64,000 nt of DNA from Euonymus europaeus (Eukaryota; Streptophyta; Magnoliopsida; Celastrales; Celastraceae). Positions within the stretch are counted from its first letter, which is position 1; each line of letters starts with the position of its first letter. The notes beneath the pieces are model-generated. The model saw only the letters and a program-made list of their open reading frames with translations, was not told the origin of the DNA and ran no database searches. The stretch spans positions 20,165,001-20,229,000 of the forward strand of contig OY756972.1 of the NCBI GenBank assembly GCA_963580455.1, read 5' to 3'. This document shows positions 1-64,000 of this stretch, in pieces. The position numbers were made by a program, and so were the translations under genes.

Positions 1-3000
1 GGATACTTGTTATTGTGGTCAAATTGAGAATGAAATGTGTAATGTGTTTCTTTTATATATTTTTATGTGACTCGTATTGAATTTGGAATATTTCAGCTTT
101 GACGAGGCTTTTGAAGATGTTGTCTATCCAGAAGGGGATGCAGATGCAGTTTCCCTTAGCAAAAGAGATGTTGACCTACTACAACCTGAAACATTTATCA
201 ATGACACTATCATTGACTTTTACATTAAGTAAGTACTTTGATTTCTGCTATACGTGATGTAACGGTTGTGAACGCATTTTTATCTTTAGACTTGCATTGG
301 ATCAAATGATCTCTTTTAGCTGTGGAGGTTGTAGAATTGATTTGACCATTCTCATGCTGTTTTAATCTAGAAGCTACCAAGTGAAGGACCACACACAAGC
401 TAATAACTAAAATAGGAGAAGTATTAAGAATGAGCTTTCCTGCTTTATTGTGTGCATAATTTTGACCATGCTCTATTGAGGGTTCACCGTTCATGTAAAA
501 TGATACGTATAAATTTGGTTGGCAGGTACTTGAAGAATCAGATCCCTGATGAGGAGAAACATAGGTTCCACTTTTTTAATAGTTTTTTCTTCAGGAAGCT
601 TGCTGATATGGACAAAGATCCATCTAATGCTTATGATGGGAAGGCAGCTTTCCTACGCGTTCGTAAATGGACAAGAAAAGTGGATATATTTGGAAAAGAT
701 TACGTCTTTATTCCCGTAAATTTCAAGTAATGAAATGTTCAATGGAACTTTGTTTCATTAAAAGGCTATCTTCACGCCATTGTAGCTAATTTGGATTTCT
801 TATTCGGTTACAGTCTTCACTGGAGTTTATTGGTTATATGTCATCCAGGTGATGTGGTTAACTTTAAAGGTATGTTATTGATAAAAGGGGTTTGTAGTTA
901 TTGTACAGTAGACTTTCAGATCAGTTTGGGAATCTCTCTATTATTCATATATGTTTGTTTTTTTAGCTGAAGGCTTAACCAAGTTAACTAGAATTCCCTG
1001 TATACTGCATATGGATTCCATCAAAGGAACACATGCTGGTCTGAAGAATCTCATTCAAAGGTACCCTTCAACCTTCTTAAGATTATATTGTATGTTGCAT
1101 TAGAAGAGACATGTATGCGGGCATGTAGGATTTTCTCTTCTCCTGGTAAGTGAAAGCAACGGAATTTTTGGGGAAGTTAGATTTCAAGCCTATGCCTGTT
1201 ATTTCCCTCAAAAACTATTGCGCACATTTCCTTTTTTGTTCGTATAAATGTTTCCTGCCATCTGTCTAATAATCCTTGCCCAATTCTGGGTAATTATTAT
1301 CATTTACAGCATATTGAAATACTGGACCACTAGCACATCAAATTACTAAATAGGTGCAAAACATATGTAGTTTTAATTAATGTAAAACTCTCCTTTGCGG
1401 TCAAATTGCTTTTTCCCTACAGTTTGGTGACTTAACTGGTTTCGTTTGCTTAAATTTTCCATATCCTTTGTTTTCATTTGTCAGATTTCGTACATTTGTG
1501 AAAGTTATCTGTTGATGAAAACTTTGTACCTTGAACTGACAGTTACTTGTGGGAAGAGTGGAAGGAGAAGCAAAAGGAGTCGTTAGAAGCTATATCTTCT
1601 AAATTCTTGAATTTACGCTTTGTCCCACTTGAGGTATATTCTCCAGTTCTGGCTAAATATGTCTACCTACTTTTGAGGGGAATTGGGGGAGTGGTGGACA
1701 AAATTCTGTAGCTGCATGTGTACTGTAAGAAGGAATGAGTGGAAGGTTTGATCTTAATGGTTTGTATGCATCACAGGCATGATTGGTTTCGTTTTTGAGT
1801 GTTTGTTATGAAAATTACTTCCTATAATAAAACCGGAAAATTTTGTTTTGCCAAGACAGCAACGGAGTATAATTTTGGAAATTTTGATTTTTTTTAGTTC
1901 TGTTTGGCTGGATTTTAGTGGTATATTCAGATACGTAGTAATAGTCTCAAATGCTCTAAAGATCAAATCCTGGTCATTAGTGTAATTAGAACTTAGAAGA
2001 CGGAAGTTCGGTTAGGACAGTCTGTGTTCATGTGATGTTTATTTTCACATGTACTTTCCCTTTTCATTTATTAGGTTGAAAAATGCAGCATAAATAGCAA
2101 TCTTGGTGATTTTTTGTAATTTTTAATATTCTGTTTTTGAGTAGTTTGGCGGCCTATTTTATTGCTCTCTCTCATTCACGTACACACAAATTTATGCCGT
2201 GCTACTTTTATGACGTTAAATTTGTGGTCCATGCAGCTGCCCCAGCAGGAAAATTCATTTGACTGTGGAGTTTTCTTGCTCCACTACTTAGAGCTCTTCT
2301 TGGCAGAAGCGCCTTCCAATTTCAGTCCTTTCAAAATAACCAAGTTCTCTAAATTTGTGAGTGGTTTTCTACGCATTCCGTAGCTCCCTTTCCCCTAATT
2401 TTTTAATGTCTTTGCCTTAGTGCATGTTTTAACTCAATCGTTATTCCTTTGATATATGTCTTATCTTTCTGTGGGATGTAAAATTGCAATCTATATAGTA
2501 TGCCTCTTAAAAATAGTTACTTTTTTATGTGAGATTTACAGCAAACATGCTAGTACTCCCAGTGACTCTCCTTGCACCCATTTTTATGTTTTCTGCAAAG
2601 TGGGTGGAGATTAATTGCAAATCAAGTGAAATACAAATTGCGGAAATTGAACCAAGGCTTTAACTTAAATGCTTAGAATATTCACTTCTGTTGGCTTGTG
2701 ATAACCAGTCATTCTGAATTTTATGTATTAATATTAATGCTCCTGCTATGAACTTTTAGGATGTGGCAGGGTAATGGTAATACATCAGTCTATATGGTAT
2801 TTTTCTATATATAATGACTTCCTTTTTTTTGACAGCTCACTGGTGATTGGTTTCCACCCGTTGAGGCTTCACTGAAGCGTACTTTTATCCAGAGATTGAT
2901 TTTTGGAATCTTAGAAAACCGTTCTCGGGAAGTCTCTTCTTCTGCGTGCAGTGGTGAGTCCTACCATCCTGAAGATTATGAGAGAGAAACTGGTGTGGAG

Positions 3001-4482
3001 TTGCTTTCAAAGAGGTGCAGTCCTGCATTAGACTGTAATGGTGATTTATCGGCTTCTCAATCCGACCAGGGGATTGGAATTACTCTCTTGGCAACATCTT
3101 CTTTGAGGAATTCTCACTGTTTTAATGATACAAACTTGGTTTTCCATGAGCTGCTTGAGCCAGGAACTAGTGCTGGATCATTACTTGCAGATTACCACTC
3201 CTTTGACCAGCCATCTTCTTACTACCGTCTTAATAGCACTATATCGTCATTAGAGGTATTGACAATGTTCCACTTGAGAGTATTCTTTTATTCTATTTGT
3301 GATATTATGTGACCTAGAAAACATTACCATATAGATTGGTACATGAACAGTATCTTTGCGGGGAACCTGGTTATGCCCGATCCATTGATGAAGGCTTTTT
3401 GAACAGTTTATTTGCACTGTTCTCTTTGAATAGTGATTGTTAGAAGGATAATTTAATTTCTTGCAATACCCTTTGCTTGTGAGAGCTGTTTTAGGGTTAT
3501 TAGTTTATTTTTTCGAGAAAATTGTGATCTCTCAATATCCCATATCAAGGCCATGAACCATTCTTGCCTTCCCATCCTTTCCTTCCTGACAATAAAAATT
3601 AATAGCATACTTCCATCGTAATACTATAGACAATTTTCTGGAAGTTGACAACAACATTTGCAATTTAATGAATTTGTTTTTGCTTTATCACAGGATAATC
3701 CAGAAACCAGAGAGCAGTTTGCTTATTTGCCTTCTGGAGGGACTCCTTTTCAGCAAATCACAACTGCAACAACGCCTCAAGGTAGTGCCATTCCATATTC
3801 ATTCCGGGGTTTTAGAGCAGAGGGTTCTTGGAACACAGGATTTCCGGCAGAAGGAGCACAAGACCGTGTTGATTCATCCCCAGAAACATCTCCCGAAGCA
3901 AAAGATGATTTGGATGATGTTGGGATCATTGAGAATGGCCCTCTGGAGGAAGATGTGGGTGCCAATGAAAAGGAGGTAACTGATCAACAGTCTCCATCAG
4001 CAGAGAACATTGTGTTGACCTCTAGCAACATTCTGGATTCTTGTGTGGTTGGAGATTCTGAAGACCCCGATAAGATAGATGAGAGCATTGTGATTGAAGA
4101 TTCTCAAGACCCTGATAGGCTGCTCGACAGTAGCGTGGTTGAAGATTCTCAAGACCCTGATAAGATTCATGTGAGTATTGTCATTGAAGATTCTCAAGAC
4201 CCTGATAGGATGCTTGGTGGCAATGAAAATGGAAACCTCCCCTCCTGGGAAGTAAATGCGACTGCATTGCTTCTTCAAGACCCTAAGATCGCAGAAAAGA
4301 GATTGTATCAAGAGACTGACATGGTTGGCAGAATGCCGGTCCTATGTGGTGATGATATTCAAATTACTGAAAATGATGACGTAGAAGAATCAGATGGACA
4401 TGTGGCAAAGAAACTACGGCTTACATTTCCTGCTGAGGGGGAGGATTTAATAGCCAGAAGTCGGCCAAAGGACGATTGCTGA
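1..4482 (+). CDS. ULP2B: ULP2-type SUMO protease, 3' part (5' end outside window)
   Basis: This encodes a C48 cysteine protease that removes SUMO from nuclear proteins. Exons read from the sequence with GT..AG borders and matching phase: 97-228, 526-726, 814-869, 967-1060, 1543-1633, 2237-2356, 2836-3255 and 3694-4482 (TGA). The catalytic set is visible: His in LHWSLLVICHP (818-820), Asp in ILHMDSIKG, and Gln and Cys in QQENSFDCGVFLL (Cys codon 2264-2266). The long acidic C-terminal tail carries a fourfold hydrophobic-acidic repeat at 4042-4209. The N-terminal half lies before base 1. Family knowledge: plant ULP2-like proteases (Arabidopsis SPF1/ASP1, At1g09730, and SPF2) act in the nucleus and affect flowering and fertility. 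The length of the tail and the NET2 and SANT neighbours favour the SPF1/ULP2B branch. The family call is secure; the paralogue is inferred. Confidence 0.93.
4042..4209 (+). repeat. Fourfold SIM-like repeat in the SUMO protease tail
   Basis: Four in-frame copies of a short unit lie in the last exon. They read CVVGDSEDPD, SIVIEDSQDPD, SVVEDSQDPD and SIVIEDSQDPD, spaced 13-16 codons apart. Each has three or four beta-branched hydrophobic residues followed by an acidic-serine stretch, which is the layout of a SUMO-interacting motif. The DNA of units 2 to 4 is nearly identical, pointing to recent tandem duplication. Confidence 0.75.
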
Positions 4483-5100
4483 TTGTAAATTTTGTTCCAA
4501 GGTTGGCTTCAGGTCTTATTTTCCCATAAATCATAATCTGGAAAACCTTATAGGTTATTAATGTTCCATTTGTAGATACTGTCATGGCTCCAAATATACT
4601 TGTTTTGTTTACAATCATCCAGAAAGAGTTTTTGTTTTACTAAAAAAAATTAGTTAGTAAATTTTCTTTTCCGAGCGAAAAGAAGATTGTGGAGAACTAA
4701 AGCTTGGACGTCAAGGTTGTCAGTGGATCTAAGTGTATGTGTCGGCGTACTAAATTACAATTGATTGTAATCATTTTTATATATTAGTAATTACTCCATT
4801 TTTTTGTATTATAAAATATAATCCTTATTTTATCTTTAAGTTTATGTGTTATGTGAAGTGGAGGTCAGATGTGGATCATATTTTGAAGAAGTCAAGTAGG
4901 GCTGTTCGAACATAAATGACACAGATCATAATCAGACCGTTTGATCGATTTTCTAAAAAAATCCATATTTTTCATTAAAATTCACTGAAAAGTATTTAAA
5001 TAAAAGTATAGATAAGGTGGGTTAGGTCTAATGGTGATTGTGCTTCAAGTGCCTTATATTGCCATGATTGGGTGCATCACCAAATTCTCAAGTGGCCACC
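4483..5100. other. 3' flank of the SUMO protease, no gene seen
   Basis: AT-rich sequence follows the stop codon, with a likely 3'UTR to about 4800. I see no further coding signal or clear repeat. Confidence 0.5.
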
Positions 5101-5493
5101 TTAGAGCATATCCAAACCAGATGCAATCCGGCTTTAACCGTCAAAATGGCACCCCATCACTATTTTGAAGCACTTCAATAGATGTGTTATTCAAGGTGCT
5201 AAACCTTTCATGTTGAATTTATCACCTTGAGAGGAGAGAATGAGGAATTGTAAAATTTTGGAGGCAAAAATTATGGTTTTAAATAACAATATCTAGCATC
5301 CCTACATCATTTTGAAGGATACCAATGGAGGTGCTATCTTAAATGGGCTTGAGCCAAAAAAAATAATTTAGTGCTTCATTTTAGCATCTTATATTGGAAT
5401 AAATGAAATTTAGCATCCCTCAATTACACTATTTGAGGTGCTAAAATGAGATTTTAACATCTCATTTGAACACCTCCCTTTGGAATTGCTTTA
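5101..5493. mobile_element. Tourist-like MITE (PIF/Harbinger type)
   Basis: The left end reads TTAGAGCATATCCAAACC. The reverse complement of the right end reads TTAAAGCAATTCCAAAGG, so the ends form an imperfect inverted repeat. TTA trinucleotides at 5101-5103 and 5491-5493 could be the 3-bp target duplication of this superfamily. The interior of about 390 bp repeats 'gtgctaaa' and 'agcacct' style words and has no ORF. Plant PIF/Harbinger MITEs often begin GAGCATCTCCAA, which this resembles. Confidence 0.6.
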
Positions 5494-7320
5494 ACGGTCA
5501 CTTCATCCATTTTTGATAGAAATTGGATCGAAAGATTAACGTGGTCCATTACTTAAACTATAAAGACTTCTTTAAAAATAGAGGGACTTTTTTATTATTT
5601 ATCCTTTTTATACCAAGCAATTGTTTACTAAGGGTGTGTTTTATAAAATTAAAATCTAAAATCTGTCATTGACACGTGATGAGTCACGAGGACATCACAA
5701 GCAATTGTAAGAGGTGTGTTTGATAGTAGTGTATAAAATAATTTTCTATTCTTGAAAACAAAAATAGATGTAAAAATTAATTTGGTTGATAGTTTTCGTT
5801 CTTATTTTAGCTAATATTTGACCTATACTTCTTTTAAGACGAGACCATCAAACAACGACTCTCTCACTCCCCCTCTCACTCCCATATAAGCAACTCTCTT
5901 TGTCTCTGATTGATCTCGCTAAAATGAGAAATTTTCCAGGCATTCAAAATTCAAAGAGTAAGTAAATAGAACCAGTGGAGGATGCAGCTAGAGCGAGGGG
6001 TGAGATTATTTTTTTGTTTCTTATATTAGGACTACTATTAACAATTGAATCTATTTATATTTTGTCATGTTTATGTTTTTTGCTCGTCCTAAATTTTATC
6101 TTTTTTTTTAATTATTAATACTAGTTACTGCCTTTGAATCTCTCTAGTAGTCCTTTTCTTCTAAGAGCATGAAAAATGCTTCTTTTGATATTGAATTACA
6201 CTAGATGTAAGTATGAAGTAAAATTTGGGTTATTGAAATTTTTTAACTCTCACATAACCTTTGCCTCTGCTGATATAAAGTCTTTTATCTGCCCTTGCAT
6301 AGAATTTCTTATACTCGTTACACTGTTTGTCAGAACATACCACATCGATAAAATGACCAAGCAAAATGTTGATTATAACAAAAGCCTTCTCGCCCCTTTA
6401 ACGGGTTCTTTAAGGAGAGTTGGATAAGACCCAAATTATTTCATGGTAGGGATGTTTTAGGCTCTGTAACGACTCTACTCCATATGTTGGGCCTTAAACA
6501 AATATATTTAGTCCACACGTACGAGAGTGTCAAAATATTTTAAATCGGTCAAATGACAAAGCAAGGTGCTAGTTATAAACACAACCTTCCTCCCCTTAAC
6601 AGATTCTTTTAAGGGGTGTTTGATGAGATCTAAATTATTTCACTCTCGTTTTCCTTTTGACCCCAACTAGAGACAATGAAAATCCTCAACAAGACCCTTC
6701 ATGACTTGAATGGTCCTCTGACTTTCATTTGATTCCGATAACCAGCTTATATACCGTCCCTAGCTGCCAAGAGAAGACACTTTCAAACAATGGATTAATG
6801 TTGTTGTTGGCACTAAAATATATGTCATATTTCAATTTAGCCATCAAAAGTCAAAAAGTTACAAGTTGGTAATAGAAAGTGTAAATTTGTGTCAAATTAT
6901 AAACTCGAGCAGATTTGAGCACTTTGGGCTGCTTTTGACAAGTTCACCATTTTTCAGTTATCGATAGTAGCATTAACCTTTTGAACAATCAAGCTGCTTC
7001 CGAATAATTTGATTCAGGGAAGAGTTGAATGAGATGGATTTGGGGTTTGATTTGATTATTAGATTAAGTTTGGGTATATTTATTATGCTTCAAATATTCT
7101 TTAGAAGGATTTTTCTTTTTCAAAAATAACATCTGTCAAACGAATTTTTTATTTTTTTATTTTAAAGAATAATATTCAAGTTAGATAAATGAAATTATTT
7201 TTGACGCATTTTTATTTTTTAAATCTGTTTTTAAAATTTAAAATTATTTTTAGAAACTAAAAAAGGAATGTTTTTGACCAACACACCAGTCACTGCAGTA
7301 GAGAGAGGGAAATCAAAGCA
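5494..7320. other. Intergenic AT-rich DNA, possible decayed DNA element
   Basis: No gene is visible. A GGTGTGTTTGATAGT-like word near 5714 faces ACCAACACACC near 7280 in opposite orientation, and the intervening ends are rich in poly-A/T runs. This is typical of decayed hAT-type elements in plants, but I could not align long terminal repeats. Confidence 0.3.
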
Positions 7321-7386
7321 AATTCAAAAGGGTCGATATTCCAAGGAAGAGTAAAGAGTATCGCCTCCCCAACCTCCGGATCCCAG

Positions 7387-7474
7387 GTGAGATCGACCCT
7401 TCATGGCTTGATCCGATTCTTTTTTTTGAGAAAACCAAATTCCTAGTTATCTGATAATCGAACAATTCCTGCAG
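7387..7474 (+). other. Probable 5'UTR intron of the kinesin-4-like gene
   Basis: A good donor (CAG/GTGAGA) at 7387 and an acceptor (CCTGCAG) ending at 7474 lie just before the ATG at 7486. The transcript start is probably in the purine-rich leader near 7300. Confidence 0.5.
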
Positions 7475-7485
7475 CATCGCAGAAG

Positions 7486-10400
7486 ATGAAGACGGCGAAT
7501 CGTCGTTTGAAGCAGAAAAGCGGGACTAGTTCCCCTTCACGGATTGTTGATGACAATGGTAAATGCGAGAAGAGAATCAACGATTTGGAGATAGAAAACC
7601 AATCTCTTAAGGTACCAAAGTACTAGTTCTCTTATACATGATTTGGAGGGATTCGAAGGTTGTTTCGTTCGCATGTTAGGGTTAAGCCTTGATTGGAAAG
7701 AAATGTTGAAAGATTGAAATACAATTGAAAGCATTTGCATTGATTCGAATGTAGTTGAATGCAAACGAGGTTGATGCAACCTGTTTTCTTTCTTGAATTT
7801 CCCTGTTTCTTTTCCATCATTGAGTTTAGTAGAAGACAAGATTCACCTTTGCTTCTATTGACATGTAATTATTTTTTGGAACTGATCTCAGTCATGATTG
7901 TTACACTTTAATCTGTTTGTCGACTGTTAAGAGCCTATCAAAACTGTTGCGTTCAACTTTAGTAAATAGATGGGAAAATACCATGGTGGATGGGAAGATG
8001 AAAGAAGTTTGGATGAGTTACATTGTTTTAAGGCTTACAACTTATCTTTGAAACATGGGGAACAAAGTATTATATCGCCTGATGGTAGTTGAACTAAGTG
8101 ATATGTTGTATGTTATTACGTAGGCTTGTATGTCTAGAATTTGAAGTGAAAACATTGGTAAAAGTGTTTCTCTGTTATTAATTATGAGGTATGTGTTTAC
8201 TTAGTTTTCTCATGACTTTGCAGAAAGAAATTGAAGAACTGAGAAACAAACTGATCACTATTTCACCAAATTCTGACGGTATTTTTCAAAAGCCTACAGA
8301 AGATGATCCTCATAAACTGCATGCATTTGTAGAGCAGGTGGATTTTCATTCACATTATCATTGTTGTTGTTACATACAATATGTCAGTTTCATTAAGTAT
8401 ATTCATTCTTCTCAGGTTAAGGAGCTAAAGAAGAATGTAAATCCACAATCTCAACTCTCAATGAGTAAGAAAAAGAATGACAAGTCAGGAAATCAGTTTC
8501 AAAATGAGATTAAGAGATTGAAGGCTCAAAAGGTGGCACTTTGCTGTTAACAAAACTGTTTTTGACTCTCGAGTTATACCTTTTGTTTGCTTCTATTATT
8601 ATTTTCATCTTGTGTGCTTAGGTTCAACTTCTGTGCAAAATCAAGCTAGATTCCGTTCAGTTCAGGTTGTGTAAGGCTTCACTAGAAAAAGAAGTTATTC
8701 AGGTATCAACTTGCAATACATCATCATCTGTTAATTACTTAATTGGTTGTTTTCGCATTTTTATGTTACTTGTGCCAGATCACAATTCTTAGGAGCAGGT
8801 CTTTCGTTCTATTTCTAAAAAATAACAATTCTTCATCTGAATAATTCTATTTAAATGTTTGATGTTTCACATTAATATGTTTGGGGGCATGCTCAGGATT
8901 TTGTTTATTCTAGTCCCTATACTTGTGCAATCTGTGTAGTTGGGGCCTTGTCAGTTTTCCACTTTTCCTTATATACATGAGGTGATTGGTTTAAGATGTA
9001 GTTTTCTACTGCTACACATACATAATTACAACTTTGGAGTTGGAGTCAGCATTGGTAATCAATTCTCTAAACTTCTTAAAACATCCTAGGAGTTTCAATA
9101 GATTAATAAAAAATGTACTTTCAGTGTACAAGCCTACAAGGTTTGAGTACATCTTGTATGTTCTGACCCCGTCCACTGTGAGAGCCTTGTGCACGAGAAT
9201 TTTTTACCTTTTTTTTATATGTAGAATTAATTATGATCTTTGACTATTTCTCCAGCTTGTTATTTTCGCTGGAGTAAATTATGGATTCTTATTTTATGTA
9301 ATTTTGCATTTTAATATGGAATTCTCATCATGCTAGATATTGAGTATCTGTGTTATAATGCGCTCTGTGTCAACAGCTTAAGAAGGGGCAGAGGAGGAAC
9401 GAGTATGAGATGCGTAAACTTTTAGCTTTGAATGAGAGGCAGAGGCTGGTAAGCTGGTGTTCTTTTCTAGTTTCAGTTGTCCTCCTTGATTCTTTTAAGT
9501 TTTGAGATACATCTTCTCATCAACAGTTTTTACCATCATTACTTATTCACCTTTAAGGATTAACTGATGGAGGATTTATCTTTCTTTTATTTTCCAATAC
9601 TTGAATATCAGGTATTACAACGCAAGACAGAAGAAGCTGCTCTGGCTGCCAAGCGTTTTAATGAGCTATTGGAATCTCGAAAGGCTTTTTTACACAAAAC
9701 ATTTGGTTGGCATCTCCTTCTTTAAGCATTTCATTTTTCTGTTCGTCTTTCATCACTATTATTATTGATTCTGTTAAATAAATATTAAATTGCATTCAGG
9801 TGCTCAAAATGGCATCAAGCCTGGAATTCAGGTATGTATAATCAGACGGGCCACTAAATAACTAAATATTTAGGACTCATTTTATGTTTGCCTTTCGAGT
9901 TTTTTCGTGCTGGTACTGGGAATCTGGCACAGTTAATAATACATTTTCTGAGTGAGAGATGGATGTCTAGAAGTCTATCTGGTTCCGGTCGGTTCCATGA
10001 TTGTCCAGACCTGCCTCTTGAATATTCTTTCCAGATTCTGAAACTTAGAAATATGAGCGATAAATGTTGTTTTAATGGGGTTCATGTGTCTGCTTCAAGG
10101 AGAAGAAGAGATGGACGGACTTTATTTGTAATGGTATATGTTACAGTTTTCAGTGTGGTTTTTCTGATTATGTATATGGTTGTGGGTAGTTACCGTTTGC
10201 AATCAGCATTTTTAACATTATATGTTGCAGTTTCAGTGTGTTTTTATGCAACTATACATATGTTGAATGTGGGTAGTTACCGTGTACAAATCAACAACAC
10301 TCGAACTGATTTATGCTTTCTACAGTGGATTGAGTAAGTTTGACAGTCTTCATGTATTTTTTTTTCACTCGCGATGGAAACGTGTTCAGGGAATTCAGCG

Positions 10401-12550
10401 GGAGCTTGAAGTAGCTACACGAGTGAATGAAATACGTGCTGATTATGAACGGCAAATGGAAGAGTAAGATGAACTAGATTTGTTCTTCCTATGGCTGAAT
10501 TGTTTATTATCTGAAAGGAGTTTAGTATTTACATTACAACTCTGGAAAAACTCATTCCTCAATCACTTTTCTCAGCTTGTTTCTGTTTGTTTTATGCATT
10601 CCTGAAACAAGTTCATTACAAAAAACGCAAAATTGGCTGGCAGCAATAGTTTTGAGTTGTGCTAGAAATTCCTTCATGTTTTCCCCCATTTATAGCATCT
10701 TGAATAGGATTCTTCTCCACGAGGCTGGCCTGGCACTATTACCAAAAGATGGTCCCTTTGATGATTTGGCATTGCATGAGCTCAATATCTATCTCTAGAA
10801 TTGGCGGAAGTCTTAGTTTTGTTACGATGATTGTGTAGATTGATTATCCAATGTTATAAAACCTGATATTTTAAGCAGAACTGTAATTCATTTTGACTCT
10901 TTAAAATGATACTTAGACAAGTATCCATGCTTGTGAGCCTGTCTATCCGATCTATTGACATGCGCCTGACTTGTTCTAGCAGACAGGTGGGTTGAGATGT
11001 CTACCTAGAATTTGCTTCCTTCAATTATCTAGTTCGAATGAATATGGAGTGCTAAATCTGCTAGTTCTGTTCACTGGATATTGATTTTCTGGACACTAGT
11101 GGCTTATAAAATTTTCATTTTCTGACATTCTGAATGGAGGCTGCACAAATTCGATAGTAGGTGAAGAAGTTTACCTAATTATCCCACCATTTAGGACCAA
11201 TGGAGGCATGTGTTTATTCACAATATGCAAAAGTGTTGCCAATAGGATGCATAATAACTTCTAGAATATTTCATTACGTACTTGCGCTGGTCAAATTGAC
11301 TTAACTTATGTACTGTGCTAGGATGGCTGAAGAGGTCAGAAAATTTGAGGAAGAAGCGGAGATGTTAAGGGAAGAGAATTTTAGGTGATTCACCGATTTT
11401 CTAACTGTTGGTGCTTTTCCTTTCCTTTTTATTGCAGTATTATAAGCTCACTAATGCTAAAAAAAATTTATCTAACCTTTTCTTCGGCCTCCCCCTTTTT
11501 TTTTGAAGGTGCCTGTTACAAGAAAAAGAAGTTGAGTGCAGAGTGAATGATTCAGAATTTAGAGACCTGAAAGAAGAAGTAAACAAATTAACTAGTTTAA
11601 TTAGTCATACAGAAATTCCAAAAGCCCGACATGTTTACATGCAGATGCCAGAGGTTAGTGCATTTGGCACCCTGCTTTTCTTTGATCTCCTTCAACTGTT
11701 CTTTTTAAAATCTACTGGCACAAAATCTTTGATTTGAGGAGAGCTTAAATGGCAGAACAGCCTGCCTATTTGAATGTACAATTTGTAATTCAGCCATGAA
11801 TTTTGGTTACCAGGTAGATCAATCCTCTCCTTCTCTTCAAAGTGGTCCCCACTCATTAGGTGTTGACTCCTCTGGATCAGAATATTCGGGAGTAGTCGTC
11901 GCTGTGTCAGACAAACCTAAACAAGGAGTATGCTGCTCTTGTAGTAAAAGATCTCTCTGCAAGACCACAAAATGTGGATGCCGGGCTGCTGGGGGCATCT
12001 GTGGGACATCTTGTGGCTGTGCAGCGTCTAGATGCGCCAACAGAGAAGTTATTTTGGCCAAAGCTGATGGATCATCACAACCGAAGATGGTGGAAAACTA
12101 TCCAGGCATCTTTGAGAGAGAGAATAGTTTTATTGCTTCTCAAGGTGCAATGCTACCTCTGAGCAAACCAGTTGAGAAGCCTGCTAAGATGAATGAGGAT
12201 TGTGGGCGAAGAAAGAATCCCTTACGTGACATTGGCAATACTATGGTATGCTTCATACCCTCATTCAGTTAACCTTTTTTTTTCAGCTAATGCGTTTCTT
12301 GTTGCTCAATCGAAAATGAACCGGCCCCGATCAGTCCCATGTGGCTCACCCCAAAAAGGTTGTGGAATAATTTGTTGGAAATTTTCTTCTGCTGTTTATT
12401 TATCACCAATCCTATTCTCTACAGATGAATACCAAACCTGTAAAGCCCAGCCGGAAAAACAATGGAAGGAAACCAGTTAAACAACTTGATGTGTCCTCAT
12501 CTTCAGAAAATACAGAAGGCCCAAAGAAAGCTGACAAGAGAGGAGCCTAG
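7486..12550 (+). CDS. Motor-less kinesin-4-like protein with CRC (Cys-rich) domain
   Basis: Twelve coding exons: 7486-7611, 8224-8337, 8416-8532, 8622-8702, 9377-9448, 9612-9705, 9800-9831, 10390-10463, 11322-11384, 11509-11653, 11814-12245 and 12425-12550. They sum to 1476 nt (491 aa) with all phases consistent. Residues 30-300 are heptad-rich coiled coil (EIEELRNKL, NEIKRLKAQKVQLL). A Cys-rich CRC/CXC block follows at about residues 345-385 (CCSCSKRSLC, CGCRAAGGICGTSCGC), as in the C-terminal tail of chromokinesin KIF4/KIN-4. A basic tail ends the protein. No motor domain precedes the ATG, which sits behind its own leader and UTR intron, so this is a stand-alone tail. From memory, Arabidopsis At5g33300 ('chromosome-associated kinesin-like') has the same layout. 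DNA or chromatin binding is inferred from the CRC domain, not shown. Confidence 0.85.
10135..10300 (+). repeat. Two-copy tandem repeat in an intron of the kinesin-4-like gene
   Basis: Two diverged copies, about 85 bp apart, share 'ttrcagttttcagtgtg' and 'gtgggtagttaccgt' blocks. They lie in the intron 9832-10389 and account for a 149-codon open frame there (9888-10337) that I do not consider coding. Confidence 0.5.
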
Positions 12551-13172
12551 CATACTCTTGAACTGAGGAAATCTACGGAGCCAGCAAATTAGAACAGTTA
12601 AGAGACAGAATCAAGCTCAGCCAGGTGAATTTTTGTGTAACTAAAGAAGTCCAGCTCTGAAATATAGAGAGTACGTGCTCCTATTGTGTTCATTCAAGAA
12701 GAAAACTCTAAAAACTTGGTAGGATGGTTGATCTTGTACTTAGAGGAATAATAACTTGTGGATTTTAAGATGGAATTTGTTCTGGCAGGCCAAGGTTTTG
12801 AACAACTTATAAGCCCATTGCTGTGGCCCAAGCTTTTTAATATTTTTAACTGTATAGGGTATGGTTGGAAAAAAAGGGTTTTGAGTTGGACACGATAAAG
12901 ATAAAATGTTTATGAAATATTTAAACTGATTTGGTATGCATTTTTTAAGTATTATTTTTTTTAATATTAAGGAGAGGGAATATTCGACACAAACACGGAG
13001 GTCTAGTGGGCTGGTGGGCTATACAAAGGGAGATAGTCTTCTCCCTTTTACAATTCTCACCATAATTGTGATAAATCTCACTTAAATTGGTAGAAGGGAA
13101 GACTCGAATACAAGACCTCTCACTTCCTACACAGTAAGAATATCAACTAAGCTACCACCTATTGATTATTTT
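12551..13172. other. 3' flank of the kinesin-4-like gene, no gene seen
   Basis: Probable 3'UTR to about 12850, then AT-rich DNA without coding signal. Confidence 0.4.
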
Positions 13173-13504
13173 TAATGCTGCGTTTGTTTGGAGGAAAATC
13201 AACATCTCATGAAAAATATATCTTAAAAAAAAAAATCATGGAAAACAACTAATTTCTAGTGTTTGGAAAAAAAATTGCTAATATTTTTCGCTATTTGGTG
13301 AAATTCTAGACCGTTAAATGTAAACTCAAAACAAACAATTTTTTAATTATGATGAAATTAATTTTTGTTTTGAAAACAAAAGATATATCGTTGGATTGTA
13401 AAATTGATCAAAGTATAATTATAATTTTTTCATATTTTTTTATAAAAAAATTTTGGACCTCAAAAGTTAGAACCTCATTTTAAGACTTCATTTTAGGACC
13501 TCAA

Positions 13505-13535
<31 letters not shown>

Positions 13536-13833
13536 TGTATCTTTTATATATATGCAGTATTATGTATAAAATATATAATTTTAATTTAGTTCATTGTTGT
13601 TCTAATGTATACATTGACAAAAAACAATTCTTAATAATAATATTTTAATATTATGAGGAAACTAACTTCCCAAGGAATATAAGAGAGATTGTTTTCCATC
13701 TTGGAACCCTTATTATGAGTTGATTTATTATAAATTTTGTTTGATTGATTTTATTTTCTCATTTTTAAACACTACAAAATTAGAAAAATATTTTCAAGAT
13801 GTAGATTTCCCAACAAACAAATGGAGCATAAGT
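13173..13833. mobile_element. hAT-like MITE with (TA)n tract
   Basis: The left end (AATGCTGCGTTTGTTTGG) pairs with the reverse complement of the right end (TATGCTCCATTTGTTTGT). The similarity continues for about 45 bp through 'ACATCT'. ATTATTTT occurs on both sides (13165-13172 and 13834-13841) and may be an 8-bp target duplication, though it is low in complexity. The interior is AT-rich, carries a TA microsatellite near 13512-13535 and has no ORF. Confidence 0.5.
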
Positions 13834-14331
13834 ATTATTTTCAAATTGACTTAAATTAAAACAAATAAATTGAATAGTAAATTTGAGTTCGGTCTGGTTC
13901 TCTCAATCGTTGGATCATTCCAATGGTTGAGATTAAAACAATAAAAAAAGCCGCTCATTTATCGCAAATACACGAATAGAAAGTCACCCAAATCGCGATC
14001 CTAACGCTGTCTCCAAGATCCAATTCCTCCTCGAATCAAGACCTGGAATCACAACGCCCAGGTTGTTGTTTTTATAAAATCTGTTTGTCTACAGAGAAAA
14101 ACTAGTGAAAATGACAGGAAAGTTTGGGATTTGAATTTGTTGTTTGATGTGATGTTGGCAATGTATAGCTCGCAGAGAAATTTCATTCGAAAAATTATAT
14201 TCTAGGCAACAGAGATATCTTCGAAAGGTTTTGCTTGAAAATTTGATTCAATTTTTGTATGAATTTCATGTTCCCCTATCGTGAGGGCTGCGAAGAAGAA
14301 TCGAAACTCCTCATCAACGAGGGCCGCAGAG

Positions 14332-14349
14332 AAGAATTGGAGAAGAAGG
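14332..14349. repeat. Left target-site duplication of the SINE (18 bp)
   Basis: AAGAATTGGAGAAGAAGG occurs here and again at 14580-14597 without a mismatch, exactly bordering the inserted sequence. Confidence 0.85.
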
Positions 14350-14579
14350 GCCCCCAGGGCATATGGCTCAGCGGCACCCAATGGGGTCTTCGGTTTGGTT
14401 AGTACGGTGGAGTCCCGAGTTCGAAGCGTGCCTTTGGCGCAGTTTCGGTCATTCTTGGTTGATTTATCGGAACACACCCAGCGGTCCCTGTCGTTGTGTC
14501 GCATAACCTGCGACTTACATTCTACCGGTATCCCGAGGGCACGGGTCGGTAGACAGGCCCTTTGGTCCTGCCCCAACCA
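14350..14579 (+). mobile_element. SINE, tRNA-derived, 230 bp
   Basis: The segment is bounded by a perfect 18-bp direct repeat. It is clearly more GC-rich than its surroundings. Near its 5' end it has a Pol III A box (TGGCTCAGCGG, 14364-14374) and, about 44 bp further, a B box (AGTTCGAAGC, 14418-14427), the spacing of a tRNA head. The 3' end is pyrimidine-rich (CCTGCCCCAACCA) with no poly(A). ORFs on both strands here (14202-14664) are by-products of the GC content. I do not recognise the SINE family. Insertion by target-primed reverse transcription is inferred from the long duplication. Confidence 0.8.
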
Positions 14580-14597
14580 AAGAATTGGAGAAGAAGG
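14580..14597. repeat. Right target-site duplication of the SINE (18 bp)
   Basis: Exact copy of the sequence at 14332-14349. Confidence 0.85.
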
Positions 14598-15990
14598 ATA
14601 TTACGAATCGGTCGGTGCAGCAATTGAGTATTTTTGTAGAGTTCAATCTTTGACCGTCCGTTAGATCTAACGGCTTACATTAAAAGCCCGTAAAATTGGA
14701 AAAACATGGACATCCGTGTAAGAGTATGTGTCTATGGTGGAAGTGGAACCAATTGTCACATGTCCGAGTCAGCAACTAGCGCTTCTCAAATATATAAAAA
14801 TGAACAAAATATGTGGACCTTATTCTCCTAGGTGAAAGGCCATTGCCCTTGTCCCTTCCTTAAGGATGAGCTCCAATGTTTTAGGGTCAGGTTAAGATGG
14901 ACTTCTAAACATTAATTATTATATGACCAAATTTTCTTTCTTGATATTTTTTCTTCCAATAATTTTTTTGACCATAATAAGGAGCATAAAAAGGTAAGGT
15001 CATGTCAGGGTTAGAAGTCAGAATTGATTTACTATGACATCCCCTTAACAATCTTAAAAACCCCTAATTGAATATTTTTAATGAATATATATTGTTATGT
15101 GATGATTTTTTTTTTACTCGGGTGTGACAATTAGTAACGAATTCGAAAAATAAATTGAGAGGGAGTTGACTAGTGACAGAGTGAAAAATTTAAGGAAGAG
15201 GTCGACGGGAGTTGAGATAAGCACCTTCAAAATATCTTTTTTAGACCATTTGGGTTTACAAATTATAGTTTTAGGATTAAATCTATATAAAATAGCTTTA
15301 CTTTTAATTTTTTAGCGGCTTTATGGTTGAGTATTAAACTAAAAATATAATTACATACAAGCAGATTTTCTTAAAAAAATAATTGAGAATTCATTTACAT
15401 AAGATGTACTCGTTGACGGCTAAAGATTGGGTCTATATCCAATATTACAAAAGATAAACTTTTTTTTTGATCAACTTGTATGATATAAATATCAGTTAAA
15501 AAATGTATATATATATAATTAATTGAGTTCAATGTTTCTTGGTTGAATTTGATTCAAATATGGTGTCTTGAGTTAAATTAAGATAAGTTCAATGTCTATT
15601 GGTTAAAACAAAATTTGATTCAAATATAGTGTCTGAGTGGGTGTTAGAGATGCATGGAACAAAGTTACTTGAATTACCCACACACGCAAGTCACTGGTCA
15701 TATCTCACGCCACGTCACCCACTTTTTCCTTCCAACAAAACACTACAAATCTGACCTGGAAATTGTTCTTGGGACGGGCTCCACTTATCTACACGCATGC
15801 CCACACTGGTACTTACGTGTCCGTTTTCTGTTGCATGCAAATAAAATATTTGCTCCCTGAATGAAACGTGTAAGATAGTGATTGGGTTTAGTTTCTGGTC
15901 AAAGCGACGGCAGATTAAAGTTACGAATATTATTTTAATTAGATTGATATTCTTTTATTGATCTTGAAAAATTATTGGAGGAGCTTGAAA
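14598..15990. other. Intergenic DNA upstream of the 169-aa gene
   Basis: AT-rich, with no gene or clear repeat seen. A local duplication of 'gttcaatgt.t.ttggtt...attcaaatat.gtgtc' occurs around 15527-15632. A Y-patch-like pyrimidine stretch near 16000-16025 probably marks the transcript start of the next gene. Confidence 0.4.
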
Positions 15991-16144
15991 CAAAGAAGCC
16001 AATCTCTTTTCGGTCTCTCTCTCCTTCTTGAGAACTGATTCTTCCAACTGGAGAGAATATAACTAGGCTATCCATCTCCATCCATTGTCGTTCAATGCCA
16101 GTTTTGGTTTCGCAGCAGAGAAAATCTGACCTTTTGCTTTTAAG

Positions 16145-17127
16145 GTATCTTATCTATCTATGTTGATTTTTATAATCATTCGTTGCTTTCTGTAATTATT
16201 CTAGCTGCCTTGAATCTTCTTTTGATATTCCAAGTTTGAGATTGAAGGAACGATAAATAGTTTCTTCTGGGTTTCCGTTTTTAAAATTTGGGTCCCTTAG
16301 ATTGGAAGGATAAAGGGGGCTGCTTTACAGGGAAGGAAGAGAAAATCAGAAAATCGGATTTGGGTTTTCTTTAAAATGTGTTTAATTCATGATATGTAAA
16401 TTGAAATGGATTTAATGCATGGGTTTCGATTGTCTTGAAGTAGGGGAAAAAGACTGTCGGTTTCTCTCTTCTTTGGGGATTGCGGATTGGTTGCATGAAT
16501 GAGCAGTCGCATACATGCATCAGGTCGAGGAGTTAGTGTTTCTGTGGTTTCGTAATTTATTAGACGAATGAATCGAAATTCGAAAGATCTATATTTGGAA
16601 AAGACAATCTTGGATTTTTTTTGTGTGTCTAAGTTCATTGTATTCTGTCCATTGACAGTCTATAGCCGTCTTGTTGAAAATATAATGTCTTTATAAGCCT
16701 CTGTCGTTTACCTAACAACTCCATAGCATGTGTGCAATGGCGTAATATTCTCTGAACCTATTCACTTTCTGTAATTCTCTGTCTCTCTTCCCTTCGAGTC
16801 AGTAATAATGAGAAACGTGCTTTAGCTCAGCCAAAAGAATCGTGCGAAGTTTGCTTGCTGAGGTGTTGGTTGTTTTTCTGTTCTGGGGAATGAGGGAATT
16901 AAGGTGCTTACCTTTGATTTTTCTCGGGGAGTTAATTTCTCTGTTCAATTTTCCTACACATCTTTTGCTTCCTTTTTTTCAAATATCTAGCAAAAGGTTT
17001 GTTCCTGTTGTTAGAATCATGTATGCTATTCTTCTTCTTGCATTTGAAAAATGTATGCTTCTCCTTTAATACTATTATTTTCTTGATGAATTTGGTTCTG
17101 AAAATACTAATAATTGCTTTTGCTCAG
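16145..17127 (+). other. Long 5'UTR leader intron of the 169-aa gene
   Basis: A donor (TTTTAAG/GTATCTTATC) near 16145 and an acceptor (TTTTGCTCAG) ending at 17127 would splice a leader exon from about 16010 to the exon carrying the ATG. The T-rich interior with no coding potential fits a leader intron of about 1 kb, a class often linked to strong expression in plants. No transcript data are available, so this is inferred. Confidence 0.5.
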
Positions 17128-17195
17128 TTGGAATTCTCAAGCCTGAATTTGTTGGCTCTTTTTTGAGACACGTCTCAGTGCTGGTTTACTTTTGT

Positions 17196-18219
17196 ATGGC
17201 GTTGGCATTCAACCATTTCTCATGGTTGTGGAGTGGAAAGCATCAAAAGCCCAAAGTTCCCAATGGGTCTTCTTTAAATTCTTCTCCTGATTCCGGGTTG
17301 CTGGAATCTGATAATCTCAAGTTTCCAGCGGATCGGGGGGCTAATATTGCTTCATCATCAAGGAGGATCAAGCGCAAATGGCATAGCCGGGAAGAGAGAA
17401 AAATTGATAGGGAATTCGATGTTGTTCTTGTGCCATCTGATAGTGGATGTGTTTCGGGTTCTGAGTCTGATAATTCTGATTATTCGGTTGGGTGGTTGGA
17501 GCCTCATGGACCTGGATTCCAAAGTGATGATGAGACCGACAACAGTTTTGCTGTGCTAGTTCCATGTTATGGACATGTTCATGATGATAGGGTGGAGGTT
17601 CCAAACAACAACATTTTAGGCGCTATTTTCAGAGTTCCAGATAGTTATTCTGATGGTGAGAGCTTTTACTTCCCCAATTGGTATCTTCTTCCTTCTCAAT
17701 TTGTATTAGGTTTTATTTTGTTTTGTTGTCAATGTGAGCTTTCTATGTTGCTTGATAAATGATAATTTACTGGCCTTTTGAATATGATGTGTGCACATAG
17801 TCTCCGATTATTTTGGTAAAGTTCTCTACCTCTTGCGCTTTTGCTTTTATATCCTCAGGGCTCAGGATCTTAGTTCACCTGTCAATTATAAAGTTCTAGT
17901 TGCAAAACAATTGTCGTCGCTTGAGCCAGATTTTGATTTCTCTGTCGTCAATAGTATTTGCAATAAAATGTAATGCTTTGCTTTTGATAATTCGATTCAG
18001 TTAGTAATGTGGAATAAGATTTTCTCTTGGTCCTTCCGGTTCCAATACTTTCAATTGTTCTGATAGTTTGAAACTTGTTAGTGACTTTTGGCCGTGTGGC
18101 AAATGAATGTTTTTTTTTTTAAACCGTTATCCTCCAATATGCAATAGCTAATCTTGCTGTTACATACAGAGAGCAAGAAATATATGGAACATTGGCTTTC
18201 CTCCCTTCAGAACATCTGA
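17196..18219 (+). CDS. Small conserved acidic plant protein, 169 aa
   Basis: Two coding exons, 17196-17655 and 18170-18219, join in phase (GATG/AGAGC) and end in TGA, giving 169 aa. I chose the ATG at 17196 (MALAFNHFSWLWSG), because the upstream in-frame ATG-like codon belongs to the leader. A Trp-containing N-terminus is followed by a Ser-rich stretch and a basic patch (RRIKRKWHSREERK, about residues 64-78). An acidic Ser/Asp region with GWLEPHGP and FAVLVPCYG comes next, then a C-terminus reading SKKYMEHWLSSLQNI. Conserved plant proteins of this size and layout exist; one name I associate with them is MEE59 (maternal effect embryo arrest 59), but I cannot verify that. No enzymatic motif is visible and the function is unknown. 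Confidence 0.8.
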
Positions 18220-18772
18220 TATTCAGGATGGCTAATAGAGGCAAATTGGGTTCTACTGTGCTCTTTGGCTGCTGCTGCTGCATACTCTGTGAGGACCTGT
18301 GCTGTTGCTTCAACATCGAAAGTTAAATGTATAAAGATGTAATATAACCTAATGTTCAGTATTGACTCAAAAAAATGAAAAGAAAAAAAAGGAAAAGAAA
18401 AAGAAAAAACATGTGTGGTTGTTGGTAGCATAGGACTCGCAGGCATGGCCTCTAAGCCGATAATAATACCGATGAAGACCAGAAATGGCAGAAGTTTGTG
18501 TTAATCTACCAAGGAGCAGAAATGGATCTACAGATGCCAGGACAACATATTTTTGTAGTCTTCTTGCAAGGCTTTGCTAGGAGGACTGATTGTTGTCGCC
18601 CCCTTCTCACTCTCCACAACCAGGATTGAAAATGATAAAGTGTTTGCCGTCCCTTCTCACTCTCTACAACTGGGATGGAAAAGCGTAGTGTGAAAAAGCG
18701 TTTTACCGGCAGGTGTTGCAGATGAAAACAGGAAGGGAGAGAGTAGAAATAAGTGTGTGCGCGTGGGCGCAG

Positions 18773-18916
18773 GCTGGCTATTCTTTCATGTAAATATATA
18801 ATCTGTACATAACTGAAGCAGGTCCTTGCTTTTTGCGTGTGTGTGTGTGCGAGCTGGCTATTCTTTCATGTAAATAAATAATCTGTATATAACTGAAGCA
18901 GGTCCTTGCCTTTTGC
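18773..18916 (+). repeat. 80-bp tandem duplication
   Basis: Copies 18773-18836 and 18853-18916 differ at only a few bases. Each contains 'gctggctattctttcatg' and 'aactgaagcaggtccttgc'. Confidence 0.85.
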
Positions 18917-18956
18917 TTCATCTTCTTGTAAATAATTGCAATTGCTATTGTAAATA
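18789..18956 (+). promoter_or_regulatory. Cluster of six Pumilio-type motifs (TGTANATA)
   Basis: Six sense-strand matches to the PUF consensus UGUANAUA lie within 168 nt: TGTAAATA at 18789, 18869, 18927 and 18949, TGTACATA at 18804 and TGTATATA at 18884. Four of the six come from an 80-bp tandem duplication; the last two are independent. Plant PUM proteins bind this core in 3'UTRs to control mRNA stability and translation. Regulation of the 169-aa gene is inferred. Confidence 0.6.
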
Positions 18957-19242
18957 GAATGAACTAGCTCTCTCTCTCTGCCTCTCTCACAGACTAATAC
19001 ATGCAGACATATTCTTTTAGCTTCTTTCTCACACATGCATTTAGAAAATTATGTATTTGTGGAAGTACTGTAAGCATCATCTTTATGATGTGTAGCATCT
19101 GGGCTTCCCTTTCCTACATATATTCTTGTAAGTATATCAATACCATTTTCAATTCCTCAAAACTCAAAAAATAGAAGATGCAAACAACTCAGGTATCTAT
19201 CTCATGTATCTAAAACTTGCTGGAATGTCAGAGGAGATAAGT

Positions 19243-22200
19243 TCATCTACTTTGTGGAACCTCAGCTGCTTCCAGAGTACTATATTGTTTCTGCAATGCA
19301 GGACTCATGCAAGAAAAGAGTGATGATGCCTTCTGTTGTCTTTGCTTTTTAAGCTTCACTCCGAACAAGAAAGACCGCAATGGTATTTTTGATCGAAGCG
19401 ATGAACTTCTGATATTTGAGTTTTGCTTTGATGCTGAAATCCCAAAGTCTTCATCCAGTTTTGCCAAGGTAGTCTCAAGATCGAGCTGCATTGCTCTCAC
19501 TCTATCAAGACCCGCGAGCAATTCATTTGTAACCTTCCTGTTTTCCTGTTTCATATTAAGAACCTCACCTTGAAACTTAGCTGCCTTGTATTCAGTGATC
19601 TCAGTCTTCTCTGGTCCATTGGAAACTCTTGATATCTCCTCTTGGATGCTCCACAAAGAATCATATCTGCCCTGCATTTCATCCTTCATTACTGAGTTGT
19701 TCTCCAGCCATAATGTTAGCTCAGTTTCTATCTCTCTCAAGTGCTTGTATATCGGCCTGGCAACTGAGATTAGCGACTCATTTTTACCACTTCCTTCTCG
19801 CTTCCTTCCATCCTTCAGTTGCAATAGCTCTGCTTTTAAATCATGGATTGAAGTTTGAAATTTCCTTATTTGATGGAAGGATGTGCTAAATCTTAACCAG
19901 AACTCTAGATTCTCTTCCAAAAGTTCGTCAATTTCTGAACGGAATTTTTCTTCTATAGGAGAAGGATCAGAATGGAAATGTTGTATCTTGGTCTCATGTT
20001 CTTCCTCTTTAGCAGACAGTGGTTGTTGATTCGAAGTTAGCGATGAAATGTTAGACTCTGGAGAGCTAGCAACTTGTGTTATGCTTTCAGGGGCTCCTTG
20101 CTGAAGCGAATGACGACTCCATTGTCCATCCATATTGATGTCGGGGGAGCTTTGTTTTCGTCGCAAGGACCTAATTTCCTCATCCCTCGTAGCAATGGCG
20201 TTCTTCAACTCCCTCATCTGCATTGCCAATTCAAAGAATCCATCACGGTTTTTCTTCTCAACATCAGCAAGCTTTTTCTTTACTTCCTTATAGTTATGGA
20301 GAACTGACGAATACTCCTCCACTAGAAGCTTCTCTCTGTCCTCTAACCCATTTAAGTACAGCTGCCTCCAGTTAGGTTGACCTTCTTCCTCTTCTATCCC
20401 CGTTTCCTCCAGCTTGGTATCAATACTACTAGCTTCCGTCCCACGCATGTCTTTCTTGTCATCGTTGTCATCTGACATTTCTATAAGGTTTTCGGACACA
20501 AAATCATGTTTAGTAATTAAGGGGTATGCAATCTCGTCCTCTCCTACACCTTTGACAGAATCACTGATTGAAGAAATTTGTTTGTTCTCTTCCTTCTCTA
20601 TCTTTGCATCTTGAGAGACCGTAGAGCCATCAGCAGGAGCCAGTTTATCTCTGCAGTTTTCGGCTTCGTCAACTGGCTTGGAACCAGGAGACACTTTCAT
20701 TTCCTGGAACAGCCCAACATTCTCAACCTCCTCATCCAGCTCCACATTGTGTAGTTTCCCAGACAAATGATCAATGTTGCACATTGCTTCAGTAAAATGC
20801 ATCCGAAGGTTGTTATTTTGGTCTTTGAAACTTCTGTTAAGACTTCTGACTCTTTGCAACTCCTCCTCCAACTCTTTTAGCTTCTTGTTCGTATTGTCTG
20901 AACCTTCAATTAGGCTCTCCTTGTCCTCTTCCAGGGTCTGAATATGTGCTTGGAGTTCATCTGTTTCTGTTCTTAATCTCTCAACCAAAGCAGCCTGTGA
21001 AGACACTGCAGTTTCCAAGGTAACAACCTTATTTACAAGTCCATCAATCTTTTCTGCCAGTTGCGAGACTGAGAGAATAGACTTTGATTCTACATCAAGC
21101 TGTTGCTCAATTTTCTTCCTTAAAAATTCTAGATCATGTTTCTCTGGTTCCTCACTGTTGATTTCTTGGCTAAAGTTAGCCAATTTAGGACTCTTGCACC
21201 GGGATTCAGCAACGGCCTCTTCCTTTTCTGTTTGCTTGGGAAGAAATTTTCTCCGGAGGGCTTGGAACTTCTCCTTGGCTTCCTGAGCTCTTTCGTTCTC
21301 TATTTCTGCCTTTTCAGCAGACTGTTCTTCTCTCTCTTTCAACTGGTTCAAGGTCTTCTTGCAAGACTTTAAAGCTGTTGACGCCATCAATGTTCGAGCT
21401 TCATTATCCTCAATTGCAGTACCAATACCAAACTCATCCTGTAAGCTACAAACTCTTCCTTGCATCTCAGTAATCTGGTTCTCAATTTCACAGAATTTCC
21501 CATATCCATGCTCATATGAACTCTTAACAAACTCCCTTTCAGTCTGTAATGCCAAAATTGCTTTCTGAACTCTATCAAGCTCCTCCAATGCCTCATTTTT
21601 CATTGGGCCAGAACTTGGAGTAGTAGCTGCTTTGGCAGTACTGGAGGCCCTCTTTAGCTGCTGTCCTTTTCTCGACAACAACATAGACGGACTCCTGAAG
21701 TCTTTCTTCATCACTGGAACTTTTGGGATTTTTGGCTTGGGAATTGTTTCAGATGGTTTGTCAACAATGTTGAAAGAAGTGGAAGTCGTCGAAAGATTTT
21801 GTTCATCTTCATCATCAATGGCAAACTGAACTTGTTCCGGATATACAGTCGCAATGGTTCGGTTGGCACTTTGAAGCTCTCTTGATAGGTGATCATATCT
21901 CTCAGCCAGTGCTCGGTAAGATCTGTAACATTCTTCGACATAGTTTATTAGTTCTGGCCTCTTTCTGTAGTACATTTCAGCTCTCTGAACAAATGAGTCC
22001 CCTTCATTGTTGATGATTGTGAGTGTTTCACCAACTCTCTCTTCCATATCTGTGAATTTCATAGTTTTGCAATCAAACATTACTACAATCTTCTGGTGTA
22101 TTATAATCAACAAATAATGGTTTCATGCTCTAACAATTCAGATTAAAAAGTTAACCCTAATTTTAGGGTTATCAAAGAAGTATCCTCATTATCTATCTCT

Positions 22201-22461
22201 CAATATGTTTGAAAAAATTGACCAAGCAGTCTCAAACAAACAATGATATTCTTTTTTCTCCAGTTTTACAGCAAATCTAATCTAAATGAACCAGAAAATG
22301 AATGACAGATAATCAAATAGTGCAGAACTAAGAAACCCAGATTGTATAATTGACAAAAAGGACATACCTTGCAGGTTTTGTTCCAGCCATTTTGACTGTT
22401 TTGTCCTGATATGGCTTGCCCACCACCATGAATATGCATTGCTTGCTGCTCTCTGCAACAT
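19243..22461 (-). CDS. NET2: NETWORKED 2 (NET2) actin-binding protein, 966 aa
   Basis: Two exons: 22368-22461 (ATG, 31 codons plus one base) and 19243-22049. The splice joins G/AT in phase to give WLEQNLQDMEERV. The first exon encodes the NAB actin-binding start (AYSWWWASHIRTKQSKWLEQN). The domain continues in exon 2 through YYRKRPELINYVEECYRSYRALAERYDHLS (to about residue 90). Most of the remainder is long coiled coil. The C-terminus carries the family signature PLRSFLFGVKLKKQ and FSCMSPALQKQYS. NET2 proteins decorate actin filaments, mainly in pollen and pollen tubes. The length fits the subfamily. Arabidopsis At1g09720 and At1g58210 are the nearest relatives I recall, each beside a SANT protein as here. 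Confidence 0.95.
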
Positions 22462-23645
22462 TATCTCCCTCTCCCCCTCAGCATGTAAAATTGATGCAAC
22501 CCATTAGATCAGAAACCATGATGACCATTTGCATATGAAGGAATAAAGGAGTGGATCAGGATAAGTTTTGAAGAAAATACAGTTTCTGTTAGAATGCATG
22601 AAATTATGAGCTGGACATTGAGATTGGAGAGGAGGATACTTCGCCCTGTTATATGTTGGTTCCTTTGACAAGCTCAACAGAACATAAGTTACAAGCTTCC
22701 ATAGAGTGAGTCCACGTACTAGGGTCCTAGGCTTGCCAGGTTGGACTGAAAATTTTATATTTAATTTCTCAAAAAAATTACATTGATTCATTATGATCCT
22801 TGGACTTTTATATTATGACGTTATTCAGTCTTTTTTTATACCCGCAAACAACAAACACATCTTGTACTTTAGAACAATTGCGTCACATTTCGAGCCGAAA
22901 TTTATGCGAGGAACTGTGACTCTTAACCTCTTCAAAAAAAATTGTGAACCAAACTAACCTCAAATGCCTTTGCGAGATTTGTCAACTAAACCCACAAGGA
23001 AAATCCTGAGAAAATCTCAACGAGTTACATCCAATTGGTTCAAATGTCCGACCTCAAGGCCCTGATGAGGTAAGAGCATTTCCAAAACATACACTTCGAA
23101 ATATTCTTCAAATTTTTCAATTGAGTCTCATCTCTATTGCACAAAAATCAAATCATATACTCATTTACATCGTCAAAACATATCTCCCAATATAACTTTT
23201 TAACTATTTTTCAATTGGATCCCACCTCTATTACACAAAAATCAAACCATATACTCATTTACATCGTCATAACACATCTTTCAATACAACTTTTCACTTT
23301 TTACATTCTTTGAGGCTAACACCAAGTAGTTTGACGTGATTCGATTTCAAGTACATACACTAACGAGGGAAAAGAAGGGCTGCGCATAGATCAAATTAAC
23401 AAGGAAAGAAACTAAAGATTTGACAAAAATATTTGAATTCCTAATACTTGAACATTGAGAATTCACCAAGCCGACTCCAAATATTGGATCTTGACGCTGT
23501 TTTTTGTATCGTCAAAGAGAATAAATCATTTAACTATTTACCACAAGATTATATAATTGGCACCACACAAGTTCCAAGAACAAGCAAGCAAAACAGTATT
23601 AAGAACAAAGTGAACTCCATAGGTATACCACAAATCCTTCTTCGC
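22462..23645. other. Spacer between NET2 and the SANT gene, with a tandem repeat
   Basis: NET2 promoter/5'UTR from 22462. A 94-bp period tandem repeat (copies starting near 23113 and 23207) contains 'atatactcatttacatcgtca' twice; a 'gagcatttccaaaac' word at 23072 suggests it belongs to a decayed MITE. No coding signal. Confidence 0.45.
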
Positions 23646-26600
23646 CTATCCTTGACAGCCAGCCTCCGCTTTACATACAACCTCCTGCTTTTCAGTACAG
23701 CCATCCGTAACCATGCAAGGCAAATCCACCCGCTTATCATTCGAGCCATTATCATTACTGTTATCCTCCATAGCAGATTGATCGTCAATTTTAACAGGGG
23801 AACCCTTCACATCATCAACAATTGTATTTGGACTCTCTTCATGCCGGTTGACGTTGACCTCTTCTTGCCTAGACTCTGCCATCTCTGTGTCTGATGATCT
23901 ATTAGGGTTTTCACGCTGAGCTACTTGACTTCGGAGTTCTGCTTTTGAACTTGGCAAGTCCGGTTTCACCTCTTGTATTTCCTTACTCGGTTCATCCCCA
24001 GAAAGATGAAGTCCATCGCCCAAAACTTCCCCTTCAGTTGGGTTGCTAGCTCCAAGAACTTTACTCTCCTCTACAGTTTGGGACTTTGTCTGAAGTTTGG
24101 ATGTCACACTGGAGATGGCAGGGTTAATCTGCTCAGATGGCATGCTCGTTGATGTGGCAGCAGCTGCCGATGGGGCACCTTTTGCCGGAGCAGGGCGTGA
24201 AGCACTTGGTGGGGCAGCAGGATAGGTGGAAACTGGAGCTGCCAGGCTGGCAGACATATAATGCACATTAGATCCACTAGTGGGAATGCTATGAACTGCA
24301 TTCTTTGCCTTGGCAGCCTTCATAAGTGAATCAGCATCCGACGAACTAGCAATGCGAGCCCCAACAGCAACCACAGTGGCTCGTACTGAGTCTGAACCAT
24401 GATTAGATTTTAGTGACGTCAACTTTGTAGTTACATGTGATTTTCCTGAAAAAGCAGTTGCTCCCCCAGAAGATAATTTTGCCAGAACAGCGCCTTGTTG
24501 AGACTGGCCTTGGGCACGTGTAGAGCTGCCACTGGCAGGAGAAGCTTCAGCAATGGTAGTTGCAAGCCCAGACTTATAAGAAAAAGAGTTCAAAGCTATC
24601 CCTTATTCAAGAAAAAACCATTTCTACTTAGCAGGGGAAAAAAAAGTGAAACATAGAGGGACGAAAGAATAATCCGTCATTAATGAAAAAGCATTCAAAA
24701 AATTTATCACGTTCTTCAGAAGTCTGGCTCTCATCCTTTTTAGAGTTTGCTCAACCAATACGCACTTCTCAATAATTTTGAAAAAAGAATAACATATGAG
24801 ATGAAGAAGAGAATCACCGGAGTTATTTGCAGCCGCCATTAATTTCGTATTTTCAGGGATATCCAGGGCATGGCGGGCTGCTTTCATAGCCTCAGAAAGT
24901 TGTGAGCCATTTGAGCTGACTCCTTTGCTCAAGTTTTCTTTGCGCTTCCTGATAGTGGCCCACCTCTGCAATTAGGGGAGCAAAAAGCAAGCAAACACCA
25001 TGCCAAATAAATTTGAGAGTTGAATCAAGCTTTATTATTGTGACCAATACAATTACATGATTCAAAGAATCCACTGGCCCAGTTAGAACAATAAGCACCG
25101 AAAACCTACTATAAAACTCACATATCCATGATAATCAATATAATTGCCAGAAAAAAAAACAAACTTTGTTGCCGGATTTGATCCCAAGAGAACTGGCTGA
25201 AACCCAGACATCCTTACTAGACGAGATGACAACGGATTTTTTGTTATATGACTAAACAGATAAAATACGAATTCCAAAGCTATAACCAGTAAGGCACTAA
25301 GCCAGAAATGCAAGAAGAAAACAAAACCCAATAAGCCAGTGAGTGCTATTTTACTTGTTCATATAAATACATAACATTATCTAACATTGGATGCATTGAT
25401 CTTAGACAACTGTGATATACTGTTCAAAACTGGCTAACAAAGCAGTGTCAGGATAGAAACAACAATAATAGACACAATACACATCTAAACAGCCTCACTG
25501 CTTGAAATTTTTACTTATGTTATTAAATAGTAAATACCATTTCACTTCTTATTGGCGTTTCCTGATAGCTGCTGTTAATGTTGTCAATTTTCTCATTATA
25601 ATTACTTACCGTCCATAATACTAAAAACCACATGGGGAGTGGATGCTAGCTACTATTACAAGTTCTGGTGCCATGCTGCTGGGGAGCATAGAAAATGAAC
25701 GGGGAAGTTCATCTTTGTGTTCCTTCTTTATGTGTCCGTTTTGTGTGGGATAGATGGGTGCTACTGTGCTTTGTGGGAAGTAAGTTCATTAGGGCAAACA
25801 CTGGTTGAAGAAAAGGCTCCTGCATTTATAGTTATGAGAAAGAAAGTAAGAGGCAAGTTTTTTTAAGGGAGCAGAAATGGTATCCATTTGAATTTGATCT
25901 CCAATATGCTCTTCAAGACTCAAATATTTAGATAGTTGAGAAGATTTTTAATGTTTTAAGGAGTTTGGGAAGTAGGAAAGGTTCAAATTAACTGAGATAA
26001 AAGGCTGCTAGTCATTGGAAGTGTCATACTAGATCATATTAGGAGTTCCAAATGAAGCTGAACTGAACTGTGTCCGTTGGAAGAGTATTGAGAAAGTAGG
26101 GGTCTGCATTATGTGAAACATGCACTGATCTTCAAATCATCCAAACCAATCTTTAAACCACCACCCCTAATCTTCTATTCATGAAACACCCCGGGTAGCT
26201 TACAAATTTATAATTCAACAAAACTGAAGAGTAAGTTCCTTCGCTTCATGCAGTATTGTCATGTCCATTCACACTTTTAGCCATCATTAAACTAGCAATT
26301 TCTTCTAAAGGCAAAAAAATTCAGAGACCAGGGTTTTGTACCTGATTAAGAGTGTACAGTTTTTAAAGCAAAAGGTAATTAATTTGCTTTTAAGAATAAG
26401 GAAAAAGTAAGTACTTTCAAAAGCAAGTGTTCTACTTCCAGAAAACAAAAGGAAAATTTGCCAAGATTTCGAGCTTATGGTTTTCAAAAGGGGTTATACA
26501 ACACAAACGTCCACGCACACATGCACACATGTGTATATTAATATTATGATGATGATGACGACGAAAAAAACGTGTTTTTCTCTAGCAAGTTTTACTTTGT

Positions 26601-29122
26601 TACTCAATAAAGACACTTTCTTGTAAGATTCCCTGGAATACCCATTACTAATGTGTTTTATCAAACCAGATTTCCTTAATGAATAACATCTTTTTAACAG
26701 TTATATGAGGATGAACCAATAGAATAACACGCCTATCGGCTAAGCACAACCAACCTGTTCATCCCAATTCATTTGTTCACCACTACTACTCCAAGAAAGA
26801 GAAAGAATGTGAAACAGAATATTTTGTTGGTATAACACATGCGTAGGATGGATGAACATGCGGCAGGACGAGACAAAAGAAGAACAAGTTAAAGACTAAA
26901 TTGGCACAGGAAAGAGGGAGAATATAAACCTGGGATAGTTGTGAAGCAGTTCTATCGATATTGAAATCTCCTCTACTAATATTTGCCCAATTCCCTTCAC
27001 CATATTTCCTCACAGCCTCCATGAGTTCATTGTCCTCTTCTTTTGACCATTGTTTTCTTGCCCTTTTAGAACCACGGTTCCCTGTTCTGTTTAAATCTGA
27101 AAATTCAGCAGATGGCACTATAGGTAGGGGCTGTTTCTGAACATAAACTGGAACGGTTATGTTAACCCCTGGCATTGAACCAGCGGGTTGTGTCGTATCT
27201 GAAGTAGCTCTAAGTAACTGGCAGTGGCCAATAGGAAGGTTTATAGTTAATGAAGCCTCAACTGTGGAGCTGTACGTGCGACTGGAATCCCTTAGAAAAC
27301 CCGAAGCAATCAGCACCTGACCAAAACAACTCGATGCAGGAAGCAATCTTTTCAAATTAAATTGAATTCCAAAAGGACATGGACATTATAGGATTAGAGG
27401 AGAGCGAGACTTTAAACCAGAACGAATGGCACAAAAGAATCCACGATCTGCATTCCAACCAATTATCTTACACACCCACTTAGGCAAATCGAGGATGTTT
27501 GGGGAAAAGATTTGATGATGATGATGATGATGATGATGATTGGCTTCTATAGTTTTGTACTTGTGAGTGACATGAAATTTTTATGCCAGGGGCTATCCAG
27601 TTGGTTTGAGATTTGAAGTCCAAACTTCACATACTTTACACAATAGTTCAACCAATTCATCAATCTCTAAATAATAAAAGAAACGTCCTGAAAATCTGGC
27701 TTGTCTATTGATAGGCATTGTTTGTACAGACGCAGAACAAAAGTCACCATTTCTTTCCTGATTAGCAATATTTTCACCCAGAAATATGTTCCACACTTTC
27801 ATCCTAAGATCAAATAAAAACTAAGCCCAAATACCCTTCTACCCTGCTAAAAATCCAATAAGCCTATTGTAGTAGCTCCACCACAGTTTTCCTAATAATT
27901 AATTATGGAGCAACTCCAACCTCTAGCTAAATACCATCATGTACCACGAGTCCACGACACTCTCTTAAAGTGTGCTATGTGAAAATAAAATTTTTAACTT
28001 GAAAGATAATTGAGCATTTAATTCATCATTTTTTCCTAAGAGAAAATTAAAACAAGTTAAATTAAGTTTTCCATTTCATCATGTGACTCTAAATTTTCCA
28101 AAAATGCATTATTATCTTCAAAATGACATTGATCTCAATACCTTGACACATGATGAAGCCTCTGTTGAAGCTTCACTAGTAACACCAGGGAAAGCTTCCA
28201 CTTCATATTCTAGATCGCTATCATCATCCTGCAAATTAATAATTTCAATTTTGTAGGCTTTCAGCAGAATAAAAGGTTATACTCTCTGTGGTTTAAAAAT
28301 GGAAATTCAAATGAGTATAAGTTATTAATTATTATCACAACTAGATGACACAATCATTTTAGTGTCACTCACTCACATGTACAAACAATTCAAACAGTAC
28401 CAAATTATATCCCTTAACAGTAAACGGATAATAATACATTTTATAACAATCAGCATAGAGATTAGCCTATAACCTTCAAAACAAAAAGCATGAACTATTA
28501 ATAAATGAAAAGAAAGAAAAAGAAAAAAAAAAACCCTATGCAGCCCCATGATGCCTAACAATATTTTTATCCACTGTAATTGGCATAGGGAGAATAGTGT
28601 AGCTAATGAAAGGGTGATTTTGCAAATGGAGGCACCTTATTGGTGTTTTCCCTTTTTCTTCAACAAAATTCCTTGAAAATTACTCCTGATATTCATCTTC
28701 ATAACTTACTAAACGAAAAAAGAAACATAAGAAATTAAACATGTTCAGCACTGACCAGAGGTTGATCCCCATTGTCCAATTTATCGAGCATAGGCTGACA
28801 ATAAGCTAAATGCCGCCATAGCATCTGGTACTCCCTTGCATTAGATATCCCCGTAGATGTCTTCTTAACCAATGCCTCCCAATCAATTTTCACTTCCGGA
28901 GACTGTGCTACCTCTTGAAGCAACGCAAGTATAGCAGTAGCATTGTACCTGGTCAAATACACACACACCAAAAGCATGTAATGAAATCAAAATCGAAGTA
29001 AAAAAATAACAAATGGTTCAAACAAAGAAAAGGCTAAACCTTAGCAAGAGAGTGGAGATATCTCCTTCACTGATTAGCCCCTTCTGCTTCTTGGCCGGTA
29101 TCTCAGTCTGTTTATCAGTCAT
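23646..29122 (-). CDS. SANT/Myb-like (homeodomain-like) nuclear protein, 615 aa
   Basis: Six coding exons: 29040-29122, 28756-28948, 28142-28228, 26930-27316, 24818-24965 and 23646-24595. They total 1848 nt (615 aa) and all junctions are in phase. The N-terminal region (KQKGLISEGDISTLLLRYNATAIL) is followed by a compact block with two Trp (IDWEALVKK, LWRHLAYC). A single Myb/SANT repeat lies at about residues 209-262 (KQWSKEEDNELMEAVRKYGEGNWANI, then QRWATIRKRK). The rest is low complexity, rich in Ala, Ser and Pro, ending in an acidic, Cys-containing tail. It resembles plant TRF-like single-Myb proteins, and At1g09710 and At1g58220 in Arabidopsis from memory. A DNA- or histone-binding nuclear role is inferred. 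Intron 4 (24966-26929) is nearly 2 kb and holds no other gene. Confidence 0.85.
27517..27540 (+). repeat. (GAT)n microsatellite
   Basis: About eight perfect GAT units lie in intron 3 of the SANT gene. Confidence 0.85.
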
Positions 29123-30004
29123 ATTAATCGCACTCCTTGCATATAACTAAAAGTAACAAATCAAGGAAATTCCTCCAGAAACTACTCTAGCTGAAAAATC
29201 AAAAATAGGTAGAAAAAAACCCTAGCGAGGTTTTTTTTGTGTGTGTGTGTGGGTAGGGTGGGTGGGGAAGCGCCGAACAGACATGGTTAGCGGAGTGAAG
29301 AGAGCAATCTTCCTTCCTTCCTGATGCGTTGTGGTCCGTGGACAAGACCAAATTTAGGGTGGTTCAATGGCATATCGACGGTGCAATTTCGTTTTCCGAC
29401 GAAGGCTTAATTCGGTCTTGCTTGCAGCGGATGAAGTTCACTCGCTTCTCCCAGTTAATTCAATCAATAACCTCTCTATTATATGAAAGCTATTCAATTT
29501 ACGAGTTTTTTTCTCTAAAACTAGCACCTTGGAAGGGCTTATTTCCCACTTTAACATTGCTTTCATAACTTTTCAACTTTGATATTTAAATATCACTTTC
29601 AAACACAAAAAATCACCTCGACTTTTCAACCTGCCCAGATAGCCTGCCTGCATTACAATTAAAGAACTGACTTTAATTTATTTGGAATATATTTTCAAAA
29701 CTGTTTTTTATTTTTTAAAATAAAAAGTTGAATGAAAATTCATTTGGAATTGTGTTTTTAAAAATAAAAAATAGAAAACAACTAAATCATGTTTTGAAGA
29801 ATTTTAAAAATTGACCAATGACATTTTTATAAATAAATTGAATTTTATTTTTCCCCTTCTCCTCTACTTCTTCTTCCTCCCTTCTCATTAGTTGGTACAA
29901 TCTCCCTTCTCTTTTCAACTCTTCCCTCCCTTCCCTCTTCTCCATCATCTCTCAAAATTTACTTAATCTACTTTTCATCATGGAAAATGATATATATCTC
30001 ATGA
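29123..30004. other. Promoter side of the SANT gene and AT-rich DNA
   Basis: A GT-rich stretch (29229-29260) and 'aaccctag' at 29219 lie in the likely leader of the minus-strand gene. Beyond 29640 the sequence looks like the left part of a decayed hAT-like element, with 'attcatttgga' and A/T runs mirrored near 30400-30485 ('ccaaacacaccc'). Confidence 0.35.
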
Positions 30005-30275
30005 GGTTGTATCTCATGGAATCCCATATTTTATTCTATTGTATTATTACAATGGAATAACAGATTTTATTACAATAGAATAACGTATTTCATTGTAATA
30101 ATACGTATTCCATTGTACTATAATTTGTTATTTCATTGTATTATTATAATGAAATATCTCATACGTTATTTCATTGTATTATCACAATGGAATAACAGAT
30201 TCTAACACAGTAAAATAACGTATTCCACTGTAATAAAATCTGTTATTCCAATAAATTATGGGATCCCATGGGATA
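30005..30275. mobile_element. Foldback/MITE element of nested palindromes
   Basis: The left end (ATCTCATGGAATCCCATA) matches the reverse complement of the right end (ATCCCATGGGATCCCATA). Both arms are built from repeated words such as TTTCATTGTATTATTACAAT and GGAATAACAGATT in both orientations, so single-stranded DNA or RNA would fold into a long hairpin. No ORF. It sits within the suspected older element spanning about 29640-30485. Confidence 0.6.
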
Positions 30276-31640
30276 TAAAACGGCGTTGTTCCATCATCCC
30301 TCACTACTGTCCTTATTATATTATATAATCAATTTTATTTTGTATCTAAACTTTGTACTTTTTATTTAGAAAACAGTTGACAAATAATACAAACCAAATG
30401 AATTTTTAACACTTCTTTTATTTTTGAAAACTGTACTTAAATTCGTTTTTAGTTATTAAAAATGAAAACAATCTCCAAACACACCCTTAATTTTTAAGTT
30501 TTGTACATTGCAGACCAACTGTCCCGTGTACATATTGTATCTCTTTTTTTAAAAAAAATTATTCAACAAAATCGACTAATATCAGTGAAATTCAGGTTCG
30601 TCCAATTCGTGCAATTGCAATAAAATCCAGGTTTGAACAAAACGGGTCGAATGAAATAATGGACTTCTATTTAAATAAAAAAAACTTCCAATTGTATCAG
30701 TTCAAGCTCAAACATAAGAAAAACCATACTTAAAGCTCTGCCTTAAATAAAAATTTCCAAATCTAAATGGCAATAGATTCAAAAGCTGTACTGATGCAAT
30801 TGGATAAACTTAGAATCGGATCTAAATGGCAACAGATTCAAGAATATAAGCTAAAATGTACTTGTACTGAGTGAAGGTACTGAGAACATATTCAAAATAT
30901 GCACGTAAGGGGACATAAGCAAAATCAACCGGGCCCAACAGCGAATGAAACGGCTAAACGAAATCAGTGGCGATAGAAACAAAATCAGCGGTGATCCAAC
31001 GGCGAACACAACTGGGCCGATGAGACGAAATCAGCGATCATGGTCCAACGACAGAAACGGCCGGTAGAGATATCAGTAGAGAGTCGGTCGATAAAGGGAG
31101 AGATGGAGTGATTGGGGTGAAGGGAGAGATGGAGTGATTGGGGTAGGAGACACAGAATCGAGAGTGGGGTATAGGGAGAGAGGAGAGAGAGAGAGAGAGA
31201 GAGTAACAGACAATGGGGTAGGTTTGGAGGGGGTTTTTTGTGTTTCAAAGTGGTTTTCAAATCCCAAAGCTAAAAAGTTATGACATGAAATGCTAGTTGT
31301 AGAAATATTATCAAACGGATGTTAATGTGGGAAATAACTTGTTGCAAGTTGCTAGTTTTAGAAGAAAGAAAACTCTCAATTTACGTGCAATTCTATTCTA
31401 TCGAGTAAAAAAAATAAACTGCAGGCACATTAGCAAAATCAATACATCTGTCAATTAGCCTAAACAAGAATTTTGACAAATAAGATAAGGGCAGGGCCAT
31501 TTTAATTGTAATTTTTCTCGATCTCACCTAAAACCAACAAAAAAATTAGTCTAATAACATTTCAAACCGGCTAAGTCCATATTCAATAGCATTCGGAAGT
31601 TGGCCCCAAACATGCTCAATTTCCTTCCATATCAATGTTA
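30276..31640. other. Intergenic DNA with GA microsatellite
   Basis: No gene is seen. A 26-bp unit (aagggagagatggagtgatt plus ggggtg) is repeated twice at 31095-31145, followed by a (GA)n run near 31172-31203. Predicted ORFs across it (30985-31267) are products of the repeats. Confidence 0.5.
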
Positions 31641-32178
31641 TCAAAAGAGTAACTATTGCTACCCAATCACGACCTTGGTCATAGGTCTTATCAAGGAGCC
31701 TTTGGGTTGGAGATCAACGTGAATGACTGATTCATCCTTGTAGTCAAGTATAGACATGTCATTCTTGGAGTGAAATTGGATCAGGATGGTATGACTCGAA
31801 CTGGGAGTGAAAGCAAATATCGATTTGAAGTCAGGGCTCCACCTCTGACACTTTCCTCTTCACATACTTGGTGTTGGGAATGAGGATATTATCGACATAC
31901 TTTGTCCTCTTTTTCTTCTTACAAAGCGACGACATTTGAGGACTTATCGATGATGGATGATCTTGTTCAGGTCAACGCTATTTGAAACAACGTCGATTTT
32001 GAATGAGACAACTTTCAATGGAAAGAGGGTTGGTTCTTTGCCAATGATCATTTCAACTTCCAGTGTAGCTTCTCTTCCGAATGGAGTTGCTAAGCCTTCT
32101 ACAGCTCCTCTTGTGAATTTACTTGATCTTACTGCAGATGATACCACTGCACCTAGATCTTTCTGTGGTGGTGATCTT
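31641..32178 (-). pseudogene. Unidentified coding-like fragment interrupted by the copia insertion
   Basis: On the minus strand an open stretch (upstream of 31944, through 32178) reads like protein (KDLGAVVSSAVRSSKFTRGA). Stops follow at intervals below about 31944. The copia element splits this locus at the ATCTT target site; its other side continues from 36971. I do not recognise the family. It could be an older gene or transposon remnant. Confidence 0.25.
32174..32178. repeat. Target-site duplication of copia element (ATCTT)
   Basis: ATCTT borders the left LTR and is repeated exactly at 36971-36975. Confidence 0.85.
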
Positions 32179-32434
32179 TGAAAGCAGAACAAATTACAGA
32201 AGAAGAAAATGGAATCAAGTGATCAATTGATTCATCAGAAAGTTCTGTCGTTACAAGACCAGACCCAAAGCATAAAATAGTATCTACAAGAAGAAGCTAG
32301 AGAGCTATCAACGGGAAGAAAGGACAAGAAATCCAGACCCGTCTTATCAAGATCTAAAACAACGGATATAATTCAAATGAAACGATGTCGTGTGCTGTTA
32401 TTGTTACGACGTCGTAAAGGGCAGTGTCTTAACA
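32179..32434 (-). repeat. 3' LTR of copia element
   Basis: 256 bp. It contains a perfect 14-bp palindrome, TTACGACGTCGTAA (32404-32417), near the start of U3 in element orientation. The pol frame ends inside it. Confidence 0.93.
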
Positions 32435-35400
32435 CCCCTTCTCAAGCTGGATGTGGTTGAAGTATCTACCATATGCAGCTTGGACATGAAAAGATGTAAC
32501 TGAGCAGAAGACATAGCTTTGGTGAACATGTCAGCGGGTTGTTCAGAAGTTCGTATATGATGAAGCTGAATCAATTTCTTCTCCACCTTTTCTCTAACGA
32601 AGTGGCAATCAATTTCGATGTGCTTCGTTCTTTCATGATACACCGGGTTGGTGGCAATATGAATGGCAGCCTTGCTGTCACAGTAGACTGAGATAGGTTT
32701 CTTCACAGGATCTTGAAGTTCATTGAGGACAGCATTAATCCATGTTAATTCACTCGTTACTGAAGCTAAAGCTCTATACTCAGCCTCTGCAGAAGACCTT
32801 GAGACAGTTTGTTGTTTCTTTGATCTCCAAGCCACCAAGGCTTCTCCTAGCATTATGCTATAACCTGTGATGGATCTACGAGTGTCTTGGCATGCTGCCC
32901 AGTCAGCATCACTGAAGGCAGTGATGGTTTGAATTTTCCCATGAGGAAATAGCAGTCCTTGGCTTGTTGTTCCTTTCAGATATTTGAGAATTCTTTGGGC
33001 AGCTTTAAGATGTTGACTAGTAGGAATCTGCATGAACTGGCTAAGGGTGTTAACAGAGTATGTAATGTCTGGCCTAGTGATGGTCAGGTACATTAATTTC
33101 CCAACAAGTCTCCTGTACATCATGGCATTCTCCAGAGGCTTTCCTTGAGACATAGTCATCTTGGCATTCATATCCATTGGAGTGCTTATTTCTTTACAAT
33201 CCCTGAAATCAGTGTCAGACAACAAATCCACAATATATTTCTTTTGACATACTGTCAAGCCATTAGCACCTCTGCTAACCTCTAAACCTAGAAAATATTT
33301 TAATTCACCAAGATCTTTAATTTTGAAACAAAAAGCAATGTATTGCTTAACCCTTTTAATCAGAGAAGGATTGTTCCCTCCAATTGCCATATCATCAACA
33401 TATAAAAGTAATACAACTAAAGAAGTGTTTTGTTTGTAAACAAATAAAGAATAATCACATTTAGATTGCTTAAAACCAAACTTTACCAGACATTCTTTGC
33501 ACTTTGCATTCCACTGTCTGGATGCCTGCTTTAATCCATATATAGACTTGTTGAGTTTGCATACAAAACCTGCACTGTGAGTTTCATATCCAGGTGGCAT
33601 TTTCATGTAAATATCTTCTTCAAGATCACCATTTAAAAACGCATTGTGGACATCCAAATGATGGATAGTCCAGTCATTTGCAGCTGCCAAAGCCAGAAAT
33701 ATCCTTACCGTAACCATTTTAATTACAGGGGAAAAAGTTTCTGTGTAATCATAGCCATAGGATTGGCTGTAGCCTTGGGCTACCAGCCTGGCCTTGTATC
33801 TTTCCACAGATCCATCCGGATTATACTTAATCTTGTATATCCATTTGGATCCAACAGCCCTCCTACCTTTTGGTAATTTAACAATAGTCCAAGTGTTATT
33901 CTCATTCAAAGCCTTAACTTCATCATTCATTGCTTCACGCCAACATGCAGACTTACATGCTTCAATATGATTCTTTGGTTCATGATGTGATGCAATAGCA
34001 TTGAAAAAAACATGAGAAGCAAAATGAGTATGAGATGCAGGATGACTAATTATGCTATTACAGTCATAGTCTTTTAAATAAGAAGGCATGCTCCTTGTCC
34101 TTTTGGATTTATCACTTACATTCTTATTTGAAGTTTCATTAATTTGTTTACTGTAATCAGTGTCTCCAGAATGCAAAATACTATCTGTGACCATTTTGCC
34201 ATCCTTAAAAGGAAATTTGTTCTCATAAAATATAACATCTCTAGATACTAATATTTCATTGGTTTCTAGATCCATGAGTTTATAACCTTTAGTGTTGTAT
34301 GGATATCCTAGAAACACACACTTCCTAGCTCTTGGATCAAATTTAGAGCCTTGATGCCTTAAAATTTTTGCATAGCATAAACACCCAAAAACCTTAAGAT
34401 TCTCATAATTTGGTTTGGTGTTATATAAAATATGATAAGGACTTTTTTTATCAAGAATCCTAGAGGGCAATCTATTGATCAAGTGAACAGCAGTTAATAC
34501 ACAGTGGCTCCAATATTGCTCAGGTAAACTAGATTGAAGTCTTATGGCTCTACTCACATTAAGAATGTGCTGGTGCTTTCTTTCTACCACCCCATTTTGT
34601 TGGGGTGTGTAGGGGCAAGACTTTTGGTGCATGATTCCTTCCCTCTTAAAAAAATCTGTCATAGCAAATTCTGCACCATTATCAGTCCTTACTATTTTAA
34701 CTTTGGTATTAAACTGTGTTTTGACATAGACAATAAAGTTTTCAATGTGATCTCTAACTTCCGTTTTAGTTTTCATTAAAATGATCCAAGTTGCCCTTGA
34801 AAAATCATCTACTATTGTCAAGAAGTATTTAAAATTTTCTACAGAAGCAACTCCATTAGGCCCCCAGATATCAATATGCAAGAGATCAAAACATGAAACA
34901 GTTTTAGTTTGACTAACTGAGAAGGAACTTCTTTTTATTTTTGCCAAAGGACAAATGTTACATTCATTACATGTTCTTCCTATAATGGAAGGTAACATAT
35001 CAGCAATTCTAACAGAGGGATGGCCCAATCTGTTATGCCACAAAAAATCCTTCTCTACAGAACTAACAAAAGCTAATGTCTTCTTCTGGGGTTTTAAATC
35101 TTGAAGTAAGTAGTACAGACCATCACGCATGACTCCCATCCCATTCCTCTTCAATGTGATTGAGTCCTGTAATATACATGAAGTAGGAGTGAAGTTTAGG
35201 GTGACATTCAGGTCTGCAGCTAGCTTACTTATTGAAATTAGATTTAAATTGAAGTTTTTCACATAAAGAACTTCCTTTAAAATCAAGTTATTTCCCAGTT
35301 TAATGTCTCCTATTGAGTCTACTTTATATCTCTTACCATCAGGCAATGAAACAAAAGCATTGTTTACTTTTCTAGATGAATAGAAATAATCTATCATGCA

Positions 35401-36693
35401 AACTACATGATCTGAAGCTCCCGTGTCAAGTATCCAATTAGGAAAAAGAAAATTTGTACCTCCCACTGCAGAAGCTGAGGCTACACGGTTCTCTCCATTT
35501 GCAATGTTCGCCTTTAGAATGGCCAGAATCTGTTGGCACTGTTCTTGCATTGAGGATGACTGAGAGAGATTTTGTGTGTTGGAATCCACCTGATTCATAG
35601 AATGACTCCTTTTCTCAGAGAAATTAGATGATCCAGATGTTCCATGCCTCTGCTTCTTGGATGGATTTTCCATATCACTGGGATAGCCTACTAACTTGAA
35701 ACACTTATCAACCGTATGGTTGGTCTTCTTGCAATATTTGCAAAAAAATTTCTCCTTGTCTCCATAATTCCTTTTTCCTGATTTGAAGTCCTTTCCAGTG
35801 TTATTGTTAGCATTCCTTCCTGTGACTTGCATGGCAATTGAGTCTTGCATAGTCACCTCTTTCTTGTCATTTAGATCAACAGTAAATTTTCTTTCAACTT
35901 GACAAACTTGAGAAAAAGCTTTGCTGACATTTGGTAAAGGGTCCATGAGTAGTATTTGATTTGTAACATGTTGAAAACCATCCTCAAGACCCATCAGAAA
36001 TTGAATTAACTTGTCCTGGTTACGATCAGCTAGAGCATCTTCTTCTACTGTACAGTCACACCTACCACATCTGCATTTTGGTAGTCTCTTGTATTGATCT
36101 AGCTCATCCCATAGGGATTTGAGTCTAGCATAATACTCTGTGACAGATGAAGAACCCTGCTTGATGTTTGCAATCAGCCTGGCTAGTTCAAAAATTATAG
36201 CTGGATTTCCAGATGAGTACCTATTCTTCAGGTCTAGCTAAAGATCAAAAGCAGTTTTCGAAGTGGAGATGCTTACCAAGATGTCCTGGGACACGCAATT
36301 GGTTATCCAGGTTTTAACCAAGCTATCGCATTGGATCCAATCCTGGTATGTCGCATCACCTGTATTCGGCATCTTCAGCGTGCCATCAATAAAACAGATC
36401 TTGTTCCTAGCCCTCAACGCCGTTTCCAATTGATTGCTCCACAGATGGAAATTGCTCCCAGTCAAGATCAACGAAATTGGATTTGAGGCAAAATCAGAGT
36501 GGGTAAGATACAAAGGGTTTCGGAAAGGATTTATACTCTGATTCACCACCTGAGGATTACTTGACTGAGTGTTTTGAAAAAACGATTGAGGGTTTTGAAA
36601 ATTCTCCATGTGTGGAAGCGGAATGGCCAAAGAAGATGAAGGGTAGGTGTTAGAGCTTTGATTGGTGTAGTGATTGAATTTGTTATGGCCCAT
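32404..36693 (-). CDS. Copia gag-pol polyprotein frame with one internal TAG
   Basis: The frame starts at ATG 36693, runs open to a single TAG at 36238-36240, and continues in the same frame without interruption to 32404. Before the stop lies the gag N-terminus (NFHLWSNQLETAL). After it come, in order, a CCHC zinc knuckle (CKYCKKTNHTVDKC), aspartic protease (WILDTGASDHV) and integrase (HNRLGHPS, DDFSRATWI, RTDNGAEF). Reverse transcriptase (YVDDMAIGG) and RNase H (SDADWAACQDTRRS, SSAEAEYRAL) follow. All expected catalytic motifs are present, so the stop is the only visible lesion. It is either a point mutation or a leaky stop (TAG followed by CTA). Confidence 0.93.
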
Positions 36694-36703
36694 ATACGAC
36701 CTC

Positions 36704-36714
36704 CTCCGATACCA
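36704..36714 (-). other. Primer binding site of the copia element
   Basis: TGGTATCGGAG directly follows the 5' LTR on the minus strand. It differs by about one base from the common copia site TGGTATCAGAG. Confidence 0.8.
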
Positions 36715-36970
36715 TGAAAGCAGAACAAATTACAGAAGAAGAAAATGGAATCAAGTGATCAATTGATTCATCAGAAAGTTCTGTCGTTACAAGACCAGAC
36801 CCAAAGCATAAAATAGTATCTACAAGAAGAAGCTAGAGAGCTATCAACGGGAAGAAAGGACAAGAAATCCAGACCCGTCTTATCAAGATCTAAAACAACG
36901 AATATAATTCAAATGAAACGATGTCGTGTGCTGTTATTGTTACGACGTCGTAAAGGGCAGTGTCTTAACA
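36715..36970 (-). repeat. 5' LTR of copia element
   Basis: 256 bp, one mismatch to the other LTR. Transcription would run leftward on the minus strand. Confidence 0.93.
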
Positions 36971-37340
36971 ATCTTCTTCATGATATTTTTTACATCGATT
37001 TTGCATGACCTTCGGGTGAGGTGTGGCTGAACTTATTTGAAAAGACAAGCAAAAAAGTTATAGATAGTTGTGAACTGTTTTTAAATGAGGTCTTTTAGAA
37101 TTGCGGCATGGTCGAGAAAGTTTGCAATGCAACTAATCCTACCTAAAAAGATGAGATTAGTGTTCGAACTCGAGATTATTAAAATAATTTACACCATTTC
37201 AAGTGTCATGTTAATAAAAGTAGTATTTGTCTCATATTATCATATGTCGTACAAAAAATTAAAATGAAAAAATCCGAAAAACAATTTTTTTTAAAAAAAA
37301 CTTTTTTTTAAAATACAGAAAACAACAACAGCGCAAAATT
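36971..37340. other. Flank of the copia insertion, no gene seen
   Basis: Continues the interrupted locus of 31641-32178 for about 60 bp, then AT-rich DNA with poly-A/T runs. Confidence 0.35.
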
Positions 37341-39033
37341 GAGGAAATTATATATTTGGTCATTGAAAAATGTCACGTGTTATAAATTGGTCACTCAATA
37401 TCTAAACATTTCAATTTAGCCACTCAAAAAATTGAGATGTTTCCCGGTAAATGTTTGGATGATTTCTATCAGTCAATTGGCTAACGTGACAAATTAACCT
37501 AACAGAATTCGTTTAATCTATTTAAACAAACAAAAATTTGCACGTTATCGTCAAAAAGCATATGTCGTGGATCAACTCATCAGTTCATTGGCGAGAAGGG
37601 TGGCACCTAAAGAAGATAACCTTAGATCAAACAACATATTCTCCAGCCCTCTATTTTTCTTCTTGTAGCAGCAATTTTTAGGGTTCTCGTGGGCGATCTG
37701 AGGGAAACACTTCTTATTCCAGTGATTCTTCTTGTTTTCAGTCTAGTTACATATTTTATCCTACATTTTCTTGGATTTCGAACGACTATTTGATGGTGAG
37801 AATAAACCTTTATGTTTGTGAAGTATATTTCTCTTTTTTGCCTGTGGTCCTATGGAATTGTTGAGCCCCACTTGTTTTGTTTTCTCTATGTGGTCCCAAA
37901 TTTCCATTCACGCACATGGGACCGAACTTGACCTTTTTCTTCAATTTTTTTCATTTTCTTTAGGTCATGGCATCTAGTAAGGGAAAAGAACCTTATGGAA
38001 ATTTGGATAGAAGTGATGGAGGATGCTTGATGATTACATGAACTCTATAGAGGAGCAAAGGATTACAGGGGCGCAGGGTTGGGGGATTGAAGACTCTTTG
38101 GTTAGGCAACATCAAGATGTAATAGCTCATGCGTCCAAGAGTGCTGATTGGCCTGGTGATGTGTATGAGAGTGATTTTGGTTATGACATTGGTGAAGAGG
38201 GTGATGACAGTGAAGAGGGTGATGGCAGTGATGGTGTAGCTTAAGTATTCCAGTCTAGATACTAATGATGATGATCCAAATTTTAGGTTGGTCAATGAAT
38301 CTCAGGACTTAGAGAGTTTGGTGCTCCAATTAGAGTGACTTGTGGATCTGCTGCTACTGCTACAGGTGGAGTGACTGGTGTGAAAAATATTGCAGTTCCT
38401 GGTAGAACAAGGTCCAAGATGGCAGTTAGGAGGTCAACAACATTAGACACGGTTCAAGTAGCTACATTAAGCTCCAGTTACACGACGATGCTAAAATAGT
38501 ACACAAGAATCATCCAGTTGCACTAGGATACAAGGTTGAAGAGGATGTCTTTGTCTTTTGTTAAATCTACCACCTTTAGATGGTATTTTGGACTTTCTAT
38601 TTTGGACATGGATATCTAACTAAATTTGTTATACTTACGTGTGGAATCTGAGTTGGTTATGTTTTGGATGGCTTTGTAATAATTATGTGTGGAATATTAG
38701 GGTTTGTACGTGAATTTGTTACATATTAAATTAGTCAGAGACAATTTTATAACAACGTATGATATGTTAGATATGTCTGTTATGTTAGTTGCAAAGGGCA
38801 AGTGGAGGAGTTTTTTTATAAAAAAAACTTACACGTCAACCTTTCTTTTGCTTAAAAAATCCATTTGTTGACTTTTGCCCTTTTGCTTTCCCGTTAGCCA
38901 ATTGAACTGATCGAAATCATACCAACACCAATTATAAAACACCTTTCCATAATTAAATTGAAATATTTAGACATTTAGTGACTAATTTATAACACAAAAC
39001 GTCTTTTAGTGACTAAATATATAAATTTTTCGC
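37341..39033. mobile_element. MULE-like element with long inverted repeats, internally deleted
   Basis: About 80 bp at the left end (37341-37420) aligns with the reverse complement of 38950-39033. Shared blocks are TTATATATTTGGTCA/TTATATATTTAGTCA, GTGTTATAAATTGGTCACT/GTGTTATAAATTAGTCACT and ATTTCAATTTA. Flanks CAAAATTGA and CAAAATTAG could be a decayed 9-bp target duplication. The 1.7-kb interior holds coding debris on the plus strand but no transposase core. Long inverted repeats and 9-bp duplications are typical of Mutator-like elements. The assignment rests on these ends. Confidence 0.6.
37967..38515 (+). pseudogene. Coding debris inside the MULE-like element
   Basis: An ATG at 37967 opens MASSKGKEPYGNLDRSDGG. 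The frame then shifts to an acidic stretch (DIGEEGDDSEEGDGSDG) ending in TAA at about 38244. Further debris reads DDDDPNFRLVNESQDLE and GAPIRVTCGSAATATGG. Acidic N-terminal and Ser/Thr-rich C-terminal pieces with no middle fit a MULE transposase whose catalytic core was deleted, but I see no diagnostic motif. Confidence 0.35.
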
Positions 39034-39389
39034 ACAAAATTAGCCATGATTGTATTCCTAACATGCATAATTGTATATAATTGTATGTGACAATATATAT
39101 ATATATACCATAATTTAATGACAAATTCAAAATTTAAAATTTAGAATTCATGATGATTATTTAAGGGGATAAATTTTAAAGATATACCATTTTCGAACCA
39201 GTTAAGAACATTTTGACAGAAATTGTCATTTAGAAAGCAAGAAATCGCGTCCCTCAATAACTAGGGTTTCGGAGGTTGGTGTTTTGCGGCCGTCAAGTGA
39301 AGATCTGATTGGGATCTTGGCCATCTCAGAGGAGTGCTACTGCTGGGTTTTCGTTCTGAGAGTCTAGTGGCCAAGTGGGTACTTGTTCC

Positions 39390-40480
39390 ATGGCAGATCC
39401 TGATATGGGCCAGCTATTTCATAATCTAGTGCTCACGGAGGAGGAGATTAGTGAAGTGGATGTAGGGGCGGAGGCAGGCGGCGGCCACTAAAGAGCGATG
39501 TTTGTTCGCTAAATTGTGCTCTTCAAAAGCTGCCAATGTGGAAGCTTTGAAAAATACCTTGAAGCAAGTATGGAAAAGAGACGCTCCATTGTTTCGGGGT
39601 TTAGGAACAAACCTTTTCCTTCTCGAATTTGAGTCGGTTGAGGCGAAACAAAGGATCTTGGACAAACAGCCTTGGTCTTTTGACAATCATCTGATTGCTT
39701 TCACAACTTTTGATCCCATGGTGTCGGTAAAAAAATCACTTTTGAAAGCATGGATGTTTGGGTGAGGGTTTATGATCTGCCATTAGGAGTCTTCACGGAG
39801 GCAGTTGGGCAGAGGATTGGGGCAAAAATTGGTAAAGTTTTGTCTGTAGATGTTGATGAAACTGGGTGTCGTTGGGGTGAGTTCCTTCGGCTAAGAGTCC
39901 GCCTGGATTTGCTTTCAGCTTTGCAAAGGGGGTCGATGATCTCCTTTAATGGGACAAGGTTTTGGGTTCGGTTTAACTATGAGAGGCTCCCTATGTTCTG
40001 CTTCTCATGTGGGATAATTGGCCACTCTGATGGCAAGTGTCCATCCTCCCCGCCTAAGGAGGTCTTGTTTGGTAAGAAACCCTCGTTGCAATATGGGGTA
40101 TGGCTCCGGGCTGATGTGGGGAACCGGAGGCGAAAGGTTCCCATTGAAGACCATGGCAGTGGTAGCAGTAGTGTTAAAAACCACACCCCGGCCACAAGTG
40201 AGGAGAAGCATGGAGTCTTGCCACAATTCTACTAATCATGCTAGCTCTCCTGTTTGGAGGGAGGAGGGACTAGCTGCTGTAAAAATGACTACTTCCAAGC
40301 CGGAGGATTTATTGGGCTTGGCTGGTTCTTGCATTCGGGGAAGACCCTCACCTGCCAGCCTGAGAGGAGGTTCATGTACCCCAAAGCACCCTCCGGAGGG
40401 AGGGTCATGGAGGAAACAATAACTAGGGGTTACTGTACTGAATGCCACCATTCCAACCATACCAAATGCTAGATTGGAAG
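39390..40480 (+). pseudogene. LINE (L1-type) ORF1 remnant with DUF4283 and zinc knuckle
   Basis: Starts at ATG 39390 (MADPDMGQLF). The frame stops at 39489 and continues in another frame through AKLCSSKAANVEALKN and LFLLEFESVEAKQRILDKQPWSFDNH. It shifts again near 39745 to MDVWVRVYDLPLG, and ends at 40235. The order is DUF4283, then a CX2CX4HX4C knuckle (CFSCGIIGHSDGKC, about 40001-40042), as in plant L1 ORF1 proteins that bind RNA. Two frameshifts make it non-functional. No endonuclease or reverse transcriptase ORF2 follows, so the element lost its 3' part. Plants also have domesticated DUF4283 genes, but the breaks argue against that here. Confidence 0.75.
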
Positions 40481-41142
40481 ATTTTCAGAAAATTTTTATC
40501 CAATTCCATCGAAGGAGACCTGTTAGAATTACAAGGCATGGGTTAGAATTATGAGATATGGGTTATGGTAGTAATGGTGGACGGCTGTACCTGAAGATGT
40601 ATGGGCTGTTATAAGACTTCTTTCATCTGCTCTCTGTCTGCTTCCAACTACTCTTTCGAAAAAGAACCTTATCAATTTACAAAGAAAATAAACTTCACAA
40701 GAAGGAAGATAATTAATTAGATCTTTTAAACTTGCCACAAACGAAAAGGCAAAAATTATTCAAGAATACCATCGTTCACTTCAGAGAGTTCATAAAAAAC
40801 TTCAAAACCACCTATGAATCTATCTAATTGCAACGAGCTAACATGTTTTTCACTATTTGGGTTTTAAGATTTATTGTTCTGTACGCTAAAATTAGGGTTC
40901 TACTAAATATTCCTCCTCTCCCACATTACAAGGGATGAGGTAGACCAACACCTAGTAAACGGTTTGATTGACCGGAAGAAACTGTGTCTTAAGTTCCCAA
41001 CGGTGCACCACAATTTCAGGCGATATCTTCCGAGGAAAAGAGAAGAGCCAGTCAAAGCTTGAGCCGGAAGAATATAAAAAATCAACTACATCTACATTAA
41101 GGATCCAGCAAAAATCTTCACGACAAAGTGAACACCAAACTA
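40481..41142. other. 3' flank of CPR
   Basis: Probable minus-strand 3'UTR of CPR to about 40900. The rest has no gene or repeat that I recognise. Confidence 0.45.
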
Positions 41143-48878
<7,736 letters not shown>

Positions 48879-49239
48879 CTTGATTCGAGCTTCAAATGAC
48901 TCTCTTCCCTCTTCGTTCCAATCCCTCTGTTTAGGTTCAATGAAGAAACTGTAATGTGGAAGATGGGGTAGGTGAGCAGAGAGAGGGGGACGATAGAGAA
49001 ACGTGCTATGTGTGAGTATGAACTGGGACCCACAATGATTTGACCTTGAATTTTGGGGTTTTATTGAAAGGAAAAAAGGGATAAATTCTTGATTGTGATT
49101 TTGGCTGTCCGTATTGGTGACTTTTAGGCAGTCGTGCTTCGCGCGTTATGCAAAAGGGCGGGGAAAAGAGGCTTTGCCTTATTTCGCGATTCTATCAAAC
49201 GTTTTTAAACATATATTTGATTGGTAGTGCTAATCATAC
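48879..49239. other. CPR 5' flank
   Basis: Holds the CPR leader and promoter on the minus strand; no specific element can be defended. Confidence 0.4.
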
Positions 49240-50830
49240 ATAGAAGTCAAAGTCATAATTATACATAATTTTATGTGACTTCTATCCATAAATTTTATTT
49301 TTTTGTCATAAATGTCCCTCTCGTGTGGATCATTTTAAAAGGCTTAACCCTCCCTCTCCTCTCATTTTTGAATCACGATCTCTCTCTCATCTTCTCTGTA
49401 ACCACAAAAAAAGAGTAGATATTACACTGTTCTTGGGGGTGTTTAATTTTCTAGGTTATTTTTTTGCAAGAAAATGCACTGTTTTTGAGTTTATTACACT
49501 ATTGTGGTGGGTGGTTAATTTTTTGAGATTTTTTTTACAGAAAAATGCACTATTTTTTTGGTTTTTTACACTGTTGTGGTGGGGGGTGTTTGATTTTCTT
49601 GGATTTTTTTGCTAAAAAATGCATTTTTTTGAGTTTTATTACACTGTGTTTGGGGGTGTTTGATTTTCTATGTTTTTTTTGCACAAAAATGCATTTTTTT
49701 AGTTTATTACATTGTTCTAGGGGTGTTTATTTTTCTAGATTTTTTCTATAGCAATGCACTGTTTTTGGGTTTATTACACTGTTCTGGGCCTATTTAATTT
49801 TCTGGGCTTTTCTTGCAGGAAATGCATTATTTTTGCATTTGTTACACTGTTTTAGGGATGTTTAATGCTCTATTTTTAGGTTTTATTACATTGTTTTGGA
49901 GGTGTTTACTACACTGTTTTATCTGTTTTGATTTTTTTTTGAATATGTAATTATTTTTGGGTTTATTACACTTCTCTGAAGGTGTTTGATGAACTGTTTT
50001 GTTTTTGCAGGAAAATACATTATTTTTGGGTTTATTACACTGTTTTGGGTGGTGTTTAATATACTGTTTTTTACTATGTAAAAAAGACCTAACATATTGT
50101 GACAGATCGAGAAAAGTGTAATAAACGCTCAAACTATGTAATAAACTAACATTAAAATGTAATAAAAGACCCACAATAGTGTAATAAACAACCGATAATA
50201 TCGTCATAAGTCCATAATAATGTAATAAAAATACCCAGAATAGTGTAATAAACTTCTCAAAAAGTGTAATAAATGCTCGAACTATGTAATAAAACTCATC
50301 ATAACAATATGATTAGACCCAGAAAAATGCAATAAAACTGATAATATGCTGAACAATGTAATGAACCGCCATGAAAATGTAATAAAAGCTCAGAATAGTG
50401 TAATAAACTACCCATAATATCGTTATAAAAGCTCATAATAGTGTAATAAAAAGGCCTAGAATAGTGTAATAAACTTCTCAAAATACTATTATAAAGTTCT
50501 AGAACAGTGTAATAAGCTCCCTAATGAATAATGTAATAACGAACCGTTAAAAAAATAACGATAATCGAACTTGTTGGAAAGAATTTTGCATATTGATTCT
50601 AACTATGTAAAAAAACTTCGAATCTAACATTTATTTTTAGAGAAATCATTTTAAAAATTTGTTTAAAAAAGCAAAAAAACAAAAGAAAAGAAAAGTCAGT
50701 GTAATCATTTCAAAATTTTGATAATTTGAAACTTAACATCAATGTTCACGTGCATGTGTCATGAGAGGGGTATTTTTGTAACCAAAAAAAAATTTTGAAC
50801 ACACTTTCCATGTCACCATGTCTAATAATA
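49240..50830. mobile_element. Large foldback (FARE-like) element with repeat arms
   Basis: The left arm (about 49400-50060) repeats the word TTTATTACACTGTT, with 'ggggtgttta/gatttt', about eleven times with a period of 60-70 bp. The right arm (about 50095-50545) repeats its complement, GTGTAATAAAC, fifteen or so times. Outside the arms, GTCATAAATGTCCCTCTCGTG (near 49300) faces the reverse complement of CATGAGAGGGGTATTTTTGTAAC (near 50760). The whole thus forms one long imperfect hairpin. Open frames in it (49325-50481) come from the repeats and I reject them as genes. Foldback elements related to MULEs have this build; the family assignment is inferred. Confidence 0.65.
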
Positions 50831-52564
50831 TAGTAAACTTATCCAATACCCAGTCGGATTGACTTAGAAAAATAACAATTCTAAAATAATAGAGTTAAAA
50901 ATTATAAAATATTTAGTTCAATTTCAATTGCTCCCTGTTAGACTTTATAGATTGAAAGCGTTGAATGATAACTTCATTTTCAATTTCACTAAGAACATCG
51001 ATCCATATAAGAAAATAAATGAGGACTAAAAGAGTTTTTTTTTTTTAATTTTATATGAGTTTAAAATGAAAATTTAGGAGGGGCTTATTTAAAATTTATA
51101 TATAATTAAGCTTTTTTTTAGGTCACTTATGCATAGCTTTGCCCTTGCGGGAAGTGTCCAGACTTGTAAAATGTCCCACATTGTTTAGGAAAATTCAAGC
51201 AATGTGATTCATAAGTAAATATACACTCCTCTTCACACAACTAAGGCTTTTTTCTTAGATCCAAGTATCATTAAGTGAGATGATTCAAGAAGAATAAAGT
51301 CGTGCAGGACTCGATGTAACTATGAGTATCGAATAATCTAAAATGGACGATATCGATTTGCAGTGAGGGGTGAATTTCTTTTAGCATAACAAATTCTTCA
51401 TCAATATCTCATCCTCTCTCTACTCCTCGTTATTTTAGTTTGCAACATTGGTTTCAAATTATTAAATATAAGAAATTAAAAAAAATCCACAACCTAATTA
51501 TTTGATCATTTTTTTTATGCACGTGTTACACTAAACATTAAATCAATAAAAAAATCGAAAACCAACATAATCAACTAAACAGTTAGACCAAAAAATGTCT
51601 AATAACCGAGCACGAACAACTTAAATGCGGCTTTTTTCCACTATTTGGTTGTTATATTTATCATTTTTTATAACAAAACCTATCAAAAGGAGTGGTCGTT
51701 TTAATGGTTTTGAATCTCTTGAGAATGGGCCGGCAATTCAAGTCCACACAAGTAGTGGGGCCAAACGTTAGCAAGCCCAAGTTATTGTTATCAGGAATGT
51801 CTGCCATTGTTAGCCATCACAGGCACATCGCTTTGTTATGTCTGCCATTGTTTGCAATTACAGTTCCAGTCCACTAACGCATCATGCTTCCTGGTAGTCC
51901 ATTTACTTTTCAGGTAAAACAGAGTATCGTGCGCGGATTGACAAGATACAGGACATAACCATAGCTGTTCTCGGAGACCGTCTTGTGCATAGAGGAGAAG
52001 ATAACTGACGGCTCGTGCCATTGCTACTTAGTGTTCTAAAGTCAAGTGGCCTGGTCCTCCTCAAGTTCTAGAGCTGATGGCCAAAGGAACAAACATCAGT
52101 CTTCTGCTCCTCTGTTGTCTAGTTGTTCTTTGGATTTCTTTCGGTCTTGCAGGCCACTTTGTTTGGCGAGGAAGCCTTCCTCAAGAAAGGAAGAAAAAGT
52201 TAAAAAATAATGATAAAAGGATCTAATTTTCTAAATCCAACCAGATCTCCCTGATGGAAACTAAAAAAAAAATGAGATTCTTATCTGATCAAGCGAAGTC
52301 GAAGATAACAGAAAATTTCATCACATACTGTAGAAACTCCAACAATTGTAATCTATTGAAATAAGAGAGGTGTTCTTAAGGAAGTTTATAAACCATACTC
52401 GAATAAAATGAGCAAATTTTCCCACAGTGAAAACCAAAATTTCAGCATAAAAAACAACCCATCACTAATGACATGTTTTAAGGTAAAAGAAATGACCAAA
52501 CTTAAACAACATTGGATGATAGGAACCAAGAATCCCTTGTGAAATGATCTCGTAGAGGGATTTC
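50831..52564. other. Intergenic DNA downstream of RPS5
   Basis: AT-rich with no gene seen. The minus-strand RPS5 3'UTR probably covers 52330-52564. Confidence 0.4.
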
Positions 52565-54522
<1,958 letters not shown>

Positions 54523-54640
54523 ATCTATAGTCACGATATACAAGTGAGCACAAAATTCGACCGGTAAAGAACTAGAAGATGAGAGAAGCGAGCGGCTGAG
54601 GAAGTACAAGGAAGCAGTTAGAGCAACTCTCTCACACAAA

Positions 54641-54810
54641 AAACCCTAGACTCAAATAGGCATCTCAGAGCTCAGGGCCTGGGCTGTCCCGTCCATTTAA
54701 TGAAGAAGAATCTTTCAGCCCATTTGGGCCCAACAGTTGTGAATAGGCCCAGTTATTGATCATACAATGAAAAAGCCCAGGTCACAAATATATTAAAGCC
54801 CAAATCTGGA
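54641..54810 (-). promoter_or_regulatory. RPS5 promoter: telo-box and site II cluster
   Basis: AAACCCTAG (telo-box) at 54641-54649 lies about 120 bp upstream of the ATG. It is followed by several TGGGCC/AGGCCCA-type site II words: 54673-54682, 54718-54731, 54745-54751 and GCCCA words near 54774 and 54798. This pairing is the known promoter signature of plant ribosomal protein genes (TCP and telo-box binding factors). Confidence 0.75.
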
Positions 54811-55490
54811 TTCTAACTGACAGATTTGGGCACGTAATTTGTTTCCTTGTTTTCTGCCAGCCAGAGAGTTGTGACAGCACAAACCCAGTTAGAACGGACA
54901 TCACATGACACGTTGTGTAATATTTCCATGTCAACGGCAGCGATGGACGAGTTCACGTCGAAAAATCTGTGCACCCGTTTTCTTCTTTTTAGAACTAAAA
55001 ATAATATTTTTTATTGTTAAAATTTAGCATTATTTGCTGCTATGAAATTGGTTGATTTTTATCTCTAGCGCCTTTGTCAAGTGTATTTCTTTCGAGGGTG
55101 AAAAAAATGTGAGATATAAGAAGAATTTGATGATTATTTATTTTCTTTGAAATAAACTAAATGAATTGAAAGGAAAATATCTTATAATTGTCACAGTTTC
55201 TGATAAGACATACAGAATTGTCTTACGACTTCATTAATCTTTAATATTTTTTCTTAGTACTGTTGAATTTTTAAACTAAAAATCCAGCAATTATCAACAA
55301 ATTTGTACCCTTTCTTGCTCTTGCAATAACCAAGTCACGAGAATAGAAATTTGAAAGGTGATTAATACACCGAGATGATAAATACGCGGATTTCCATTAA
55401 AATAAATTTGACCCCTAAGAATTAATAATAGAATGACGAAAAAAATATGTAAGCCAATGAATCAAGAATAGAATCAAGAAAAATATGTGA
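54811..55490. other. Intergenic DNA, no gene seen
   Basis: AT-rich, without recognised repeats. Confidence 0.4.
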
Positions 55491-55539
55491 TGATGCCAAA
55501 AACTGTCCGTCATAGTTGGACACCAATCAGTCCGGTCAA

Positions 55540-56260
55540 ACTCCAAATTGCTGAGCTGGATGTCCTACACAGTAAGCAAACGTAAGCTAAGAGGGACCCC
55601 GAATTAGTTCGGGAGGCCCGCTCCGACGCTCAAGTCAGTTAGGTAATTCTCAGTTGGAAGGGCTCGGTCTCTGAGAGCTCTCTCAACTTAAGCAACAGTA
55701 ATGCTAGTTGTGACGTAAAAATTTACCTGATGCGTGGGCCTCCTTTTATAGAGATTTACAGAGTTCTTATTCCTTTATGAATGAAACTCCTCTCTTCCTT
55801 ATCTGAGCGCATTTGTCGGAGTTGTAGTCCTTTTGAGTCTGTATTCCTTATAGGATTAGGACTTCTCTTCTTCCTTATCTGAGCGCATTTGTCGAAGTTG
55901 TTGTCCTTTTGAGTCTCTATTCCTTATAGGATTAAGACTCCTTAAAGAAGGAATGGATCTAGTTCGGATCCGGCAATGGCCGACCGACAGACCTATGTGC
56001 CCAAATGACAACATCACCACCTAATAGTTGAAGGTCAAACCGATCTGTAGAAGATGACCGACCGAACCAACCACCGGCCAAAGAGGGGCCTACTAGGAGC
56101 AGGGTTGACCGACCGATCGAACCACTATAATACTTTAAGTTGGTCGGTCCAGCAAGGCGCAACGCCGCCCGTCAGAGGTGGACATTTACACGTGTCACAA
56201 TCTTATTGGATAGACCAATTTTGCCATATCAATATAAAAGGTGATCAACCACAAATAAAA
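55540..56260. mobile_element. Probable LTR fragment with 76-bp tandem repeat
   Basis: The segment is GC-richer and contains 'gggaggcccgctccgacgct', a word common in plant LTRs, and a TATA-like TTTTATAGAG. It also has two 76-bp copies (from 55795 and 55871) of a 'ttatctgagcgcatttgtcg' unit, and repeats of 'gaccgaccga' near 56055-56120. No internal retrotransposon region or second LTR is present, so it may be a solo or broken LTR. Boundaries are uncertain. Confidence 0.4.
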
Positions 56261-56410
56261 AAAAAATTGGACTAAATAATTGTCCACCTAAGGACAAAAA
56301 CCGAGAGAGAGAGAGGACTTGTGAAAAACGATAAACCACCAATAAAAAAAAAGGGCTAAATAGTTGACCACTTTAGGGAGCAAAACTGAGAGAGAGAGGA
56401 GGGTTGTGAC
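56235..56410 (+). repeat. Diverged two-copy tandem repeat
   Basis: 'aaccac.aataaaaaaaaa' through 'ccgagagagagag' is present twice, with a period near 90 bp, just downstream of SICKLE. Confidence 0.5.
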
Positions 56411-56662
56411 ACTAGTACTAGATGCAAACTAATCCTTTGTATCGCATCTTCATTAACTAAATAATCTTCATTTTTAATAGAATAAAAAGTCCATATAAAG
56501 CACAAAAAATTCCTTTAAATAATAACAAAAATGAATGTGCTGTTCAAAACTTGAAGTTCTTCAAGGTGTTATATGGATACAAGTCCTTCCAAGCAACTAT
56601 ACGCCTTCTGCATCATTCACAGCTTCATTGAACGAGGCAGCAAGATATTCCGCAAGGCTTGG

Positions 56663-58667
56663 TTAAGAACTGGTCTTCTTAGGGGCTTCCGAAACACTCT
56701 CCTTCTTCATGCTGGTAGATTCTGGAAGCCGGGAATTTGAACAGCCGGGGGTATCTAAACCCTTCCATATAACAGGTTCCAAATGCTGCCATGGGTCTTC
56801 AATCATGGATTTGTCATAAAATAGTTCCGGCCCCAACGTACTGTCGGGTTGAGAACTGGTCTTCTTAGGGGCTTCCGAAACCCTCTCCTTCTTCATGCTG
56901 GTAGATTCTGGAAGCCGGGAATTTGAACAGCCGGGGGTATCTAAACCCTTCCATATAACAGGTTCCAAATGCAGCCATGGGTCTTCAACCATGGATTTGT
57001 CATAAAATCGTTCTGGCCCCAATGTACCATTGTCGGGTTGTGGTCCACGACCACGCCCTCTTTCTCTACTCCGTCCAGAACATGGGCTCATGCTGCTTCC
57101 AAGCCAGTGCCCTCTGCCTCTTCCTGAACTAGGACTACCTCCACGACCTGAAGCAGAATTTGGACTAGTCCCAAGCCAATTACCCCTGCTTTGCTCATGA
57201 TCTACTCCAGGGCCATACGCACCAGAATCGGGGGATACTGTGCTAGCTCCTGCATTAGATGGAAACCCATTATTAGGCATGCTCCCGGGTCTGTTCCAAC
57301 CTCCAGGTGTGGTTCCCCGATGCATAGGAAACGGACTGCCCATTCCACTGTAGCAAACAGGTCGTTTGTGTCTTTGATGAGGCGGATAATAGCTTTGTTG
57401 CACATGATGAGCGGGGGGGATCATTTCAGGTCTGTTCCAACCTCCAGGTGTGGTTCCCGGATGCACAGGAAATGGACTGCCCATTCTTGCTGGGCTTCTA
57501 TGAGAAGCAATGCCACTGTAGTAAACGGGTCTTTGGTGACTCGGATGAGGCGAAGAATAGCTTTGTTCCCCTCGATGAGCAGGGCGAGTCATTTCAGGAT
57601 TTATTGATCCTATTAAATCAGAGAGACAATAATCAAGATAAATATGCTCATCAACACAACTAAAACACGTAAAGCTGTCCTCCAACTGATTTTGTAGCAA
57701 TAACATTTCAAGTATATTTATGAAGAGCAAAGCCATTGCAGTGAACAGAGAGCCAAAATTCACGGTAAACATATGAAGGAAAATCTCACCAACACTAATG
57801 ACTAAACTAATGCCCATCTAGCTGTTTTTCAACTTATTTTGGAGCAATCATAAACACTTCAGGCATCATAGCAGCGAGAATGCAAATAAGACTAGACTTC
57901 AAGTATGTATGTATGTACAAAAATATAGTTCATGCGGCCAATATGATGCAGGAAAATAACTTACAGCGAGTTTATATTATTGTTAAAAGACCAGTTAGTA
58001 ATCTTAAGACGTCAAAACTTTCCTTATAAAAGAAGATACGGGACTCCTAAAGGATACTAATCACTGTGACAAGAACTAGACTTAAATAAATACCATAATA
58101 AATAACTAGTGATAACACCTATAAATATTAGTCTCAATTCTCAGTAGATCTGGAAATTGCGGCAATGCCCCAATTCTCAAAGGTCCAGAGCCTATATTGT
58201 TCTTAATTAACAATCAATACCTACCATATTATAAATCAATATGTAAACTTGATCAAGGAAATAGGTGCAGAAGACAAAATAGCATGCTGATACCAAATGG
58301 TTACATTATGGCACATGACCAAAATCAACAGCAACAATGTATTAATAAGAAATTCTACAAATATACACCATTAAAACACAACTCAATAGATCGTGATACC
58401 TTGCAATGAAGGTGAAAACCGTGTTTCAGGAGATCCGCTATGAATTGTAGGCGCTACATAAGCTTGAGCGATGTGGGTACTGGCCTTGTTCTTCTTGTTT
58501 GCTCTTCTTGACTCCTGCATCATTGTTGCAGCGGAGGTTTCGATCAAGGGATTCGAGAGGAACCCAGGTCCCATATAAGTTTCTACATGACTACAAAATT
58601 GCTTCTCGGCGGATGCTTCTATGCGCATTGCTTTCGATCTTTCGTTTCTTTCCTCTGAGGACTCCAT
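56663..58667 (-). CDS. SIC: SICKLE-like proline/glycine-rich protein, 404 aa
   Basis: Two coding exons: 58400-58667 (MESSEERNERSKAMRIEA) and 56663-57609. The splice joins CAAG/GA in phase; total 1215 nt. The N-terminal charged helix precedes a Pro/Gly/Ser-rich middle with repeated GTTPGGWNRP and GSPFP blocks and an SGRGRGHWLG, RG-rich segment. The C-terminus carries the family motif FYDKSMVEDPWLHLEPVIW, here present twice because of an in-frame tandem duplication. Known for Arabidopsis SICKLE (At4g24500): a nuclear protein needed for accumulation of some microRNAs and tied to spliced-intron handling. Arabidopsis SIC is about 320 aa, so this copy is longer, partly through the duplication. A 5'UTR intron (about 58684-59366) precedes the ATG. 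Confidence 0.85.
56666..57030 (-). repeat. In-frame tandem duplication of the SICKLE C-terminal motif
   Basis: Two copies of about 186 bp (56840-57025 and 56666-56839) encode TLGPE(R/L)FYDKSM(V/I)EDPW through EAPKKTSS. Only about five amino-acid changes separate them. The second copy carries the stop. Confidence 0.92.
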
Positions 58668-59415
58668 TTAGTAGCCAATCCTGCAAAGTTCAAAAACCAA
58701 CTTTTATCTTTTTCTGAATATAATTTTTTTTATTAAACAGAATCTAAAACTCTATAAGCAAATAAGCACCATGTTAAATTATAAGCATAACTGCCAGGTT
58801 GAAAAAAACCATTTATCATACACCTTGTCAGCGAATACCTCACACTGACAACAACGCACAATTGAACTGTTCTTTCAGACACAACTAAGAAAATAAAAAT
58901 AACATGACTGTTTGGATAGTAGGGTTTACTCTTGCTTATCCTTCCTCGCGTTGCTGCAAAAATAAAGGCAATTTGTGCATATGCCCACAATAAAGCAAAC
59001 AAAACGAGCTCTGAGAAAATTCCAAATTCTACGTTACTGTTTCTTCAATGTTTCGAATGCAAAATCATATCGCAGCGCATATCATAAAGGATTTCCAGCT
59101 TCGTTTCAAAAGAACAAAATTGAACACAGATCAAAACCCAATGTCCAATACAAAGTTCAATTTTTTTCCATACAAACACAGGATGAAAGACAAACAATCG
59201 AAAAAGTGAATATATTTCGTCACCGTATCAAACCATGCTTATTAGCAAATTGCAAACCTAGATATGCCCGTGAATGATTCATCGAAAGTACGAGTCGACC
59301 AAAAAAACTAGGTCTACAAGAATGTATAATCGAAAGAGGACGAGATATTATTACCGATGCACCTTGTGATTTGATTCGACGATATGCGTTGAAGACGAGT
59401 AAGCGACCTCCTTGA

Positions 59416-59423
59416 TGACGTCA
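59416..59423. promoter_or_regulatory. TGACGTCA palindrome upstream of SICKLE
   Basis: A perfect bZIP/TGA-type octamer lies about 50 bp upstream of the likely SICKLE leader exon (59366-59400). Binding is inferred from the motif alone. Confidence 0.35.
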
Positions 59424-59883
59424 AAAAGTTGTGTGGTGATCGACGGCTTAAGTCAGTTCGTATTCAAAGGAAAAGGCTAAAGGAGAGCTCGGTATCTCAA
59501 TAAGTTTTAAGCGTAATAGAGGTTCGTTTTATATAAGAGGGACAGGAGTCTAACTTGTATGGGATTATGACTTCATGTAGGTGACTTTTTGGAGAGGTCG
59601 GATCCTCTTCTAATGTGAATAGAACTTCTCTTCTAGTGAAAATAGGACACCTCTCAAGATTAGTCTCCTGCTAAATTGTGGATATTGTCAATACTGAATT
59701 TCGATGCATGAATTTACAATTGATTATGTGAATGAAAGCGTGAATGAAACTGTAAAAAATACGAGAGATTTATGTGGTTAAGCCTTGAAGGCCTAAGTTC
59801 ACAGTGCAAAAACTAGGCCCTGTTATATTTGCCATGTCTTTTTCAGTACAAAACTGTTTGGGTAAATGAGCTTGAAATCTTAG
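59424..59883. other. SICKLE upstream region, possibly LTR-derived
   Basis: Contains a TATA-like TTTTATATAAG at 59529, and 'gaacttctcttctagtgaaaatagg'-type repeats at 59590-59650. No gene is seen. Confidence 0.35.
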
Positions 59884-60215
59884 TCACCTTGCCACATTAA
59901 GCAAATGTTGGTGTTTTCTCTCAACAATACTATTTTGTTGAGGAGTTTCCACACATAAAGTTTGATGAATAATATCTAATGCAAAATAGAAAGTAGGCAT
60001 ATGGAATTCTGCACCATTATCACTTCTAAGAACTTGAATTTTGACATGAAATTGATTATGAAGAAGATGAACAAAAGATTGAAGAATGGAAGCAGTCTCA
60101 GATTTATATTTCAGCAGATAAATCCATGTACATCTAGTGTAGTCATCTACAATACTACCACCCAAAGAGACAGTAGATGAAGGTCCCCATATGTCTCAGT
60201 TCTCATGTTCCATAC
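59884..60215 (-). pseudogene. Ty1-copia integrase fragment
   Basis: The minus-strand frame encodes WGPSSTVSLGG, then DDYTRCTWIYLLKYKSE, VLRSDNGAEFH, and ETPQQNSIVERKHQHLLNVAR. This is the integrase catalytic core including the second Asp region and the Glu of the D-D-E triad. It has no LTR, protease or reverse transcriptase next to it. It directly abuts the SICKLE-derived end of the chimeric CPR locus, so it is part of the same rearranged patch. Confidence 0.85.
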
Positions 60216-60219
60216 TACG

Positions 60220-62790
60220 TCATACGTCTGCTGCATCCGCTTCGTGGGAGTCTAAGCTCTTCCATATGACAGGTACCAAATCCTGCCATGGGTCTTCAAT
60301 CATGGATTCGTGGTAAAATTGTTCTGGCCCCAATGTACAAGCAGATGAGTCATCCTCATCGAGAAGTATCCCATCCAACTCAGGCCACAGTGACTCCCTC
60401 CTACAAAATAATCAATACTATCAGTTAGTATATATAGGTTCTCTAATCTGAAAAATACCAGATATCAACTAGGACAAATTAGCAATTTCATATGCCATAC
60501 CAAGCAGAAAAATCATCCTCAATGCATTGGTCAGCATCGCCCAAACCAACTTCAATGAGACGCTTTGCACCTGCATCCACGACATATATACAAATTCCAG
60601 CATATAAAAGTCACCACCTCACAATCGAAAGGGAGAGCACTGAGCAGGAAAATCAAATTGTTTTTTCCATTCCAAATCTATTTTCGATCTTTTCCCAGCC
60701 TCCTGGGAAGGAGGATCAAAGAAAGGTAGCTGAACCAAAGGCGATACAAGGAAGACCATATTGCTTTTGCCATTCCAATCCCATGCAAAACAATGACAAT
60801 GTCTCTTCCTATAGATTAAGTAACTATTATGCAGAAACACCAAATCCCAACTTCAAATTCCAAACTAGTACACAGGTGGTGGCAATAAAAATCACATCAA
60901 TCATAGGTTCACCAAAAACAATAAGAAATAACTAGTACAGAAATATACACTAGAAAACAGATAACTCAGGATACCACCCATCAGTAATTCCAATAAAAAC
61001 CTAAATCCAAAGTCCATTTAACAATTGAGAGAACTGAAAGTCAGAAACAGAACACCACATAGAGAGGACAATTGCAAAGAGAAAGATGCATACCTTGTTC
61101 AGAAAGTTGTTCGTCAACCACTTTTGCAATCTAAATTCAACATAGTGCCACCAGAATATGACAGTAAATTGGGAATAGCAACCAAAATAAGTTCATGGAA
61201 AAAATAAATTACGAAAACTGGTGATATTACCTTGTTAAAATGTTCATACTGACGATTACCCAAGCCAAAGACTCCATAGCTGAGCTGTTGAAGCCAATCT
61301 CCCCTTTCACCTCCCTGAAATAAAGCAAATCACCCATTTAAGAAAAACACAAAACTGGAACTAAAAGGCCTATGAAATGCCAATTCAGAATCTAATTCTA
61401 TTGTCATTGATTCATGACAGAGTTTCAACCTCTGTAAACCACTTGTAAAATCCAGTAGCATCATCAGTGGGCTCCCCATCTCCATACCTACAATTCAGGG
61501 ACAAATACATATAATAACCCATCCTTCTCAAAATCCAAATACATAGCTAAAAACAACAAAGTGCACTTAAACGCAAATGTTTATCTTACGTGGCAACCAT
61601 GAAAAAGGCCAACATCTCTTTCTTTAGTTTTTCTTCGTATTCATCATCATCCCCAGCATAATTGTCCTAATAAGAATCCATGAACAATATGAACAAACCT
61701 AAAAGTACAACCTAAAGAGCCATATTTTGATGTACCGATCCAATGTCATACCATATCAACAACTTTGACTGCAGCTTTCTCATATCTTGCCTTGGTCTCT
61801 TCAGCTAAAGCCTGTGACACAATTAAGAAAGAACCTACATGATTAAAAATATAGCAAATAAAAAAAATAGCCGATCCAAAAACAAAGTAATCAGCACCAA
61901 GGATCTTGGTATTGCTGCTTTTCTTGCTGCCATACGCGTGCATGATCTAAATGTTCGTTCTTAAGTAACAATGTGATTCTAAAGCATGTCGTTAACCTGT
62001 TGCTGTTTTCGTAATGCGAATCTGGCAGCGTAAATGAAAATATCATTCATGATGTAATTGCCCCTATATCTTCTAAATCATTGTATTTGGGTTGCACCCC
62101 CTTGATGCCCTTTAAATCTGTTTTCTTATTCCCTAAAAAACAGTCTTAACTACGTTTTCCAACAACTGATTTTCATTCGCGGATTGCAACAAGACTGCTA
62201 TTTCATATTCAGCATACGAGTAAAACCTAACTCCAAGAACTCTGTAAAGGATACAACACAGAGATGCCAATTGTAGGAATAATGCTATATGGCAGTCATG
62301 CCGCATGCAGCAAACTATTGACATATTAGGCCCAAAACAACTAAGAACAATGGCTCACTTGGCACAACTTGATGGAAAAATTCATAGAGATGATAATCAG
62401 AGCATAAATAGATGACAAACCTAAAATTGACAATGCATTTCCATCTCCCCATCCCAATATTGAAATGGAAAAAACAATCTACCTTTACAAATACAACACG
62501 ACAAAATCAAAATCTAGGCAGATCAAACGACATACCTTAGCGAATCTCTGGCACGTGTCATGGAAGATGGTGACGATGGCCTTGCTGGAGGCTGCCTCGG
62601 CATCGTTCTTGACGACAGAAAGTGGCTTCGGCATGAAAACTGGCTTCACCTCCCCGCTCCGATCCCATGATTTCTTCCAGAAGCACATAAAAATCACGAT
62701 GATTATGGCCAGACAAATCGTTGCCACCATAGAGTCTGACACCAAACTAAAAGTTGGAGAGTTCAGAGTATTTGAGTTGAGAACTTTCAT
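60220..62790 (-). CDS. Chimeric gene: LTR start + CPR exons 1-8 + SICKLE tail, 273 aa
   Basis: Eight exons: 62536-62790, 61752-61811, 61590-61666, 61430-61487, 61231-61314, 61094-61130, 60501-60570 and 60220-60400. They total 822 nt, open to TGA at 60220. Exons 2-7 have exactly the sizes of CPR exons 2-7, with intact GT..AG sites. Intron similarity shows DNA duplication, not retroposition. Residues 1-13 ([13 protein letters not shown]) come from the adjoining copia LTR. A CPR anchor ([18 protein letters not shown]) and FMN-domain parts ([25 protein letters not shown]) follow. Within exon 8, DEDDSSAC passes in frame into [18 protein letters not shown], the SICKLE C-terminal motif. The FMN phosphate loop is shortened to [10 protein letters not shown], so FMN binding is doubtful. 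There is no FAD/NADPH half. Expression is unknown; it may be a new gene or an unbroken pseudogene. Confidence 0.7.
60243..60342 (-). repeat. Third copy of the SICKLE C-terminal motif
   Basis: About 100 bp matches 56745-56845 and 56930-57030. It encodes [20 protein letters not shown] before diverging to a new ending (SHEADAADV). Confidence 0.88.
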
Positions 62791-62995
62791 TCAATAATAA
62801 AATAATAATACAACCTCAGCTAGCTAAATAGGCAACAAGAAAAGGACCGTTGAGTTAAAGGTAACAGAGATAATACAAGTACATAATATAGTCGTTTGAA
62901 GTCTGCACATAGTCTGCACAAGAGCATAGGTCTGAGAGTAAACATGACTAGGATATATCTAAAGGTTAGGTCTTTTGACCAGTGGTTTCTATACG
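62755..62995 (-). repeat. Probable 3' LTR of the right-hand copia element
   Basis: On the minus strand the pol frame is followed by a G tract (CTTGCGGGGGCG), then about 240 bp without coding potential, ending in TATTATTTTATTATTGAATG and CTCTGAACTCTCC, an AT-rich U5-like end. It meets CPR-derived sequence near 62743-62755. The other LTR lies beyond the window, so ends cannot be confirmed. Confidence 0.55.
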
Positions 62996-64000
62996 CCCCC
63001 GCAAGATCAGGGTGCCGTCAAGCAAGCTGATCTTGTCTTTGAGAAGAAGAAAGCGTTGTCGTGGAAGGGCCTTAGTGAGCAAGTCAGCAAGCTGGTGCAC
63101 AATGGAGATATGTCGAACAGTAAGAACATGTTTCTGAACCAGATCGCGCAGAAAGTAAATGTCGATAGCAATATGCTTCATTCGGGAGTGCAAAACGGGA
63201 TTCATACTTAAGCGCGTAGCCCCAAGATTGTCACATAATAATAAAGGATTTCGAGGAAGTGGAACATGAAGCTCATGGAGAAGTTGAGTAATCCATACAA
63301 CTTCTGAGGCAGTAGCAGCCAGAGTACGATACTCGGCTTCAGTGGAAGATCGCGCAATGGCCCTTTGCTTTCTGGAGCGCCAAGAGATTGGGTTAGAGCC
63401 AAGGAAAACAATATAGGAGGTGATAGATGGCCGATCATCAGGATTACCAGCCCAATCAGAATCTGAGTAGGCTTTGAGGACATGATTGGGGGTGGAGTGA
63501 TAAATGAGACCATGATGAAGAGTGCCTTTGAGGTAACGAAGTAGGCGTTTCAGAGTAGACCAGTGAGCAGTTGTAGGTTTAGCAAGGTATTGGGCTAGAC
63601 GATTGACAGCATAACTGATATCTGGACGTGTCAAGGAGAGATATTGAAGACTTTCGACTAGCTAACGGTATAAGGTGGGAGCTGACAAAGTGTTACCACA
63701 GTGTTGAGAGAGACTGAATGAGGAAAGAAGAGGTGTGTCAGCGGACTTGGCACCAAGCATATTTGCACGATCCAAAAGCTCACGGATGTATTTGTGTTGA
63801 CAGAGGAACAACTAATCATGGGTGCGAACTGCTTCAATCCCCAAAAAATAGGAGAGATCTCCTAGGTCTTTAAGAGAAAACTTGGAGGCCAACACATGAG
63901 TAACTCTGTGAATAAAGTCAAGATTGGAAGCAGTAAGGATGAGATCATCTATGTAAACAAGAATGTATGTAATAATCGAACCAGAATGATAAATAAATAA
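62966..64000 (-). pseudogene. Ty1-copia pol (RT C-terminus and RNase H), broken, runs off window
   Basis: The open part, 62966-63634, encodes TRPDISYAVNRLAQYL, SDSDWAGNPDDRPSI, RSSTEAEYRTLA, CDNLGATRLSMNP and KHIAIDIYFLRD, the copia RNase H core and connection. Upstream the same frame has stops at about 63662 (TAG before CTA) and 63812 (TAG), with continuing RT-like sequence between (CQHKYIRELLDRANMLGAKS). It is a different family from the 32-37 kb element. The 5' part is outside the window. Confidence 0.88.

Follow-up and report, generated by a model that had tools for sequence, protein, structure and literature searches.

A probable decaying duplicate of NADPH-cytochrome P450 reductase, fused to a SICKLE-type tail and split by a copia element, in Euonymus europaeus

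The locus described here is probably an unprocessed, decaying tandem duplicate of the NADPH-cytochrome P450 reductase (CPR) gene, which was truncated, fused to SICKLE-derived sequence and split by a copia element, rather than a working LTR-CPR-SICKLE gene. The lesions by which an unprocessed pseudogene is recognised were found at its 5' end: native codon 5 reads as a stop, and exon 1 is interrupted by an insertion of 4.8 kb. The window, i.e. the whole stretch of 64,000 nucleotides that was analysed, corresponds to C16:20165001-20229000 in an assembly of 443 Mb and 30 contigs, and positions are given in window count unless preceded by a contig name.

Composition of the open frame

The open frame on the minus strand (62790-60220) was shown to consist of eight exons totalling 822 nt, i.e. 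273 codons with a terminal stop and no internal stop. Re-reading thus bore out an earlier note on this DNA, which had described 822 nt without a stop and CPR sequence joined in frame, inside exon 8, to a SICKLE motif and stop codon. Its statement that both parental genes lie in the same window also proved correct (CPR at 48878-41143, and a SICKLE-type gene at 56.6-59.4 kb). It had further described the first eight CPR exons as duplicated with all splice sites and phases intact. All 14 splice sites (14/14) indeed exhibit a GT donor or an AG acceptor, and exons 1-7 have the same intron phases as those of the parent CPR; the duplication itself is less complete than described, as exon 1 is partial and only ~61 of the 192 nt of CPR exon 8 are present. 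The CPR/SICKLE joint within exon 8 is blurred by a short imperfect match. The features of the locus and its surroundings are listed in Table 1.

Table 1. Positions of the chimera, its parental genes and neighbouring elements (window count)
Feature	Positions	Strand	Remarks
Copia element, in-window part	62748-64000	-	Runs on to C16:20232590 (= position 67590)
3' LTR, 246 bp	62993-62748	-	Holds in-frame ATG at 62790
Target-site duplication GTTTG	62747-62743	-	Other copy 67591-67595, beyond the window, at end of native exon-1 stub
Open exon 1 of chimera	62790-62536	-	Residues 1-14 from copia 3' LTR (62790-62748), rest CPR-copy exon 1 from native codon 22/23
CPR-copy exon 2	61811-61752	-	
CPR-copy exon 3	61666-61590	-	
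CPR-copy exon 4	61487-61430	-	TYGDGEPTD loop retained
CPR-copy exon 5	61314-61231	-	A conserved 11-residue CPR motif retained
CPR-copy exon 6	61130-61094	-	
CPR-copy exon 7	60570-60501	-	
Chimera exon 8, whole	60400-60220	-	CPR part and SICKLE-derived tail
CPR part of exon 8	60400-60340	-	About the first 61 nt of the 192-nt CPR exon
SICKLE-derived tail of exon 8	60339-60220	-	MPLKIP motif aligned 60243-60338; stop TGA 60220-60222
Copia-type integrase fragment	60195-59884	-	103-aa open piece, rve 2.7e-5, below cut-off; directly 3' of chimera stop
SICKLE-type gene SICa	56595-59404	-	Extent by similarity to another copy
Parent CPR	48878-41143	-	18 exons, 690 aa, intact, ends in DVW

The CPR copy is 86.1% identical to its parent when exons and introns are compared together (1,709 nt). 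Introns 1-7 of the copy align with those of the parent, introns 1 and 6 with large gaps, indicating that the parental introns were kept; a retrocopy origin was rejected on this ground. When 8,000 candidates were scored in a protein search with the parent CPR, its nearest relatives by identity were from Tripterygium wilfordii (93%, full-length) and then Theobroma (85%) among the best 120 of 4,499 matches. A second CPR, on C6, has open exons 1-8 with GT/AG sites. The C6 paralog apart, no second copy of CPR exons 9-18 was identified in the window or in flanking loci L010, L011, L012 and L014. Degenerate tandem repeats were observed upstream of the parent CPR (49420-50515), and a frame with NET2A and KIP1 domains is located at 19246-22113 on the minus strand.

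With plant NADPH-cytochrome P450 reductases, the chimera shares the structure and phases of exons 1-7, a hydrophobic stretch as putative anchor, the TYGDGEPTD loop and the 11-residue motif; unlike them, it lacks the FMN phosphate loop, the connecting, FAD and NADPH parts, and the native start. The FAD and NADPH domains are missing because CPR sequence stops within exon 8. Relative to the parent, exon 1 of the copy has gaps of 6, 6 and 12 nt, and the 12-nt gap together with substitutions deletes the FMN phosphate loop (16 parental residues, compared with 12 in the copy). In a fungal CPR, the FMN phosphate is described as being contacted by Ser65, Thr67 and Thr69 (PMC6934812), residues that would correspond to the loop deleted here. 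In the copy, the Flavodoxin_1 match begins only at position 9 of the profile, compared with position 1 in the parent, and is still well above the cut-off (96.9 versus 25 bits). An 18-residue hydrophobic stretch, as judged by eye, persists in exon 1 of the copy and may represent the membrane anchor.

The copia insertion in exon 1 and the LTR start codon

A complete copia element of 4,843 bp (62748-67590) was shown to sit inside exon 1 of the CPR copy. Its two 246-bp LTRs exhibit five differences (K2P 0.0206), and the LTR is repeated outside the window at C16:20232335-20232591, where the adjoining sequence corresponds to the 5' end of CPR exon 1. When the empty site was rebuilt by joining the flanks, it aligned through exon 1 with both the parent CPR and the C6 copy. 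In the part of the element beyond the window, Retrotran_gag_2, gag_pre-integrs and RVT_2 scored above the cut-off, and rve below it (26.5 versus 32.6 bits). Paired LTRs, a target-site duplication and copia domains, by which a copia LTR retrotransposon is recognised, were all present, with rve alone sub-cut-off. The best frame of the element, non-coding ends included, contains 11 stops. The locus therefore resembles other copia insertions in exons in its two LTRs, its 5-bp target-site duplication and the order of copia gag and RVT_2, but differs from an ordinary one in that the 3' LTR places an in-frame ATG ahead of the severed gene. At assumed substitution rates of 1.3e-8, 7e-9 or 2.5e-9 per site and year, the observed LTR divergence corresponds to an insertion age of 0.8, 1.5 or 4.1 million years, respectively.

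The earlier note had read the gene as starting in a copia LTR. An LTR is indeed present at the 5' end of the chimera, but it is the 3' LTR of a whole inserted element that severs exon 1. The apparent LTR start is thus what an insertion behind codon 22 left in the gene, and it was hidden by the window end, past which the second LTR and the exon-1 stub lie. The 22 codons with which the native CPR copy began are located 4.8 kb away, behind the element and outside the window. Codon 5 of this native stub is a TAG stop, and no further ATG occurs in this frame before that of SDSM, on the downstream side of the element.

The ATG at 62790 is no random one: its counterpart in the 5' LTR begins a 641-aa frame of the element, in which copia gag domains are encoded; in the 3' LTR, the same ATG reads in frame into the CPR copy. 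With three mismatches allowed, the ATG site was found in 10 of 12 LTR-type loci, of which eight (including both LTRs of the inserted element) carry ATG and two (L016 and L017) carry ATA. The gag match begins at residue 86 of the 641-aa frame, which has later methionines at residues 15 and 34, and gag translation of the element may start at the LTR ATG or at either of these. A second copia element in the window (32179-36970, minus strand), with 256-bp LTRs that exhibit a single difference (99.6% identity) and an open frame of 1,196 aa, is a very recent insertion.

The SICKLE-derived tail

The tail of the chimera was recognised as Pfam MPLKIP (2.9e-7; 31.0 bits, compared with a cut-off of 28.9), and a genome-wide Pfam search gave 32.7 bits for the same domain. 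It shares the motif FYxxSMxEDPW and the terminal DAADV with the SICKLE / MPLKIP (TTDN1) family, from which it differs in its length of only ~37 residues, the absence of a proline-rich body, the loss of ~42 codons and charge changes in the motif. These codons are missing before the SICKLE end, where the stretch ahead of DAADV has 46 residues in the copy designated SICc and four here. The last 16 nt of SICKLE are kept at 60222-60237 (GATGCAGCAGACGTAT), encoding DAADV plus the initial base of the stop codon, as in SICc and SICb. Only pieces of the end of the last SICKLE exon are present in the chimera. The Arabidopsis SICKLE protein is described as single-copy and proline-rich, and as interacting with DBR1 in lariat RNA breakdown (PMC10315293).

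Six MPLKIP stretches were identified in the genome by Pfam, i.e. those of SICb (with one internal stop), SICc, the fusion and the C12 copy, and two in SICa. The 96 nt past the joint are 85.4% identical to both repeats of SICa, and tail similarity was 86% to the copy at C16:20240500, 84% to that at C16:20147098 and 83% to the C12 copy. From the five other tail sequences (four gene copies, with SICa represented twice), the fusion tail differs at 12-16 of 87 sites; the C16 tails differ mutually at 2-10 and from C12 at 9-11 of these sites. These distances suggest either that the tail donor is none of the SICKLE copies compared or that the tail evolved fast.

The SICKLE copies are themselves variable. 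SICa contains a 186-bp in-frame tandem duplication (56663-57817, minus strand), resulting in two MPLKIP motifs that are ~95% alike, and has TAA where other copies have CAA, 22 codons before their end. A 6.1-kb segment with a SICKLE copy is present twice, ~93 kb apart and with 97.8% identity (L012 2314-8442 and C16:20237763-20243845, the latter in L010/L011); the L012 copy has a TAA stop in place of TGG inside the MPLKIP motif region, and the C12 copy exhibits a one-base shift after the motif. The parent CPR and the CPR copy are each located ~7.7 kb from a SICKLE copy. Duplication of a SICKLE-CPR unit was nevertheless unsupported, as, at the thresholds used, nothing is common to the two spacers beyond the exon-1 stub and what remains of a promoter (70% over 176 nt).

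Downstream of the chimera stop, no SICKLE 3' flank was recognised at 59884-60195, the interval occupied by the integrase fragment. This fragment was rejected as a piece of the inserted element; among the sequences compared, its sole match other than itself was the second copia element of the window (64% over 194 nt).

Selection, proposed history and competing readings

The C6 paralog served as outgroup for assigning substitutions to branches by parsimony, after removal of 10 codons with ambiguous sites and of gapped codons. Ks was 0.32 between copy and parent, 0.29 between parent and C6 and 0.40 between copy and C6; the outgroup is insecure, as these values fail to place C6 clearly outside, while the introns put the copy nearer to the parent. 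On the copy branch, amino-acid-changing and silent substitutions (N:S) were 28:8 in exon 1, native stub included, where gap-rich codons push up the former count, and 11:14 in exons 2-8 (p = 0.014 for the difference between the two regions). The parent branch exhibited 7.5:10.5 with all of exons 1-8 counted. The synonymous share expected under neutrality (0.245) was exceeded in exons 2-8 (14/25, p = 7e-4) and not in exon 1 (p = 0.85). In the tail, six altered amino-acid codons (~7 changes) and three silent changes are specific to the fusion (p = 0.71 for 3/10). Comparison of Ka/Ks in exons 1-8 with the parent, which the earlier note had put forward as a check, gave 0.31 overall; values were 0.14 in exons 2-8 and 0.47 in exon 1 past the insertion, but 2.99 in the short stub, which has a single silent change.

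On the copy branch, the substitution rate was 0.058 in exons 2-8 (p = 0.55) and 0.142 in exon 1 (p = 4e-6), compared with 0.051 in introns; on the parent branch, it was 0.020 in exons 2-8 (p = 0.002) and 0.033 in exon 1 (p = 0.25), compared with 0.053 in introns. For exons 2-8 of the copy, N:S and the exon/intron rate thus give conflicting signals on constraint. Fourteen changes fell on ~90 silent sites of this branch, compared with 82 on 1,622 intron sites. The silent sites of copy exons 2-8 have accordingly changed at ~3 times the intron rate, and 10 of 13 listed silent codon changes are from A/T to G/C. Divergence between copy and parent is 2-9% in introns 2-5 and 14-15% in introns 1, 6 and 7 (140 of 1,210 intron sites and, in intron 6, 72 of 496). 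Exons 4-6 with their introns (61042-61500, compared with 46844-47300) are 93-95% like the parent, above the remainder, and may represent a conversion tract. Gene conversion by the parent around exons 2-6 may have contributed to the signal in exons 2-8.

In a frame-survival simulation based on intron substitution and indel rates, the probability that the frame stays intact throughout the copy branch (678 exonic nt) under neutrality was 0.00125, and pure neutrality since duplication was rejected. Since the copia insertion (0.0103 per site), the same rates gave a probability of ~0.24; the insertion is young, and frame survival since then is therefore uninformative. The argument of the earlier note that a neutral fusion would lose its frame accordingly applies to the whole life of the duplicate (~0.001 survival), but not to the period after the insertion. 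Given the sizes of intron gaps, the chance that all exon-1 gaps are multiples of three was 0.016. Frame survival, gaps in threes and the synonymous excess in exons 2-8 make some past selection on the CPR copy likely, while exon 1 and the SICKLE tail look unconstrained.

Unprocessed (duplicated) pseudogenes and chimeric genes that arise by deletion between neighbours are both established kinds of locus. The chimera shares with them its retained introns, same-strand donors, truncation, 5' stop and a transposon in an exon, and differs from them in that its remaining frame is open and its splice sites are intact. In the proposed history, CPR was first duplicated in a C16 stretch that holds several SICKLE copies, as homology including introns shows. 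Exon 8 of the copy would then have become joined to the final exon of a same-orientation SICKLE copy, through deletion or illegitimate joining, with loss of exons 9-18 and fusion of the two frames, a mechanism suggested by the same-strand neighbours and the short imperfect match at the observed joint. The remaining steps may have come in another order than that given here. Deletions took away the FMN phosphate loop and other pieces of exon 1, and the greater part of the SICKLE end was lost; the copia element, as evidenced by its target-site duplication and LTR divergence, integrated behind native codon 22, some 0.8-4 million years ago at the rates assumed above; and the stop at native codon 5 arose either before or after that insertion. 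That the downstream frame is still open would be due to constraint on the copy during part of its existence, to full release only in recent times, and to some luck in addition; an LTR start would fall in frame with a one-in-three chance. Any transcription today would most likely proceed from the LTR, and the predicted product would be a short protein with a membrane anchor, for which normal FMN binding is not expected and from which the electron-donor half is missing. The membrane-anchored, FMN-domain-like protein with an RNA-processing tail proposed in the earlier note is, from its sequence, a possible translation product.

Some observations count against decay. Frame survival, in-frame gaps and the 14/25 synonymous changes fit a constrained past and equally a gene still in use, and exon 1 is a weak witness for decay, as no significant slowing relative to introns is seen in the parent's own exon 1 either. 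We regard it as unlikely that the CPR-SICKLE fusion functioned as a gene until the copia element arrived, selected as a truncated FMN-domain-like protein and only now dying. The N:S of exons 2-8 and the in-frame gaps are consistent with such a past, and the fusion could be old, as its tail divergence is similar to that of the copy-parent introns. However, the tail changes are mostly amino-acid changing and include charge changes in the motif, exon 1 is neutral-like, the phosphate loop is lost and native codon 5 is a stop; an earlier full-length phase or, given the low divergence of introns 2-5, conversion by the parent could account for the signal in exons 2-8. It appears slightly less probable again that the locus is a new LTR-driven gene, in which the 3' LTR provides promoter, leader and start codon for a 273-aa protein with a 14-residue gag tag, an ER anchor, an FMN-less flavodoxin fold and a motif of a DBR1 partner. 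An ATG that opens the gag frame in the 5' LTR and, in the 3' LTR, is in frame with the CPR copy, intact frame and splice sites, an MPLKIP motif above the cut-off and the low N:S of exons 2-8 would all suit such a gene, yet the selection signal predates the arrival of the LTR, survival of the frame since then carries no information, exon 1 and the tail are neutral-like, the real gag start may be a later methionine, and two LTR-type loci have ATA at this site. We hold it more doubtful still that the 3' LTR rescued a truncated CPR-SICKLE fusion as an expressed gene, whose ER-anchored product, an FMN-less flavodoxin fold with the SICKLE/MPLKIP motif, might tether DBR1 or DBR1 partners to the membrane or serve as a CPR decoy towards P450s.

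Nor was an annotated relative seen, as none of the best 120 of 162 protein matches to the chimera has an MPLKIP domain. Two of the listed matches (P0002 and P0075) cover 90% of the query, and P0002 (Camellia) represents a truncated CPR with the phosphate loop. Among the papers listed, no title or opening of an abstract mentions a CPR-SICKLE fusion, although this is a weak test, the papers being in part unrelated medical ones. An assembly error that joined CPR copy, SICKLE tail and LTR is very improbable: repeats and near-identical SICKLE copies (the 6.1-kb segments) do lie nearby, but an exact 5-bp target-site duplication flanks both sides of the element, copy-specific substitutions are spread over exons and introns, and the tail differs from every other tail compared, which argues against a collapse.

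The decaying tandem duplicate that we favour represents a worked example of how a duplicate cluster, a deletion and a young retrotransposon can yield a frame that resembles a gene of three parts. It also shows that a decisive lesion may escape notice when it lies just past the end of a sequence window. Were the frame expressed, it would provide an unusual case of an LTR-supplied start codon for a new membrane-anchored chimera. As the LTRs are only 2% apart, individuals with and without the copia insertion may still exist, and if both kinds of allele persist, cause and effect of the insertion would be directly testable.
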